From positions 4,898,001 through 4,962,000 of the forward strand of contig NZ_CP036298.1 of assembly GCF_007752135.1 (NCBI RefSeq): DNA of 64,000 nt. Reading direction: 5' to 3'. The translations under genes were made by a program, and so were the position numbers. Shown one piece after another: positions 1 through 64,000 of this stretch. The notes beneath the pieces are model-generated. The model worked only from the letters and a program-made list of their open reading frames with translations, had not been told where the DNA came from and did not search any database. How positions within the stretch are numbered: position 1 is the stretch's first letter; each line of letters starts with the position of its first letter. The stretch is from Aureliella helgolandensis (GTDB taxonomy: Bacteria > Planctomycetota > Planctomycetia > Pirellulales > Pirellulaceae).

Positions 1-6
1 ATCGCT

Positions 7-2298
7 ATGGCCAAAGCACCATCTGTCTGGGGAATTGAGATCGGACAGAGTGCGCTTAAAGCGCTCCGTTGTACGCTGGATGGTAACCAGGTTGTTGCTG
101 AAGCCTTCGACTATATCGAATATCCGAAGATTCTTAGCCAACCGGAAGCCGATCCTGAAACATTGATCCACGAAGCGCTGGAAACTTTCGTCAAACGCAA
201 CGATCTTAAAAAGACGAGCGTCGCGTTGAGCGTGCCTGGCCAGAGCGGGCTGGCGAAATTCTTCAAGCCACCACCGGTGGAGCTGAAAAAAGTTCGGGAT
301 ATCGTTAAATACGAAGCCAAACAACAGATTCCTTTCGACCTAAACGATGTCGTTTGGGATTATCAATTGATGGCCGGTAGCGACATTTCCGAAGGCTTCG
401 CGCTAGAGAGCGAAGTCGGATTGTTTGCGATGAAGCGGGACGCGGTCTACCGCGCCTTAAAGCCGCTCCAAGCAGCCAATGTGGAGATCGATCTGCTGCA
501 ACTGGCACCGCTTAGCATCTACAACATGGTCACCTATGACCTGAGTTTATCCGAAGACCCTGAATTCAAATACGACCCGGAACACCCTCCCAAGTCCACA
601 GTGGTGCTGGCGATGGGGACCGACGCAACCGACTTAATCGTCACCAATGGTTATCGAGTCTGGCAACGTAGTATGCCCTTGGGTGGCAACCACTTCACGC
701 GCCAGTTGACCAAGGATTTGAAGTTAACTTATGCCAAGGCGGAGCACCTCAAACGGCATGCGATGGAGGCGGACGATCCCAAGCTGATCTTCCAAGCCAT
801 GCGCCCGATCTTCAATGACTTGGTCACCGAGATCCAGCGTTCCCTGGGCTTTTTCCGCAGTTTAAACAAGAAGGCCGAGATCGATTCGCTGCTGATGTTG
901 GGCAACTCGGTCAAGCTGCCAGGCCTGACGCAGTACCTCAACAAAAACTTGGCCATCGATATCAATACGGTAGACTCCTTCGCGAGACTGACCGGTAGTG
1001 AAGTAACCAACGCGCCAGCGTTTCAAGACCACATCGCCGCCTTCGCTCCAGTCTACGGGCTGTGTCTGCAAGGCCTGAAGAAGGGACCGATTGCGACCAA
1101 CCTCATCCCGCAAGAGGTGCTCAAAGAGCGGCTCATTCGTTCCAAGAAGCCTTGGGCGGTGGCTGCCGCTGCAGTCCTCATGCTGGGATTTGCTTCGAAC
1201 CTCCTGCCGGCTGGCAGCCGCTGGGCTGACGTCCATCCCACGCGTTGGGACCCGGCCATGACCGCCGCAGCCAGTACGGCCGAAACCAGTAAGCTCCAAG
1301 TCTCTGAGGATGAAAAGCAAGCCAACGAAATTAAGTTGCTGCAAGATATCGGAGACGAAGTCAGCGGAAGCAACGATCGTCGCATCCTTTGGATGGAATT
1401 GTTGTCTGCCCTCTTCAAGTCCTTGGAGCGTCCGGAGGATTTCGACCTCAAGAATCTCCCCAGCCCCATGGAAGTCCCCTACATCGAACGGAAGGTAATT
1501 CATGTTGAGAAGGTTGATTGCAAGTACTATCCGGACCTCTCGACATACCTCACCGAACGCGTGCTGGCAGCTTACGAACAAGACAAAAAAACACGTCTCG
1601 ATCGACTTGGACTGCTGAAAATCCCTGCCGCTGGGGAAGAGGGAGCCGAAGAGGAGACTGAAGCGGTAGAAGATCTGGCCGCCGCCGAAGGGGAAGACGG
1701 AGAGCTTGGAAACGCGGGGTGGGTCATTCAAATCGATGCCTACCACTTCCACAACAGCCCAGACTATGCTCCGACCGGCGACGAGTTGGAAGAGTTTGTC
1801 CTGAAGTACTGGATCACGCGTCTCGAAGACGGAAGTGTGGAACTCCCATCGGGTCCCAATGGGGAAATGGTCGAATTCACCTTTAAAGAATTAGGAATTT
1901 CCTACCCTTTTGTCATTCCAGGAACCTTACAAGAAAAGCATACGATTCCTAACCCTGAGTACATCAAGAAGTACGGCAAGAGCGGTGCGGGTGGAATGAT
2001 GGGCGGCGAAGGGATGATGGGTGGCGGCTACCCTGGAGGCATGGGGTCCGGTGGCTCTGGGGTCTCCGGCGGACGTGGAATGCCGCTGGAGGATGAGGAG
2101 ACTCCGAGGGAATTTGCTGCTCCTAAATTTCCGTTCAAAGTCCAAATGGTTTGGCGTGAACGGCCGCTCTCCGCCAGGCTGGAAGCAAAGCGACTGGCTG
2201 AAGAGGCCGCTGCCGAGGCAGCCGCCGCCGAAGCGGAAGCCGGAACCGACGATGAAAACTTAGCCAGTGACCTGAACTCCGACAGTAGCACGCTATAG
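7..2298 (+). CDS. pilM: PilM-like type IV pilus assembly ATPase with fused membrane/periplasmic part
   Basis: 763 aa. Residues 1 to about 375 match the actin-like PilM fold: an N-terminal WGIEIG phosphate-binding segment, a central VVLAMGTDATDLIV strand and a LLMLGNSVKLPGL segment. PilM binds ATP in the cytoplasm and recruits the PilN/PilO inner-membrane platform. Unlike the usual PilM of about 350 aa, this one continues through a hydrophobic segment (about 382-402) into about 360 more residues, with a Glu-rich stretch, a Met/Gly-rich linker (about 658-690) and an Ala/Glu-rich tail. This suggests a PilM-PilN-like fusion, with the C-terminal part outside the cytoplasm. It is the first of three same-strand genes that share the glycine-rich feature. 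ATG at 7 is close to the window edge, so an upstream start cannot be excluded. The PilM call is fairly sure; the role of the C-terminal half is inferred. Confidence 0.85.
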   Translation: MAKAPSVWGIEIGQSALKALRCTLDGNQVVAEAFDYIEYPKILSQPEADPETLIHEALETFVKRNDLKKTSVALSVPGQSGLAKFFKPPPVELKKVRDIVKYEAKQQIPFDLNDVVWDYQLMAGSDISEGFALESEVGLFAMKRDAVYRALKPLQAANVEIDLLQLAPLSIYNMVTYDLSLSEDPEFKYDPEHPPKSTVVLAMGTDATDLIVTNGYRVWQRSMPLGGNHFTRQLTKDLKLTYAKAEHLKRHAMEADDPKLIFQAMRPIFNDLVTEIQRSLGFFRSLNKKAEIDSLLMLGNSVKLPGLTQYLNKNLAIDINTVDSFARLTGSEVTNAPAFQDHIAAFAPVYGLCLQGLKKGPIATNLIPQEVLKERLIRSKKPWAVAAAAVLMLGFASNLLPAGSRWADVHPTRWDPAMTAAASTAETSKLQVSEDEKQANEIKLLQDIGDEVSGSNDRRILWMELLSALFKSLERPEDFDLKNLPSPMEVPYIERKVIHVEKVDCKYYPDLSTYLTERVLAAYEQDKKTRLDRLGLLKIPAAGEEGAEEETEAVEDLAAAEGEDGELGNAGWVIQIDAYHFHNSPDYAPTGDELEEFVLKYWITRLEDGSVELPSGPNGEMVEFTFKELGISYPFVIPGTLQEKHTIPNPEYIKKYGKSGAGGMMGGEGMMGGGYPGGMGSGGSGVSGGRGMPLEDEETPREFAAPKFPFKVQMVWRERPLSARLEAKRLAEEAAAEAAAAEAEAGTDDENLASDLNSDSSTL

Positions 2299-2366
2299 CC
2301 GCAGCACGCTATAGCCGCAGCACGCTATAGCCGCAGCAAACTATAGCCGCAGCAAACTGCAACCGC
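2287..2366 (+). repeat. 16-bp tandem repeat, five units, starting inside the pilM 3' end
   Basis: Five head-to-tail 16-bp units with consensus AGCACGCTATAGCCGC. The first three are identical and the last two change (AGCAAA..., then ...CTGCAA...). The first unit holds the last codons and the TAG stop of the pilM-like gene, so the array appears to have grown by duplication of the gene end into the spacer. Confidence 0.9.
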
Positions 2367-2527
2367 GCACGCAGGTGTTGCATGATTTCAAACCTATGAA
2401 CCTGGGAAATCCTTGAATTCCCGTTTGCACGCGAAAAACGCGTAGACACGCGGTAGCTCGGATTTTCTGCGACGCTTTAGACAACAGTCCAACCCCACTC
2501 GGTCAATCGAGTCTAGGAATCACCGCC

Positions 2528-4708
2528 ATGGATCAACTCAAACAAGTTTTTGCACAGGTCGCCAAATTTCAGTTCTGGATTATCACCGGACTGGTAGTGG
2601 TGATGTCGTGCGTTGGCTTCTTCCTGGCGCGCTCGCAGATCAACGGTCTCTACACGGCTCAGACGACCGCCCTCGACAGCCATTATTCCGGACTGGACAG
2701 CGTGCGCAGCAAAATCTCCACGCACCCCAACTCGTTCTCCCAAGAGAAAATGAATGAGATCATCGGGCAGTTGCGCGAAGATGTGCGAGTTTCCTGGGAA
2801 AAACAATATGAGCGACAAGCCCGCTTGCTCAAGTGGCGGGTCGAGGCCATTAAGAGTCCCGCTCTGGTGAAAAAACTCGAGGAATTCATGCCGATCGAGA
2901 AGAACCTAACGTTCCCTGATGAACCGGCAGGATTCACCAATTATGACCGTGAGAATTACGCCCGCTATTTTGACTTGCAAATGGAAGAGCTAGCCAAAAT
3001 CATCGGAGTGGCGTGGGTCGGTGAGGTCTCCAAGGATGCAGCCGGTGGCGGATACGGCGGCATGATGGGTGGTGGAGGCTACGGCGGTGAGGCCATGATG
3101 GGTGGAGGCAGCTACGGCGCCGAAGGCGGTTCGGGAAGCGGTTACGGCGGCACGGGCGGTGGCTATGGCGGTGAGGCCATGATGGGCGGTGGCTACGGCG
3201 GCATGATGGGTGGCGGCATGTACGGTGCCGGAGCCATGGCGAACAAGCAGCGAGACCTAGTCACTTGGCCCAAGACCAGCCAGGACCAACTCATCAGTTC
3301 GATTAAGTTGTGGACAGGGAAGGCGCCTACGGTTTACGAAATTGTGTACACCCAGGAGAACATGTGGGTCCTGGAAGGGCTACTGAACATCATCAAGAGG
3401 ACTAATGGCGATGCTCTGGCCAATTTCCAGTGTGTTATCAAGGAGATTGAATTCATCCGCATCGGTAAATCTGCCATCGGAAGCGCAGGCACCATCGACT
3501 CCATCTCCGGTGCGCGTGGCGCCATGGGTGGCGCAGGCAGCATGATGGGCGGAGAGGGCTATGGCGGCGGATACGGCGGTGAAGGAGGTATGTACAGCGG
3601 TGGTAGCGGCGGTAGCGGCTATGGATCCGAAGGTGGCGGCATGTACAGCTCCGAGGGTGGTTCCGGCGGGTATGGCGGGGAAGGCTACGGTGCTGAGGGT
3701 GGCCCCATGGTGCGAGATCCAGCGGACGGCCGCTACGTCGATGCCGCCTACCAACCCGTTAGCGGCGAGGACTTGCGAACCAAAATGAGCAGCGGTAATG
3801 CTGAGGACGCGTTTTTTGTGGTCGCCAAACGGGTACCAGTCCGCCTGCGTCTGAAAATTGATCAACGCCGCACGCAAGAGTTTCTTGCCAATTGCGGCAA
3901 TGCCGACCTCATGCTCGAAGTTCGCCAGGTTCGCTTGGGGAATACCGTAGCTGCGACGGCCGGCGGTAGTGCGAGCAGTGGCGGCTATGGCGGCTATGGC
4001 GGAATGGAGGCGGGCATGATGGGCGCCGAAAGTAGCGGGGGGTATGGTGGGGGCGGCTATGGCGGCATGGAAGGTGGCAGCGGAGGTGGTTCCTATGGCG
4101 GAGGAAGCTACGGGGGTGGTGGATACGGAGGCAGTGGGTATGGCGGAGAAGGCGGCATGTACGGTGCCGCTGGCGGTGCCGCGGCCCTCGGGAAAAACCC
4201 TTGGGATATTACCATCGAGATCTACGGCGTGGTAAACCTATATAACCCTGTGCACATCGAACAACTCGGCTTGGATAAAGTCACCGGCGATACAGAAATT
4301 GTGGCGACAGTGGATCCAGTCGAGGAGCCCGTGGAAGGTGCTGCCGGTGCAGGAAATGACGGTAACTCCCCAGCTGCGGCAGAAGAGGAAGCCGGCCCCA
4401 ATGGCGCAGGACCTAATGTTCCCGGCCCTAACGGCGTAGGTCCCAACGGTCCCGGCCCTAACGGCGCAGGCCCCAACGGTCCCGGCCCTAACGGAGCAGG
4501 TCCCAACGGTCCCGGCCCCAACGGCGCAGGTCCCAACGGTCCCGGCCCTAACGGAGCAGGCCCCAACGGTCCCGGCCCTAACGGGGCAGGGCTCAATGGG
4601 CAGGGAAATAACGGACCTGGAGCGGAAGCCGGACGACCTGCAGCACCCATCAATGGCGCAGGTACAGACGCAGCGGACAACGACGCGGGTGCCGGACAAG
4701 CTCCATAG
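2528..4708 (+). CDS. Glycine-rich inner-membrane protein of the pilus operon (PilN/PilO-like topology)
   Basis: 726 aa. A short cytoplasmic N-terminus is followed by one membrane helix (about residues 14-35) and a helical region, the topology of PilN/PilO alignment proteins. Three blocks of GGYGG/MMGGG/GSYGG-type repeats (about 172-237, 335-395 and 480-555) separate more ordinary segments at about 238-330, 396-470 and 556-600. The C-terminus carries a decapeptide repeat of the form NGPGPNGAGP (about 620-700). A run TCTAGGAATC lies before the ATG. It sits 229 bp after the pilM-like gene and 134 bp before a third protein of the same style, so co-transcription is likely. I do not recognise a named family; a role in the pilus platform is inferred from position and topology. 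Confidence 0.75.
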   Translation: MDQLKQVFAQVAKFQFWIITGLVVVMSCVGFFLARSQINGLYTAQTTALDSHYSGLDSVRSKISTHPNSFSQEKMNEIIGQLREDVRVSWEKQYERQARLLKWRVEAIKSPALVKKLEEFMPIEKNLTFPDEPAGFTNYDRENYARYFDLQMEELAKIIGVAWVGEVSKDAAGGGYGGMMGGGGYGGEAMMGGGSYGAEGGSGSGYGGTGGGYGGEAMMGGGYGGMMGGGMYGAGAMANKQRDLVTWPKTSQDQLISSIKLWTGKAPTVYEIVYTQENMWVLEGLLNIIKRTNGDALANFQCVIKEIEFIRIGKSAIGSAGTIDSISGARGAMGGAGSMMGGEGYGGGYGGEGGMYSGGSGGSGYGSEGGGMYSSEGGSGGYGGEGYGAEGGPMVRDPADGRYVDAAYQPVSGEDLRTKMSSGNAEDAFFVVAKRVPVRLRLKIDQRRTQEFLANCGNADLMLEVRQVRLGNTVAATAGGSASSGGYGGYGGMEAGMMGAESSGGYGGGGYGGMEGGSGGGSYGGGSYGGGGYGGSGYGGEGGMYGAAGGAAALGKNPWDITIEIYGVVNLYNPVHIEQLGLDKVTGDTEIVATVDPVEEPVEGAAGAGNDGNSPAAAEEEAGPNGAGPNVPGPNGVGPNGPGPNGAGPNGPGPNGAGPNGPGPNGAGPNGPGPNGAGPNGPGPNGAGLNGQGNNGPGAEAGRPAAPINGAGTDAADNDAGAGQAP
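4381..4600 (+). repeat. 30-bp DNA repeat encoding Asn-Gly-Pro/Ala-Gly-Pro decapeptides
   Basis: Inside the 3' part of the second pilus-operon gene a roughly 30-bp unit (GGCCCTAACGG followed by a GCAGG or CCCGG variant) recurs head to tail about six times, encoding alternating GPNGAGPNGP. Units differ mainly at third codon positions, so the peptide repeat is better preserved than the DNA. Confidence 0.85.
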
Positions 4709-4842
4709 CGATCGATTCCAAGTTGGCAACTTTGCAGTTTCAAGTGCAGGCTTACCTGTGGCTTAAGCGGTTGTGACAAGATCAAAAGAAATATCAAACT
4801 CAGATCAATAAGTCTCAGGGAAGATTCACGGGAGAGCTTTCA

Positions 4843-7473
4843 ATGTTTGGCAAAAAGAAAAAAGAAGACGCCACAGGTGGTGACGACGCGGTCGATTCTG
4901 GCAAGCCAGCCAAACCCGCCAAGGCTCCCAAGGCAGCCAAAGAGCCAAAGGCACCCAAGGAGCCGAAGGCTCCAAAGGCTCCAAAGGTGAAAGCCGCCAA
5001 GAAGGTGGATATTCGAGCTGGTAAGAATGGCCCAGGCTTTGTCGCGTCGCACATTGAGAAGGTCATTTTCGCGGTCGTAGGCCTCGGATTCGCCTACTTT
5101 CTGTACGACGGACTCACCGCGCCTCCCTACAACCCTTCAAGAGAACCCACGAGCCTGAAGCAGCAATCCGAAGACCTGATGCGAGAGATTCGTGTCGATC
5201 ACTGGGATTCGATTGCTGAGGAACGCCAGGTTTCCCACGACTATGCCAAGAAAACAGAGGAAGCTCGATTTCCCACCGATCCGCAACGATACGGCAAAGA
5301 GCAAATCGTCTGGGACCCTAAACCAACTGGTGCCCACGAAAAGCGGTCTGACCCCGCGATCAGCCCACCACGTGAACTGGTAGCTGTAAATTTCTTTGGT
5401 TCGATCGCTGTCGAAGTCTCCAAGGATGCCCCTGAGCTCTATGAAAACTTGGAAGATGCTCCAAAGATCGAAGCCCGGACCAGTGGTCGCTCAAGAGGCC
5501 GCGGCAACCGCGGTGGAGCGGGCGGCTCTGAAGGTGGCTATGGCGGCGGCATGTATGGCGGCGGCGAAGGCGGCTCAGGCTACGGCGGGATGACGGGCGG
5601 AAGTATGGGAGGCATGGGAGCTGTGGCAGGAGCGGATGCTCCAACTCCACCCGCGCGCCGCTTAACCCCGAAATACGATTTAGGGGTCAGCGCCGGCGGT
5701 GGCATGATGGGCGGTGGCATGATGGGCGGTGGGTACGGAGGAATGGGTGGCGGCTACGGCGGTATGGCGGGAGCGCCAGCAGCTGGAGGCGGCAGCCTGA
5801 ACAACCGCACGCGCAATCAAGGCCCCAAGTTTAAGGTCGGAGCCCGGCCGATTTACATGAACGCAATTACCGCACTCGTCCCCCACAAGGAAATGGCGGA
5901 TGCCTACGCGGCTGCATTTGAAAACACGGGCAGCTTCATTTTCTCCCGGGATACCCCGCAGTATCGAGGAATTGAATTGCAACGCGTCGATGTAACCCTC
6001 AACCCAGCCCGCGAAATTGACGAATCCGAGTGGCGGACGGTGTCCGACACTGCGGACCAGTACAAATTGCAGAGTGAGCAAAAATGGGCTACCACCAACC
6101 CCAGGTTGGGTGTGCGCGTGCCCGATGTCGTCCACCAGTCGGCGGCGGATCGACGTTTAACGATGGGAATCCCCCCCATTTTGTTGCGAGATTATCGAGG
6201 ATTTGCGAAGCATCCCGACATTCCTTGGGCATGGAATTACGTACCGCCCAAGCGAGAAATCCCAGTGAATCCCGCCGGAGACGGCGAGAAGGGACCTGAA
6301 GTACCTGCGATGCCTCCGGTCGGAGGTGGTGCCGGTGGTGGAATGATGGCCGGCGGAATGATGGGTGGCGGCTCCTATGGCGGCGGCTCGTACGGTGGTG
6401 GAGGCTACGGAGGCATGGAGAGTGGCGGTTACGGCGGAGGAGGCTATGGAGGAATGGAGAGCGGCGGCTACGGCGGCGGTGGCTATGGTGGCATGGAAAG
6501 TGGCGGCTACGGCGGCGGCGGTTACGGCGGCATGGAGAGTGGCGGTTACGGCGGAGGAGGCTATGGAGGAATGGAGAGTGGTGGCGGCATGTATGGAGGT
6601 ATGGGAGGCATGGGAGGCATGGGAGGCATGGGTGCGGCAGGCGCTCCGCAGCCCGAGTACAAAATGATTCGCTGCTACGACGTTTTCCCACCCAACACGA
6701 TCCGTAACGAACTCGGCAAGGTCTATCGCTATCGCGTTCGCCTTGTCATGCGTGATCCGAATTATCCCGAGTCGAACAACATCAAGGCCCCCGAACCCAG
6801 CGAATTGAAAGATGATGTCTGGGCGCGCGTATCGGCCAACATGCAAAAGGATGCGGATAATATCAAGAAGGATCCCAACGCCGAACTGTCCCCTCGCTAC
6901 TCCGACTGGAGCACTCCAAGCGCTCCGGTACGCGTGCAATTTCCAAGTGAAGTCTTCGCCGGAACCGTGGAGTTCGACGGTCCCAAGTACTACGAGAATC
7001 CGCAAAAACCAGACGCGAAAATCCTAACCACCCTACGTGAAGCCACCGCAGAGGTCTTGGCAACCGGTTTTGACTTCCAAACTGGTGCAGAGGTTGGCGT
7101 GCAGATGGAAGATGTCCAACGCGGTAGTGTTTTCAAGACCAAGCAAGATGTCGAGCTTATCGTTCCGACCAGCAAGGTGATCAAAACGTGGAAGGACTAC
7201 AGTTTGATCAACGCGGCGACCGTGGTCGATATTCGTGGTGGCACAGAGTTGGCTGGTGACAGCCGAGATGATCCCCTCACCGCTGCTGGTGAGATGTTGA
7301 TTCTGCATCGAGACGGCCGGGTCGAGGCTACCAGCGACATCGACGATATGTTCCTCTACCGGATGTACTCTTTTGCGGATGATAAAGAGGCTGCGGAAAA
7401 TGGTGGGGCAAGCGCCGCAGCTGGAGGTTACGGAGGAGGCATGATGGGCAGTGGGGGCGGCAGCGGTTACTAG
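4843..7473 (+). CDS. Glycine-rich membrane protein of the pilus operon, third gene
   Basis: 876 aa. A strongly basic, Ala/Pro/Lys-rich cytoplasmic N-terminus (about 1-65, with repeated KAPK and KEPK) precedes one membrane helix (about 75-93) and a large exported part. That part holds Gly/Tyr/Met-rich blocks at about 215-265, 285-320 and 490-605. The last contains five near-perfect copies of a 14-residue unit ending in GGYGGMES. Between the blocks are well-mixed segments that look folded (about 325-485 and 605-850). A GGGAG sequence lies about 10 nt before the ATG at 4843. No family was recognised. Shared low-complexity composition with its two upstream neighbours argues for one complex; a pilus-platform or secretin-linking role is an inference. 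Confidence 0.72.
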   Translation: MFGKKKKEDATGGDDAVDSGKPAKPAKAPKAAKEPKAPKEPKAPKAPKVKAAKKVDIRAGKNGPGFVASHIEKVIFAVVGLGFAYFLYDGLTAPPYNPSREPTSLKQQSEDLMREIRVDHWDSIAEERQVSHDYAKKTEEARFPTDPQRYGKEQIVWDPKPTGAHEKRSDPAISPPRELVAVNFFGSIAVEVSKDAPELYENLEDAPKIEARTSGRSRGRGNRGGAGGSEGGYGGGMYGGGEGGSGYGGMTGGSMGGMGAVAGADAPTPPARRLTPKYDLGVSAGGGMMGGGMMGGGYGGMGGGYGGMAGAPAAGGGSLNNRTRNQGPKFKVGARPIYMNAITALVPHKEMADAYAAAFENTGSFIFSRDTPQYRGIELQRVDVTLNPAREIDESEWRTVSDTADQYKLQSEQKWATTNPRLGVRVPDVVHQSAADRRLTMGIPPILLRDYRGFAKHPDIPWAWNYVPPKREIPVNPAGDGEKGPEVPAMPPVGGGAGGGMMAGGMMGGGSYGGGSYGGGGYGGMESGGYGGGGYGGMESGGYGGGGYGGMESGGYGGGGYGGMESGGYGGGGYGGMESGGGMYGGMGGMGGMGGMGAAGAPQPEYKMIRCYDVFPPNTIRNELGKVYRYRVRLVMRDPNYPESNNIKAPEPSELKDDVWARVSANMQKDADNIKKDPNAELSPRYSDWSTPSAPVRVQFPSEVFAGTVEFDGPKYYENPQKPDAKILTTLREATAEVLATGFDFQTGAEVGVQMEDVQRGSVFKTKQDVELIVPTSKVIKTWKDYSLINAATVVDIRGGTELAGDSRDDPLTAAGEMLILHRDGRVEATSDIDDMFLYRMYSFADDKEAAENGGASAAAGGYGGGMMGSGGGSGY
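6388..6590 (+). repeat. 42-bp in-frame repeat encoding GGYGGMES units
   Basis: Five copies of a 42-bp unit within the third pilus gene encode a GGYGGMES-containing 14-residue repeat. Copies differ by synonymous changes, suggesting expansion and then drift under selection on the protein. Confidence 0.85.
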
Positions 7474-7599
7474 TGCAGCACTTGCCAGCTTTGCAGTATT
7501 TCCCTCCGTTCAGCCTAGCGGCCTGTGCTAGTCTGCTCGGTAAGGTACCGCACCTGCAATTCAGCGTTTTCCTCGATAACCCCCAATCGTATCTGAGAA

Positions 7600-8595
7600 A
7601 TGATGTCCATGTTTCACCAATTCCGGTTTGCAACGCTGCTGGTTTTATCGCTTTGCACTGTGGCGGATAGCGTCGTCGCCGACGATACGCCGCGGCACGC
7701 ACTGCTACTAGCGGACTCGTCAAAGAATCGAATTGCCGTGTTGGATGAGCAGGGAAGAATCACCTGGGAGTCTGAAATCGGCCCGCTGCATGACCTGCAT
7801 ATGCTGGACAACGGCAACATTCTGTTTCAGAAAAACTGGACACATCTGGTCGAGATCAATCCAGATACGAACCAAGTGGTCTGGGAATACGATTGCTCCA
7901 AATCGCCAGAAAACGCTGCTCGGGCAATCGAAGTCCACGCGTTCCAACGACTCGACGACGGTCGCACGATGATCGCCGAAAGCGGCAGCAGCCGTATTAT
8001 AGAAGTCGATGTAGCAGGCAAGATCGTGGCCGAAGTTCCGTTGAAAGTCTCCCGGCCGCACCCGCACCGCGATACGCGTTTAGTACGCAAGCTCAAGAGT
8101 GGCAACTACTTGGTATGCCACGAAGGGGATGGGTTCGTGCGTGAGTACGACGCCACTGGTGAGACGGCGTGGGAATACCAAGTTCCCCTCTTTGGCAATC
8201 AGCCCGCCAACGGACATGGGGTGAAAGCCTTCGGAAATCAGTGCTTCACCGCCTTGCGGCTTGACAGCGGGAACACGTTGATCTCAACCGGCAATGGTCA
8301 TGGAGTGATAGAAGTCACTCCCAACCATCAAATCGTGTGGCAGGTCATGCAAGATGACTTGCCAGGAATCCAGCTCGCCTGGGTCACGACCTTGCAGCAG
8401 CTTCCCAATGGCAATCGGGTGCTTGGGAACTGCCACGCGGAAGCGACAAATCCTCAAATCGTTGAGATTCAGCGTGACAAGAAGGTGGTCTGGACGTTCA
8501 AAGACTTTAATCGCTTTGGAAATTCTCTGACCAATACCCAGGTCTTAACCACCAATGGCCAGCCGATTGTCGCCGAACCGGGCCGTGACCGCTGA
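7600..8595 (+). CDS. Secreted beta-propeller (PQQ/ASST-like repeat) protein
   Basis: 331 aa. An N-terminal signal peptide (hydrophobic about 8-25, cleavage likely after VVA) is followed by repeating blades with short motifs of the type ITWESE, QVVWEYD, ETAWEYQ, QIVWQVM and KVVWTFK. These Trp-containing strands resemble PQQ-binding-like and arylsulfotransferase-like propellers. No catalytic residues could be assigned, so the activity is unknown. It is a paralogue of the minus-strand gene at 58816-59934, which has the same ending (a DKKVVWT strand, then a TNG-P motif). ATG at 7600, 7603 and 7609 are all possible starts. The next gene, valS, is convergent. Confidence 0.75.
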   Translation: MMSMFHQFRFATLLVLSLCTVADSVVADDTPRHALLLADSSKNRIAVLDEQGRITWESEIGPLHDLHMLDNGNILFQKNWTHLVEINPDTNQVVWEYDCSKSPENAARAIEVHAFQRLDDGRTMIAESGSSRIIEVDVAGKIVAEVPLKVSRPHPHRDTRLVRKLKSGNYLVCHEGDGFVREYDATGETAWEYQVPLFGNQPANGHGVKAFGNQCFTALRLDSGNTLISTGNGHGVIEVTPNHQIVWQVMQDDLPGIQLAWVTTLQQLPNGNRVLGNCHAEATNPQIVEIQRDKKVVWTFKDFNRFGNSLTNTQVLTTNGQPIVAEPGRDR

Positions 8596-8653
8596 GCACA
8601 GCCCCCGCAGCGACCTTCTTGCATCAGTAGTCACCGTTTACCGCCAAACGCAG

Positions 8654-8673
8654 CAGAGGCTAATGAGCCTCTG
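8654..8673. terminator. Hairpin between convergent genes
   Basis: A perfect 8-bp stem (CAGAGGCT/AGCCTCTG) with an AATG loop lies between the 3' ends of the propeller gene and valS. There is no clear T-run, so a bidirectional terminator is only a possibility. Confidence 0.4.
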
Positions 8674-8724
8674 GTGGTATGCGGTTGGACTGGTTTAGCC
8701 GCTCGACTTTGCCAATCCGCCGAC

Positions 8725-11700
8725 CTAGGCCGTGCGTAGTTTTTCCAGAGCAGTTTGTGCGGTGTCCAACTGCTGCTCAAGATCCGCCAAGGTTTCTCTT
8801 TCCTTGGTGACAACCTCTTGAGGAGCTCGGCTCACGAAGCTTTCGTTCGACAGTTTGGCTTGCTTGCCTTTGATCTGCTTCACCAGGTTCTCCGCGAGTT
8901 TTTCCAACCTTTGGATCTCTGCCGCCACGTCAATGAAATGGCTGAGGTCGACGGTCACATCCATGCCATCAGCCGAAATCGAGGCAGCAATTTCTGGGAG
9001 TGAGCCCACATCCCCCATGGCAATGCAATTGGCACCTGCCAGGGCGGAGAAGAACGGCAGCATGGGCTGCAACAGCTCTTTGGTGTCCGAGTTACAGCGG
9101 ACAGAGAACTCGAGTTGTTCTTTAGGAGCGATGTTCTGACGGGAACGAATCTCGCGGACGGCCCCCAACACCGATGCAAATTTGGCAAACTGCGCCTCGA
9201 TCGTTCTATCTTGGTACTCAGCGTTTGGTTGAGGCCAGCTCGACTGCATGAGCCAGCGGCAAGTCTCCGTGGAACTATCCAATGAGCGTTGCGTGCCGAA
9301 CTTCGCCAATTCTTGCCAGATGGCTTCGGTGATGAAGGGGATGACCGGATGTAGAATTCGGAGCAATTGGTCGAGGGTGTGGGCCAGTACTTGTTGTGTA
9401 GCGGCGCGCTGCGCCGGATCGGCCAAGCGTGGTTTGGCCATTTCGACGTAATAGCTGCAAAATTCATCCCAAGCAAAGTCGTAAGCGATCCGCGCAGCCT
9501 CACTGTGGTGATAGCCCTCTAGCGCCTCGTCGACTCTGCGAATCGTGGTGGATAGACGAGAGAGGATCCAACGATCCTCCAGCGGCAACGCTGCAAAATC
9601 TAAAGACTGAGGCTCGTAGCCCTCCAAGTGCAACATGACAAATCGAGCCGCATTCCAAAGTTTGTTGCAGAAGTTGCGAGCTGTTTCAAACCGCTCGCTA
9701 ATGACCGCTGCTTTAGGATGCGCTGTTTCGGCCTCAGATTTGGCCCACTGGGTCGAAAACAACTTCTTGCAACTTGGACATTCAATCGTCGGCTTCTCAC
9801 GATTCTGCTTGGTCTGATTCACTGCGGAAGCGCAGTGGGGACACTCAAATTGAACCGGCATCCGCACGTCCTGCGTTTCGGTTGCAAGCCACGCTAGGCC
9901 GAATCTCAGCGCATCTGGTCCAAATTTGTCCATCACATCGATAGGATCGACCCCGTTCCCCTTGCTCTTGGACATGGTTTCCCCATACCCATCGAGAATC
10001 TTGGGGTGGATGAAGACCTCACGGAACGGCACTTCTCCGACGTTGTTGAGTCCCATAAGCACCATTCGGGCGACCCACAGAGTGATAATATCGCGACTGG
10101 TGATCAAGGTTGAGGTGGGGTAGAAGTACTCGAATTCTGGCGTCTTCTCAGGCCAGCCGAGCGTGGAATGCGGCCATAGAGCGGAGCTAAACCAAGTGTC
10201 CAAAACGTCTGCTTGCCGCACGAACCCCTCTTTTTCGAGCTCGCTTTGCAATGCGTCTGCTTCGACTCCTTGTTCGCCATCTGCCAAAGCCTCGTGTCGA
10301 ATACAGACATGCAATAGATCCGTCCCCTCTAGACTGGCTGAGATCCGCCCCGCTAGCCCTGTTTCCGACTCGTTAATCAGCGTTGCTCTGGCCATGGCCG
10401 CTTCCGCCGATTCGAACTGCTTTGTCCAGATTGGAATCTGGTGCCCCCACCACAGCTGGCGGCCGACCGGCCAATCCCGTTTCTCCTTGAGCCAGTCGAT
10501 ATAGCCCTTGCGATAGCGCGATGGAATGATCGTGACGCGTCCATCCTTGACGGCGTCAATGGCGTTCTGCGCCAATTCTTCCATCTTCACAAACCATTGG
10601 TCGGCCAACAGCGGCTCAATGGGCGTTTTGCTCCGATCGCTGTGTGCCAAATCGATCTCACGATCCTCGATTTCAACCATCAGCCCCAATTCTTCTAGAT
10701 CCGCCACCACCTGTGCGCGGGCTTTCCGCATAGTCAGCCCCTGGTATTTACCAGCAGCCTCGTTGAGCGTCCCATCGGTATTCAAAATGTTGATCATGGG
10801 CAACTCACAGCGCAGACCAACCTCGTAGTCATTTGCATCATGAGCCGGTGTGATTTTCACACATCCACTGCCCAATTCAGGCTTGGCCCACTCATCTACC
10901 ACGAGCGGGATCTCACGATCGGCCAGAGGCAGACGCAAATGGACTCCAGCTCGCGCCATGTCAGCCAATTTCAGCAACCCCGGCAAGTGCGTTTCGCGGC
11001 GAGTCCTGAGCTCCTCCAATTGCGCTTCGAGCGGTGGGCGTTCCTTGGCTGGAGCGGAGGTCAGTTTTGATTGCAATTCGGCCTCATAGCGATCCAACGC
11101 ACCAGCCGGGTCGGGATGCACGGCTACCGCCGTATCCCCCAACATCGTTTCAGGACGCGTCGTAGCGATGGTTACGTGGGTTGGCTGATCTTGCGCAGGA
11201 TTCACTACCGGGTACTTGAAATGCCAAAAATGCCCCTTCTTAACCTCGTGAAAGACCTCATCGTCGCTCACCGCTGTCTGCAGGAAGGTATCCCAGTTCA
11301 CCAACCGCTTGCCGCGAAAGATCAGCCCTCGGTTGAACAGGTCGAAAAAAGTAGTACGCACGGCTCGAGCGCAGGTATCGTCCAGCGTAAACCGCGTACG
11401 CTCCCAGTCACAGGAACAGCCCAGACTTCGCAGCTGGTTGAGGATGCGGGTCTCGTACTCCGCTTTCCATTCCCAAATCCGCTCCACCAGCTTCTCACGG
11501 CCGAGATCATGGCGGGTTTTGTTTTCCACTTCTTTCAGACGCCGCTCTACCACCGCTTGGGTTGCGATGCCTGCGTGATCGGTCCCAGGCATCCACAGGG
11601 TTTCAAAGCCACGCATGCGGTGCCAGCGCACCCGGATATCCTGCAGCGTACCATTTAGCGCATGTCCCAAGTGGAGTGCACCGGTCACATTGGGTGGCGG

Positions 11701-11838
11701 CATCACGATCGTGAACGGCTTCTTCTTCGGATTGGGCTCTGCATGAAAGCATCCATCCGCCTCCCAGGCCGAATAGATTTCGGCGCAAGTTGTTTCATAG
11801 TCAAATCGGTTGGGAATCTGTTCAGCGGAGTCGTTCAT
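8725..11838 (-). CDS. valS: Valyl-tRNA synthetase
   Basis: 1037 aa class I aminoacyl-tRNA synthetase that charges tRNA-Val in the cytoplasm. The HIGH-type motif is LHLGH (55-59) within PPPNVTGALHLGHA; the KMSKS-type motif is MSKSK near residue 620. An editing domain lies between, with the THVTIATTRPETMLGDTAV segment, and the C-terminus is the coiled-coil tRNA-binding arm (about 970-1037). Between KMSKS and the anticodon-binding domain there is a zinc-ribbon-like insert with two Cys-x2-Cys pairs (CPHC near 662 and CPSC about 25 residues later). The length is above the usual 880-950 aa, partly because of this insert. ATG 11838 is the natural start, 13 residues before the conserved region. Confidence 0.97.
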   Translation of the reverse strand: MNDSAEQIPNRFDYETTCAEIYSAWEADGCFHAEPNPKKKPFTIVMPPPNVTGALHLGHALNGTLQDIRVRWHRMRGFETLWMPGTDHAGIATQAVVERRLKEVENKTRHDLGREKLVERIWEWKAEYETRILNQLRSLGCSCDWERTRFTLDDTCARAVRTTFFDLFNRGLIFRGKRLVNWDTFLQTAVSDDEVFHEVKKGHFWHFKYPVVNPAQDQPTHVTIATTRPETMLGDTAVAVHPDPAGALDRYEAELQSKLTSAPAKERPPLEAQLEELRTRRETHLPGLLKLADMARAGVHLRLPLADREIPLVVDEWAKPELGSGCVKITPAHDANDYEVGLRCELPMINILNTDGTLNEAAGKYQGLTMRKARAQVVADLEELGLMVEIEDREIDLAHSDRSKTPIEPLLADQWFVKMEELAQNAIDAVKDGRVTIIPSRYRKGYIDWLKEKRDWPVGRQLWWGHQIPIWTKQFESAEAAMARATLINESETGLAGRISASLEGTDLLHVCIRHEALADGEQGVEADALQSELEKEGFVRQADVLDTWFSSALWPHSTLGWPEKTPEFEYFYPTSTLITSRDIITLWVARMVLMGLNNVGEVPFREVFIHPKILDGYGETMSKSKGNGVDPIDVMDKFGPDALRFGLAWLATETQDVRMPVQFECPHCASAVNQTKQNREKPTIECPSCKKLFSTQWAKSEAETAHPKAAVISERFETARNFCNKLWNAARFVMLHLEGYEPQSLDFAALPLEDRWILSRLSTTIRRVDEALEGYHHSEAARIAYDFAWDEFCSYYVEMAKPRLADPAQRAATQQVLAHTLDQLLRILHPVIPFITEAIWQELAKFGTQRSLDSSTETCRWLMQSSWPQPNAEYQDRTIEAQFAKFASVLGAVREIRSRQNIAPKEQLEFSVRCNSDTKELLQPMLPFFSALAGANCIAMGDVGSLPEIAASISADGMDVTVDLSHFIDVAAEIQRLEKLAENLVKQIKGKQAKLSNESFVSRAPQEVVTKERETLADLEQQLDTAQTALEKLRTA

Positions 11839-12179
11839 CGCAGTCGGTCTGTTCGCGTTCGGTCTTAAGGCTGGTAAATTCTAAGTACGAGCTGAAAGGT
11901 CGGGCCCACGTTGATGCTCGTCGCAGGCTGGACCAGCCCAGATTGTACGGATTTCCCACCAATCGACTACGCTGGCTGCCACCGTCGCCCCCCAACCTCT
12001 GCCATTTTCGCCTTGGAAAACCAGGCAGAATAGGAAACATTTCAGGGCAGAACACGCTTGGGGAATGAAAGGGGGCTCCAAAGTACGATAGAAAGAAGGA
12101 CGTAGGTACGGGCCTCGAAGGATTTGAGGGACGTGCGCAAAATCGCAGACCACGCCAATCGCAAAGGATTGCTCATCAC
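11839..12179. other. Divergent intergenic region, no gene seen
   Basis: 341 bp between the valS start and a rightward small secreted-protein gene. It should hold promoters for both, but no convincing -35/-10 pair, repeat or RNA element could be picked out. Confidence 0.5.
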
Positions 12180-12743
12180 ATGAGGCGTACTATTCTTCTG
12201 GCAGTTGCCACAATCCTCTCGACTCTGGCTGCCTCGAGCGCTTCAGCTCAACAGGCCTGCCCGCCCAGCGTGGGTTATGAAACCAATTGGAAATACGACT
12301 ACTATCGCAACAAGATTTGGCCTGAGCCATTTCGGGCGATGGACACCCAATCGGTGCTGAGCTACTTCGATACGCAGCGCGACAAAGGGTGGCGTCTCAA
12401 CAATACGCTGGGTGCGTCGATGTTTAACCCGCAAACGCAACAGCTGACCGAGTCTGGTAAAGCGCATGTGCGTTGGATTACCACCCGCGCCCCGCGTGAT
12501 CGCCGCGTGGTATTTGTCTTGCAGGGTGATAGCCAAGCCCACACGGCGAAGCGCATTGAATCGACACAACTAGCCGTTTCCGAATATGTTCCCGTCGGTG
12601 CACTTCCGCAAATTTACTTGACCGACGAAGACGCCCCAGGCTCCTCAGGTGCCTACCAAACCGCGGTCCATCGCGCCATCAATACGAGCGTCCCAAGCCC
12701 TCGATTGCCGGCCGCCCCGGTCACATCTTCAAGTGGCTTGTAA
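12180..12743 (+). CDS. Small secreted protein of unknown function
   Basis: 187 aa. A clear signal peptide (MRRT, hydrophobic core about 4-20, probable cleavage at ASA-QQ) precedes a mature domain of about 160 residues rich in aromatic and charged residues (YETNWKYDYYRNKIWPEP). A VVFVLQGD strand near 110 and a low-complexity Ser/Pro/Ala C-terminus follow. No family was recognised. A segment AHVRWITTRAPRDRRVVFVL could be a beta-alpha unit, but no enzyme motif is evident. The gene stands alone; a strong hairpin terminator follows about 85 bp later. Confidence 0.7.
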   Translation: MRRTILLAVATILSTLAASSASAQQACPPSVGYETNWKYDYYRNKIWPEPFRAMDTQSVLSYFDTQRDKGWRLNNTLGASMFNPQTQQLTESGKAHVRWITTRAPRDRRVVFVLQGDSQAHTAKRIESTQLAVSEYVPVGALPQIYLTDEDAPGSSGAYQTAVHRAINTSVPSPRLPAAPVTSSSGL

Positions 12744-12828
12744 GTTCACGACGGGGGAAAGATTGATGCTGAGCTACTAAGGCTTGGCACGAGGCTCCCG
12801 AAAAACCGTTCTGGGCACCATCCCACAC

Positions 12829-12863
12829 AAACCCTAGCGATTTGTCTTCGCTAGGGTTTTTTC
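12829..12863 (+). terminator. Rho-independent terminator
   Basis: An 11-bp perfect stem (AAACCCTAGCG/CGCTAGGGTTT) with a short ATTTGTCTT loop, followed by a run of T, is positioned to end the small secreted-protein transcript. Confidence 0.82.
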
Positions 12864-13214
12864 GTGTACGATTGGATTGTCCGTCGCAGTGTCAGCGATC
12901 GGGGCGGACTGCCCTTTCACGCATCCACGGCTGGGGCGTCTCGTTCCCCTGCGTCTCAAATTGCGGAAGCCCCGTCGTAAGTCATCCGTGGACGCAATCC
13001 CACGGCCAGGCTCTGCTCCTCGCTCGGCCACTCCAGACGCTATGCGCTGCCTGTCTCGCCACATGGTCGGGCGTGAACAGAAGATTTCCCGGGCACTGAT
13101 TGGACTGAGCATTACCAGAAATTGCTAAAGTTCTGGTTCTGTGTGTCGCAATTTTGGGTTGGACCGTCTCTTGTCTAGGGAAGGGCACAATAGCCGAGGC
13201 CAGAGAACTACGGA
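12864..13214. other. Intergenic region before the ECF sigma gene
   Basis: About 350 bp without a supportable gene. It presumably carries the sigma-factor promoter; no clear motif was found. Confidence 0.45.
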
Positions 13215-13580
13215 ATGCAAACCACCCAACAACTTGTCGAACTAGCCAAAGCGGGCCAACGCGATGCAATTGGTTTGCTGGTGCAGCGCTACGAGCGTCT
13301 CGCAGTCACTACTGCTTGGTCGATCGTGGGAGACTTTCATTGGGCCCAGGATGTAGCCCAGGAGTCCTTTGTGACTGCATTCCAACAAATAGCTCAGCTT
13401 CGCTCGGGAGCGACCTTCGGAAGTTGGCTGCTGGTCAGTGTTCGTCGGAATGCTATGCGGCATAAGCAGCGACAGCGAGAGGTAACCACCGACTTTCCCA
13501 TGAATGAGCTGGTGGCAATCTCCAACGGATGGATCGACCAATTCGAAGAATTGCTTCCGCTCTTGAAAGAATCCATGTAA
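13215..13580 (+). pseudogene. ECF sigma factor, 5' part (region 2), split by an IS element
   Basis: 121 codons before a stop created at the IS junction. The sequence has sigma-70 region 2: a KAGQRDAIGLLVQRY start, then DFHWAQDVAQESFVTAFQQI (core-binding and -10 recognition helices), then FGSWLLVSVRRNAMRHKQRQ. Region 4 is missing here and is found at 15780-15952. Joining base 13578 directly to 15780 gives a continuous 178-codon frame through TTC at the junction, the normal length of an ECF factor. The TAA that ends this fragment (13578-13580) is partly IS sequence. The fragment should not work as a sigma factor because it cannot contact the -35 element. Confidence 0.88.
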
Positions 13581-13593
13581 GTCCTGGGTTTGG
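13579..13593 (+). repeat. Left terminal inverted repeat of the IS
   Basis: AAGTCCTGGGTTTGG, matched in inverted orientation at 15766-15780. Confidence 0.85.
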
Positions 13594-13688
13594 GGCGGGA
13601 GCCGTTCGAATAAAATCTGGTGACTCAGCCCCGTGATCTCGGGTTGCCGGAAGCAACCACTGTCACAAATGTGCCAACCCCAAACCCA
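13585..13688 (+). promoter_or_regulatory. Inverted repeat spanning the transposase leader
   Basis: TGGGTTTGGGG (13585-13595) is exactly complementary to CCCCAAACCCA (13678-13688), which touches the Shine-Dalgarno AAAGGA (13688-13693) of the transposase. A smaller hairpin GGTTGC/GCAACC (13642-13658) lies inside. RNA made by read-through from the flanking gene could fold and hide the ribosome site; this function is inferred. Confidence 0.55.
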
Positions 13689-13703
13689 AAGGACACATGG
13701 ACT

Positions 13704-15095
13704 ATGAAGATTCTCGCTCTTGACCTCGGCAAATTCAATACGATGTGCTGTTTCTTTGATACAAAAACTCGCAAACACTCCTTCCTCAATGCCACTACCG
13801 ACCGCAACTACCTCTCGACTGTCTTCAAAAAGCATAAGATCGACTTGGTGGTTATGGAGGCGTGTGGTCCGTCAGGCTGGATCAACGATCTAGCTGAGTC
13901 TTTGGGCCTCCAAACGTTCGTCTGCTCGACCAACGAAGAGGCTTGGAAGTGGTCCAACGTTAAACGCAAAACTGACAAGGATGATGCGCTCAAGCTGGCG
14001 CGTATGGCTACCATGAGTGAACTCAAGCCGGTTCACATGCCCTCCGAAACACATCGTGAGTTTCGCTCTCTGGTTAAGTACCGCAAAACACTCGACTGGC
14101 GGATCAACAAGATCAAGTGCACCATTCGCGCGTGGTTCGTCAACCACGGCATCTCGATCGACAGGGGGGACAAAGCTTGGCACACCGGACGCGCATTGAT
14201 CAACTCGTATCGCAAACCACTTACGGAGTGCTCCGCGAAAGAGTTGTGGAAAGGTGAGCTCGATCTTGAATTGACGCAGCTCGATTCTCTGTCCACACAA
14301 CTTGACGGGGTCGTCAAGAAACTCGAAGCGATCGGCAAGGCCGATCCTCGCATCGTACGACTGCGCACGATTCCCGGCGTTGGACCACGCACGGCTGAAA
14401 TCCTGGTGGCCTGCATCGACGATTCGCACCGCTTTGAGAACGGACGCCAAGTGTCGGCCTACTTCGGCTTGGTACCTCGGCAATTTCAATCTGGTGAAAC
14501 CGATCGCAACGGCCGCATCACCAAGCGGGGCAACCCGCTGGCTCGGACCATTCTTGTCGAGTGCGCTTGGGCCTCGCTGCGATACAATCCGTGGTCCAAG
14601 GGAGTCTACGATCGCATCTGCGGTAAGCAGAAGACACGCAAGAAGAAGGCGGGAGTGGCGTTGGCTCGTAAAATCGCGGTGATTGCTTGGGCCATGCTCC
14701 GCGATGAAAAGGACTGGGATCCGGTCACCATGATTCGTACTACCAAGTCGTTCGGTGGAACGCTTCCCTTGGATGAAGAGACCTTTCGAACGATGCCTCC
14801 TAAGGAGAACTCGGACCAACGTAAGAGCCGCCTTCGCAGGGAAGCCCGCGAAGCCGAAGAGCTCACGCAGCGTTGCGCCGCCAAGGCGTCGCCCACGACA
14901 AAGTCAGCCAGCAAATCCAAGTCGAAGCCCACGCAGGTTGGTAAGTCGACGAAACAGCAGTCTGCCAAGTCGCAGGCGAAATTGCAGGCGAAATCAATCA
15001 CCACGCCGAGAAGTCCCATTGGCTCAAAGTCGAAACAAGCCACCACGAAAACCGCCCAACCACGGCGAGCAAGAAAGCCAGTATCCGCTGCCTGA
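13704..15095 (+). CDS. IS110-family DEDD transposase (recombinase)
   Basis: 463 aa. The N-terminal RuvC-like DEDD domain shows D in LALDLGK, E in VVMEACGPSGW, and the D/D pair in RKTDKDDALKLARM. The C-terminal Transposase_20 domain has IPGVGPRTAEILVACIDDS with a helix-hairpin-helix look, then RQFQSGETDRNGRITKRGN, where the Ser of QSG is the likely catalytic nucleophile. A Lys/Ser/Thr/Pro-rich basic tail of about 75 residues follows the conserved domain and is unusual for the family. ATG 13704 is preferred over the upstream in-frame GTG because AAAGGA sits 10 nt before it and the catalytic domain starts at residue 2. The protein looks intact, so the element may still be active. Confidence 0.93.
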   Translation: MKILALDLGKFNTMCCFFDTKTRKHSFLNATTDRNYLSTVFKKHKIDLVVMEACGPSGWINDLAESLGLQTFVCSTNEEAWKWSNVKRKTDKDDALKLARMATMSELKPVHMPSETHREFRSLVKYRKTLDWRINKIKCTIRAWFVNHGISIDRGDKAWHTGRALINSYRKPLTECSAKELWKGELDLELTQLDSLSTQLDGVVKKLEAIGKADPRIVRLRTIPGVGPRTAEILVACIDDSHRFENGRQVSAYFGLVPRQFQSGETDRNGRITKRGNPLARTILVECAWASLRYNPWSKGVYDRICGKQKTRKKKAGVALARKIAVIAWAMLRDEKDWDPVTMIRTTKSFGGTLPLDEETFRTMPPKENSDQRKSRLRREAREAEELTQRCAAKASPTTKSASKSKSKPTQVGKSTKQQSAKSQAKLQAKSITTPRSPIGSKSKQATTKTAQPRRARKPVSAA

Positions 15096-15765
15096 TGAGC
15101 GTACCCCTTAGCACACTAACATCGACAGAACGAATCGGCCTTGCTCGCCCTTTTTCCCCACCGCTACGAGGGACAACCTGTACGCGCCGCCTGATGCATT
15201 GACATCGGCAGAACGAATCGGCACCTCGTAGCCTTTTGACACGTCACTAGTTGAACAGACTCATTCAATACCGATACCAACTGAGTTCACAGGAGCCCTT
15301 TCGCCAGACACGAGAACACTTGACAAGGACAAGACCAACCCAAATGTGCTGAGCACCGACACCAATTGACCACTGACTGATTCCCATGGACCGATCGCGC
15401 AGGATCGCCGGAACGTCAGACACGTCGCCCTAAAGAATGTGCCACACCAACGGAAGGTAGCTTGCTGCTCACCGAAGCCTCCAGGCAAGCTGCAGCCAAC
15501 ACGGACTCATCATCGACAACGATGCTTTGAACCGTGCATGGATAACTGAGGGAACGCGACCTGCTCCAAGTGAGCAGGAGCAGAAGTGTGAAACGCGTTC
15601 GCACCTCGAATAGTCGTTTAATCAAACATCCTTGACAAGCACATTGTGCACCGGCCGAAGCGATACTCCCTCGAAGCTCTCTAGCGAAGGCAACTTCCAA
15701 GTGGCTAAACCGCGTCATGATATGACTGAATAAAAGAATTCAAAAAAAGTGGCGACCGTCACTTG
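15096..15765 (+). ncRNA. Non-coding right end of the IS, candidate bridge-RNA region
   Basis: No gene is supportable in these 670 bp. In IS1111-type elements a structured guide (bridge) RNA is known to come from the non-coding end next to the transposase, and this is the only long one here. Visible features are a 21-bp near-direct repeat ACATCGRCAGAACGAATCGG (15119-15139 and 15202-15222) and a hairpin CCTGCTC/GAGCAGG (15560-15578). RNA limits cannot be set by eye. Confidence 0.4.
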
Positions 15766-15780
15766 CCAAACCCAGGACTT
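15766..15780 (+). repeat. Right terminal inverted repeat of the IS
   Basis: CCAAACCCAGGACTT, reverse complement of the left end at 13579-13593. Confidence 0.85.
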
Positions 15781-15952
15781 CATAGTCGAGTTGCCGTCAC
15801 AGGAATACGAAGTTGTGAGTTATCGCTATCTCAATGGTTTCAGTATTTGCCAAATCTCAGAAGAAACTCAACGTCCCATTGGGACGATCACCAAGCAGTT
15901 GTCACGTGCAGTCCATCGCATGCGAGAAATCGTAGCGGAGCTTGAACGATGA
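15780..15952 (+). pseudogene. ECF sigma factor, 3' part (region 4), split by the IS
   Basis: Encodes the sigma region 4 helix-turn-helix: YEVVSYRYLNGFSICQIS followed by RPIGTITKQLSRAVHRMREI. The frame is open back into the IS right end, with a GTG at 15749 that could start a 67-residue region 4 peptide. The stop TGA overlaps the ATG of the next gene (ATGA, 15949-15952), so translation was coupled to the anti-sigma-like partner. Both halves look undamaged apart from the insertion, suggesting a recent event. Confidence 0.87.
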
Positions 15953-17181
15953 ATATGAATCCATCCCCAGAATCTGATTCGGATATTGAAAAACAACTGT
16001 ACCGAGCAGGACAGTCTCTGCGCGAGAACATCTCACTTTCAGAGCGTGTTCTCGAGCAACTTGAAATCAAGGATGCCCCCCAGCCTATCGTTCGTCCGGC
16101 CCCCACAACTCGGTGGTCTCGATTCACTCACTTTGGAGAACTAACCATGCTACAGAAACTGTCGATTACCAGCCTAGCCGCTTCGGCGACTCTGGTGCTG
16201 CTCGCTTGGGTTGCCACCTCCGCCACTCACACCTCCTTGGCACAGGTCGTTGAAAATGTTCGCAAGGCGACCAGCTACCAAGCTGATGTTCGCATGGATG
16301 CAGCGGATCGAAATGTTACCGGCCGAATCTACTGGAGGGCTCCGATGGATGTGAGAATGGAGTTTGACAACCGCCTCGGCGAGCCGCGCGAAATCGACAT
16401 TTTCTTCCGCAACAAGCCTGGAATTGGTATATCTAACAAGACTCGAACCTATCGCATCCATGCCGCTCGCAGCGGCGTTAGCTCCCCCATCATGCAGCTG
16501 CAGGAGCTCCCGAATTTCGAAGCAGAAGCGCAGCGAAGGCTGGGAACAAAGCGAATCCAAGGAATTGAGTGCGAGGGTTTTGAAATTGAAGTATCGAAAA
16601 TTGATCCGAACGTTGGTGCGGGAACGCTCACCGTGTGGGTCAACCCAGTAAATCAACTCCCTAACACGGTCTCGATCAGCTTCAGTGATCTAGCCTCGCC
16701 GACCATGATTTTTGAGAATATCATTTGGAATAACGCTTTAGAGGACGCTTTGTTCTCCACTGCTCCCCCCGTGGGCTACGAGTTGGCGCAGCCAGCTAAA
16801 CACAGCAATCCGAGCGTTGCAGAACAAGTCTCTGCAATCATCCAGTCGCTGCGAATTTTTGCCGAGTTGAACGACGGCAAGTACCCTCAAGTCAGCGTAG
16901 TCTATGGCGACGTTATTCAAGCCCAATTGCTAAAGCTGGGTGGGTACAGCATGCCTGTGGACCGCGAGCAAGTACGAGATAAAGAGTATCAAGAGATTAT
17001 GGAATCTACCCGAGGATGGGCAATCATGAATGGCATTATGCGGGACAACGCATACGCGTCTTACCATGGATTCGAAGTCACCCCGCAGGATTCCGACCAA
17101 GCCCTCTTCCAATGGAGGCTGGATAACGGCCACGAGCAGGTCATCTACGGAGATCTGCATGCCGAGACCTTGGAAAGATAG
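15949..17181 (+). CDS. Membrane anti-sigma-like protein with LolA-like exported domain
   Basis: 410 aa. A cytoplasmic N-terminus of about 70 residues, where an anti-sigma domain would bind the sigma factor, precedes one membrane helix (about 71-92). An exported domain of about 300 residues follows. Its part at about 95-270 (VENVRKATSYQADVRM, GRIYWRAPMDVRMEF, ECEGFEIEV, LTVWVNPVNQLP) resembles LolA/outer-membrane lipoprotein-sorting folds, seen in many planctomycete sigma-linked membrane proteins. The gene overlaps the sigma gene by 4 nt. No zinc-type anti-sigma motif (HxxxCxxC) is present, so the anti-sigma role rests on context. With the sigma gene split, this protein is probably an orphan regulator. 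Confidence 0.72.
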   Translation: MNMNPSPESDSDIEKQLYRAGQSLRENISLSERVLEQLEIKDAPQPIVRPAPTTRWSRFTHFGELTMLQKLSITSLAASATLVLLAWVATSATHTSLAQVVENVRKATSYQADVRMDAADRNVTGRIYWRAPMDVRMEFDNRLGEPREIDIFFRNKPGIGISNKTRTYRIHAARSGVSSPIMQLQELPNFEAEAQRRLGTKRIQGIECEGFEIEVSKIDPNVGAGTLTVWVNPVNQLPNTVSISFSDLASPTMIFENIIWNNALEDALFSTAPPVGYELAQPAKHSNPSVAEQVSAIIQSLRIFAELNDGKYPQVSVVYGDVIQAQLLKLGGYSMPVDREQVRDKEYQEIMESTRGWAIMNGIMRDNAYASYHGFEVTPQDSDQALFQWRLDNGHEQVIYGDLHAETLER

Positions 17182-17201
17182 CCAACACCACTGACACCAC
17201 A

Positions 17202-17232
17202 AGTTGTCGTCACTCCCCGAGTGGCGGCAACT
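17202..17232 (+). terminator. Hairpin after the anti-sigma-like gene
   Basis: A 13-bp stem with two G-U pairs (AGTTGTCGTCACT/AGTGGCGGCAACT) around a CCCCG loop, 20 bp after the stop codon, with a weak T-containing tail. Confidence 0.5.
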
Positions 17233-17264
17233 CCTCAATTCTTCAAATTCGAGCTGCCCCCAAC

Positions 17265-17675
17265 ATGCCATTTACCATGCACTCTGAGCTAATCCAAGCA
17301 GCACTCCAGACGCGACACAATGCTTATGCACCATATAGCAACTTTCAAGTCGGCGCCGCGATTCTGACTGAGCATGGTGAAATTTTCACGGGCTGCAATG
17401 TCGAAAACAGCTCCTTCGGATTGACTATTTGCGCAGAGCGTTCAGCAGTCAGCGCGATGGTCGCCTCTGGCTCGACCAACATAGCCAAGATCTGCATCGC
17501 CAGCCCGGGCGCTGCTCCTCCCTGCGGCGCCTGCCGCCAAGTCATGGCCGAGTTTGGAAATTCCTTCGAAGTCCTGTTGGTGGATGCCGATTCACAGCTT
17601 GTTCAACAGCGTTGGAAAATGGCGGACTTGCTGCCCGGTCAATTCCATTTCCCTCCCAAGTCCAGTACGGAATAG
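17265..17675 (+). CDS. cdd: Cytidine deaminase
   Basis: 136 aa, the size of homotetrameric cytidine deaminases that convert (deoxy)cytidine to (deoxy)uridine in pyrimidine salvage. The zinc site is complete: C57-A-E59 in LTICAERSAVSAM (E59 is the proton shuttle) and C87-G-A-C90 in APPCGACRQVMAEF. The substrate-binding segment CNVENSSFGLT is also present. An internal ATG at 17277, after MPFT, is an alternative start. It is a single gene, convergent with the flippase-like gene across a short G-rich repeat. Confidence 0.95.
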   Translation: MPFTMHSELIQAALQTRHNAYAPYSNFQVGAAILTEHGEIFTGCNVENSSFGLTICAERSAVSAMVASGSTNIAKICIASPGAAPPCGACRQVMAEFGNSFEVLLVDADSQLVQQRWKMADLLPGQFHFPPKSSTE

Positions 17676-17752
17676 CCAAGTCACGGTCTGCGGGAATGGT
17701 GGGGTCGGGAATGGTGCGTGGGAGCTAGCGAGTTACGGAGCGAGGGAGTGGA

Positions 17753-17846
17753 GTCACGGACCGGGGGGGCCATGCTACTTTGGGCTCACGGACCGGGGGG
17801 CCATGCTACTTGGAGGTCACGGGTCGGGGATGGATGCTACTGGGTG
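17753..17846 (+). repeat. Three imperfect 31-bp tandem repeats
   Basis: Units start at 17753, 17785 and 17816 with the pattern TCACGGACCGGGGGG...ATGCTACTTGG. The third is diverged, and a weaker partial copy lies near 17680. They fill the gap between the convergent cdd and flippase-like genes; function unknown. Confidence 0.8.
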
Positions 17847-17856
17847 GGCAAGGTGC

Positions 17857-18876
17857 CTACAGTGGAGTCTGCGCGGCCGCTATGATTTTTGCGTCGCGAT
17901 GATGACTGTACCAGTAGAACAACAAGCCGATGCCTGCAATCGTGATCGTCATGAGCCGGTAGATTGTGGCAACCAACATCCCCGAGTAATGTTCGGGTAG
18001 ATCTGGGAGTCGCGAGAAAAGAGCTTGCAAAGCTCCTTCCTGCAGGCCGATGCCTCCCGGGGCCAACGGCAATGCTCCGGCTGCCATGGCCGGGGGCACC
18101 ACTTGAAAGTGCTCGGCCAATGTTGGGAAATCTTGATAGACGCCCCGTGAAATCACATACATGGTAATGGCTAGCAAACTATGCACGGTGATTGCCATCC
18201 CTAAGATCCAACACAGCGTCCATGGGGTCCGCCGCAATCTTCGAATTGCCAGCGCCATGCGAGATACGGTATCGCCCAGCACCGGAATTTTCCGCAACGC
18301 CACAATCCAGCGGTCAAACCAACTGCCGGCCAGCAGGGCCAGGAACAGAGCGACCACCGACCCCAGTGCCGTGATGCCCGCACCGCGCCGAATCGTCAAG
18401 AAGGTTGCGGACAATTGCTCTGCAGGCACCAGGGAAAGGCTGGCCCAAGCAAGGATGACCAAGCCGAGCAACCCCACGGCTCGGTCCAGCAAGACGGAAG
18501 TCACTGCTTCGGGACGCTTCTCTGGCTTGTCACGGGCGACCAAAATCGCCTTAAAAAGATCTCCTCCGACGCTTCCAAAAGAGACGAAGTTCAGGAGATA
18601 GCCCAGAAAGCCCAGACGCAGTGCCTCGCTGATGGTAAACGGTATATCAAACGCCCGCACCAAGAGGTACCATCGAAGAAAGCTCAAGCAAATTGCAAAC
18701 AGGGCGATGCACTGGGCTAATACCAACAAGCCCCATTGCTTGGGTTGCTCTGCAAAGACGCGGTAGTCTTCGGGACTAACGCTCATCAACAAATAGACAA
18801 ACAGAGCCAGTGGCAAACCAAGTTTGACGACGAGCAAGCAAGTGCGTTTCAATTGACTTGCTCCACTGGCAACCAT
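17857..18876 (-). CDS. Lysylphosphatidylglycerol synthase-like membrane protein (UPF0104)
   Basis: 339 aa with about eight hydrophobic segments. It matches the membrane half of MprF-like proteins (UPF0104/YbhN), for example in LRLGFLGYLLNFVSFGSVGGDLFKA and the late ALPLAPGGIGLQEGALQALF segment. In the family this domain moves lipids across the inner membrane; no aminoacyl-transferase domain is present, so a flippase-like role is more likely than synthesis. Its start lies 24 bp from the sdhB stop on the same strand, so it may be read from the sdh transcript. Confidence 0.85.
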   Translation of the reverse strand: MVASGASQLKRTCLLVVKLGLPLALFVYLLMSVSPEDYRVFAEQPKQWGLLVLAQCIALFAICLSFLRWYLLVRAFDIPFTISEALRLGFLGYLLNFVSFGSVGGDLFKAILVARDKPEKRPEAVTSVLLDRAVGLLGLVILAWASLSLVPAEQLSATFLTIRRGAGITALGSVVALFLALLAGSWFDRWIVALRKIPVLGDTVSRMALAIRRLRRTPWTLCWILGMAITVHSLLAITMYVISRGVYQDFPTLAEHFQVVPPAMAAGALPLAPGGIGLQEGALQALFSRLPDLPEHYSGMLVATIYRLMTITIAGIGLLFYWYSHHRDAKIIAAAQTPL

Positions 18877-18900
18877 TTCGAGCTGGAATACTTTGCCTGA

Positions 18901-19767
18901 CTAGCTATCGAACATTTTCTTCAGAGAATGCACTGTAGCAGCCCGGCCCGCGCGTCCGATGGAGGTCGTCAACGGAATTTCTTTCGGACAAACGGCGACA
19001 CAATTCTGTGCGTTACCGCAGGCCTGAACACCACCAGGTGCGATCAAGGCTTCGACGCGCTCCTCCGCTAGGCTATTGCCAGTGGGATGGGAGTTGAACA
19101 AGACCGCTTGGCTAATGGGAGCAGCCCCCATGAACTGCGATCCGTACGCCTCGCGTTTGCGATCCTCGAATTGCTCTTCCGTTTCACCAGGGCGGCGATG
19201 AAGCTCAATTTTCTGATACTGAGGGCATGCATCCAAGCAGCATCCGCAGCTCATGCATTGGCTCAGTGGATAACTCTGCTCTTGTTGCTTGCGGGATTGC
19301 CGGGGCCCTGGGCCCATATCGGAATATCCATCGACCGGCACCCAGGCCTTCACCCGTTCCAGCCCCTGGAAGAGACGAGTACGATCTACGATCAGATCTC
19401 GAATCACCGGGAACTTGGTCATCGGGCGCAGTTCAATCTCAGCACTGTTGTCCTCCAACAGCCGATCGACCAGGGCCGTGCAGCTTTGCCGGACCTTGCC
19501 ATTGACGACCATCGTGCACGAGCCGCAAACCTCTTCCAGGCAACCGCAATCCCAGGCAACAGGTGTCACCTTGTTGCCCTCTACCGTAGCGGCTTGTGCG
19601 GCAATCCGTTGTAGAACGCTGATAACGTTCATGTTCTCCTCGTACTCAACCTGGTGCCGTTCCCAATAGGTCGGCTGCCCTGGTCCATCTTGTCGCAACA
19701 CCCTGACATTTACTTTTTCAGGATGCTGCGGAGTGCTTGCCTGATGATGAGTATTCGTCGCTGTCAT
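18901..19767 (-). CDS. sdhB: Succinate dehydrogenase iron-sulfur subunit
   Basis: 288 aa. Carries electrons from the flavoprotein to the membrane quinone site. The 2Fe-2S ligands are C76, C81, C84 and C96 (CLEEVCGSC...SC). The second domain has CMSCGCCLDACP and CGNAQNCVAVCPKEIP for the 4Fe-4S and 3Fe-4S clusters. It is the last gene of a CAB-ordered operon, 21 bp after sdhA, as in Bacillus-type menaquinone-linked enzymes. The N-terminus is about 30 residues longer than in E. coli SdhB. Confidence 0.97.
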   Translation of the reverse strand: MTATNTHHQASTPQHPEKVNVRVLRQDGPGQPTYWERHQVEYEENMNVISVLQRIAAQAATVEGNKVTPVAWDCGCLEEVCGSCTMVVNGKVRQSCTALVDRLLEDNSAEIELRPMTKFPVIRDLIVDRTRLFQGLERVKAWVPVDGYSDMGPGPRQSRKQQEQSYPLSQCMSCGCCLDACPQYQKIELHRRPGETEEQFEDRKREAYGSQFMGAAPISQAVLFNSHPTGNSLAEERVEALIAPGGVQACGNAQNCVAVCPKEIPLTTSIGRAGRAATVHSLKKMFDS

Positions 19768-19788
19768 ATCTATAAATTCCGATGGATA

Positions 19789-21753
19789 CTATGTGTTCTT
19801 ATCGACATTTTTTGGTGCGGAAGCTCGTTCCTTCCAGACCTGTTCAATCGTCTCTGCCCCAACCAATCCGTAGAGTCGCGGTCGCGGAGCAATGGATCCG
19901 GTATCAACGTCTTCGTAGGTAATCTTTGGATCAGCACCGTCGTACGTTGCAATCGTCGACTTCAAGAACTTCTTATTATTTTCTTCGAAACGATCGCACC
20001 AGCGCTCGGCCTCTTGGCGACGCGCTTGTGGTTCTTCCTCGGTCAGGCTGGGCATTGAAAATTCGGGTTTGAAGTGAGCGCCGCGGCATTCGTCCCGCAA
20101 TCGAGCCCCCTTGAGAATCGACTTAGCAATCGGGAACATGTCCTGCAGTGCTTTGGTGAAGATCACATTCTGATTGGTCCAGCTACCGGAGTCGGTCAAT
20201 GAGCAAGCCATCGCACGCTCGTGCAAGTCGGACACGCGGGAGTAGGCGTCGTCCAATTGGGAGTTCACCCGCACGACGGTGGCAGCCCGCGTCATCACAT
20301 CCCCCAACTCTTGGTGAAGCAAGTACGGGTTTTCACCGCCAGCATTGCTAAGCAGGGCAGCGTGTCGCTCTTGCTGCTTGGCCAAGGCCCCTTCGAATAC
20401 GGCTGGCGCGAGCTCTGCTGCAGCCTTCGATTGATTCTTGATGTAGTTCTGAATGCCAGGTGCTACAAACAACCCGCTGAAAATGCAGCTCAGCAACGAG
20501 TTCGCTCCCAAGCGGTTGGCACCATGATATTGGTAGTCGCATTCCCCTAAGGCATACAACCCCTGGATGTTCGTCATTTGATTGCCAGGATCTCCAGCCA
20601 GCAACCCACCGTCGCTATTCTTGGTATATCCGGCCCACAGGCCTCCCATCGAATAGTGAACAGCCGGGAAGATCTTCATCGGGACGTCGCGTGGATCAAC
20701 GCCTTGGAACTTTTCATAGATCTCGAGAATTCCGCCCAATTTACGGTCCAACTCGCTGCGTTCAATGTGCGTCAGGTCGAGGTAGACGCACATCCGTCCG
20801 GCCTCAACACTCAATCCCTCGTTGACACAGATATTGAAAATCTCGCGAGTAGCGATATCGCGTGGTACTAGGTTGCCATATTCCGGGTAGCGTTCTTCCA
20901 GGAAGTAATAGCGATCGGCTTCCGGAATAGACTTCACCGGACGAGGGTCTTGAGGAGTGCGAGGCACCCACACACGTCCCCCTTCTCCACGAGCCGACTC
21001 ACTCATCAACCGCAACTTATCTGCCCCTGGAATCGCCGTCGGGTGAACTTGGATAAACTCGGGATTACCGAGTTTCGCTCCGGCCTGAAAACAGCGACTG
21101 GCGGCTCCACCGTTGCAAAAGACCGACATCGTGGAGCGACCGTAGATCAATCCGTTACCACCGGTAGCAACGATCGTTGCATCAGCGGGGAAGGACCGCA
21201 TTTCCATCGAGACCATGTCTTGAGCAACCACACCGACACAACGTCCCGACTCATCCTGCATTGGCCCCAGGAAATCCCAGAACTCAAACTTGCGGACCAT
21301 GCCCTCAGATTCCCAACGGCGAACTTGCTCGTCCAACGCATAGAGCAGTTGCTGGCCAGTTGTAGCGCCGGCAAACGCGGTTCTTTTGAACAGAGTTCCG
21401 CCGAAGCGACGGCGATCAAGAAATCCCTCTTCAGTTCGGTTAAAAGTGACCCCCAAGCGATCCATCAACTCGATGACTTTGGGAGCCCAATAGGCCATTT
21501 CCTTGACCGGCGGCTGGTGCTGGAGAAAGTCTCCACCGTAGACGGTATCGTCCAGGTGATGCCACTCCGAATCGCCCAGCTGGCGTGTTTGCTCATTGCA
21601 GCTGTTGATTCCGCCTTGCGCACACACGCTGTGCGAGCGTTTAACGGGGGTCAAACTAATGAGATCGACCGGAATACCAAGCTCACAGAGCTTCATCGTG
21701 GCCGCTAAACCCGCTAATCCACCACCTACTACCACTACACGCTGTGTCGACAT
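19789..21753 (-). CDS. sdhA: Succinate dehydrogenase flavoprotein subunit
   Basis: 654 aa. The N-terminal FAD-binding GGGLAGLAA motif (about 10-18) is followed by SVCAQGGINS, the QVHPTAIPG region, and a SARGEGGRVWVPR active-site loop that holds the catalytic Arg. The C-terminal domain has ECRGAHFKPEF. It oxidises succinate to fumarate at the inner face of the membrane. The length and sequence fit the Bacillus/Chlamydia-type SdhA class rather than the shorter E. coli one. It is separated from sdhC by 169 bp. Confidence 0.97.
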   Translation of the reverse strand: MSTQRVVVVGGGLAGLAATMKLCELGIPVDLISLTPVKRSHSVCAQGGINSCNEQTRQLGDSEWHHLDDTVYGGDFLQHQPPVKEMAYWAPKVIELMDRLGVTFNRTEEGFLDRRRFGGTLFKRTAFAGATTGQQLLYALDEQVRRWESEGMVRKFEFWDFLGPMQDESGRCVGVVAQDMVSMEMRSFPADATIVATGGNGLIYGRSTMSVFCNGGAASRCFQAGAKLGNPEFIQVHPTAIPGADKLRLMSESARGEGGRVWVPRTPQDPRPVKSIPEADRYYFLEERYPEYGNLVPRDIATREIFNICVNEGLSVEAGRMCVYLDLTHIERSELDRKLGGILEIYEKFQGVDPRDVPMKIFPAVHYSMGGLWAGYTKNSDGGLLAGDPGNQMTNIQGLYALGECDYQYHGANRLGANSLLSCIFSGLFVAPGIQNYIKNQSKAAAELAPAVFEGALAKQQERHAALLSNAGGENPYLLHQELGDVMTRAATVVRVNSQLDDAYSRVSDLHERAMACSLTDSGSWTNQNVIFTKALQDMFPIAKSILKGARLRDECRGAHFKPEFSMPSLTEEEPQARRQEAERWCDRFEENNKKFLKSTIATYDGADPKITYEDVDTGSIAPRPRLYGLVGAETIEQVWKERASAPKNVDKNT

Positions 21754-21922
21754 TGGTAAACTTATTCCCTCGTTTTACAGGACCGGCACTGCCGCTAGGG
21801 CAATCCGCCTGCATGTTGGATTATGCGTCTGATTACTCAACTACCATTGGGAGACTGTCGTGTGGGAAGGTATTCTCAACACACGGCAGCCGCACTATCT
21901 TCGGCCCCGCATCGGGAGCATC

Positions 21923-22792
21923 TCACTCGCCTTCTACCGCTTGGTCAGCGGGGCCGCTCTCCGCATCAGAATTGGCTTTTGCAGCATCCGCATCGGCTTC
22001 CTCGAGCTCCACCGCCTCAGAGCGTTTATGAGGATTGGGAACGATACGCCCAGCAGCCACCTCCGCCTGGTACATTTTATCTTCCGTGATTTTGGCTTCC
22101 TCAATATCGATCTGCTTCACAGCAAACAGGGCACTCAGGCCCACGATCAACAACAGCAGTCCACCTGCCGAGCAAAGGTAGGTCGCGCGACGTTGGGCAG
22201 CGGGACTGATCCATACGCCCCAAGTAATCCCCATAGTCCACACGCCATTGGCCAAGTGAAAGACACAGGCCACGATACCCAAGAAGTAAAAGATGGGCCA
22301 CGCAATGCCTCCCATGGCTACCGCTAGAGTACTGGCCGCGTTGTAAGCTCGAAAATTAGCCATGCCCAAGGGCTCGGCCACATTCGTCAACCACCAATCT
22401 CCGTGAAACCAACCATGCAGATGAAACACGTGCGTAAAGATAAACAGGATGGCAATCACGCCGGACCAGCGCTGCAGGGTGTACCGCCAATTGGCTACAT
22501 AGCGATAGTTGTCATGATTTGATTTTCCGGAGCGAATAATCCACACCCCCACCACCGCATGGAAAATCAGGGGCAAGAAAATGAATGCCCACTCCACCAT
22601 CGGCAGCAACTTTCCCAAAGAGTGAATCTGATTCACATTGCTTTGGAAGGCTCCCGCTCCATTGAGCAGAGAGGCATTGACCAGCAGGTGGACCGTCATG
22701 TAGGCCCCCACCGGAATCAATCCGCTCAGCGAGTGCAGACGGCGAATTAAAAATTCGTTTTTCGAAAAGAAATCCAGGCTTGTTGCGCTCAT
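21923..22792 (-). CDS. sdhC: Succinate dehydrogenase cytochrome b558 subunit
   Basis: 289 aa with five membrane helices, the single-chain, two-heme anchor of the B. subtilis type that replaces SdhC plus SdhD. Histidines suitable for heme binding lie in the membrane segments RRLHSLSG, MTVHLLVN, LIFHAVVG, FTHVFHLHG and CVFHLANG. A hydrophilic, acidic tail of about 60 residues follows the last helix and is longer than usual. It is the first gene of the operon; no sdhD is present or needed. Confidence 0.93.
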   Translation of the reverse strand: MSATSLDFFSKNEFLIRRLHSLSGLIPVGAYMTVHLLVNASLLNGAGAFQSNVNQIHSLGKLLPMVEWAFIFLPLIFHAVVGVWIIRSGKSNHDNYRYVANWRYTLQRWSGVIAILFIFTHVFHLHGWFHGDWWLTNVAEPLGMANFRAYNAASTLAVAMGGIAWPIFYFLGIVACVFHLANGVWTMGITWGVWISPAAQRRATYLCSAGGLLLLIVGLSALFAVKQIDIEEAKITEDKMYQAEVAAGRIVPNPHKRSEAVELEEADADAAKANSDAESGPADQAVEGE

Positions 22793-23183
22793 CGGGATGC
22801 TGATGTCGAGTTGGAGGTTTCCAGACTAAAAGATTGAGTCCACCGGCACTTGCTGATCACCAACAGGTGCCTTTCCCCACTTCACGGGTCCACTTCGATC
22901 GAAACGTGGCGGACCTGGGCAGGAATGTCCGGAGTCGCTTGTTTCGTGCACACGGGGAATGGGCTGTCACTACAAGTGAGTGAACTTTAGCGACAGAACT
23001 CGCCTGCTAATATATCGGAATTATAGATCAGTGGGCAGTGCACTCGGCCAAGTTGAGCGGGTGCCCTGGATTTTTGGGGAAATGGCTGGCGAAACAGCGG
23101 CTGTCCATTGGTAATCCTTGCACGAAGCAGAGGTGCGGCAAATAGTACCGGCACGCCGCCGGCACCAATCCGCCGGACACCTG
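22793..23183. other. Upstream region of the sdh operon and fmt 3' side
   Basis: 391 bp without a gene. On the minus strand a perfect TATAAT lies at 23020-23025, with TTGGCC 20 bp upstream of it. The spacing is long, so it is only a tentative sdh promoter, about 230 bp before the sdhC start. Confidence 0.35.
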
Positions 23184-24209
23184 TTAGTCGAGTGTCGACA
23201 GGGGAACCTCTGGCAGCGTCATGCGCGTGGATTCGTCGAGTGGATGTCCTCTCAGAAACTCACTAGCAAACATTTCCCGCTTGCCGGCTGGCTGCAGCAA
23301 CCCAACCAGGAGCACACCTCCCTGGCACTGAATGCCCAGCATGCGATCCCACGGAGCCTCCCAAGTTGGATCCACTTGCTCCGCTTCAACGACGGCCACA
23401 CCTCCAGGTTCCAATTGCTTCCACCCTGCAACCGAATTGCTCCACCTGGCTCCTCGTATTTGGATCCTGAAAGACTTCCCGGCGCCCCAAGTCAACACTC
23501 CGAAGGTCCCTGGCCACGGCTGGCAGGCGCGGACCAACCGCACCAAGTACTCTCCCGGAAGTCGGAAGTCGAGTTGGCCATCCGCCTTAGAAAATCGCGG
23601 CGCCTTGGTGACTTGCGTCTTATCTTGCCGCATGCCGATCGCTTGCTCTCCATCCCAGCCCTCCAGCGTCCGGACTGCAGCTACGGTTGCGTCCACCCCT
23701 AGCTCTGCCAGACGCGGCTCGAGTTGGCCGGCCGTCTCATCGGCTCGAATCAAAGTGGACAGGCTCTCAAGGGCGGGTCCCGCGTCGAGTCGTGGAGTCA
23801 TGTGAATGACGGTAATGCCCGCTTCTTGATCCCCTCGCAAGAGCGCCCACTGCACCGGTGCAGCCCCACGATGCCGGGGAAGAATCGAACCGTGCAGATT
23901 GATTCCGCCCAGCCGAGCCGCGCCCAAGCATGCGTCCGATAGAATTTGCCCGTAGTCACACACGAAGAACAGGTCGGCTTGGTACGCCGCCACGCGCTCG
24001 ATCGCTTCTACCGAATTGATGCTTGCGGGTTCAAAGACTTCAATCCCCTCGGCTTTCGCCCACTCATAAACGGGCCGCGGGGGCGCCTTCTTAGCGCGAG
24101 CATCCGCCGCCGGCCGGGTCACCACCAAAGGAACATCATGCCCATCCTGGAGCAGGCGAACACACGTAGGTACGGCAAAGGGGCCTGTCCCCATGACAAC
24201 AATTCGCAT
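23184..24209 (-). CDS. fmt: Methionyl-tRNA formyltransferase
   Basis: 341 aa. Formylates initiator Met-tRNA using 10-formyltetrahydrofolate. The N-terminal Rossmann part begins MRIVVMGTGPFAVP, and the active-site segment is NLHGSILPRHRGAAPVQWALLRGD followed by TVIHMTPRLDAGP. The C-terminal oligonucleotide-binding domain starts near residue 205. The length is slightly above the usual 310-320 aa. It stands alone; def is not next to it. Confidence 0.95.
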   Translation of the reverse strand: MRIVVMGTGPFAVPTCVRLLQDGHDVPLVVTRPAADARAKKAPPRPVYEWAKAEGIEVFEPASINSVEAIERVAAYQADLFFVCDYGQILSDACLGAARLGGINLHGSILPRHRGAAPVQWALLRGDQEAGITVIHMTPRLDAGPALESLSTLIRADETAGQLEPRLAELGVDATVAAVRTLEGWDGEQAIGMRQDKTQVTKAPRFSKADGQLDFRLPGEYLVRLVRACQPWPGTFGVLTWGAGKSFRIQIRGARWSNSVAGWKQLEPGGVAVVEAEQVDPTWEAPWDRMLGIQCQGGVLLVGLLQPAGKREMFASEFLRGHPLDESTRMTLPEVPLSTLD

Positions 24210-24298
24210 CGATTCCTCTTTATTTATGATTCAATTTCTCGTGCAGGAGCTCTTAACGTCCACGCCAATACCATCTGTCATATCAACACTGGATTTTT

Positions 24299-24334
24299 CT
24301 GGATACCACTCTGAATCTGGATACCACTCTGAAT
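24299..24334 (+). repeat. 18-bp perfect tandem duplication
   Basis: CTGGATACCACTCTGAAT occurs twice in a row. Confidence 0.9.
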
Positions 24335-24426
24335 CCCGTCAGGCGACTCATTCTAGGAATAAAGCTCTGAACAGGAGCGGCAACGCCGGCGTACAGTGCA
24401 GCAGGCTCCCTCGAAGCTCAGCAACG

Positions 24427-24494
24427 CACACGGCTTCGTCCAGCACACGGCTTCGTCCAGCACACGGCTTCGTCCAGCACACAGCTTCGTCCAT
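24427..24494 (+). repeat. 17-bp tandem repeat, four units
   Basis: CACACGGCTTCGTCCAG is present three times exactly, plus a fourth copy with two changes, directly joined. Confidence 0.92.
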
Positions 24495-24695
24495 AACACG
24501 TACTCATAATCAGCATCTCAGGCCGTAATGGTGAATTGCGGATCCCTCAACGCCTCGGGCCGCGTCAAATTCTACAATTCGCGTTCCTTCAAAAAAGAGT
24601 GCAATAATCCGTTTTGTATCGTATTATTGAGTAGAGACGCGGTCCACCGGATTACCAACGGACTTGTGTTGCCTCCCAAAACGACGCATGGTACG

Positions 24696-25127
24696 ATGAA
24701 TCGCATGATACGGACAGCAATTACCTACGCTTTGATCGTGACCCTGTGGGCTTGTCCCCTGCGGTGCCTCGTCGACAGCTTGCTCATACAGCCCACGAGC
24801 TCGACGGCGGTTCGTCACTGCGCATGCTGCAGTCTCCCGGCCGGTTCCGATGCGGAATCAGCAGCCGGATCCCAGTCTCTCCCCACCGATCGAGATTCCG
24901 CTCCTGGAGAGACAGGGAGTTGCCTGTGCGACGGAGCAATTCTTGACACGCTATCGGTGCTACCCGACTTCTCTCTCGAGCAGGTCGATTCGCTTCCTGG
25001 CTGCTTGGCCATGGTTCCCGAAAGCAATGTAGCTCGGCGTCTGCGTCTAGCTGGGATGCACCACGAACGATGCGTCAATTCGGCGGGTCGCAGTGCGCGC
25101 ATCGCCCACCAATCTTGGCTGCTCTGA
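24696..25127 (+). CDS. Small Cys-rich exported protein, unknown
   Basis: 143 aa from ATG 24696 (an upstream in-frame start at 24528 would add a tail with no signal peptide). A hydrophobic N-terminus (MIRTAITYALIVTLWACPLRC) looks like a signal sequence. The mature part has Cys in HCACCSLP, SCLCDG and HHERCVNS, suggesting metal binding or disulfides. No family was recognised. It lies upstream of an ABC-exporter cluster on the same strand but 560 bp away, so a link is only possible. Confidence 0.5.
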   Translation: MNRMIRTAITYALIVTLWACPLRCLVDSLLIQPTSSTAVRHCACCSLPAGSDAESAAGSQSLPTDRDSAPGETGSCLCDGAILDTLSVLPDFSLEQVDSLPGCLAMVPESNVARRLRLAGMHHERCVNSAGRSARIAHQSWLL

Positions 25128-25684
25128 GTGCTTACGGGCACTCTCTTCTTCTAGAGCAAGCTTAAAATGGCTCCGATTTTCCGTGCCATGCCGCGCGTCG
25201 ATCGGAAATGTTTTGGGCTGACCGACAGATTTCTGGCGTTTGCTCCTAGAACAGGGAATTGCTTCGCAGATCGCAGTCCTCATCTGCGGTGTTTGCCTAG
25301 CAAGTTTGATGGTCTTCATGTCATGACAGCTTGTTCACGGAATGGAGTTTCCAGTCCGAACGCGCATTGGACTCCCACGTCGCACTAACGCACAAGCCTT
25401 CTGCGCGTTGCCCACCGGCGGGTTGAAATAAAAGCCGGACGCCCGCGCAACGAAGAAACGAAGAGTAGTGGTTGCTAGACGGTGAAGGGCAAACACAACC
25501 TTCACGACAGCACTCCCATCACTCTCAAGTCAGCCAGCCTGCGGGCGCCTAGGATTTCGACAATCCAGTGGCTGTCGCTAGTTAGCTCACCCATTAGCTC
25601 ACGAAAGCAAGGCAGGCGTTTTACTCCACCACGTCGACGCTGCCCCTCCTTTCCTTCCCTTAGATTTCGAGACAAACGGAGCGA
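25128..25684. other. Intergenic region before the ABC exporter
   Basis: 557 bp; no supportable gene, RNA or repeat was seen. Probably contains the exporter promoter. Confidence 0.5.
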
Positions 25685-25688
25685 ATGA

Positions 25689-26843
25689 ATGCTACTTCCT
25701 TGGGAGTATGGTGTGCGCAATCTACTGCGTCGCCCGCTGCGCACCGCCTTGACATTGATTGCCCTATCGACGGTGGTAATGCTGGTGTTCGTGGTGGTTG
25801 GATTTTTGCGTGGGCTCGAACGCTCACTCGCAACCAGCGGCGATCCCGATGTCGTTTTGGTCTATTCGGTCAACTCAATCGAAAACATTGAAAACTCGTC
25901 CATTCCGGCCCAAACCGCTTCGCTCCTGACGGCCAGCCTCGAAGGAATTGAACACCGCTACGGAGTTTCTTACGCTAGCCCCGAACTCTACCTGGGCACG
26001 CGAGTTCTCACCGCCGAGGCAACCGAAGGTCTAGGACTGGTACGCGGAGTTACGCACACCGCCCCACTGGTGCGACGCGGAGTTCGCATCCTCGATGGGC
26101 ACTGGCCACGTGCTGGTGAGGTCATTGTTGGAAGATTAGCCGCAGCCAAGCTTGGCTGCGAGGCAGAATCGCTGGCAGTGGGGCAGTCCCTTGAATTCGA
26201 AGGGTCCAGTTGGACGATCGCAGGACATTTTGCTGCCGCTGGCGGTGCGTTCGAATCCGAGATCTGGTGCGACCTGCCCGAATTCCAGAATGCCACCAAA
26301 CGCCAAGACCTCTCCTTGGTCGCCCTGCTCCTATCCCCGCAAAGCAATGCTGCGATCATCGAGCTCTTCTGCAAAGAGCGAACCGACCTAGAGCTGCACG
26401 GTCTGCGCGAAACCGACTACTACCAAACCCTGCAACAACACTACCAACCCGTGCGTTTACTCGCCTGGCTAGTGGTCGTGCTCGTTTCCGCTGCCGGTGT
26501 CTTTGCGGGACTCAATATGATGTATGGCGCGGTCGCTGGCCGCATTCGCGAGATTGCTACCCTACAAGCGATTGGCTTTCGCAGGGGCGCCATTCTGCTC
26601 AGTATTGTTCAAGAGGGTGTCCTCCTGGCCGCAGCCGGTTCTTTGGTTTCGGGCACCTTAGCCTTCACACTGCTCAATGGTGTTGCCGTCCGTTTCACGA
26701 TGGGAGCCTTTCGGCTCAACATCGATAGCACGGCAATTTTGTTGGGCTGTAGCGTGGGAATTTCTCTCGGAATACTGGGGGCGATCCCACCCGCCCTCAA
26801 AGCACTTAGATCGGAGGTCGCCGTTAGTCTGAAAGCTGTTTAG
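25689..26843 (+). CDS. ABC transporter permease, FtsX/MacB type (first)
   Basis: 384 aa. Topology is one N-terminal helix (about 18-40), a MacB-type periplasmic domain of about 210 residues, and three C-terminal helices (about 253-275, 300-330 and 345-370). The segments [20 protein letters not shown] and [23 protein letters not shown] are typical of FtsX/DevC/LolC permeases. The ATG at 25689 fits the N-terminal anchor; the out-of-frame ATG at 25685 overlaps it. It pairs with a second permease (30062) and the ATPase at 29376, so the transporter is probably a permease heterodimer. Confidence 0.9.
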
Positions 26844-26852
26844 ATCCGCTGA

Positions 26853-26890
26853 GTTCAGAGGCATCTAGCCTCTGAACCGTTAATTTTCTG
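26853..26890 (+). terminator. Hairpin terminator or attenuator inside the ABC cluster
   Basis: A perfect 10-bp stem (GTTCAGAGGC/GCCTCTGAAC) with an ATCTA loop, then CGTTAATTTT. It lies 10 bp after the first permease gene and could lower expression of the genes that follow. Confidence 0.55.
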
Positions 26891-26917
26891 CCCCATAAAT
26901 TTAAATGGAATGTACCT

Positions 26918-27439
26918 ATGAAAACCTTACCTACCTTGGCCCTGCTCGGATCCCTCCTCCTGTGCACCGGATGTGCAGAATCCAAAGTCGCCTTCACTGC
27001 TAGCGATGCTGGCGACGACGCCGCAAGTGCCTACCTCGTCTCACAAGAACCCAAGGATGCGATGTCTGTTGGGCAAGCTCGCAAAGAAGTTGAAGATGCG
27101 AATGAGGTCACCCTGGTCGGCCGCATCGGCGGCTCCTACAAACCGTTTGTCGATGGCATTGCCGCATTCACCATTGTGGACTCAAGCGTTCCCCATTGCG
27201 CTCCTGAAGAAGGCTGCCCCACTCCGTGGGATTATTGCTGCACGATGAATCAAGTGAAGGATAACATTGCTACCGTCAAAGTAGTTGACGAAAGCGGTGC
27301 ACCGGTAACTCAGGATGCCCGAGAGTTGCTCCAAGTCAAAGAGCTATCCACGGTGGTCGTTCATGGAACGGCCCAGCGCGACGATCAAGGAAACCTGTCT
27401 GTCCTGGCCAGAGAAGTTTTTGTCCGCCCCGCCAGCTAG
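26918..27439 (+). CDS. Lipoprotein with Cys-rich segment, in the ABC cluster
   Basis: 173 aa. The lipobox LLCTGC puts the acylated Cys near residue 19. The mature part has strands suggestive of a small OB-like barrel ([40 protein letters not shown]) and a Cys-rich loop [16 protein letters not shown] that could bind a metal. No family was recognised. The place between the first permease and the adaptor suggests a substrate-binding or accessory role in the exporter; this is inference. Confidence 0.75.
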
Positions 27440-27696
27440 GTCTCAGCCAACTAGGCCTCAGACACGCGCTGATGCTCGACCGCAGAGAGCGTTCGCAGGC
27501 CTGGTAGTCACTGGTGTCCCCCAGGGCTGCCATCCTGCGGCGCACTCCTGCCGCAGCATCGGTCCGTTAAGTCCTAGTGGTTTCGTGCCAACAATCGCCC
27601 GTTCCAGGCAATCAATTCCCGCACCACCGTTGCCAAGCCGCCGTTTGGCTCCGGTGCTCACGTTCAGTTTTTCACGAATCGAGGAACACAATCCGA

Positions 27697-29271
27697 ATGG
27701 CCACACCCAACATCGACCTCAGCCAGCTTGCACTGGAGCGACCAGAAGTCACGCCGGCTGCGGAGAGTGCTGCAGCTGGAAAAGCAATTCGCAGATGGTT
27801 GGTACGCTATGGATTGCCAGCAGCGATCTTGTTGGGTTTCAGCACCCTCTTTCTGGCTGCCCTAGGATTTCAGTTGACACCAATTACACCGGTGGAAGTA
27901 ACACCGGTCGTCGTAAAGCGCAATAGTGCGCCCGCTCAAGGCACACCGCTCTTTCAGGCGCCTGGCTGGATAGAGCCGTGCCCCACCGCCATCAACGTTG
28001 CAGCCCTGGCACCCGGGGTGATCGAAGAATTGCTAGTGGTCGAAGGGCAAGCAATGACTGCCGGAGATCCGGTGGCTAGACTGATTCCCATCGACTCTGA
28101 GATAGAACTCGAGCAAGCGCAGGTGAGGCTGGCCATCCAAAAGGCAGAGCTCAAGCGGGCGGAGGCGGCGCGGAATGCTGCCCAGATCCGACTTGCCCAA
28201 CCCGTGCATCTCCAGGTTCAGTTGGCAGATGCTCAGAGTATGTTGGCCAAAACTCAAACCGAGTTGGCCAAACTCCCGTTTCAGATTGAAGCAGCTACGG
28301 CAGATGCGCGTTTTTTGAAAGAGAGTCTGGATGGCAAGAACGCCGCTCGCTCCGCAATTGCAGCCATCGTCGTCAAAGACTCCGAACGCGAGTACGCAGC
28401 CGCGGATGCCGTCCTCCGGGAACTCAAGCAACGGGGGCCCAATCTTCAGCAGGAGGCCGACGCCCTGCAGGCCAAGGTCGACGCCTTGCAAACCCAGGCC
28501 GACCTACTGGTGGAGGAGCATCGCCAGTTCGAGGAAGCAGAGGCAAATGTCAGTTCACAAACAGCGTTGTTGAAGCAGGCTGCGGTTCGCTTGCGACTGG
28601 CTGAACTGGCTGTCGAGCGGAATATGATTCGAGCACCGATCTCAGGACGCATCCTGAGGATTCTGGCAGTGCCAGGCACGCGCGTCATGGGACTCGACTC
28701 CATTGCGGGGCAAAGTTCCAGCACAGTGGCGGAGATGTATGACCCAGCGTCGCTGCAGGTTCGCGTTGACGTCCGACTCGAAGAGGTCCCGTTGGTCATT
28801 GAGGGACAACAGGTCCGCATTCAAACGGCCTCTTACCCCTCACCGCTACAGGGAATTGTGTTGCAGACAACCAGTTCGGCAAGCATTCAAAAAAACACCT
28901 TAGAAGTCAAAGTAAAATTGCTCGACCCGCCACGCAACGTTAGTCCCGAGATGTTGGTCACCGCCACGTTCCTATCCGCTGCCATCAGTTCCGAGGAAAC
29001 GCAAAACTCCCAGGAAGAACGCCTGTTCGTTCCGAGCCAATTGGTAAAGCAGGCAGCCACCGGAGAAGAGCAGGGAGTGTGGATCGTCGATGCAGACAAT
29101 CGCGCTCAATTTGTCCCTCTCCAACTGGGGCAGCAGGGAGAAGACGGTCTGGTCGAAGTGCAAAAGGGGCTCAGCATTACCGACAAAATTATCGCATCGG
29201 ACCAGAATCGCCTACATCCTGGCATGCGCGTTCACATTACCGCCCAAGATAGCCAGCTAGGACTGAGATAG
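27697..29271 (+). CDS. HlyD/MacA-type periplasmic adaptor
   Basis: 524 aa. A membrane helix near the N-terminus (about 36-58) precedes a lipoyl-like half (VAALAPGVIEELLVVEGQAMTAGDPVARL). A long alpha-hairpin follows (about 125-300, coiled-coil forming and rich in Glu, Gln and Ala), then the returning lipoyl half (RNMIRAPISGRIL) and beta-barrel domains. This is the layout of DevB/MacA adaptors that connect the ABC permeases to an outer-membrane exit. ATG 27697 is chosen because residue 2 onwards leads directly into the anchor; an upstream in-frame GTG would add no recognisable sequence. Confidence 0.9.
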   Translation: MATPNIDLSQLALERPEVTPAAESAAAGKAIRRWLVRYGLPAAILLGFSTLFLAALGFQLTPITPVEVTPVVVKRNSAPAQGTPLFQAPGWIEPCPTAINVAALAPGVIEELLVVEGQAMTAGDPVARLIPIDSEIELEQAQVRLAIQKAELKRAEAARNAAQIRLAQPVHLQVQLADAQSMLAKTQTELAKLPFQIEAATADARFLKESLDGKNAARSAIAAIVVKDSEREYAAADAVLRELKQRGPNLQQEADALQAKVDALQTQADLLVEEHRQFEEAEANVSSQTALLKQAAVRLRLAELAVERNMIRAPISGRILRILAVPGTRVMGLDSIAGQSSSTVAEMYDPASLQVRVDVRLEEVPLVIEGQQVRIQTASYPSPLQGIVLQTTSSASIQKNTLEVKVKLLDPPRNVSPEMLVTATFLSAAISSEETQNSQEERLFVPSQLVKQAATGEEQGVWIVDADNRAQFVPLQLGQQGEDGLVEVQKGLSITDKIIASDQNRLHPGMRVHITAQDSQLGLR

Positions 29272-29375
29272 CGTCGGCACGGCAGCCTATCGCTAGCTCA
29301 CCAGGAAGCAACAGGCGCACCACTCAACGCGGACGGCCTGCTTCCGCCCATCAACACTCAACCTCAGGAAAATGA

Positions 29376-30068
29376 ATGAGCATCGTCAATCTTCAACAAG
29401 TGAGCAAAAGCTTTAGCAAGGGTGAGGAAGTCATCACCCCCCTGCGGGAAGTCGATCTGGAAATCCACGCCGGAGAATTTGTTTCGCTGATGGGCCCAAG
29501 TGGAACCGGGAAGAGCACTCTGCTCAATTTAGTCAGTGGCATCGATCGGCCAGATGCTGGCAAGGTCATCGTAGCTGGCACCGATCTGACTCACCTGAAT
29601 CGCAACCGCTTAGCGGATTGGCGGGCGGCAAACCTAGGCTATATCTTCCAGACCCACAACTTGATCCCAGTCCTAACCGCCTACGAGAACGTTGAGCTGC
29701 CGACGCTGCTGTTGAAACTCACCTCCAAGCAACGCCGGGAACGCGTCAATCTGGCCCTTGCCGCAGTTGGACTCAGCGAGCGGGCAGGGCATTATCCTCG
29801 TCAGCTATCTGGCGGTCAGGAACAACGCGTGGGAATTGCAAGAGCCATTGTGGCACACCCCAAGGTCGTCGTTGCCGATGAACCGACCGGTAGCCTTGAT
29901 TCAGAAACGAGCGAACAAATCCAACACCTACTGCAACGGTTGAACCGAGAGCTCAACATTACCATGCTGATGGTGACCCACGATCGCGAAGTCGCCGCGA
30001 TTGCCTCGCGTCAGCTAACGCTCGACCGTGGAAAGTTCCTGACTGCGGAGGATCTGGCTCCATGCTAA
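29376..30068 (+). CDS. ABC transporter ATP-binding protein (LolD/DevA-like)
   Basis: 230 aa. Walker [13 protein letters not shown], signature LSGGQ in [20 protein letters not shown], and Walker [13 protein letters not shown] with the catalytic Glu are all present. This class powers MacB/LolCDE-type export rather than import. It overlaps the second permease by 7 nt, so the two are translationally coupled. It most likely serves both permeases in the cluster. Confidence 0.95.
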
Positions 30069-31195
30069 CTTACGTTCTCAAAACCTTGATTCGCCATCAA
30101 ACGCGAAGCTTTCTGACGATTTCTGGCGCCGCAGTGGCGATGTTTGTCTTCTGTTTTGTCGGTTCGGTGCAAGAAGGCCTGGAGCGTCTAACCAGTGGCG
30201 CCGACGCAGATCGCAGCCTCATCGTCTTCCAGGAAAACCGTTTCTGCCCCACGACGAGCCGACTGCCTCAAGACTATGCTCGCAAAATCCAAAAGTTAGA
30301 GGGCGTGAAGGATGTTATGCCCATTCAAGTTTGGACCAATAACTGTCGCGCGAGTCTCGATATCGTAGTTTTTAATGGCGCCGATCCCCAACAGATTCGA
30401 ACCACTCGTCCCGTAGAACTCGTCAGTGGGTCTTGGCAGCAGTTTCAGGACACTCGAGATGCTGCTATCGTGGGGCGAAATGTGGCTCAGCGACGCGGAT
30501 TGTCGGTCGGCGACCAGTTCACCATTGGAGAATTGTCGGTACGCGTCGCCGGTGTATTTCGCTCACGAGTTCCCGCCGAAGAAAATCTGATCTACACCAG
30601 CCTTGAATACTTGCAATATGCGCAAGGGATCGATTCGGCGGGAATCGTTACCCAACACGAGGTCCGACTGGACTCGGGAGCAAATCCAGACCAAGTGGCC
30701 GCTAACATCGATGCGGCCTTACGCTCAGGCTCGGTCGCTACGAAAACGCGTCGCAAGGGTGCGTTTCAGTCGAGCACTCTGTCGGACTTGGTCGATCTCA
30801 TTGGTTTTGCGCACTGGCTGGGTTATGCCTGTGTTGGATTGGTGCTTGCGTTGGTAGCCACCACGACTGTGATGTCTGTTCAAGATCGCATCAAGGAATA
30901 TGCGGTCCTGCAAACCCTCGGTGTGCGACCACTGCGAACTCTGCGTTTAGTGTTGGCGGAAAGTACGCTTCTGTGCACCCTCGGCGGAATATTGGGTACG
31001 GCTCTCGCGCTGGTCGCCCTCCACCTCGGGGGCTTCGCGATTGGCGCTGAAGGGGCTACGATTGCGTTTCGGCCCTCCCTAACACTCGCCTCTCAGGGTG
31101 GTCTCATCTCTCTGCTCGTCGGCATCCTTGCAGGCCTGCCCCCAGCCACCCAAGTTGCCATGACACCTATCGTACCGGCCCTACGTCAAATCTAG
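30062..31195 (+). CDS. ABC transporter permease, FtsX/MacB type (second)
   Basis: 377 aa with the same one-plus-three helix layout as the first permease: an N-terminal anchor [20 protein letters not shown], a periplasmic domain, and C-terminal segments such as [22 protein letters not shown]. Sequence similarity to the first permease is limited, as expected for a heterodimer. Confidence 0.92.
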
Positions 31196-31222
31196 ACTTG
31201 ATGACATAAAGCAGCGATTGCT

Positions 31223-31522
31223 ATGCCTCCCAACGATCAACAACCCAACAATCCACTGCACGGCGTAACGCTGATCGCCATGCTAGAACACCTCGTCGAC
31301 GTCTATGGGTGGGAGGAAATGGGTTACCGCATTGACATTCGATGCTTCAACGAAGACCCAAGCATCAATTCCAGTCTGAAGTTTTTGCGCACCACCCCGT
31401 GGGCAAGAGCCAAGGTCGAGCGTCTGTACGTGCGATCACTGCGGCATTCAAGACCGCAAGAGGTCCACCGACCGCGGACACCGGAGTCCGAGGTTACCCC
31501 CACCGATCCAGAAGAGACTTGA
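31223..31522 (+). CDS. VF530/DUF2132 family DNA-binding-like protein
   Basis: 99 aa. Residues about 9-75 match the VF530 family: [45 protein letters not shown]. This small all-helical family has been proposed to bind nucleic acid; its cellular role is unclear. The last 25 residues are charged and variable. The gene follows the exporter by 27 bp and precedes, tail to tail, a truncated KptA gene. Confidence 0.88.
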
Positions 31523-31551
31523 AGCGGCTGGCGAAATTCGAAGCGTCCCAG

Positions 31552-31788
31552 TTAGTTGGCGCGAATCCGCGCGCGATCGTCACTCAAAGTGAACAGCTGC
31601 ATCTCTTGCTCATCGACCACTTGGTACACCTGCTCTACCGTTAGACTCTTGCCAGCCGCATTCGCATTGCGCACGAGTTCCTCGATGTCCAAATAGCCCT
31701 CATAATCCCGGCGCATGCCGATCGATTCAGGCTCGTGGCGTAGGACGAAAGTCAAGTATTTGCTGATTTTGGTAAGCCGTTTGTTCAT
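31552..31788 (-). pseudogene. kptA: RNA 2'-phosphotransferase, N-terminal domain only (truncated KptA)
   Basis: 78 aa. The whole length matches the N-terminal winged-helix lobe of KptA/Tpt1: KISKYLTFVLRHEPESIG (with the R17-H18 pair) and SDDRARIRAN. Full KptA is about 180 aa and goes on with a QGHS segment into the NAD-binding transferase lobe. Here a stop follows RIRAN and the bases beyond do not encode the missing lobe. It may be a decayed gene or a stand-alone wing domain. It is divergent from the nucleotidyltransferase genes, with 70 bp between starts. Confidence 0.82.
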
Positions 31789-31857
31789 GATGCCCAGTCT
31801 AATCCATACTCTATCTTTGGAAAACCACTCTCCGCCTTGCGTACTGGAGCAAATGAC

Positions 31858-32802
31858 ATGCCTGACAGCAACATCCGCTCACGGCTCCTCTCGGAGGGAA
31901 CCCAAGTGGTCGCAATGCGAGACATCCGCACCGCCAACGATCGGCTTGCTCACCCGGCCGGCGCCCTGGGCGTCATCGTACGCGTCCCCACCCATTCCAG
32001 CCAAGCCTACCAGGTTCGGTTTGGTGATGGCGTCGAGGTGGCCCTCCATTCCGATCAATTGGTCCGCCTAGCCGACTACAAAACGCGACAGACCGGCGTT
32101 TGGGAGGGCAATTCGCTGAGCGGGCAACTGTTGGAATACGTTATTTTCCGTTGCGTGATAGGCTCGCGTGCCTACGGCTTGGACGACGAATCCTCCGACA
32201 CCGACATTCGCGGGATCTATCTGCCGCCAGCACACCTGCACTGGTCCCTGAGCGGTGTCCCTGAGCAAATAGAAGAGGATGCGACTCAAGAAGTCTACTG
32301 GGAACTGCAAAAATTCTTGGTCTTAGCCCTCAAAGCGAACCCCAATGTGCTGGAATGCCTCTATTCCCCAATAGTACTGACCGCTACGCCCTTGGGCAGA
32401 GAATTGCTAGCGATGAAAGAGGTGTTCCTGTCGAAACTGCTGTTCCAAACCTACTCCGGTTACGTAGCTTCTCAGTTTAAGAAAATGCAGGTCGACATCC
32501 GTAATCAAGGGAGTGTGGAGTGGAAGCATGTCATGCACCTGATACGGCTCTTGATCTCAGGAATCTACGTACTGCAGGAGCACGCCGTGAATGTCGAAGT
32601 CGGAGACCACCGCGAAGCCTTGCTTCGAATCCGCCATGGCGAAATGCCGTTTCAAGAGGTCAATCGATGGAGGCTTGATCTGCAGCGCCAATTTGAATTG
32701 GCGTACCAAACGACAACGCTACCAGACCGTCCCGACTTCCGTCGCGCCAATGACTTTTTGATACGCGCCCGTCAGAGCGCAGTGGGAGCTGATGTTCCGT
32801 GA
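31858..32802 (+). CDS. RlaP/COG3541-type nucleotidyltransferase (first)
   Basis: 314 aa. An N-terminal small beta-rich domain (about 10-75, SH3-like in look: GTQVVAMRDI, GALGVIVRVP, YQVRFGDGVEVAL) is fused to a DNA polymerase beta-type nucleotidyltransferase core. The core shows GSRAYG at 102-107 and the metal-binding D114-T-D116 in SSDTDIRGIY, then PNVLECLYSP. The family (PF10127, RlaP, as recalled) has been linked to RNA repair. ATG 31858 is used rather than the upstream TTG. It overlaps the next gene by 4 nt (GTGA). Confidence 0.85.
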   Translation: MPDSNIRSRLLSEGTQVVAMRDIRTANDRLAHPAGALGVIVRVPTHSSQAYQVRFGDGVEVALHSDQLVRLADYKTRQTGVWEGNSLSGQLLEYVIFRCVIGSRAYGLDDESSDTDIRGIYLPPAHLHWSLSGVPEQIEEDATQEVYWELQKFLVLALKANPNVLECLYSPIVLTATPLGRELLAMKEVFLSKLLFQTYSGYVASQFKKMQVDIRNQGSVEWKHVMHLIRLLISGIYVLQEHAVNVEVGDHREALLRIRHGEMPFQEVNRWRLDLQRQFELAYQTTTLPDRPDFRRANDFLIRARQSAVGADVP

Positions 32803-33572
32803 TCGATCTAAACAGATTGCTGCAACATGTTGCGGCGCATCCCTACCCAACCATTTTCGTCACGATCAGCGGGGCCCATCTCTATGGCTTCCCTTCACCC
32901 GACTCCGACTTTGACCTCCGGGGCGTGCACTTGCTACCCCTTGAACAAGTTATTGGGCTCGATCACGGTCAAGAAACGGTTGAAAAAGAGGGCTGGTATG
33001 ATGGACTGGAAATCGATTTGGTAACCCACGATGCCGCCAAATACTTTGCACTGATGCTCAAACGCAATGGGTATGTATTGGAGCAGATCTTTTCTCCATG
33101 GGTTGTGTTTACGACCCCCGAGCATGAGCAGATCAAGTCACTAGCGGCCCAATGCATTACCCAACAACATGCACATCATTATCTCGGTTTCGCTTCCAGA
33201 CAGTGGCAATTGTTTCGACAGGGCGTGCCTCCCAGAGTCAAACCATTGCTGTACACCTATCGCGTGCTACTGACCGGAATTCACTTGATGCAGACCGGCA
33301 GAATCGAAGCTAACCTACTGGCCTTAAATCGCCACGAAGGGTTGCCCTACATCGACGAACTGGTAGCCAGAAAGCTATCGGGGCCAGAATGCCAAGTCCT
33401 GAATACGGTCGATTTCCAATTCGATGAAGGCGAGTACCAACGACTCACGCGGAAATTGGAGAAGGCTCACGAAGCCAGTTTCTTGCCAGAGCAGCCGGCA
33501 GCCAAAGCGGAACTTCATAATTTGTTGGTCAAAATGCGAACGGGCGGAAGTTCGACTTCCGCCCGTTGCTAG
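32799..33572 (+). CDS. RlaP/COG3541-type nucleotidyltransferase (second)
   Basis: 257 aa starting at GTG 32799, overlapping the stop of the first copy. It lacks the extra N-terminal domain. The core motif reads TISGAHLYGF with D37-F-D39 in SDFDLRGVH, a variant of the GSRAYG motif in its partner. The next conserved part, VTHDAAKYFALMLKRNGYVLEQIFSP, parallels PNVLECLYSP. Overlap and paralogy suggest the two subunits work together, perhaps as a heteromer. The substrate is unknown. Confidence 0.85.
   Translation: MIDLNRLLQHVAAHPYPTIFVTISGAHLYGFPSPDSDFDLRGVHLLPLEQVIGLDHGQETVEKEGWYDGLEIDLVTHDAAKYFALMLKRNGYVLEQIFSPWVVFTTPEHEQIKSLAAQCITQQHAHHYLGFASRQWQLFRQGVPPRVKPLLYTYRVLLTGIHLMQTGRIEANLLALNRHEGLPYIDELVARKLSGPECQVLNTVDFQFDEGEYQRLTRKLEKAHEASFLPEQPAAKAELHNLLVKMRTGGSSTSARC
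33539..33567. terminator. 13-bp hairpin inside the 3' end of the second nucleotidyltransferase gene
   Basis: AACGGGCGGAAGT/ACTTCCGCCCGTT with a TCG loop ends 3 bp before the stop codon. It lies between convergent genes and may serve both directions. There is no T-run. Confidence 0.5.
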
Positions 33573-33598
33573 TCCATCTGCGGTTTACCCGACTGGCA

Positions 33599-34099
33599 TT
33601 ACGATTTAGTCTTCAGGACAAAGTCGAAAACATTGTCGTCAGATTCGGCCACTGTTTCTTGAAGTGTCGAAGCTGAGTTGTACTTCGCCGGAAAGGGATC
33701 CTTGTTTTTTGCCGCAGCCGCATAAACGCTACCGCTACGTTCTCCCATGGCCGCTTCCATATACTCGGCATTGTCAGAACTAACTTCCACGGCCTTACTT
33801 ATCTCGGCGGCATCGGCTACAGGCGTCTTGGTGATGGTAATTTTATAGGAGCCAGCAGGAATTCCCTGTCCCTTCAGGCTCGTCAACTTAAATTCTCCAT
33901 TGGCATTGGTCGTGGCTGTGCCAGTCACAGCCCCTTCGCCTCCGCCTTGCGGCGAGAAGACGACAAGCGCCCCTTCGATGGCTTTGTCATCCAAGACCAC
34001 AGAACCCTTGACGGGATAGATCTTGACGCCGCCACAACCAAGGCTACAAAGCAGCACCAACAATGTCACCGACCGAAGCAGAACTGAAGTTGCCTTCAT
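33599..34099 (-). CDS. Small lipoprotein with carboxypeptidase-regulatory-like fold
   Basis: 166 aa from the ATG at 34099. The lipobox is SLGC (Cys near residue 20). The mature part (VYPVKGSVVLDD-type start, AIEGALVVFSPQGG, GTATTNANGEFKLTSL, PAGSYKITITK) matches the transthyretin-like or carboxypeptidase regulatory-like domain common in planctomycete lipoproteins. These often lie next to DUF1559 genes, as here (150 bp downstream of one). Surface anchoring is likely; the molecular role is unknown. Confidence 0.82.
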   Translation of the reverse strand: MKATSVLLRSVTLLVLLCSLGCGGVKIYPVKGSVVLDDKAIEGALVVFSPQGGGEGAVTGTATTNANGEFKLTSLKGQGIPAGSYKITITKTPVADAAEISKAVEVSSDNAEYMEAAMGERSGSVYAAAAKNKDPFPAKYNSASTLQETVAESDDNVFDFVLKTKS

Positions 34100-34248
34100 G
34101 TTTAGATTCCCCAAAAATTGAACTCCTGAAAACAGGTTTGCCATTTAAAAGATTATGAACAGCTAGCAGCGAGTTGCACACGGTCGCCGTTCTAAGAAAG
34201 CGGGCGACGGACATCGTCCGCCGCCCTAACTTCGAGGCGTTCTCTCCA

Positions 34249-35343
34249 CTATTGTGGCAGTTGAGCAGCTTCTCCGCCGTTCTTGCTTCCCAACGCTCCC
34301 CACACACCATAATCAGACATGCCAGAGGGAGTTGCTAGACTGTCGGCCGCTTGGTTCCCGGTATCGATCGACTGCGAAATGAATTGCACCGAACCGTCTC
34401 CCATGCCAACCTGCACTCCACCGGTGTGGAAGCTCGACGGCGGACTCTGATCTTCATTGCCATCCACACCGCCCCAGTGACACGATGGTCCATTGGGCGG
34501 AAGCATGGTGGCAAAACCCACGAAATAGGGACGTCCGTCCATTGCTCGACCACCCGTTGGTCGGAAATCAGCCCGGGTATCTCCAGTCAACTTGCGAGGG
34601 TTGTTGGGATCGAGTCGCGCCAAACAGGCAGCTGGATTCCACGCTTGCTGGTTCAGAGCCACTCCCCCCATAATGTCATCGCGTCCCCCACCGGCAACTC
34701 GCTCACTCACCAGAATGGTGTTCGAAAGCCCATCGGGGATCCCACCGATTTTCAACCAGCGGTTCATTTGGAACACACCACGGTTGTCTCGGTTTTGGGA
34801 AGGAATAAAGTGGTTCTGGTGATAGTCATCCCCCACACACACTTTGTAATTCAACAAGGTCGGGCTCTCGCCGCGATTTCCAGGAGGTGAGTCGGAGGGG
34901 CAAATGAATCCCGCCACATCCTGCTTCCAATACTCGTTGATGAACGCCAACTCTTGAGCATCCCCTGAACCGGTCGCCCAAGGCGAAGGCAGACCAGGTC
35001 CGCTGGGTTTGGCCCGCGACATGATTCCGTTGTAACGCGGTCCTTGCTCAATGAAGGGCATGACGGCTAACGTATACGCAATGGCATAGTTGCCTGTTCC
35101 AATTCCTGGTTGATCCCCTTCGCCTCGGTACCCCATGGACGGCAGGGTACTGTAGGTCGATTCGTAGTTCAACATCGCCAAGCTCATTTGCTTGACGTTG
35201 TTCGAACATTGCATTCGTCGCGCCGCTTCACGCGCCGCTTGGACTGCTGGCAAAAGCAGCCCTACCAAAATTCCAATAATTGCAATCACGACAAGCAGTT
35301 CCACAAGTGTGAATCCAGGCTTGCGCCGGACAGTTCTCCCCAT
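34249..35343 (-). CDS. DUF1559 prepilin-type protein (first)
   Basis: 364 aa from the ATG at 35343. Prepilin signal and helix KPGFTLVELLVVIAIIG are cut before Phe in this type of signal. The DUF1559 domain covers most of the rest, ending with HTGGVQVGMGDGSVQFI, the typical closing motif. These proteins are planctomycete pseudopilin-like surface proteins of unknown function. A longer frame upstream to 35547 has no signal and is not used. It is followed by a lipoprotein gene. Confidence 0.93.
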   Translation of the reverse strand: MGRTVRRKPGFTLVELLVVIAIIGILVGLLLPAVQAAREAARRMQCSNNVKQMSLAMLNYESTYSTLPSMGYRGEGDQPGIGTGNYAIAYTLAVMPFIEQGPRYNGIMSRAKPSGPGLPSPWATGSGDAQELAFINEYWKQDVAGFICPSDSPPGNRGESPTLLNYKVCVGDDYHQNHFIPSQNRDNRGVFQMNRWLKIGGIPDGLSNTILVSERVAGGGRDDIMGGVALNQQAWNPAACLARLDPNNPRKLTGDTRADFRPTGGRAMDGRPYFVGFATMLPPNGPSCHWGGVDGNEDQSPPSSFHTGGVQVGMGDGSVQFISQSIDTGNQAADSLATPSGMSDYGVWGALGSKNGGEAAQLPQ

Positions 35344-35732
35344 CTGATATAACTCCCCAAAAAGACGATATCCCAGCCCTAATTGGCAGGGCATAAAATT
35401 AAGACACGAATAACTCGCGCCTAACGAAACACTCATCTTCCTAATTAGAAGGGGTTTGCAGCACCTCCGCAAGTGATTTCCAGGCACTTGGCGAGAATAA
35501 AGCGTCCGATAGTGGCACTTAGCGAGACAAATCCACCCCCAAGTCATTTCGCGGAATGCAACGCCTCGTGCGAGGGCTGCCGATTGATGGTGCCGTGAGC
35601 CGTAGAATTCCGTTGGCAGACGAGTCCATAACGGGGACGCTTCACTGGTGACGTCGCCCAGCGATTGGCTCTCAGAAGTCCTCGATGCGCTTGCAAACGC
35701 CAGAGGAACACTAGGTTTTGTGGTGAGTCACC
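35344..35732. other. Spacer between the CRTAC1 gene and the DUF1559 gene
   Basis: 389 bp, no gene or repeat seen. It separates two genes on the same strand, so the DUF1559 and lipoprotein pair may have its own promoter here. Confidence 0.45.
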
Positions 35733-37517
35733 CTACTTCGCAGGGCTTCCCTGTAGGACAGTCCTCGTGTCCGGCTCTACGGAGTGGCTACTGACGGTTC
35801 CATTGGGCCAGTGCACACGAACTTCCACTGGCTGCGAGTGGCCTGCCAATCCGAAATGCAAGCGGTCGCCAAAATGACTCTGGTACCCCCGCCCGCTCAC
35901 CACCGTCCGGCTTTGAACGCTGCCCTCGATCTCGAGCTTCACGATGCTGCCGACGCCCATTCGATTCATCCCTGCTTGCTGCAACTCAATTTCAATCCAG
36001 TGGTTCTGATGCGGCGTGTCGTTGCGCAGCAGCGTCGGCTTGGTAGCCGAGTTCAACACCAGGACGTCAACATCACCGTCGTTGTCAAAATCTTCGAACG
36101 CAGCGCCGCGGCTCGATTCCACCACCGCCATGCCGGCTCCCGCCTCTCCACTGACGTCAATAAAGGAACCTCCAACGTTTTCTAGCAAGTAGTTTTGCGT
36201 CGCCCGGCTGGTACGGTCGTCAATATCTTCAATGCGGTCGAAGTGCCCACAGGCAATGAACAGATCTTGATCGCCATCATTGTCAAAATCCACCAGGCCT
36301 GTTCCCCAATTGACGTGAGCGAAAAGCTCGGAGGTGATCCGAGCCGCATTCGTAGCGTCCTCGAACAATCCATCCCCAAGATTGTGATACAGAACAGGCA
36401 TCTCAGCCTGGTAACTTGTTGTCATCAGATCAAAGAGTCCGTCGCCATCGTAGTCTCCGACGTCAACTCCCATACTAGAGTTGGCCTTCCCATTGAAATC
36501 ACGCGCCACCCCGAATAGCAAGCCCATCTCTTCAAAGACTCCACTTCCATCGTTCATGAACAGACAATTGGGTTGTCCATCGTTGGCTACGAAGACATCG
36601 ATATCTCCATCACTGTCACTGTCGAAGCAAACAACGCCCATGCTGGGTGTCGCCACACGGCCAATTCCACTCTGTTGGGTCCAGTCGGAGAAAGTGCCAT
36701 CGCCCTCGTTGCGAAACAGAGTGTCGGGTACCGCTTGGTAGTACTGGGGCCCCGCTTGAAATCGCTTGCCGTTGATGAGAATCGGCACATGATTTTCGTA
36801 AGCAAAATTAACATAATTCGCGACGTAGAGGTCTAGATCTTCATCTCCATCCATATCGAAGAACGCCACTCCGGCACCGACCTTCGCACCGTTCCCGACT
36901 CCCGCAGACTCTGTCATATTCGAGAAAGTCTTGTTGCCGTTGTTGCGATAGAGGACGTTTTTCCCGAAATTGTTGATATAGAGGTCTAGCCAGCCATCGC
37001 CGTCGTAGTCTGCTGCTGCTGCTCCCAATCCGTACCCAACGTCACCAACTCCCGCTTCTTCAGTAACATCCTCGAACGTCCCATCACCCAAATTTCGATA
37101 CAACGCATTGTGCAAGTCAGGCCCCGCCGGCGTGCCCTTCAAACGACTTCCATTGAGAAAGTAGATATCGATCCAACCGTCGCGATCGTAGTCGAACGTG
37201 ACGACCCCAGTTGACATCCCTTCGATGATGTAACCTTGATCACTTCCACCATGCGAGTGTTCAAAATCAATCCCAGACGCATCCGTCACGTCGGTAAAGC
37301 GGATTGCGCGTTGGCCTTCTGCTGCGTCGGCCCCCATTCCAAGCAATGCCAGAGCCAGAGCGACCGCACAGATTCCACTCGCCCAATGGCTTTCGCCAAC
37401 AAGTCTCTCCATCCAATGCCCCAATCGACAGTTGGACCAATTGCTGCCGTTTCGATTAGCCACAGTGTGACCGGTCGCCCAATTGCAATGTTTCATTTGA
37501 ACCTCGGGTAAAGGCAT
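35733..37517 (-). CDS. CRTAC1-family FG-GAP/ASPIC-UnbV protein (first)
   Basis: 594 aa. An N-terminal segment and signal-like helix (about 45-65) precede FG-GAP/VCBS repeats with calcium-binding loops such as DYDRDGWIDIYF, DMDGDEDLDLYVAN, DSDSDGDIDVFVAND, DYDGDGLFDLM and DFDNDGDVDVLVLN. The C-terminus is the ASPIC/UnbV domain (IEIELQQAGMNRMGVGSIVKLE, RGYQSH). The family forms extracellular beta-propellers, probably for adhesion or ligand binding. Starts at 37517, 37496 (MKHCNW) or further in are possible. It follows a TPR gene by 43 bp, a pairing repeated just upstream. Confidence 0.88.
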   Translation of the reverse strand: MPLPEVQMKHCNWATGHTVANRNGSNWSNCRLGHWMERLVGESHWASGICAVALALALLGMGADAAEGQRAIRFTDVTDASGIDFEHSHGGSDQGYIIEGMSTGVVTFDYDRDGWIDIYFLNGSRLKGTPAGPDLHNALYRNLGDGTFEDVTEEAGVGDVGYGLGAAAADYDGDGWLDLYINNFGKNVLYRNNGNKTFSNMTESAGVGNGAKVGAGVAFFDMDGDEDLDLYVANYVNFAYENHVPILINGKRFQAGPQYYQAVPDTLFRNEGDGTFSDWTQQSGIGRVATPSMGVVCFDSDSDGDIDVFVANDGQPNCLFMNDGSGVFEEMGLLFGVARDFNGKANSSMGVDVGDYDGDGLFDLMTTSYQAEMPVLYHNLGDGLFEDATNAARITSELFAHVNWGTGLVDFDNDGDQDLFIACGHFDRIEDIDDRTSRATQNYLLENVGGSFIDVSGEAGAGMAVVESSRGAAFEDFDNDGDVDVLVLNSATKPTLLRNDTPHQNHWIEIELQQAGMNRMGVGSIVKLEIEGSVQSRTVVSGRGYQSHFGDRLHFGLAGHSQPVEVRVHWPNGTVSSHSVEPDTRTVLQGSPAK

Positions 37518-37560
37518 CTCTTAAGCCCCCACTGGGGCACAAGAAGACGCCATGGAAGAG

Positions 37561-38982
37561 CTAGGACTTTGGATCCGCCAATTTGCGGGCGAGAGCCTCC
37601 GCTGCCTGGGCATCCGTTTCGTGCCCACCATTTCGGAGAATCCGGGCGAGCAACTGGTATCCGGCGACACTCGGTCGGAGGGCTAAGGCCTGCGTGACAT
37701 ACCACTGGGCTCCTGCCAATTCCCCTTTCTCCAGCAAAAACTCGGACATGGCTGCATAGCCCGGAACACTCATAGGGGCCATGCTGATCGCCAACTTGAC
37801 GGTCGCGATCGCTCGATTCGAAAGTCCTGCGTTGTCGAGCGTTTTGGCCAATCGCAGGTAGTTCAAGAGATCAGTGGGATTGACTTCGATGATACGTTCC
37901 CGCGTCATCAATTCCTCGGCCATTTGCTGCTTTGAACTATAAATTTCCGCGAGTGAAATAAGGGCGGCCAAATTCTCCGGCTCTAAGGCAAGGATGCGCA
38001 GGAGCAACTGCTCAGGCTCTCGCACAAAGCCTTGGGTTCGATAGACGGCCGCCGCCTCGGAGCACACTGCAATGGCCAGCCCCCGCGCCTCCTGTTCGGA
38101 CAATACCTTGTACCGCTCTTGCCCCGAAACCTCGTCCGTCTGAGCATGAGCTGAATAGATTTCACGGAACTCTTTAGCCGCTTCCCGATTACCGTTACGC
38201 ATGCATGCATTCGCCAAGGCAAAATAAGTCGCCTCGCTATCGGCACCTAGCGCGAGAGCTTTCCTCAAGGATGCCTCTGCATTCTCCGCTTGCCCCGCTT
38301 TGAGTTGCGTCTGCCCCAACAACAGAATGAGTGCCCCTGAATTGGACCACTTGCTCAGCGCTCCGTTGAGCGTATCGAGCGCCTGGTCGAACATCCCTAG
38401 ATTGGCGTACCCAATCGCCAAATGATGGGCGGCATCCGCGGACTCGAGTCCGCGCTCCATTGCCCGTTTGATGGTATCGACAGCCAATTGACTGTCCCCA
38501 CGATCGAGGGCATTGGCGGCCAAATTGAGATAGTAGATTTCGCCCTGTGGATCGAGCTCAATGCACCGCTTCCAGAGGTCTTCTGCAGCCTGCGTACGGT
38601 GCAAACGCGTATTTAAAACCGCTCCCACATGCAAAGCCATCGCATTCTCTGGAATCTTCGCAATCAGCTGATCCGCGATCCATTCGGCCTCGGTTTCCAA
38701 TTCTTCCTTCGTGGCCGGACTAGGCGTGTTGGGCAAACGCGCTTGTGATTGCAAAAGCAGACTAGGTTCCGGTGCGCTCCGGTGGTCACCTGGCCCCGCC
38801 GAAGTCTCATTCGCCTCAGCGACTTTCGCCGGCGGCGGAGCTGCAACAGGAGCCTCTCCCGACGTGCGATGGCCACGTTCATCGCTGCCACTGCTTTGCT
38901 GCGGCTGGTAAAACAGTGCTACGGCCAGCCCTAAGGCCAACAGGCTACACCCCAACGAGATCACCGACATGATTTTGAACAC
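37561..38982 (-). CDS. TPR-repeat membrane protein (first)
   Basis: 473 aa. One N-terminal membrane anchor (about 4-25), a Pro/Ala/Ser linker, and about 10 tetratricopeptide repeats from about 90 to the end (for example LYLNLAANALDRGDSQLAVDTIKRAME, LAIGYANLGMFDQALDTLNGAL). TPR domains bind partner proteins. It is the upstream partner of the CRTAC1 gene at 35733. Confidence 0.87.
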   Translation of the reverse strand: MFKIMSVISLGCSLLALGLAVALFYQPQQSSGSDERGHRTSGEAPVAAPPPAKVAEANETSAGPGDHRSAPEPSLLLQSQARLPNTPSPATKEELETEAEWIADQLIAKIPENAMALHVGAVLNTRLHRTQAAEDLWKRCIELDPQGEIYYLNLAANALDRGDSQLAVDTIKRAMERGLESADAAHHLAIGYANLGMFDQALDTLNGALSKWSNSGALILLLGQTQLKAGQAENAEASLRKALALGADSEATYFALANACMRNGNREAAKEFREIYSAHAQTDEVSGQERYKVLSEQEARGLAIAVCSEAAAVYRTQGFVREPEQLLLRILALEPENLAALISLAEIYSSKQQMAEELMTRERIIEVNPTDLLNYLRLAKTLDNAGLSNRAIATVKLAISMAPMSVPGYAAMSEFLLEKGELAGAQWYVTQALALRPSVAGYQLLARILRNGGHETDAQAAEALARKLADPKS

Positions 38983-39107
38983 ACGAATACTTTCAACTGT
39001 CAGGTTTGCCTGGTATTGCGCGACTCTTGAAGTCGCCCCACCTTCTGCCGAAACCGTTACTGAAGCTGGCTACTCCAGTCCCTGAACATCCACCTGCATC
39101 CGACGGT

Positions 39108-40784
39108 CTACGGAGGTGGCGGCGCACCGGCGGGCTGCTCGATGATTTCATTCAATTGATCCAATGCGATTTCCTTAACCTGCTGCTGCGTCCCGCCTGG
39201 CCAATGGACCGTGACAGATTCGAATGCTTCATCAGCGGGCCAAGCAAAATGAAGGTAATGTCCGTAATCGCTTTGGTAGCCGCGTCCGCGATGCACAGTC
39301 TGGCTGCGTGCTTTGTGCGAGGTCTGCAGGACCACACGCGCACCAACGGCGTTCCGATTGGCCTCAACCCCAGTCAACTTGCACTGCAACCAATGGGCTG
39401 GCGCCGTGCATAAATTCTCCAACATCTGTGGAGGAGCAGCGTTGTTGAGGATGATCGCGTCGAGGTCACCGTCGCCATCCAGATCACCTACTGCCACGCC
39501 CCGACTGCTGCCAAGACCTCCCTCAGTATTTAGGACTTGCCGAGAGATATCTCGAAATTTCTGATCACCGATGTTTTCCATCACGGTGTTTGCTACGGCA
39601 TAGCTCGTTACGTCCGCACCATCGACGACTTCCCTCAAAAAGTGACCATTGGCGAGCAATGCGTCCGCGTCGCCATCCAAATCGAAATCCCCCCAAGCGA
39701 CTCCCCAGTTTACATGAGAAATAACCGACCGACCTATACCGCTACGGCGAGCAGCATCTTCAAACCCAAGCCCGCCTACGCTCTGATACAACATGGGCAG
39801 TTGCCGGATGTAGTCGCTCACCAACAAATCCTCGATTCCATCATTGTTGAAGTCGGTTACATCGGCCCCCATGCTTCCATTGGCATTGCCCAGCAGGTCG
39901 TACGCAACTCCAGCCAACAAGCCTGCCTCACGGAATTGCATACCCTGCAGATTCTCGTACAGATGGTTTGGGCGGCCATCATTGCAGGCGAAGATATCGG
40001 TGTCGCCATCCTGGTCAAAGTCGATTCCCACAATTCCCATGGTCGGCGCATGCAGGTTGGACAACCCGAAACTTGCGCTCGCGTCGATGAAGCCGCCTTC
40101 CCCCGTATTCACGAAGATCTGGTCGGCCGCGGGAGGATAATCCTTAGGCCCAAGCGGAAATGGAAATGCCAGTGGAGCCAGTACGTCATGCCGCTCGTAG
40201 CTGAATTCGACATAGTTGCCGACGAACAAGTCGAGATCACCGTCATTCTCTAAATCGAGGAAGGCCACTCCCGCGCTGAATTGTGCTCCCCCTGAGACTC
40301 CCGCTACCTCGGTAACATCGGAGAAGGTTCCATCACCGTTGTTCTGCAGCAATTGATTCTGGCCGAAGTTGCTCAAATACACATCTTCAAAACCGTCATT
40401 GTTGTAGTCTGCGGTGGCGACGCCGAGACCATAGGCCGTCAAGCTGAGTCTGGCTGGCTTACCCTGCGACTTGAATTTGCGTTCTCCCAGATTGCGGTAG
40501 AGGGGCAGAGGCAGCGAATGGATTTTTATCCCGTCATGGGGCAGCTGTTCAACCCCCGTGCAGAATAGGCAATCGAGTCGACCGTCGGAATCATAGTCCA
40601 GCACGGCGACGCCCGCCCCCATCAGCTCGTAGAGATACTGCTGGTCAGTATGGCCATCTTCGTGCACGAAATCGATTCCCGACTCGCTCGTGAAATCAGA
40701 AAACGTCCAGTTGAGACGATCCGCCGCCCAGTTCACCTGCTGTGGCCCCATAGATAGAGCCATGACAAGGAGAAAACTCCACAT
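39108..40784 (-). CDS. CRTAC1-family FG-GAP/ASPIC-UnbV protein (second)
   Basis: 558 aa from ATG 40784 (MWSFLLVM), which gives a signal peptide and avoids overlap with the TPR gene; a start at 40844 would overlap it. Calcium-type repeats include DYDSDGRLDCLF, DLENDGDLDLFVGN, DFDQDGDTDIFACND, DFDLDGDADALLAN and DLDGDGDLDAIILN. The C-terminal ASPIC/UnbV part has RGRGYQSDYG. It is a clear paralogue of the protein at 35733-37517. Confidence 0.88.
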   Translation of the reverse strand: MWSFLLVMALSMGPQQVNWAADRLNWTFSDFTSESGIDFVHEDGHTDQQYLYELMGAGVAVLDYDSDGRLDCLFCTGVEQLPHDGIKIHSLPLPLYRNLGERKFKSQGKPARLSLTAYGLGVATADYNNDGFEDVYLSNFGQNQLLQNNGDGTFSDVTEVAGVSGGAQFSAGVAFLDLENDGDLDLFVGNYVEFSYERHDVLAPLAFPFPLGPKDYPPAADQIFVNTGEGGFIDASASFGLSNLHAPTMGIVGIDFDQDGDTDIFACNDGRPNHLYENLQGMQFREAGLLAGVAYDLLGNANGSMGADVTDFNNDGIEDLLVSDYIRQLPMLYQSVGGLGFEDAARRSGIGRSVISHVNWGVAWGDFDLDGDADALLANGHFLREVVDGADVTSYAVANTVMENIGDQKFRDISRQVLNTEGGLGSSRGVAVGDLDGDGDLDAIILNNAAPPQMLENLCTAPAHWLQCKLTGVEANRNAVGARVVLQTSHKARSQTVHRGRGYQSDYGHYLHFAWPADEAFESVTVHWPGGTQQQVKEIALDQLNEIIEQPAGAPPPP

Positions 40785-40809
40785 GTGCTCAGGCCACGTC
40801 CCCCTGCGT

Positions 40810-42285
40810 TCATGGCTGAACAAGCTTCGACTCCTCAACCGCATCCCACGTCAACTGCGGATGCATTGGGTCAATTTGCCGAGCAGTTTCCATGGCAACC
40901 AGGGCAGCACCATTTTCACCGTTGGCTCGGTAGACGGTCGCCAGTAGGAGGTAGGCCTCAACGCTACGATTGCGCTCGACCACTTCTACAGCGAGGCGTT
41001 TGGCCTCCTCATAATCCCCTTTGGCGAGCGTTAGCCGCGCCAAAGCGGCTTTGGCCAGCACTCCATCCTTGTCGATATCGACCGCTTCGCGCAGCGTACT
41101 CTCTGCCAGGTCGTTTTGGCCGAGTTGCATTGCGGAACTCGCGTAGTTCAGATAATTCAACACATTTCCAGGTTGCAGTTCCACTAGACTTCCATACAGC
41201 CGATGAACGGTACTGATGTCTCCAAGTTGCCGATACGCACTGGCTAAAGACATGTAAAGCGGCAACTGGTTGGGATTCAGTTCCAGCCCACGTACCAAGT
41301 ATTTAATGTCGTTCGCAATGTCCCGGTTGTGTTCGGCGATGGAGCCTCCGGCAGAAAACATGTTCACAGCAATTTCCCGAAGTGCGTATTCGTATTGCTG
41401 TTGGAAGGCCATGTCCTCATCACTTGGCCGCGTTTCGACCGGAGTCTTCTGACTCAATTGCTTGCTAAGTTGCTTGGCCTCCTCTCCCTTTCCCTGCCGA
41501 GCCAACACCCCCGTTAGCAACACCGAAGCAGACTTACCGGTTGAGCGATCGGTAGCTGCGGCGCGCAAATAGCGTTCCGCATCCGGATACTCTCCTAGCT
41601 GACTATAGACGCGGCCCGCTGCCAAGGATAATTCGCTCGACGCGGGATACTCCTCCAGCGCTTGCTCAAGGATAGCCACCGCACGCTCCAGCTCCCCCAA
41701 ATTCTCTTGGGCGAGTGCCATCGTACTAGCGACTTGCGCCCCCGATACGCCCAATGCGTCTGCTGAATCGAGGACCGCAATCGCTTCCGGCTCTCTACCG
41801 GCCTCGATCAACAGTTCTGCCAAGCCCACATAGGGACCCGCCAACTGTGGCTGCAAGCTCAAGCTCTTCTTCCAGTTTTCTTCCGCAAGTTTGGTTTCCT
41901 TCAGCTCACGGTAAATTTGTGCCGCGACATGAAAACTGGCTGGATCTTGCGGGTAGAGTTCGACAAGCTCCTGTGCCAACAACCGCAATTCAGCTTGCAG
42001 GCGAGGGACATCAATCGCCTGAGAGGTGATCGGCAATTGCAGGTTGGGGGAAGCCAGCGTTCCGTTGCGCGTCGTTGGAACAGATTGCTCCAATGACGTA
42101 ACTTCGCCGCGATCTGGCAGCATGGATTCTCTCTCGGCCACCGATAGAAGCGTGGTATTACCGACCGGAAAATCCTCGAGCGGAGTTATCAGGACGACAA
42201 TTAAGATGATGGCTCCGGCGCCAACGGTCGAAATGGCAAGAAGCCTGAGGAACACCATCAATCTCGATCTTGGGTACGTACTCAT
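40810..42285 (-). CDS. TPR-repeat membrane protein (second)
   Basis: 491 aa. A membrane anchor near the N-terminus (about 12-35) and a long array of TPR units (for example AGPYVGLAELLIEAGREPEAIAVLDSA, SSELSLAAGRVYSQLGEYPDAERYLRAAA). Paralogue of the first TPR protein; together with its CRTAC1 partner it makes a duplicated two-gene module. Confidence 0.87.
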   Translation of the reverse strand: MSTYPRSRLMVFLRLLAISTVGAGAIILIVVLITPLEDFPVGNTTLLSVAERESMLPDRGEVTSLEQSVPTTRNGTLASPNLQLPITSQAIDVPRLQAELRLLAQELVELYPQDPASFHVAAQIYRELKETKLAEENWKKSLSLQPQLAGPYVGLAELLIEAGREPEAIAVLDSADALGVSGAQVASTMALAQENLGELERAVAILEQALEEYPASSELSLAAGRVYSQLGEYPDAERYLRAAATDRSTGKSASVLLTGVLARQGKGEEAKQLSKQLSQKTPVETRPSDEDMAFQQQYEYALREIAVNMFSAGGSIAEHNRDIANDIKYLVRGLELNPNQLPLYMSLASAYRQLGDISTVHRLYGSLVELQPGNVLNYLNYASSAMQLGQNDLAESTLREAVDIDKDGVLAKAALARLTLAKGDYEEAKRLAVEVVERNRSVEAYLLLATVYRANGENGAALVAMETARQIDPMHPQLTWDAVEESKLVQP

Positions 42286-42780
42286 TCTCTGTCTTTGCTA
42301 CAAACCACGCATAACAAACTGGCAAAAGTCTTCCGCAGTAAAGCAGGAGCACATTGTAACATACTCTGGACCGCAATATTTTGACGCTGCTGACGGCGTC
42401 GGCAGGTTCCTGCGGGAATTCCTCCCTGTCAGGCAGCGTCGAGAAAGCAGCAGCCCACAAGTAAACGTGGATTGCACAGTTTGCAGATACCTAAAGATGG
42501 GCTCGAGATTCTCAAGCAGGCAGAGAGTTCGGCTGGAGAAGGCGCTCAGGCTCCCCGCCTGCACCACGATGTCTCCCACCGGATCCACGATGCGTTGGCC
42601 CTGGAGGAGCATCGCATCTGCGTACACTGGCCCAGCGCTGGGCCTAACCAACGAAGCGATGTTGGTGGATCGGCAAGGTATGCACTTTGTGTGGCAAGCC
42701 TTCTAGAGCGCAAAAGGTGAAGCGCGCCGCCATCGACTTGCTGCCATCTGCGGCGGTTTGTTCACCAGGAATTTCGCCCC
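42286..42780. other. Intergenic region, no supported gene
   Basis: 495 bp. A 117-codon minus-strand frame (42298-42651) shows no signal peptide, domain or ribosome site and is not called. A 16-bp palindrome GGCCCAGCGCTGGGCC is at 42629-42644. Confidence 0.5.
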
Positions 42781-43773
42781 CTAGTTTTCAAGATTTACCG
42801 TCTCGCCACCGGCCCGCGTACACATCGCAACGAAGACCGCAGCATCCACGTTAGCTGAAACGGAATGAACGGAACTGTCCGCAGCGACAAAATTGGCAAT
42901 GCCGGTGTGAAAGCTGAAAACTTCACTCACATTGATCGCATTGATCATCTTGGAACCGTACGTTCGCAGCCCGTCGGCCGTAGCGCCGTTGATACTAAAC
43001 CCGCAATCGGGATCGGCCCAGCCGGTACCATCTACGGGTACGAGTCCGCCAGCAAATTGTACAACTTTATCATCATTGTAACTGGCGAATTGGGCGGTAG
43101 TCATTCGCCCCTGACCGGTCCACACCTCCGGTTGCCCGGCACATTCTGCAATCATCAATGTATTCGACAGGCCATCGGTGATGAGACTCAGCGGGTTGCG
43201 CGACTCCTTGGCCAGCACGCCGATGCGCGCCGCGTCGCCGGGGGCTGTGGGATAGTTGAGCACTTGCGTGAAGACCTTCTTCTTGACTTCATTGATTGAG
43301 CCAAAATCACCGGCGGCGGCTCCAAGCACATGGCGTGGGTCAGTGCGATCCGATCCCGGTGCGGAAGGGCACCGAAACAGCGGCAATTGCATCGAGACCG
43401 CTGGTCGATTCCGCAGGCTGCTCCAAGCCGATTTGTAGTCCAGTAGGTTTCCCAAATTCTGTTGCTCCACGAATGGCAGGATCACGGTGGTCCAAGACTG
43501 GAATCCCGATTTTTCGGTCCCGTTATCTTCGATGGCCACATCCGGCGCAATGCGGCTCGCAGGAAAATATTGGTATGCGCTCTCGTGATTGTGGAGAGCG
43601 ATCCCGAGCTGGCGAACATTGTTGGAACAGCTCATTCTCCGCGCTGCCTCTCGAGCCGACTGCACCGCAGGCAGCAATAACCCGACGAGTATGCCGATGA
43701 TTGCAATCACTACCAACAATTCAACCAGCGTGAAGGCTCGTTGATTTTCCCGGCAATTGTGGAACTTCGTCAC
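42781..43773 (-). CDS. DUF1559 prepilin-type protein (second)
   Basis: 330 aa. Prepilin-type RAFTLVELLVVIAIIGILVG near residues 13-32, then the DUF1559 body (REAARRMSCSNNVRQLGIALHNH). The closing part has FHTGIANFVAADSSVHSVSANV, a weaker version of the usual DGSV ending. It is the first gene of the minus-strand TPR/CRTAC1 block, about 500 bp upstream of it. Confidence 0.93.
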   Translation of the reverse strand: MTKFHNCRENQRAFTLVELLVVIAIIGILVGLLLPAVQSAREAARRMSCSNNVRQLGIALHNHESAYQYFPASRIAPDVAIEDNGTEKSGFQSWTTVILPFVEQQNLGNLLDYKSAWSSLRNRPAVSMQLPLFRCPSAPGSDRTDPRHVLGAAAGDFGSINEVKKKVFTQVLNYPTAPGDAARIGVLAKESRNPLSLITDGLSNTLMIAECAGQPEVWTGQGRMTTAQFASYNDDKVVQFAGGLVPVDGTGWADPDCGFSINGATADGLRTYGSKMINAINVSEVFSFHTGIANFVAADSSVHSVSANVDAAVFVAMCTRAGGETVNLEN

Positions 43774-44460
43774 GCGTCAGTACTCCTATCATAGCGGTGC
43801 ATTTTTGCAGCGAACATGGTCTAGTTTTCACCCTCGCATTGTGTTGCGGTTGAAATAATTGGGTGAGCCCCCACCACGTGAAGATTGCGCGAAGAATCAT
43901 CCGGAACCACCCTCCGTGCTTGACGAACTCCCCTCAATTCTCAAAATCACCCCATCTTCACAACTAGGAATTTCGAACGTTCCAAGGATAGCAACGGTCA
44001 GAGATAGCGTAGTGAGTTAATAGGCGGACGACGCTAGCCCAAGATGAACCGCAAAGGCGCGAGCGATAGCCCGTTGGGGAGGATTCAATCAACATGCCTT
44101 TAGCGCATCGTCAACACTAAGAATTAGGGTTGAGCGAGCGTTCGGAAAACGGTGTCCGCCCCCAAAGTGCCAAGCACCCCAAGGGCCGTTGCGGCTTCTG
44201 GTGTCGGCCTCCTTTTTCCGGGTACTAGCACTCTGATGCTCACTGACAACGAATGGAACGTTCACGGAGCAATCCGTCAGGCAACGGCTTGCGATTGGCC
44301 CCCACTACTGCCCAGCATTCAGAATGCAACGCATTGCAGCATTCCGGTTTTTGCGGCGAGTGGGAAAGTAGCACCCCCTACCCAAGCGACGAATGTTGCC
44401 AAAGCAGCGCGTTGGCTGCTCGAATATCCCCCATCCCACTCGAAAGAAAGCAACTCTCCA
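43774..44460. other. Divergent intergenic region
   Basis: 687 bp between a leftward DUF1559 gene and a rightward PEP-CTERM gene. A frame opening at 44152 joins the PEP-CTERM gene but lacks coding signs, so it is left out. No repeat was seen. Confidence 0.5.
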
Positions 44461-45333
44461 ATGAAAATTTCGCTCCGACTTTTGCTGATCGCCGTTCTCA
44501 CGGTGTGTGGTAATATGAGTCACGCAGAAGTCATTCTTAACGAATGGAATGCTGTGGGCACTGGAAAAACTCTGTCGAATAACGCAGACGGAACCTTCGG
44601 ACTATCACTAGGCAACGGCGGCAATTGGTTCGAGTTGCTCGTTGTCGGTTCAAGCCAATCCTCGATCGTCGACATGCGCGGATGGTCTCTAAACTGGACT
44701 GAAGACCAAGAGGTTTCGCCAGGCGTCAACTCTGCCGGAAGTATCCAGCTGAGCAACGATAGCTTCTGGAGTACCATCCGACGTGGCACTTTATTGACCT
44801 TCATTGAAACCACGGATGCCGCAACTGCGGAGAATGGTCTAGGCACCCAAGTCGCAGACACATCGACCAACACCAGCTTTGATCCCTTGGCAGGGGATTG
44901 GCACATCAACATCTCCACTCGGCAAGAACAAGCTAAGGTTGGTGGCGGCCTGGTGAGCACGACCACGAACGACGGAACACCTGGTGACTTCTCCGTCGGG
45001 AATGACAACTGGCAATTGACGATCAACAGCCCGACGGGTGTCGTCTTTGGACCAGCTGGCGAAGGCATTGGAAACGCATCGGGAGTCAGCAGCACAGAGG
45101 TCGGAAAATTCGAGGGACTTGCTGCCGGGGCAACGCTCGCAGACTGGCTGGCAGTCACACCAGAGAACGCTCCTTACAACGATGGAACCACCAGCACCTT
45201 TGGACAGGCCAACTCATTCGGAGGTAATTTGCAGGACCTTTCGTCACTGCAGTCTGTCCCAGAACCCTCTTCACTGCTGCTAGCCCCCTTTGTGTTCGGA
45301 TTGGCTCTCCGCCGCAGACGCATGCCAAGCTAG
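44461..45333 (+). CDS. PEP-CTERM sorted protein with lamin-tail-like domain
   Basis: 290 aa from the ATG at 44461, which gives a proper signal peptide (hydrophobic about 5-20, cleavage near SHA-EV). The mature part starts ILNEWNAVGTG and has FELLVVGSS and DMRGWSLNW, as in lamin-tail (LTD) domains of secreted proteins. The C-terminus carries the sorting tag VPEPSS, a hydrophobic stretch (LLLAPFVFGLAL) and RRRR. Such proteins are exported and processed by an exosortase encoded elsewhere. Confidence 0.87.
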   Translation: MKISLRLLLIAVLTVCGNMSHAEVILNEWNAVGTGKTLSNNADGTFGLSLGNGGNWFELLVVGSSQSSIVDMRGWSLNWTEDQEVSPGVNSAGSIQLSNDSFWSTIRRGTLLTFIETTDAATAENGLGTQVADTSTNTSFDPLAGDWHINISTRQEQAKVGGGLVSTTTNDGTPGDFSVGNDNWQLTINSPTGVVFGPAGEGIGNASGVSSTEVGKFEGLAAGATLADWLAVTPENAPYNDGTTSTFGQANSFGGNLQDLSSLQSVPEPSSLLLAPFVFGLALRRRRMPS

Positions 45334-45397
45334 GTTTCACCGATCTGCGATTGGAATCCACAACAGGAGCAGTCGCGCCGACGCGTCTCCTCAGCGA

Positions 45398-45489
45398 GAC
45401 GGGTTGTCGAAAGTGCAACCCGCCGCAGGACGGGCTGTTGAAATAGTAACCCCCGCGTGACGGGCTGTTGAAATATTAACCCGCCGCGT
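45398..45489 (+). repeat. Three 30-31 bp tandem repeats
   Basis: Units at 45398, 45429 and 45459 with the core GACGGGCTGTTGAAATA-TAACCC. The first copy is diverged. Confidence 0.85.
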
Positions 45490-45674
45490 CAGCAAGGATA
45501 GGTGGTCGCCACTACAGGGCGATTAGGGACGCTACCTTCACGCTAAAACTCAAGACGCTACTAAATCAACAGCCCGGTGAGCAAGGAAAGATAACCTCCG
45601 CTACAAGTCAATTAAGGATGCTACCTCCGCATCTAAATTCAAATTGCTATTAATTCAACAGCCAGTGAGCAGGG
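45488..45674 (+). repeat. Two 88-89 bp imperfect direct repeats plus a fragment
   Basis: Copies at 45488-45576 and 45577-45664 share starts (GTSAGCAAGGA), interior GGATGCTACCT-like words and ends (AATCAACAGCC). A third start GTGAGCAGGG lies at 45665. The shared end is the reverse complement of GGCTGTTGA in the preceding 30-bp array, so the two arrays can pair. Confidence 0.8.
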
Positions 45675-45993
45675 CAGGGACAAAACGGAAAAGTTTCTTA
45701 AGTCGACGCGATGCCAGCGGCGGGCCGCCCACGGTCTGGCACCACCGCTTTTGATATATTTGCGACCGTTTTTGCTGCTGGAAATTGCGTACAGAAGAAA
45801 GAAGGAGCAGTTGAGAACGCTTGTTTTCCTGTGAATCGATAGATTAAATAGAATTGTAGAGGAGAGTGGTAGAACGCATTTAGAGAAGGCCCCGGCTCGT
45901 CCCCAATTGGATTGTCCCACCCATTTTTTGGTAAACTCCGAGCCTGCTTCACTCTTCAATCACACTTCCTTCCTGCGGCAATTGATTTTCACT

Positions 45994-47220
45994 ATGCAAC
46001 GCATCGCTCTTCTCTCGATCGTGCTCTACCTGCAATGCTTCACCGGGGCGCAAGCACAGGAGCCGTTACAGGTCTTCATCCTGGCGGGCCAATCCAACAT
46101 GGAAGGACACGCTAGCGTGGAGGTCCTCGATTACATGCAGGAAGATCCGCTCTCGGCGGCACTGCTATCCCAAATCAAGAACGCCGATGGCTCCTTCCGC
46201 ACCATCGAGAACGTTTGGATTTCGTATCTAACAGGCGAGCAGGGACGAATTGATGGCGAGAATCACGAAGTATTTGGTCCATTGACCGCCGGCTATGGCA
46301 ACCAAGGTGGTCGCGACTATGACATGATGGGCACCAAACTGGGACCAGAACTCGCCTTTGGAATCACCCTGCGGCAGCACATCCCCCACCCCATTCTGAT
46401 CATCAAAACCGCCTGGGGCGGTCAATCGCTGCATACCGATTTCCGTTCTCCAAGCGCTGGACCGTACCTGCCGACAGAAGATGACATCGCCCGCGAACGC
46501 TTCGCGACCGCCGAACAACAAACTCAGCTGCAGGCAGCCACCGGCGCACGCTACCGTCAGATGATCCAGCACGTGCAAGCGGTCCTGCAAAACATACCTC
46601 GCATCTACCCCGGTTACTCGCCAGAGCAAGGTTACGAGCTCGCCGGATTCGTGTGGTTCCAAGGCTTCAACGATATGGTGAGCAGGAATGTCTACCCCGA
46701 AGTACCGGCTGATCACCCAACCCCTCGCTTTGCGAAATACACCGAGTGGCTGAGCCATTTCATTCGCGACACGCGTGCGGATCTGTCGACTCCCGACCTG
46801 CCATTCGTTATCGGTGTCCTGGGAGTCGACGGTGCAACTCCCAATGCGGGCAACCAAGCCTTTCGAGATAGCCAAACTGCGGTCGCCAGCCTGCCTGAGT
46901 TTCGAGGAAACGTTTTCGCTGTCCAAACCTATCCGTTCTGGGATGAGCGGTTGGCAGCCATCGACCGCAAACGGGCCGAACTCCGCCAAAAGCATTATTT
47001 ATTGCGAACGAAAAACAAGAACCATGAAAACGCAGATGGCCAGCTCGATGAATCCGCGCAACGCAAAATCGTCGATGAACTGGAAACGCAGCTTTTCACC
47101 GAAGCCGATTACGCCCTTGAAAAACGAGCGAAGTCCAATGCCGGCTACCATTACCTGGGTTCCGCCAAAACCTACTCCCTGATCGGCCAAGCCTTTGCCG
47201 ATACACTTCTAAAGCACTAG
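45994..47220 (+). CDS. SASA-family carbohydrate acetylesterase (sialate O-acetylesterase-like)
   Basis: 408 aa from ATG 45994, giving a signal peptide cut near AQA-QE. The SGNH-type motif FILAGQSNMEG carries the nucleophile Ser34; FVWFQGFNDM matches the oxyanion/glycine block. A C-terminal YHYLGSAKTYSLIG provides a candidate catalytic His, though the usual DxxH is less clear. It likely removes acetyl groups from sialic acids or other glycans outside the cytoplasm. A sialidase gene lies 3 kb away. Confidence 0.85.
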   Translation: MQRIALLSIVLYLQCFTGAQAQEPLQVFILAGQSNMEGHASVEVLDYMQEDPLSAALLSQIKNADGSFRTIENVWISYLTGEQGRIDGENHEVFGPLTAGYGNQGGRDYDMMGTKLGPELAFGITLRQHIPHPILIIKTAWGGQSLHTDFRSPSAGPYLPTEDDIARERFATAEQQTQLQAATGARYRQMIQHVQAVLQNIPRIYPGYSPEQGYELAGFVWFQGFNDMVSRNVYPEVPADHPTPRFAKYTEWLSHFIRDTRADLSTPDLPFVIGVLGVDGATPNAGNQAFRDSQTAVASLPEFRGNVFAVQTYPFWDERLAAIDRKRAELRQKHYLLRTKNKNHENADGQLDESAQRKIVDELETQLFTEADYALEKRAKSNAGYHYLGSAKTYSLIGQAFADTLLKH

Positions 47221-47232
47221 TCCTTGGACTAG
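47217..47232. terminator. Short palindrome over the esterase stop codon
   Basis: CTAGTCCTTGGACTAG, a 7-bp stem with a 2-nt loop, includes the TAG stop. A role in termination is only possible. Confidence 0.25.
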
Positions 47233-47620
47233 CTTTCATGCAACCGTTCACCGTTGCCTGCGACTTAAACTCAAACCTGAAGCAGCAATTAAGGCTGCCA
47301 GATGGATGAGGCAGGTCTTCAACGAACGTCTGAAATGCTTCGCAATGATGAGTGTACTTGATGTAGCTCCTCGCCTTTGACGTTAACTGGGACGAGTCTG
47401 GTGCATCCGGGAATGTGGTTGGCAGGAAAATGGCCAGAGCAGCTTATCTTCCTGCCACCACCTCCCCTCCAAACTAAATAGCAATGACGCACCAGCCTGC
47501 CAACTGGAAATAGGCTTCCTGCAGGCGGTTCTTCTCCTACTGGACCTTGACTGAATATCTGTTGCAACATACAGTAGGTCTTACAGTGAACAGCCGATCG
47601 TTTCTTCTGAGGAAAAAAGC
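47221..47620. other. Intergenic region
   Basis: 400 bp; no gene or repeat beyond the palindrome at its start. A GAGG precedes the next ATG. Confidence 0.5.
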
Positions 47621-48241
47621 ATGGGTAGTTTTAAATATCGCCGCTTGGATAAGTCCGATGCAGCCTTGCTGCTGGTAGATCATCAGTCAGGTCTGTGCAA
47701 CGTAGTGGGAGACTTTTCTCCAGATGACTTTAAGAACAATGTGCTAGCCACGGCGGCAGCAGCAAAATATTTCCAGTTGCCGACAATTCTTACGACCAGC
47801 TTCGAGAAAGGCCCTAACGGACCACTCGTCCCTGAACTCAAGGAACTATTCCCTGACGCCCCGTACATCGCCCGCCCTGGCCAGATCAATGCCTGGGACA
47901 ACGAGGAGTTCGTGGCAGCGGTAAAAGCGACTGGCAAGAAGCAATTGATTATCGCCGGCGTTGTCACCGAAGTCTGCGTCGCCTTTCCAGCGTTGTCCGC
48001 CGTCGAAGAGGGCTACGAAGTGTATGTTATTACCGATGCATCGGGAACTTTTAACAAGACAACTCGAGATGCTGCCTGGTCGCGAATGGAAGCAGCTGGA
48101 GTGCAGTTAATGAGCTGGTTTGGAATGGCTTGCGAATTGCATCGCGACTGGAGAAACGATATGGAAGGCCTGGGAACCCTACTTTCAGACCACTTGCCGG
48201 CCTATCGAAACTTGATCACAAGCCACAACGCGCCGCGATGA
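47621..48241 (+). CDS. ycaC: Isochorismatase-family hydrolase, YcaC-like
   Basis: 206 aa, the length of E. coli YcaC. D20 in LLLVDHQSG and C119 in IIAGVVTEVCVAF fit the Asp and Cys of the cysteine-hydrolase triad. The GPNGP, ARPGQINAWDN and SWFGMACELHRDW segments are typical of the YcaC branch. The substrate of this branch is not settled. It is followed 80 bp later by a pirin gene on the same strand, a pairing often seen in bacteria. Confidence 0.92.
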   Translation: MGSFKYRRLDKSDAALLLVDHQSGLCNVVGDFSPDDFKNNVLATAAAAKYFQLPTILTTSFEKGPNGPLVPELKELFPDAPYIARPGQINAWDNEEFVAAVKATGKKQLIIAGVVTEVCVAFPALSAVEEGYEVYVITDASGTFNKTTRDAAWSRMEAAGVQLMSWFGMACELHRDWRNDMEGLGTLLSDHLPAYRNLITSHNAPR

Positions 48242-48321
48242 GGTCGTAGCTGCGTCGCAGTCACAGGTGTTCGGTCTAGTCGGCCGAGCCTCATCCACCT
48301 CACCTACCACGGAATCGTTCG

Positions 48322-49188
48322 ATGAAAAAGATTAAGCAAATAGTTCGGAATGTTCCACAGCATTGGGTTGGCGATGGCTTTCCAGTGCGCAGTCTTTTCT
48401 CCTACAGCTCAGGGAACGAATACGATCCGTTTCTTTTGCTTGACTATGCCGGTCCGCAAGATTTTGCTCCCGATGAAGCGAAACGCGGCGTCGGTGAGCA
48501 TCCGCATCGCGGTTTTGAAACGGTTACGATTCTGTACCAGGGCGAACTTGAGCATCGCGATTCCACGGGCAGCCATGGAAACCTGGGCCCCGGAGATGTG
48601 CAGTGGATGACGGCCGCCTCGGGCATCGTTCATGAAGAATTTCATAGCCGTAACTTCGCTCGGAACGGCGGTACCCTTGAAATGGTTCAATTGTGGGTCA
48701 ACCTGCGTTCCACCGACAAGGCGTCGCCACCGAAGTACCAAGACCTGCGCGACGACCAGTTTCCTCGTGTCGAGCTCGCGAACGCTGCCGGTACGGCACG
48801 CATTATTGCGGGGCAATTCGGTGAGGCGGATGGGCCCGCCAGTACGTTTACGCCGATGAACGTCTGGGATTTGCAACTCAAGGCAAATGCGACAGTCGAC
48901 CTGAAAGTGCCAGCCGGACACACTACCGTGCTCATCACTCAACAGGGGACGGTGCGGGTCAACGATTCGCCCATGAAGGGCGTTGAATTGGCTTTGCTGG
49001 AACGTGAGGGAGACTTGATTCAAATCCATTCCGAAACAGAATCAAGAATCTTGGTGCTTACCGGCGAACCCCTAGGTGAACCCGTAGTTGGACAAGGACC
49101 GTTCGTCATGAACACACGTGAAGAAATTCACGAATCCATACAGGCCTACCAAGCGGGCAAGATGGGGCACCTGGCGCCAGCGGAGTGA
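48322..49188 (+). CDS. Pirin-family protein
   Basis: 288 aa bicupin. The N-terminal cupin has the metal site H60-P-H62 in GEHPHRGFETVT with a later VHEEF motif. A second barrel with degenerate ligands covers about 170-275. Pirins bind iron; some act as quercetinase-like dioxygenases, others as regulators. The role here is undefined, but it may form a unit with the YcaC-like gene. Confidence 0.93.
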   Translation: MKKIKQIVRNVPQHWVGDGFPVRSLFSYSSGNEYDPFLLLDYAGPQDFAPDEAKRGVGEHPHRGFETVTILYQGELEHRDSTGSHGNLGPGDVQWMTAASGIVHEEFHSRNFARNGGTLEMVQLWVNLRSTDKASPPKYQDLRDDQFPRVELANAAGTARIIAGQFGEADGPASTFTPMNVWDLQLKANATVDLKVPAGHTTVLITQQGTVRVNDSPMKGVELALLEREGDLIQIHSETESRILVLTGEPLGEPVVGQGPFVMNTREEIHESIQAYQAGKMGHLAPAE

Positions 49189-49482
49189 CCTTTGCCAGCC
49201 AGGCTCTCGGGCCGGCTCCCAAGGCCTAATTCTCGAAACTCCCCAGCCCACCTCACCTGCCGGCGGGGAGATTTAAGTCCGTTTCAGTTCTGCCGCGAGG
49301 GTCTTACGCCAGTGAAACTCAAGCGGCAGCCACCTTCCTTGCTCACCGGTGGTACCGGTCCCCAGTGCTGAATCCCAGTGCTGGACGGCACACATCCCGA
49401 TCCCCGTTTGGTTGCTGAGCAAATTTGCCAGTCACTATCCTGGCAATAAGTGGGCCGGCGTGGAACTTTAGTGAGCCTCAGT

Positions 49483-51531
49483 CTACAGATTTAGCGGCGG
49501 CACCAAGTCCTTGAGGGGAATTCTTTGGAAGGTCAGCTGAGCTTGGCTGCCTTCATACAGGATGCCGACCGTATGCCGGTCGATCATGGACATGCAGGAA
49601 TAACCACTGCCACTTCCTTTATCCAGTAGAAGGTGATGCTCTTTCGGCCAGGTGAGTCCATGATCTGGGGACGCCTTGATCGTGATGTGATGGCGTCCAC
49701 GCGTGCTGTCAGGGTTGGAAAACAGGAGCCAGGTGCCAACATTAGCTCCCACTTCTCGGTCCACGTTGATAAGACTTGCCATGCATGCAGTGGGCTCAAT
49801 CAAGGCCCGTTCGGAGGAGGCGTGCTTGTGCCAGGTTTTTCCCATATCGTTGGTCGTCATGACAACTCGCACCGAATCTCGGTTGTAGCGACAATTCAAC
49901 ATCAACACCCCTGGCTCGAGCTCCACCACTTGCGCTTCCGTCGTATCGTCGAAAGCCCCAGTCCCAATATGCCAGTTCGCTCCATGATCCTTGGAATAGA
50001 GAATCGTGGAATGGGGCAAGCGATCATTCTCTGGGGAGTCCTGATACTGTGCAGCGAACACGAGAGTACCATCCTGCATGGTGATTCCCTTACCAGGTCC
50101 CTGTAGGAGGAAACACCATTCTGGGCGTTTAACTTGCTGGGTGATATTGATGGGGTCAGACCAAGTAAGTCCGTCATCGTCACTCCGCACGAGTATTAAT
50201 TGCCCTGTTTCCTCGGGCTGAAGTCCTGGACCAGATCCATGCCAAGAACGATTCCCGTGGCTCCAAGTTGCCGCGACCCAGATCGTGCCGGTATTTCGAT
50301 CGACCAGCACAGCCGGATCGCCAATTCCATCGTAATTCCATTCCGGATCCTGCCCCATGTCCATGATGGTTCTCATCGGCCGCCAGCTCAGACCACCATC
50401 GGTGGAACGCGACATTCCCACATCAATATCGCCCGGAAGATCCCCTCCCTTGCTTCTCCGGTTATCGTAAACGCTGATGAGTGAGCCACTCAGGGTCGTA
50501 GCTAAGCCTGGAATACGATAGGTGTGGACTCCATCTTCGCCGCGACTACGCAGCGCGATCCCCATCCGTTGCACCGTTGGGGCAGCGTCGAGTTGGATCG
50601 TTTCACCATTTGAAAAAGTCAGTTGCTCGCATACCGCGCCGATACGGTGATCGATATTGGCATCCTTTCGAAGCCCACAAGCGATCCAAACGTAGTTCGC
50701 ACCTTCGCCGAGTTCTAGACCGCAATCGAACTGAAAAGACGAATCGATTCGCTCCGTAGAACCCAATGCAACAGCCGTGTTGAAGCGCCCGCTTGAGCCA
50801 GTGAAGAATGCACTCACTTGCGTAATCTCGTCCTCCAGTATAGTTCCCTTCAAGTTGCCGCGAATCTGAGATAAAGAAATGGGAGACACGCGCCCCGAAG
50901 TTTCGATCTTCAGTTTCACGATGGGGCAATGTTCCACTCCCACCAGGGCAGGCAACGTCAGTGGAACGACCTCTGCCGCAACAATTCTCTGCACTTGGGC
51001 GGGTGCGATACGTACATCATCGATCAACACTCCGGTACCAGGGGGACTGGTCACGGAGATTCGCAAGCGATCAAGGTTGGGGTCAGCCAGTGCTAGATCG
51101 ATATCCGACAGAAAACCACGGCCGACTTGAATTTGTTTGTCGCCATTCCATATTTCCAGCCACTGCCCGTCCACCCGCTTCTCAATCCGAAACGTAAAGG
51201 GCGAGCGTTTGGTCCACCGCTCCGCACGAAACGTCAAGTTTCCATCGGTACGGACCGCCCCAGCCAATGTCAATTCGATGGAAGTCTCCGTGCCACCTGC
51301 CAAGTGCAAACACTGCTTGCCATTCGCAGCATGCTCCCTGTCGACTCGCGCACTCCCGCGGACAACAACCCACTTGCCCAAGTTCGTATCCAGCGACTGA
51401 AAGGGGCCAGCCTGCGCATGCTCAAAATCCGCTGTATTAGCCCGCAAGGCTCCTGCAAGCACAAATGCGAACACTGGAACTAGGGTAAACGCGGCAGTGA
51501 GTGCTCGCTGCCAGCTCAAACTTCGATTCAT
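49483..51531 (-). CDS. Exo-sialidase (BNR-repeat neuraminidase)
   Basis: 682 aa. A signal peptide (about 10-32) and an N-terminal region of about 300 residues with beta-sandwich, carbohydrate-binding character precede a six-bladed sialidase domain. The RIP motif (TYRIPGLATT) supplies an active-site Arg. Asp-boxes are SRSTDGGLSW, VRSDDDGLTW, LYSKDHGANW, TTNDMGKTW and KASPDHGLTW. The nucleophile region GSGYSCMSMI and LYEG lie near the end. It releases terminal sialic acids from glycoconjugates outside the cell. The SASA esterase and the NagA-like fusion nearby fit glycan use. Confidence 0.92.
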   Translation of the reverse strand: MNRSLSWQRALTAAFTLVPVFAFVLAGALRANTADFEHAQAGPFQSLDTNLGKWVVVRGSARVDREHAANGKQCLHLAGGTETSIELTLAGAVRTDGNLTFRAERWTKRSPFTFRIEKRVDGQWLEIWNGDKQIQVGRGFLSDIDLALADPNLDRLRISVTSPPGTGVLIDDVRIAPAQVQRIVAAEVVPLTLPALVGVEHCPIVKLKIETSGRVSPISLSQIRGNLKGTILEDEITQVSAFFTGSSGRFNTAVALGSTERIDSSFQFDCGLELGEGANYVWIACGLRKDANIDHRIGAVCEQLTFSNGETIQLDAAPTVQRMGIALRSRGEDGVHTYRIPGLATTLSGSLISVYDNRRSKGGDLPGDIDVGMSRSTDGGLSWRPMRTIMDMGQDPEWNYDGIGDPAVLVDRNTGTIWVAATWSHGNRSWHGSGPGLQPEETGQLILVRSDDDGLTWSDPINITQQVKRPEWCFLLQGPGKGITMQDGTLVFAAQYQDSPENDRLPHSTILYSKDHGANWHIGTGAFDDTTEAQVVELEPGVLMLNCRYNRDSVRVVMTTNDMGKTWHKHASSERALIEPTACMASLINVDREVGANVGTWLLFSNPDSTRGRHHITIKASPDHGLTWPKEHHLLLDKGSGSGYSCMSMIDRHTVGILYEGSQAQLTFQRIPLKDLVPPLNL

Positions 51532-51648
51532 TGTTTAACTTTCCAAATTCGAATTCTCTGGACGTGCAACTGGTCGCCCTCGTGAAACCTTCCCCCACAT
51601 CGCGTCACGCAATAAGCTTGCCTGGCGATGAATCGGGCGACGCGTTCG

Positions 51649-52473
51649 TCAATCGGGCTCACACTTGAGAAATCCCTCGAGGATCGTAATGGCATTGCCG
51701 GTCAAGTGAACACGATCGTGCACCACCTCGCAGCGGACGATTCCGCCGCGTGGCGACGCCTGGTACCCAACAAGTGTTGTGCGTCCCATTCGCTCCGCCC
51801 AGTAGGGGGCCAAACAGCAGTGAGCCGATCCTGTCACGGGGTCCTCCGCAATGCCGCACCGTGGGGCAAAGAACCGCGATATAAAATCGACTCCTTCGAT
51901 ATCGGCGGTAGAGGTGACCATGACACCTCGTGTTTCCACTCTGGCCAACTGTCGGTAGTCCGGATTCAGGTCGCGAACCACGTCGGGTGAATCGACACAT
52001 ACCATGATGTCAAACGAAGTTTGAAAAAACTCGGCCTGCGGAATACGCAGCGTTTCTAGAAGTTCCAGCTTTACTGCTTCGGACTTGAGGGGTTCGACGG
52101 GCGATGCCGGGAAATCCAATTTGATTCCTAAACCGGTGCTGTAGCAAACCAACTGGCCACTCTTGGTCCGAAAGCGAATTGGCATGCTGTGTTGGACTCG
52201 CTTGAGCTCCCACAGCACATGCGCTGCAGCGAGCGTAGCATGGCCACACAAGTCAACTTCTGTCGATGGTGTAAACCACCGCAAGTGATACAGACTCGCC
52301 TCTTCGGTTGGCACGACGAACGCGGTTTCCGCCAAATTCATCTCAGCAGCAACACATTGCAACCACTGGTCGGAGGCAAACTTATGTAAAATACAGATCG
52401 CTGCCGGATTGCCAGTAAAGGCACGCTCTGCGAAGGCATCAACCTGCCAAATGGGTAGACTGGATGGACTCAT
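51649..52473 (-). CDS. PhzF-family isomerase
   Basis: 274 aa. N-terminal VDAFAERAFTGNPAAICIL and the pattern TEVDLCGHATLAAAHVL, with a late ITGSAHCCLAPYWAE-type motif (here VTGSAHCCLAPYW). PhzF proteins share the diaminopimelate epimerase fold and use an acidic residue to move protons. The true substrate is unknown; there are no phenazine genes nearby. Confidence 0.94.
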   Translation of the reverse strand: MSPSSLPIWQVDAFAERAFTGNPAAICILHKFASDQWLQCVAAEMNLAETAFVVPTEEASLYHLRWFTPSTEVDLCGHATLAAAHVLWELKRVQHSMPIRFRTKSGQLVCYSTGLGIKLDFPASPVEPLKSEAVKLELLETLRIPQAEFFQTSFDIMVCVDSPDVVRDLNPDYRQLARVETRGVMVTSTADIEGVDFISRFFAPRCGIAEDPVTGSAHCCLAPYWAERMGRTTLVGYQASPRGGIVRCEVVHDRVHLTGNAITILEGFLKCEPD

Positions 52474-53009
52474 GGGGTTTTCTGCAGCGATCTGGGTGGC
52501 GAATGCTGCGTTGGGGGAGTTAGGGGCTCAACGAGCGTCAGTAACATTTTTGAGGATGGACAATAGCCAATGCGCTGGCGAATTGCGAAATTCCTAATCC
52601 TGCTGATCCTAGCCTGGTGCACCATGACGACGCTTCATGAGTTTGGGCACATCGTGAGCGGATGGGCCTGCGGAGGAACGCTGCAAAGCGTGAGCTTGGT
52701 TCCATGGAGTTTACCCTACAGTATCTTTGAACCTGATCCGTGGCCATTGTTTACGCTGTGGGGTGGGCCCATCGTGGGCAGCTTGCTCCCCGTGATGTTG
52801 GCGTTAATCGTGCGCCAGCCCTGGAGCGCGTTCATTGCCTATTTCTGTCTACTCTCCAATGGAGCTTACCTCGCAACCGCCTGGATGACTGGCGACCGAT
52901 ACCTCGACACCACCAAACTGCTCGATCACGGCGCACCTCCCCTAGCCATCGCCGCATTCTGCGGACTCACCATTAGCGTCGGGTACCTGGGTTTTCGGCG
53001 ACAATGTAT

Positions 53010-55154
<2,145 letters not shown>

Positions 55155-55383
55155 AGGTTCGTTAGCTTGGGAAACACACGGGCGGGAAGTGCCTGCTAGG
55201 ATATCACATTCGAAATTGTGATGGGGTGGCGAGCCCTTCAACTTCAATCTTTGAGTAGTGTACGAGGCAATGCGTCCGCTCGAGCCACCGTCCACTGAAG
55301 GGACTTCCTTTACTTCGTCCAGTACAATCGTCTCCACGCCTATTGGGCAATCCCCATTTCCCAACTGGCCAGTGGACTACACC

Positions 55384-57573
55384 ATGCATGATGCCCGAAT
55401 TGTCGAGGTCACTCCATTGCGAATTGTTTCACTTTTACCAAGTGCCACTGAGATCCTGTGCTGCCTTGGACTGGCCGATCAGCTGGTGGGAATATCGCAC
55501 GAATGCGATTACCCCAGTTCTATCTCGGGGCTCCCGCGAGTCACCCATTCCCTATTGCCTTCCAACGCCACGAGCAGCCAGATCGACCAAGCGGTACGAG
55601 AGCGATGGAAAACAGAACCTTCGCTCTACGCGCTCAATGGGCAGCTTCTCGCCGATCTAAAACCCGACTTGATCGTGACGCAAACGCTGTGCAACGTATG
55701 CGCCGTACCAGCCAGTGGGGTTCAGACTGCAATACGTCACATGACCCCACAGCCAGCTGTCTTGAATCTTGAACCCAGCACCCTGAGCGATATTTTTGAA
55801 TCGATTCGCCAGGTTGGTATCGCCAGCAATTGCGAGCGGAGAGCTGAAGCAACCCTCGCTGAGTTAGAGGAGCGAGTGGAACGAGTCACGAGGACTTCGT
55901 GCGATATAGAAATGCTCCCAACCGTTGTGCTCCTCGAATGGATCGACCCGCCATTCTCGGCCGGACATTGGAATCCCGAGCTAGTGGCTCGCGCCGGTGG
56001 AGAGGATTTTTTTAAGAGGGGAGGGCAGCAATCGATTGCAATCCAGTGGGAGCAAATCGTTGCAGCGGATCCAGAGGTGTTAGTGATTGCTTGCTGCGGA
56101 TTTGACGTTCCGAGGACTTTGCAAGATCTTCCGACCCTGCAATCCAATCCGCAGTGGAGTTCCCTGACTTGCGTCCAAACCGGCCGCGTCTACGTCGTCG
56201 ATGGCTCAGCCTACTTTAATCGTCCAGGGCCCCGAATTGTGGATAGCCTCGAACTCCTAGCGCACGCACTGCATCCGACGCTCCACCCGCGCCCTACGGG
56301 ACTCCCCCCGCTGCATTCCGTCTCCCCGCAGGTTCCCGTCAGGGTGCTCCCCACCTCGGCCCCCCGCACCGTGGCTTGGATAGGAGGCACTGCCATCCTC
56401 CCCGATCGACTCTTGCCCAACTCGACCGTGCTCTGCAGAAACGGACGAATCACAGCGGTCAGTGAGAGGGAAGAAATTCCCGACCAGTCCCTTACGTTCG
56501 ATGTCCGTGGAAAATATGTCTCTCCCGGCTTTGTCGACATTCACGTGCATGGTGGGGACGGAGCTGATTTTATGGATGGCCAGGTGGAAGCCGTTGAACA
56601 AGTATGCCGTGCCCATTTACGGCGTGGGACCACCACGATCTTCCCGACCACGACCACCGGAACACCTCAACAAATCCTAGCCATGATTGCCGCTTGCCAA
56701 AGTGTCGCTCTGTGCGCGTCCAATCCGGAGCTCACCACCGGGCTGCCAAACCTACCAGGTGTGCATCTCTACGGCCCCTACTTTGCCGAGGACAAAGTAG
56801 GGTGCCACTCCTCCACCGGACGGCGCAGCCCCACTCGAGACGAAAACCAAGCGTACTTCGATACCCAATTTGTCCGCATTGCGACCTGCGCTGCGGAGCT
56901 CCCTGGTGCATCTGAGTTCTACCAAATGGCGCGCCAATCGCACTGTCTAATTACCTGCGGTCACTCCAATTCAAGCTGGGGCGAAATGCTGACGGCCTTC
57001 GAACATGGCATGCGACATGTAGATCATTTTTGGTGTGCGATGAGCAGCGTTCCCTCTTTAAGAAAACGCTTCAACGTCCCCATGCAAGCCAGTATGGCTG
57101 AGTTTGTATTGATGCACGAGGACATGAGCACCGAAGTCATCGCTGATGGGTTCCATTTGGCGCCCGAGTTGCTGGAATTTGCTTACCGCATGAAAGGCGC
57201 GACCCGTTTGTGCTTAGTAACCGATGCGAATCGCGCCTTGGGAATGCCGGCCGGTGAATATCGATTTGGAAACCGAGAGAGTGGCAGTTGGCTCTACAGT
57301 GATGGCCAGGTCGGTTGGTCGCAAGATCGTCAGAGTCTGGCGAGTTCTATCGTGGGCCTGGATCACATGGTGCGCCACATGCACGCCCACACGTCCGCGT
57401 CGCTACCGGAGATTATCCGCATGGCCAGTCTCACTCCCGCTGAGCGAGCTGGGGTAGAGCAAAATTTAGGCAGCCTATCGCCGGGGAAACAAGCCGACCT
57501 ACTCATCCTGGACTCCCAGTTAAGCGTAGAGCAAGTTTACGTTCGTGGACAACGGTGCGGACCGCAAGTCTAA
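55384..57573 (+). CDS. Fusion of a BtuF-like cobalamin-binding domain and a NagA-like amidohydrolase
   Basis: 729 aa from ATG 55384 (GTG 55258 is possible but adds a non-conserved tail). Residues about 12-300 match BtuF-like binding proteins without signal peptides: RIVSLLPSATEILCCLGL, GISHECDYP, LKPDLIVTQTLCNVCAV. A Pro-rich linker (about 300-326) leads to a NagA-like domain (328-729) with H387-x-H389 (DIHVHGG), H527 (CGHSN), H548 (VDHFWCAM) and D614 (LVTDAN). The Glu metal ligand of GlcNAc-6-phosphate deacetylases is Tyr463 here (HLYGPYF). The single open frame shows no stop at the join, so the fusion looks real. Activity and substrate are unclear. Confidence 0.85.
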   Translation: MHDARIVEVTPLRIVSLLPSATEILCCLGLADQLVGISHECDYPSSISGLPRVTHSLLPSNATSSQIDQAVRERWKTEPSLYALNGQLLADLKPDLIVTQTLCNVCAVPASGVQTAIRHMTPQPAVLNLEPSTLSDIFESIRQVGIASNCERRAEATLAELEERVERVTRTSCDIEMLPTVVLLEWIDPPFSAGHWNPELVARAGGEDFFKRGGQQSIAIQWEQIVAADPEVLVIACCGFDVPRTLQDLPTLQSNPQWSSLTCVQTGRVYVVDGSAYFNRPGPRIVDSLELLAHALHPTLHPRPTGLPPLHSVSPQVPVRVLPTSAPRTVAWIGGTAILPDRLLPNSTVLCRNGRITAVSEREEIPDQSLTFDVRGKYVSPGFVDIHVHGGDGADFMDGQVEAVEQVCRAHLRRGTTTIFPTTTTGTPQQILAMIAACQSVALCASNPELTTGLPNLPGVHLYGPYFAEDKVGCHSSTGRRSPTRDENQAYFDTQFVRIATCAAELPGASEFYQMARQSHCLITCGHSNSSWGEMLTAFEHGMRHVDHFWCAMSSVPSLRKRFNVPMQASMAEFVLMHEDMSTEVIADGFHLAPELLEFAYRMKGATRLCLVTDANRALGMPAGEYRFGNRESGSWLYSDGQVGWSQDRQSLASSIVGLDHMVRHMHAHTSASLPEIIRMASLTPAERAGVEQNLGSLSPGKQADLLILDSQLSVEQVYVRGQRCGPQV

Positions 57574-57745
57574 GCGGTGCACCATCGGCGTTCTTCGCAA
57601 TTCACGACGTAACCTTGCAGCCCGTTCCGCCAAGCTCTTGACTGCCGCGCGAACCACAGACTCTAATGCAGCCTTCAACCATCACCGCGAGAAAGCGCTT
57701 CGGCCGCTCGCTCTAAATCATTGCAAGAATAGGTGTTCGATAATT

Positions 57746-58804
57746 GTGAGCAAGGCCCAAGCTTCACCTCCCAGTCGCCTTTGGATTTTCTATGCATGGC
57801 TAGCCCTTTTTTTCGGGAGTTGGGGCATCCTGGTCTTTTCCTGCAATTTATGGCCAGTCGTCCAATCGCACTGGCCAATCGCGCTCACGATGAGCTTTGG
57901 ATCGTATATCGCAGGTTCGACCCCCATGGGCGGTGGTACCGTGGGCTTTCCCGTGCTCGTCCTGTTTTTCGACCTTCCAGGTTCACTGGGTAGAAATTTC
58001 GCGTTAGCGGTCCAAGCGATCGGAATGGTGTCTGCAAGCATCTATATTTTCGCGGCGCGGCGTCCCGTTGATTGGGACATTTTGCGCCCAGCCATTGCGG
58101 GAGCAATCCTAGGAATGCCGCTGGGGGCTGTCTGGATCGCCCCCTACGTTCCGGACCTATGGGTCAAGCTCACGTTCGCTGTCGTGTGGTGCAGCTTCGG
58201 AGTGCTCCACCTACTCAAACTCAAAGAACTGATTGCAGCGCAGGGCACCCGCGTTCGCAACCCGCAACCCCTGAGACGCATTGGATTCTCAATTGGTCTG
58301 CTCGGTGGGGTGGTTGCCGCAGTCACCGGAGTGGGAATCGATATGATTGTCTACGCCACGCTCGTGCTGCTATACCGCTCGGACTTAAAAGTAGCCATCC
58401 CAACCTCCGTGGTGATTATGGCCTTCACTTCCCTGCTGGGCATCAGCACGAATTACTTACTAGCCACCGCATTCCCAGCGCATTTTAGCATTGCCCCCGA
58501 AGTATTCGCTAACTGGTTGGCAGCTGCTCCCGTGGTCGCCCTGGGTGCCCCGATCGGTTCGATTGTGGTCAACCTGATCTCGCGTGCACCCACGCTGATC
58601 TTGGTCTCGATACTCTGCATTGGACAATTCCTATGGACGCTAATCGACGAACAGGTGTCCGGGCTAACACTTTTGGTAGCACTCGGCGGAGTCCTGATTG
58701 TCAACGCAGTATTCCAGCTGCTCTACCGAGTGGGGAGTGACCACCCCAGCCCGGTCGATGCGGTTGAGCCGACCAGCTGTGCCATTGGGCACCAATCATC
58801 GTAG
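57746..58804 (+). CDS. TSUP (TauE/SafE) membrane transporter
   Basis: 352 aa from GTG 57746, where the first hydrophobic segment begins about 15 residues in. About eight to nine membrane helices in two repeated halves; SYIAGSTPMGGGTVGFPVLV in the first half and GLLGGVVAAVTGVGIDMIVYATLVLL in the second are typical of TauE/SafE. The family exports small anions such as sulfite or sulfoacetate; the substrate here is unknown. It starts after the fusion gene, within the same transcript region. Confidence 0.85.
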   Translation: MSKAQASPPSRLWIFYAWLALFFGSWGILVFSCNLWPVVQSHWPIALTMSFGSYIAGSTPMGGGTVGFPVLVLFFDLPGSLGRNFALAVQAIGMVSASIYIFAARRPVDWDILRPAIAGAILGMPLGAVWIAPYVPDLWVKLTFAVVWCSFGVLHLLKLKELIAAQGTRVRNPQPLRRIGFSIGLLGGVVAAVTGVGIDMIVYATLVLLYRSDLKVAIPTSVVIMAFTSLLGISTNYLLATAFPAHFSIAPEVFANWLAAAPVVALGAPIGSIVVNLISRAPTLILVSILCIGQFLWTLIDEQVSGLTLLVALGGVLIVNAVFQLLYRVGSDHPSPVDAVEPTSCAIGHQSS

Positions 58805-58815
58805 GAGAACAGACT

Positions 58816-59934
58816 CTACTTCAACACGGGGCCTTCAAGCGGTGTGCCGTTGGTCGAAAGGATTTGAAAATGGTGGATCCCATGTTTTTGACCATCGGAA
58901 TGAGTCCAGACGACCTTCTTGTCTCGATTCACTTCAATGAGCTTCGGTGCTTGAGGATCTTTCTGACCACCCGCGTAGCTTGTAACCACGATATTACCAT
59001 TCGGCAATAGCTGTCCTCCACACGGATCTTGCAGCCACTCTCCAGGCAAATCTTCATTCGTCAGCTGCCAGTGCACCTTGCCAGTCGAATCGAAGTCAAC
59101 CACTCGGTTCGCATGGGTACAGCAGACGAGAGTCTGTCCGTCATCATGCCGAATGCCAGTAAACGGCCATGAATGTATGGCATGCTGGGCGTCTCCTGCC
59201 ACAGTGGTATCAATTTTGGATAGCACCGTCCCATCCTCACCATATTGAAACACTGCGAAATCGAGCAAGTGAGGTACCAAGTAGGTTCCATCTGCTTCCT
59301 TACGGGCCATGCGCGTTTGCATATGATGGTTTTCGAGCTGGCAGGCCAATGGAAACTCCTGGATGGTTTTACCGGTCGCATCTAGCTCCAGCAGTCTCGG
59401 CTTGGGGCCAGCTTCCGTCAGCACAAAAGTGCCTTCAGCGGTCGGGTGTACGCTGTTTACCTCCGCTTGCGTGCCTCGCCAGAGAAGCGATTCCTCCCCA
59501 TTGGCTTGGATACGGACAACGGCTCCCCCAGGATACTTTTTCGACTTACTCAGAGTCAACAAGACGGTACCATCCGCCAGCACGAATCCGTCGCGTGTGG
59601 AATGAGGATAACTCCACTCTTTATTTCCGCTCTCATCCATGATGTACGTTTCTTGACCGCACGCCAGAAAACGGTGCGTAACATCGCTAGCGTGAGCAGC
59701 GCCCGCCGAGCATACGCAGCCAGCAAAGGCTATTGCCAAGACCGTCAGCTGTCGCCAGGCACTGGGTACCGGTCGTTTCGCAGGACCTCTCCACGCATCC
59801 GCCTGCGCCGCTGTGGGCATTGAGCAGGAAAGGAGAGGTCTACCGGAGCAGGGGATGGCAGCGGGTGCGCAGGCCTCAACCTCGGCCGACCCAACATCAC
59901 ATGTGCTCAACAGCTTTGGGGTGCGTTCGTTCAT
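58816..59934 (-). CDS. Secreted beta-propeller protein, paralogue of the gene at 7600
   Basis: 372 aa from ATG 59934. A long N-terminal region with a late hydrophobic signal segment (about 66-85, cleaved near AHA) precedes blades with motifs such as NKEWSYPHS, ESLLWRGT, KVHWQLTNEDLPG and KKVVWTHSD. The ending DKKVVWT...LSTNGTPLEG parallels the protein at 7600-8595. It is probably an exported PQQ-like propeller; no catalytic residues are assigned. It lies just downstream of a sulfatase gene on the same strand, perhaps co-transcribed. Confidence 0.75.
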   Translation of the reverse strand: MNERTPKLLSTCDVGSAEVEACAPAAIPCSGRPLLSCSMPTAAQADAWRGPAKRPVPSAWRQLTVLAIAFAGCVCSAGAAHASDVTHRFLACGQETYIMDESGNKEWSYPHSTRDGFVLADGTVLLTLSKSKKYPGGAVVRIQANGEESLLWRGTQAEVNSVHPTAEGTFVLTEAGPKPRLLELDATGKTIQEFPLACQLENHHMQTRMARKEADGTYLVPHLLDFAVFQYGEDGTVLSKIDTTVAGDAQHAIHSWPFTGIRHDDGQTLVCCTHANRVVDFDSTGKVHWQLTNEDLPGEWLQDPCGGQLLPNGNIVVTSYAGGQKDPQAPKLIEVNRDKKVVWTHSDGQKHGIHHFQILSTNGTPLEGPVLK

Positions 59935-60069
59935 GGTTCTTCGATCCTTAAGTGAATATTGATTAGGCAACTCATTGCCATCCCTAGGAGGGTCCCAGGT
60001 AAAGGTGAGTTGGCTGGAGCTGCCGAAGCGCAAGTCGCCGGAAACAGCAAATGCATGAAATGTTGCTGG

Positions 60070-61548
60070 CTAGGGCAGCCAGGGCTGGCGGCCTTCACGC
60101 TCGGTTAAGAATTTTGCATCCACGGTCTTGTACCAAGCGTGGAGCTCCTTGCGCATTTGCTCTACGCGATCTGGCATGTCTGTAGCCAAGTCATGCTGTT
60201 CGCCGATATCGTCCTTCAAATTGTACAAGTGCACGCGTCCGTCTTCATAGCGTTCGACCAGCTTGAGATCTCCTTGACGAATCGCCCCGCCAGGAAATCC
60301 GCCTTGGTTGCTGTAGTGGGGATAGTGCCAGAACAACGAAGGACGCTGAAGTTCTTTACCACGGAGTGCAGGCAGAAGATTGACCCCATCGACTTCATGG
60401 ATGATCTCTACGCCAGCAATCTTGGCAACGGTGGGAAACAGGTCAATCGAACAGATCGGTTCACTAGATTCACTTCCCGGGGCTGTCACGCCTGGATAGC
60501 GAATTAGCCACGGCTCTCGTATTCCCCCTTCGTACACCCAACCCTTTCCGCCGCGTAGTGGTAGGTTGCTGGTAGGCGATCCCTCGGAGGTTGAAAGTCC
60601 GCCGTTATCCCCAGTGAAAATCACGACGGTGTTGTCCGCAACTCCTGCGTCCTCCAGTTGTTGCAAGACCTTGCCCACCGCTTGATCCATGGCTTCCACC
60701 ATGGCGCCATACACGGCATGATTCTGCAAAATTCGGACGTTCCGTGGCTTGTCCCCAAAGACTTGCTCTTCGCTAGCGAACTCCGTCCCGGTGATGGCCT
60801 TGGCTTTCTCACGGTATTTTGCCACGAGATCTGGGCGCCCCATGAGCGGTGTGTGTACCGAATAGAACGAGAGATAAGCCAGGAACGGCTGGTCTTTATT
60901 GTCTTGGATAAACTGTGCTGTTTCGCGTGCCAGACGATCGGGAAGATGATCCCCTTCAGGACTCTCAACTTTGATCTCCGGATTCTTGAACGGGGCAAAA
61001 TACTTGTTTCCGGTGTACGGGCCGCCTGCCTTATGACCACCAATGTTGACATCAAAGCCGCGATTCTGAGGAAAATAGGCAGCGTCTTCTCCCAAGTGCC
61101 ATTTGCCTGCAAAGAAGGTCGCGTAGCCCGCTCCTTTCACAGCCTGAGCAAGCGTGATCTCGTCCAGCGGCATGTGGCCACGCAGTGGGGCGGGATTGAA
61201 GGTACCGCTGCGAACCCCTGAAAAAAAGTTGGTGGCCTGAACGCGCGTGGGATACTTACCCGTCATCAAACTATATCGCGTTGGCGAACAGACGGGATTG
61301 GCGGCATAGCCATCGGTGAAACGCATGCCAGTTTGCGATAAGCGGTCGACGTTTGGCGTTTCGTAGAAACAATTTGGATTATTGGCACCAATGTCCATAT
61401 AGCCCAAGTCATCGACCAAAAACACCACGACATTAGGCGGACGACCGACGCTCTCTTCCGCCGGCTGGGCATTTTGACCGTTCGCGGTCAACACGCCCGT
61501 CATTCCGCATAACAACAGGCTGACAATCTGATTCAGCTTGATCCTCAT
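60070..61548 (-). CDS. Sulfatase (arylsulfatase A type, S1)
   Basis: 492 aa from ATG 61548, with a signal peptide cut near ANG-QN. The formylglycine motif is C87-S-P89-T-R91 in ANPVCSPTRYSLMTG, and DD at 46-47 binds calcium. Other family marks are GKWHLGE and FTGDNGG. Such enzymes need formylglycine-generating enzyme for activation and remove sulfate from sulfated glycans, abundant in planctomycetes. It is exported. Confidence 0.95.
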   Translation of the reverse strand: MRIKLNQIVSLLLCGMTGVLTANGQNAQPAEESVGRPPNVVVFLVDDLGYMDIGANNPNCFYETPNVDRLSQTGMRFTDGYAANPVCSPTRYSLMTGKYPTRVQATNFFSGVRSGTFNPAPLRGHMPLDEITLAQAVKGAGYATFFAGKWHLGEDAAYFPQNRGFDVNIGGHKAGGPYTGNKYFAPFKNPEIKVESPEGDHLPDRLARETAQFIQDNKDQPFLAYLSFYSVHTPLMGRPDLVAKYREKAKAITGTEFASEEQVFGDKPRNVRILQNHAVYGAMVEAMDQAVGKVLQQLEDAGVADNTVVIFTGDNGGLSTSEGSPTSNLPLRGGKGWVYEGGIREPWLIRYPGVTAPGSESSEPICSIDLFPTVAKIAGVEIIHEVDGVNLLPALRGKELQRPSLFWHYPHYSNQGGFPGGAIRQGDLKLVERYEDGRVHLYNLKDDIGEQHDLATDMPDRVEQMRKELHAWYKTVDAKFLTEREGRQPWLP

Positions 61549-61737
61549 CTCCAAACCTCTAGCAATGGGGGCGTTGGGTTGCAAATTTCAGGGCTTGCAT
61601 GGGCCCCATGATGCATGGGCATGCTTCCAGATTCGTCTCCATCATACACTGCGGCAACATCGCTTGCTTCGTCGCCAACAGTTTCTCTCGGCCGGATTGG
61701 AATGGCCGTCGCTTAGACGCGCCGGCTCGTAACTTCC

Positions 61738-62085
61738 TTACGAAACCTTGCCGCTGACCTCCTGCAATTGCGTCTCCATTAAGAGGCGAGTTTTAGCAAT
61801 GGCCGTTTTCCACTCCCCCGCTTGCCCCAAAGCAATGATGTCCTGCAACCACTGCATCTCCCTTTCAGACAATTGGTTCGCGTCAACTGAAGTTTCCACG
61901 ATCACTGCAATTTGCTTGAGTTTCTGCACATCTTGCTGATTGCAGGCAGAATAGAGTGCGATGGCGCAATCATAGCCAAGCTGACTGGTTTCGCCGTATT
62001 CGGGCGAGAACCACCAATACCCCAAGCCGATCAGCACAACTGCCGCCAGTAGGGCACCCATTGGTTTTTGGAAAATGCGATTCAT
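61738..62085 (-). CDS. Small membrane-anchored protein next to a DUF1559 gene
   Basis: 115 aa. One N-terminal helix (about 9-27) and an alpha-rich exported part of about 80 residues. It starts 2 bp after the stop of the DUF1559 gene at 62088, so it is translated with it. No family recognised. It holds the place that lipoproteins hold beside other DUF1559 genes. Confidence 0.75.
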   Translation of the reverse strand: MNRIFQKPMGALLAAVVLIGLGYWWFSPEYGETSQLGYDCAIALYSACNQQDVQKLKQIAVIVETSVDANQLSEREMQWLQDIIALGQAGEWKTAIAKTRLLMETQLQEVSGKVS

Positions 62086-62087
62086 CT

Positions 62088-63182
62088 TTAGTAGTCCTCT
62101 CCCGACACGACTTCGGCTTCATTCATGCTCGATAGTTCAGCCCATGTCATGAGATTGATACTCTCCGATACGAAGCGTACCGCCCCATCCCCAAATCCAA
62201 TCATCCCTCCGCCGAAGTGCTCTGCGTACATTTGCCCCACATGGAGAGCTGGATAGTTGACAGGGTGGATTATCGGTGTGCCAGTGATATCGAGCTCGCC
62301 ACCAGAGGGCCCGGCATGGACCAGCAAAAAGGTGGCTGCAGCGTCAGGTCCATTGAGTGGCGACTTGATGCGTGGGCGGACAAAGGCTCCCGGCACTACC
62401 CCCACCCAAGTCTTATCACTCAGCTTAGAGGAGTGCTCTCCGAAGAAGATTGTGCTACTGGTTCCATCGGTCACGTCTCCCAACCGGACGCGAGAATTCC
62501 GATAGAACGGACCATCAGCCACATTGGCAGCATTTCCAGCGATCACGACGGTCTTGGTTTGGGAGGTATAGATGTTCGTAAATACGATCCCGGTAGATGC
62601 CGAACCGCACTCGCCCCAGCACGACTCTTGCCCATGACTCGCCACATAGTTGGAACGCCCTAGCAAGATGTTGCCGCCATTTCGCAGAAGCTTTTCGCCC
62701 GACTCATCTGCAGCGAAAAATGCATCACTTGGGCCGGATGAGGACGGACATCTAAAACCAGCAAGGGAAGTCGCCAACAACGGATCGCTTCGAAGGTCCG
62801 TGATATGACTGCCGAAATTGATTGAGTTCGACAATGCAGCTTGCTCCAGGAAGGGAAGGAGCAGGGCGCTCCAGCCCCAACCAGGTGCCGCATCCCAAGT
62901 CAACGGATCAATCGCCGCCTGGGCCGGGCCCCGACCATCACGCGTGGCGTAGGCACAATAACCCGAGGGAAGCATTCGAAATGCGGAATGATAGTTGTGG
63001 GCAGCGAGACCGATTTGCTTAAGGTTGTTACTGCACTGCATTCTTCGAGCCGCTTCTCGCGCAGCCCCCACGGCAGGCAGCAACAGGCCCACCAATATTC
63101 CGATGATGGAAATCACCACCAGTAGCTCGATGAGGGTAAAACCAGGACGCTTCTGTCGATCAAAGTAATACGCATGCAACAT
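62088..63182 (-). CDS. DUF1559 prepilin-type protein (third)
   Basis: 364 aa from ATG 63182. Prepilin-type segment RPGFTLIELLVVISIIGILV (about 12-31), body REAARRMQCSNNLKQIGLAAHNYH, and the closing FGGGMIGFGDGAVRFVSES motif. A longer frame to 63296 lacks a signal and is not used. It is divergent from mntR across 259 bp that contain operator-like sites. Confidence 0.93.
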   Translation of the reverse strand: MLHAYYFDRQKRPGFTLIELLVVISIIGILVGLLLPAVGAAREAARRMQCSNNLKQIGLAAHNYHSAFRMLPSGYCAYATRDGRGPAQAAIDPLTWDAAPGWGWSALLLPFLEQAALSNSINFGSHITDLRSDPLLATSLAGFRCPSSSGPSDAFFAADESGEKLLRNGGNILLGRSNYVASHGQESCWGECGSASTGIVFTNIYTSQTKTVVIAGNAANVADGPFYRNSRVRLGDVTDGTSSTIFFGEHSSKLSDKTWVGVVPGAFVRPRIKSPLNGPDAAATFLLVHAGPSGGELDITGTPIIHPVNYPALHVGQMYAEHFGGGMIGFGDGAVRFVSESINLMTWAELSSMNEAEVVSGEDY

Positions 63183-63292
63183 TACAACTCTCCCAAATTT
63201 AGGGTCACGTATCCAGTTTGCCGGGACATAGAACGACAACGGATGGGTAGTTAGCCGGCGGTAGCTCGCAAGCTGCGAACGGAGAACACACG

Positions 63293-63320
63293 CCAAAGTG
63301 TAGCCTTGGCTACACTTTGG
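63293..63320. promoter_or_regulatory. Operator-like palindrome 1 upstream of mntR
   Basis: A perfect 28-bp palindrome with a 13-bp arm on each side of TT (outer CCAAAGTG, core TAGC-CTTG-GCTA at 63301-63312). The TAGC-N4-GCTA core is the same as in the E. coli MntR box as I recall it. It sits between mntR and a divergent gene. Confidence 0.6.
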
Positions 63321-63325
63321 GATTG

Positions 63326-63337
63326 TAGCCTATGCTA
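63326..63337. promoter_or_regulatory. Operator-like site 2 upstream of mntR
   Basis: TAGC-CTAT-GCTA, the same core as site 1, 25 bp further downstream and 105 bp before the mntR start. Two turns of spacing would allow two dimers on nearly one face of DNA. Confidence 0.5.
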
Positions 63338-63441
63338 AATTTGCGTCAAGCGACTATTCTGAGTGCTGAAAACGGAGCCCCCGGCCGGGCACGTAGGCTC
63401 GCGTCCCTCAGGGCACCCCACTTGTCGATGGAGAAGAGACA

Positions 63442-63858
63442 TTGGCCAAATCGAACTCCCGCCACGCCCGCGGACTGCATTCGCGAATCCGTTCGGATCA
63501 CGCCACCGAGCTCGCAGAAGACTACGTAGAAGCCATTGCAGACATTCTCGAACGCCAGGAAGCTTGCCGCGCCGTAGATCTGGCGGAACGCTTTGAAGTG
63601 AGCCACGTGACCGTCAATCGCACGATCGGACGACTGGTGCGCGACGGCTACGTTGAAACGGAACCCTATGGGCCCGTCCTACTCACCACCAAAGGCAAAC
63701 GGGTTGCAAGGACCGCTGCCGAACGGCATCAAGTGGTGCTCGAGTTTCTGCTCGCGCTAGGCGTCAGCCAAGAAATTGCCCAAGTGGACAGTGAAGGCAT
63801 TGAACATCACGTCAGCCCAGAAACGCTCCAAGCGATGCGGAGCTTTATCCAACGCTGA
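63442..63858 (+). CDS. mntR: Manganese-responsive repressor MntR
   Basis: 138 aa from TTG 63442. DtxR-family winged helix (about 25-85) and short dimer domain, without an SH3 domain, as in MntR. Residues D27, E30, H96, E118, E121 and H122 match in spacing the metal ligands D8, E11, H77, E99, E102 and H103 of B. subtilis MntR. It represses Mn uptake genes when Mn is plentiful; no such transporter gene is in the window, so it may be downstream past the edge. Two TAGC-N4-GCTA sites upstream suggest autoregulation. Confidence 0.92.
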   Translation: MAKSNSRHARGLHSRIRSDHATELAEDYVEAIADILERQEACRAVDLAERFEVSHVTVNRTIGRLVRDGYVETEPYGPVLLTTKGKRVARTAAERHQVVLEFLLALGVSQEIAQVDSEGIEHHVSPETLQAMRSFIQR

Positions 63859-64000
63859 CCTGCCAGCACCGCTGGAGAGCGGAGCGGCTGTCCCAGCGCG
63901 TATCCAGGCTCACTGCAGCTGTGATATTCCCCATTCCACCGCGCATACGACTTGAGGCGGGAGCTCGCCGGAAATTGGAGAGAGCACCTTGAGCGCTTGC

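What the first reader, a model, noticed from the sequence alone, without database searches (positions are those of the whole stretch)
13215..15952. ECF sigma factor gene split by an IS whose removal restores the frame exactly
Region 2 (13215-13578) and region 4 (15780-15952) are separated by an element with matching 14-15 bp terminal inverted repeats. Joining base 13578 to base 15780 gives TTC at the junction and a continuous 178-codon ECF factor. Both halves are otherwise intact, so the event looks recent and possibly reversible by precise excision.
Basis: partly seen in the sequence, partly recalled or inferred. Interest (0 to 1): 0.75.

Follow-up and report, generated by a model that had tools for sequence, protein, structure and literature searches.

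The report
Integron-targeting mobile element splits sigma factor

Summary
The core observation holds: ECF regions 2 and 4 are split by one IS with perfect 15-bp inverted repeats. The proposed junction is wrong. Five uninterrupted paralogous cassettes in the same genome show that a sister copy inserted at AA^CG with no target duplication. By the same ends, this IS is 13568-15786 (2219 bp).

The element is an IS110-superfamily IS with IS1111-like features. Its usual target is the R'' box of integron attC sites: 70 of 88 credible right ends in Pirellulaceae abut an attC. The host genome has an IntI gene and at least 128 attC-like matches. The ECF copy is an off-target insertion, possibly at an attC half-site mimic. 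It is recent (identical to a sister copy over 2223 nt). Self-driven precise excision looks unlikely: no target duplication, and a studied IS1111 member does not detectably rejoin its target. A guide RNA is inferred, not shown.

The parts
13215..13567 (+). 5' part of the ECF sigma factor gene (region 2); the frame reads on for KESM in the IS and stops at 13578-13580
   Evidence: Pfam Sigma70_r2; ORF list; junction
13568..15786 (+). insertion sequence, 2219 bp, ends AGAATCCATGT... and ...CATAGT, no target duplication
   Evidence: copy alignment, related elements, five empty paralogous sites of a sister copy
13566..13567 (+). target bases AA left of the element (CG at 15787-15788 on the right)
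   Evidence: sequence and natural attC sites
13579..13593 (+). left subterminal inverted repeat, 15 bp
15766..15780 (-). right subterminal inverted repeat, 15 bp
13704..15095 (+). IS110-superfamily transposase, 463 aa from the ATG at 13704 (GL-P----SG motif present as GLVPRQFQSG)
   Evidence: Pfam, NCBIfam NF033542, translation; motif definition from PMC11187229 section 6
15096..15786 (+). long downstream non-coding region of the IS
   Evidence: ORF list; end
15428..15632 (+). segment with a conserved RNA fold, candidate source of the guide RNA (guide bases not shown)
   Evidence: fold of 10 related elements, 37 pairs, 15 with double changes; complementarity test negative
15787..15952 (+). 3' part of the ECF sigma factor gene (region 4)
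   Evidence: Pfam Sigma70_r4_2
15949..17181 (+). 410-aa protein gene overlapping the ECF stop by 4 bp, probable operon partner (perhaps an anti-sigma protein: inference)
   Evidence: ORF list; homologues sit directly behind ECF homologues in L012 and L013; no Pfam or NCBIfam family

Best explanation
An IS110-superfamily element with IS1111-like anatomy, whose usual target is the R'' box of integron attC sites (insertion at AA^CG with its right end toward L''), transposed recently into a secondary site in an ECF sigma factor gene. The gene's empty site, TTGAA^CGAGTTGCCGTCACAGG, has the near-invariant AACG and a TCAC at about the L'' position. The insertion separates region 2 from region 4 and ends the first half after four junction/IS codons, so a working ECF is not expected (inference). 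Target choice is presumably made by a guide RNA from the downstream non-coding region, as published for IS1111 and IS110 members; here only a conserved RNA fold was shown. With no target duplication, and in a family in which one studied member does not detectably rejoin its target, precise self-reversal is unlikely (inference).
For: Domains; 15-bp repeats; four copies; identical sister copy; end sequences shared by related elements; attC-like fold of right flanks, 17 pairs, 14 with double changes; 128 attC-like matches in the own genome and IntI over cut-off at 700495-701427; natural empty sites; five empty paralogues of the L002 cassette; 172-aa ECF without a gap at the junction; 70 of 88 credible right ends abut an attC, 60 of 78 without the model's training members (overlap counted by eye); 8 of 16 non-attC sites carry T[CA]A at +11/+12 against 12 of 561 AACG sites in the window and 1 of 18 chance pattern matches; ECF site 12th of 123,482 in a half-site scan that allows one spacer base.
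Against: No guide/target complementarity above shuffles. Transposase length (463 aa) and terminal extensions (11 and 6 bp) depart from IS1111. The junction of the ECF copy itself rests on sister copies and homologues, not on an empty orthologous site. Two elements (L043, L035) read AAC|GAATCC on the left, so the left boundary is uncertain by one base there.
Confidence: 0.85

Rival explanations
1. One reading: the element ends at the inverted repeats, and precise excision joins 13578 to 15780 (TTC), giving a 178-aa ECF.
For: Perfect repeats; the frame is kept.
Against: Shared sequence outside the repeats in all four genomic copies; five empty paralogous sites of a sister copy; 6-residue insert absent from four homologues, lower BLAST scores (160 and 159 against 166 and 166 for the two best).
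Confidence: 0.03
2. The element always uses one fixed 16-bp target, AAAGAATCCATAGTCG, and CAT is a shared core; 2207 bp were inserted.
For: All four copies share these flanks; one exact unoccupied 16-mer in the genome.
Against: Empty paralogues lack AGAATCCAT; natural attC sites lack it; the unoccupied 16-mer lies in ftsH, where the residues align without a gap to a solved FtsH, so it is a chance match.
Confidence: 0.03
3. The ECF site is a random, sequence-poor landing with no attC resemblance beyond AACG.
For: Ungapped matrix rank 27,000 of 123,500; 8 of 16 non-attC sites lack the L''-like T[CA]A.
Against: Rank 12 of 123,482 when one spacer base is allowed; enrichment of T[CA]A among non-attC sites.
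Confidence: 0.3
4. The two halves are used as separate functional genes.
For: Both halves are otherwise intact; the region-4 frame has an in-frame GTG inside the IS right end and a TTG soon after the junction.
Against: The inserted element is identical to a sister copy, so the split is young; homologues are single ORFs.
Confidence: 0.05

Closest known systems
IS1111-attC group (ISKpn4, ISPst6, ISPa21 and others; Tetu & Holmes 2008 and Post & Hall 2009 seen only as cited in papers consulted here)
   Same: IS110-superfamily transposase, subterminal inverted repeats, long downstream non-coding region, insertion at integron attC sites.
   Different: Transposase 463 aa against 330-350 aa for IS1111; longer terminal extensions; planctomycete host. 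None of the 20 plasmid hits listed (of 316 records) was named as one of these IS, and the best hit was 48% identical, in Acaryochloris. Whether the insertion point in attC is the same was not tested.
ISEc11 and ISPa11 (IS1111 members with a demonstrated seekRNA, PMC11187229)
   Same: Subterminal repeats, downstream non-coding region, specific target, no target duplication.
   Different: Different target; their RNA was shown by experiment, here only a conserved fold was computed.
IS621 (IS110 family, bridge RNA; PMC11208160 and PMC11208158 seen in the search listing only)
   Same: Same DEDD superfamily; RNA-guided by published work.
   Different: Per PMC11187229 the IS110 type has its non-coding region mainly upstream and lacks clear subterminal repeats; here it is downstream, with repeats.
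Insertions of class C group II introns at attC (mentioned in a PMC9229058 passage)
   Same: Another mobile element kind that uses attC.
   Different: An intron with a reverse transcriptase, unrelated to a DEDD transposase (recalled).

Membership tests
IS110/IS1111 superfamily | DEDD transposase with Transposase_20 domain | tested here: met
   PF01548 E 1.1e-11, PF02371 E 7.4e-28; NF033542 238 bits over cut-off 140
IS1111 family | subterminal inverted repeats | tested here: met
   15-bp repeat, 11 bp inside the left end and 6 bp inside the right end
IS1111 family | longer non-coding region downstream of tnp | tested here: met
   691 nt at 15096-15786
IS1111 family | GL-P----S(T)G motif in the C-terminal domain | tested here: met
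   GLVPRQFQSG; definition in PMC11187229 section 6
IS1111 family | transposase of 330-350 aa | tested here: not met
   463 aa, with a long lysine/serine-rich tail; range. I therefore say IS1111-like, not a member
IS1111 family | 7-bp extension left of the repeat (and 3 bp on the right, recalled) | tested here: not met
   11 and 6 bp here; the 7-bp rule is in a passage of PMC11187229
IS1111 family | no target duplication | tested here: met
   empty and occupied sites compared for sister copy L002
IS1111 family | guide RNA from the non-coding region matching the target | tested here: inconclusive
   conserved fold, but matches to the attC consensus do not exceed shuffles
IS1111-attC group | insertion at attC sites | tested here: met
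   70 of 88 credible right ends; 3 of 4 copies in the own genome, not the ECF copy
IS1111-attC group | same insertion position in attC and kinship with ISKpn4/ISPst6 | not tested
   the founding papers are not held (tried one)
ECF sigma factor | regions 2 and 4 in one protein of about 170-190 aa | tested here: met
   both domains; joined 172 aa aligns to four homologues
integron | IntI plus attC arrays in the host genome | tested here: met
   TIGR02249 359.5 bits, cut-off 265, at 700495-701427 (over the cut-off in 0 of 14 control genomes); attC-like arrays

The most novel reading that the evidence does not exclude
This IS lineage, spread through Pirellulaceae and with a cyanobacterial cousin that keeps the same end sequences, reads the R''-spacer-L'' half of attC as ordinary double-stranded sequence rather than as a folded hairpin, so half-site mimics inside host genes become off-targets. 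A copy that lands there, such as the one in the ECF gene, may be trapped because its flanks no longer match the guide needed for leaving.
Probability: 0.3. Interest if true: 0.55.

Novelty: new variant of a known kind. Interest (0 to 1): 0.42.

Why it matters
It gives an insertion point, fixed by empty sites, for an attC-targeting IS lineage in Planctomycetes, and ties a family of RNA-guided insertion sequences to the large cassette arrays of these bacteria. The natural off-target sites, the ECF gene among them, allow the target rules of such a system to be tested. It also corrects a tempting misreading: inverted repeats need not be the ends of an IS, and a restored frame does not prove a junction.

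Tried and rejected
Fixed 16-bp target: supported at first by one exact unoccupied match (L006); dropped once empty sites were read and L006 proved to be native ftsH sequence. L006 as an excision scar: rejected for the same reason. Ungapped half-site matrix for the ECF site: failed; the gapped version was made after that failure. Guide/target complementarity in the non-coding region: not above shuffles; for the 205-nt segment 39 to 49 of 60 shuffles, and for the whole region 9 to 29 of 60, reached the observed score. Rfam search of 13000-16500: no match up to E 1. Orthologues of the ECF: 4 of 15 genus genomes examined (own included) match at E up to 1e-15, the closest 47-49% identical (G011, G008); no strain with an empty orthologous site. 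Kinship with gammaproteobacterial attC elements was not settled. The Acaryochloris plasmid element keeps similar end sequences; I saw no attC beside its right end by eye, without running the model. One search counted 71 attC-adjacent ends; one was an inner duplicate end in L154, so the recount is 70. Papers: the searches listed nothing that I recognised as an attC-targeting IS in Planctomycetes; this is from listings, and the two founding papers are not held.

Full report
What is there. The window is G000:C1:4898001-4962000 of an 8.44-Mb single-contig genome. Relatives of its IS lie in MAG contigs titled Pirellula or other Planctomycetes, so the host is Pirellula-like; its name is not known. 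Sigma region 2 lies at 13215-13577 and region 4 at 15782-15949. Between them is an IS110-superfamily element with a 463-aa transposase and a perfect 15-bp inverted repeat. The genome holds four full copies and one short match. This copy is 100% identical to one sister over 2223 nt, 99.8% to another and 97.3% to the fourth.

Where the element ends. The four copies share sequence outside the repeats: AAAGAATCCATGTA on the left, TCATAGTCG on the right. Related elements in other Pirellulaceae, mostly 70-80% identical, keep these outer sequences with few variants. Most of their right flanks fold as an attC-like hairpin: 11 such flanks give 17 consensus pairs, 14 with double compensatory changes. 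A covariance model from them finds 128 matches at E up to 0.1 in the own genome, a lower bound since 150 candidates were scored, and 157 matches at E up to 0.001 over 13 sources, none of the listed rows in the window. An integron integrase over the curated cut-off lies at 700495-701427, next to one array. Natural sites read ..AACG, 4-5 nt, then L''. In 60 own-genome sites, a part of those found and aligned on an AACG-like anchor, A and A are in 60 and C and G in 59. Occupied sites read ..AA|AGAATCCATGT ... CATAGT|CG. Five uninterrupted paralogues of the cassette occupied by sister copy L002 (74-94% identical over 112-310 bp) read GAGAA|CG (four) or GGGAA|CG (one) where L002 reads GAGAA|IS|CG. 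So the IS inserts at AA^CG without target duplication. In the window it is 13568-15786, 2219 bp. Two related elements have C instead of A as the first base, so the left edge is uncertain by one base there.

The ECF gene. Joining 13567 to 15787 gives 172 aa, the length of homologues L012, L013 and L023, gapless at the junction (ELLPLLNELPSQE against ELMPLLARLPEQE and DILPLIDQLPSHE). A fourth homologue, L028, is 178 aa with its extra residues elsewhere. The two best homologues, from genus relatives G008 and G011, sit directly before homologues of the 410-aa downstream protein. The region-4 half has an in-frame GTG inside the IS end, so a short separate product cannot be excluded.

Target use across the family. 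The exact right end GGACTTCATAGTCG occurs 106 times, in 54 of 241 Pirellulaceae genomes, against 11 matches of the reversed control (my count of the table). All 106 were classified: 88 have a repeat-like sequence just inside, 18 do not. Of the 88, 70 abut an attC by the model within 9 nt; 10 of these were in its training set, leaving 60 of 78. One of the other 18 is an inner duplicate end (L154) and one has too little flank (L150). Of the remaining 16, 8 carry T[CA]A at +11 or +12, counted from the first A of AACG, against 12 of 561 AACG sites in the window (binomial P 5e-10) and 1 of the 18 pattern matches without a repeat. The +12 option was admitted after seeing the ECF site and L048; at +11 alone the count is 5 of 16 and leaves out the ECF site. 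I read this as moderate support for a half-site mimic. Some of the 16 may be decayed attC sites.

How it likely works. Published work on IS1111 members reports an RNA from the downstream non-coding region that finds the target, a circular intermediate, a need for target-derived flanks on the donor, and no detected rejoined target for ISEc11 (PMC11187229: abstract, sections 6, 8, 9 and 13, and passages). Here the downstream region has a 205-nt segment with a conserved fold (10 elements, 37 pairs, 15 with double changes). I could not show which bases read the target: matches to the attC consensus do not exceed shuffles. So RNA guidance is inferred from the family. If the ISEc11 rules hold, the ECF copy, with poor flanks and no target duplication, would rarely leave precisely. 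A deletion between the CAT triplets near the two ends would also keep the frame and leave 12 nt (inference).

Known or new. Insertion of IS1111-group elements at attC is established (passages of PMC11616780, PMC11089894 and PMC9229058; the last found none at attC in Shewanella). This element shares that habit and four IS1111 features, but its transposase is longer and its terminal extensions differ, so I call it IS1111-like rather than a member. Similar ends occur in a 48%-identical element on an Acaryochloris plasmid. I rate it a new variant of a known kind. The split gene itself is an ordinary insertion.

Noticed in passing
own genome G000:C1, about 668-701, 1515-1535, 5496-5578, 6612-6630 and 6845-6880 kb (L092-L099): Several clusters of attC-like sites 0.4-1 kb apart, a very large cassette load, with one IntI over cut-off at 700495-701427. 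Some cassettes occur in duplicate in different arrays.
   Followed up: partly
window 15114-15139 and 15197-15222: Two copies, 83 bp apart, of a 26-bp motif with CAGAACGAATCGGC in the IS non-coding region; a similar pair recurs in several related elements. It resembles the left junction; function unknown.
   Followed up: partly
L154, positions 301 and 327 (G171): Two right ends 26 bp apart beside one attC, as if a second insertion had been almost wholly deleted.
   Followed up: no
L058 (953 bp) and L061 (about 680 bp): Internally deleted relatives that keep both ends, like non-autonomous derivatives.
   Followed up: no
L219, about 2400-3900 (Acaryochloris marina plasmid pREC1): A 48%-identical transposase flanked by AGAATCCATGTAAGCC and GGCTTCATAGTCG: nearly the same outer ends in another phylum.
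   Followed up: partly
window 15949-17181: 410-aa protein with a probable membrane segment and no Pfam or NCBIfam family, behind ECF genes in two relatives too: a possible anti-sigma protein family.
   Followed up: partly
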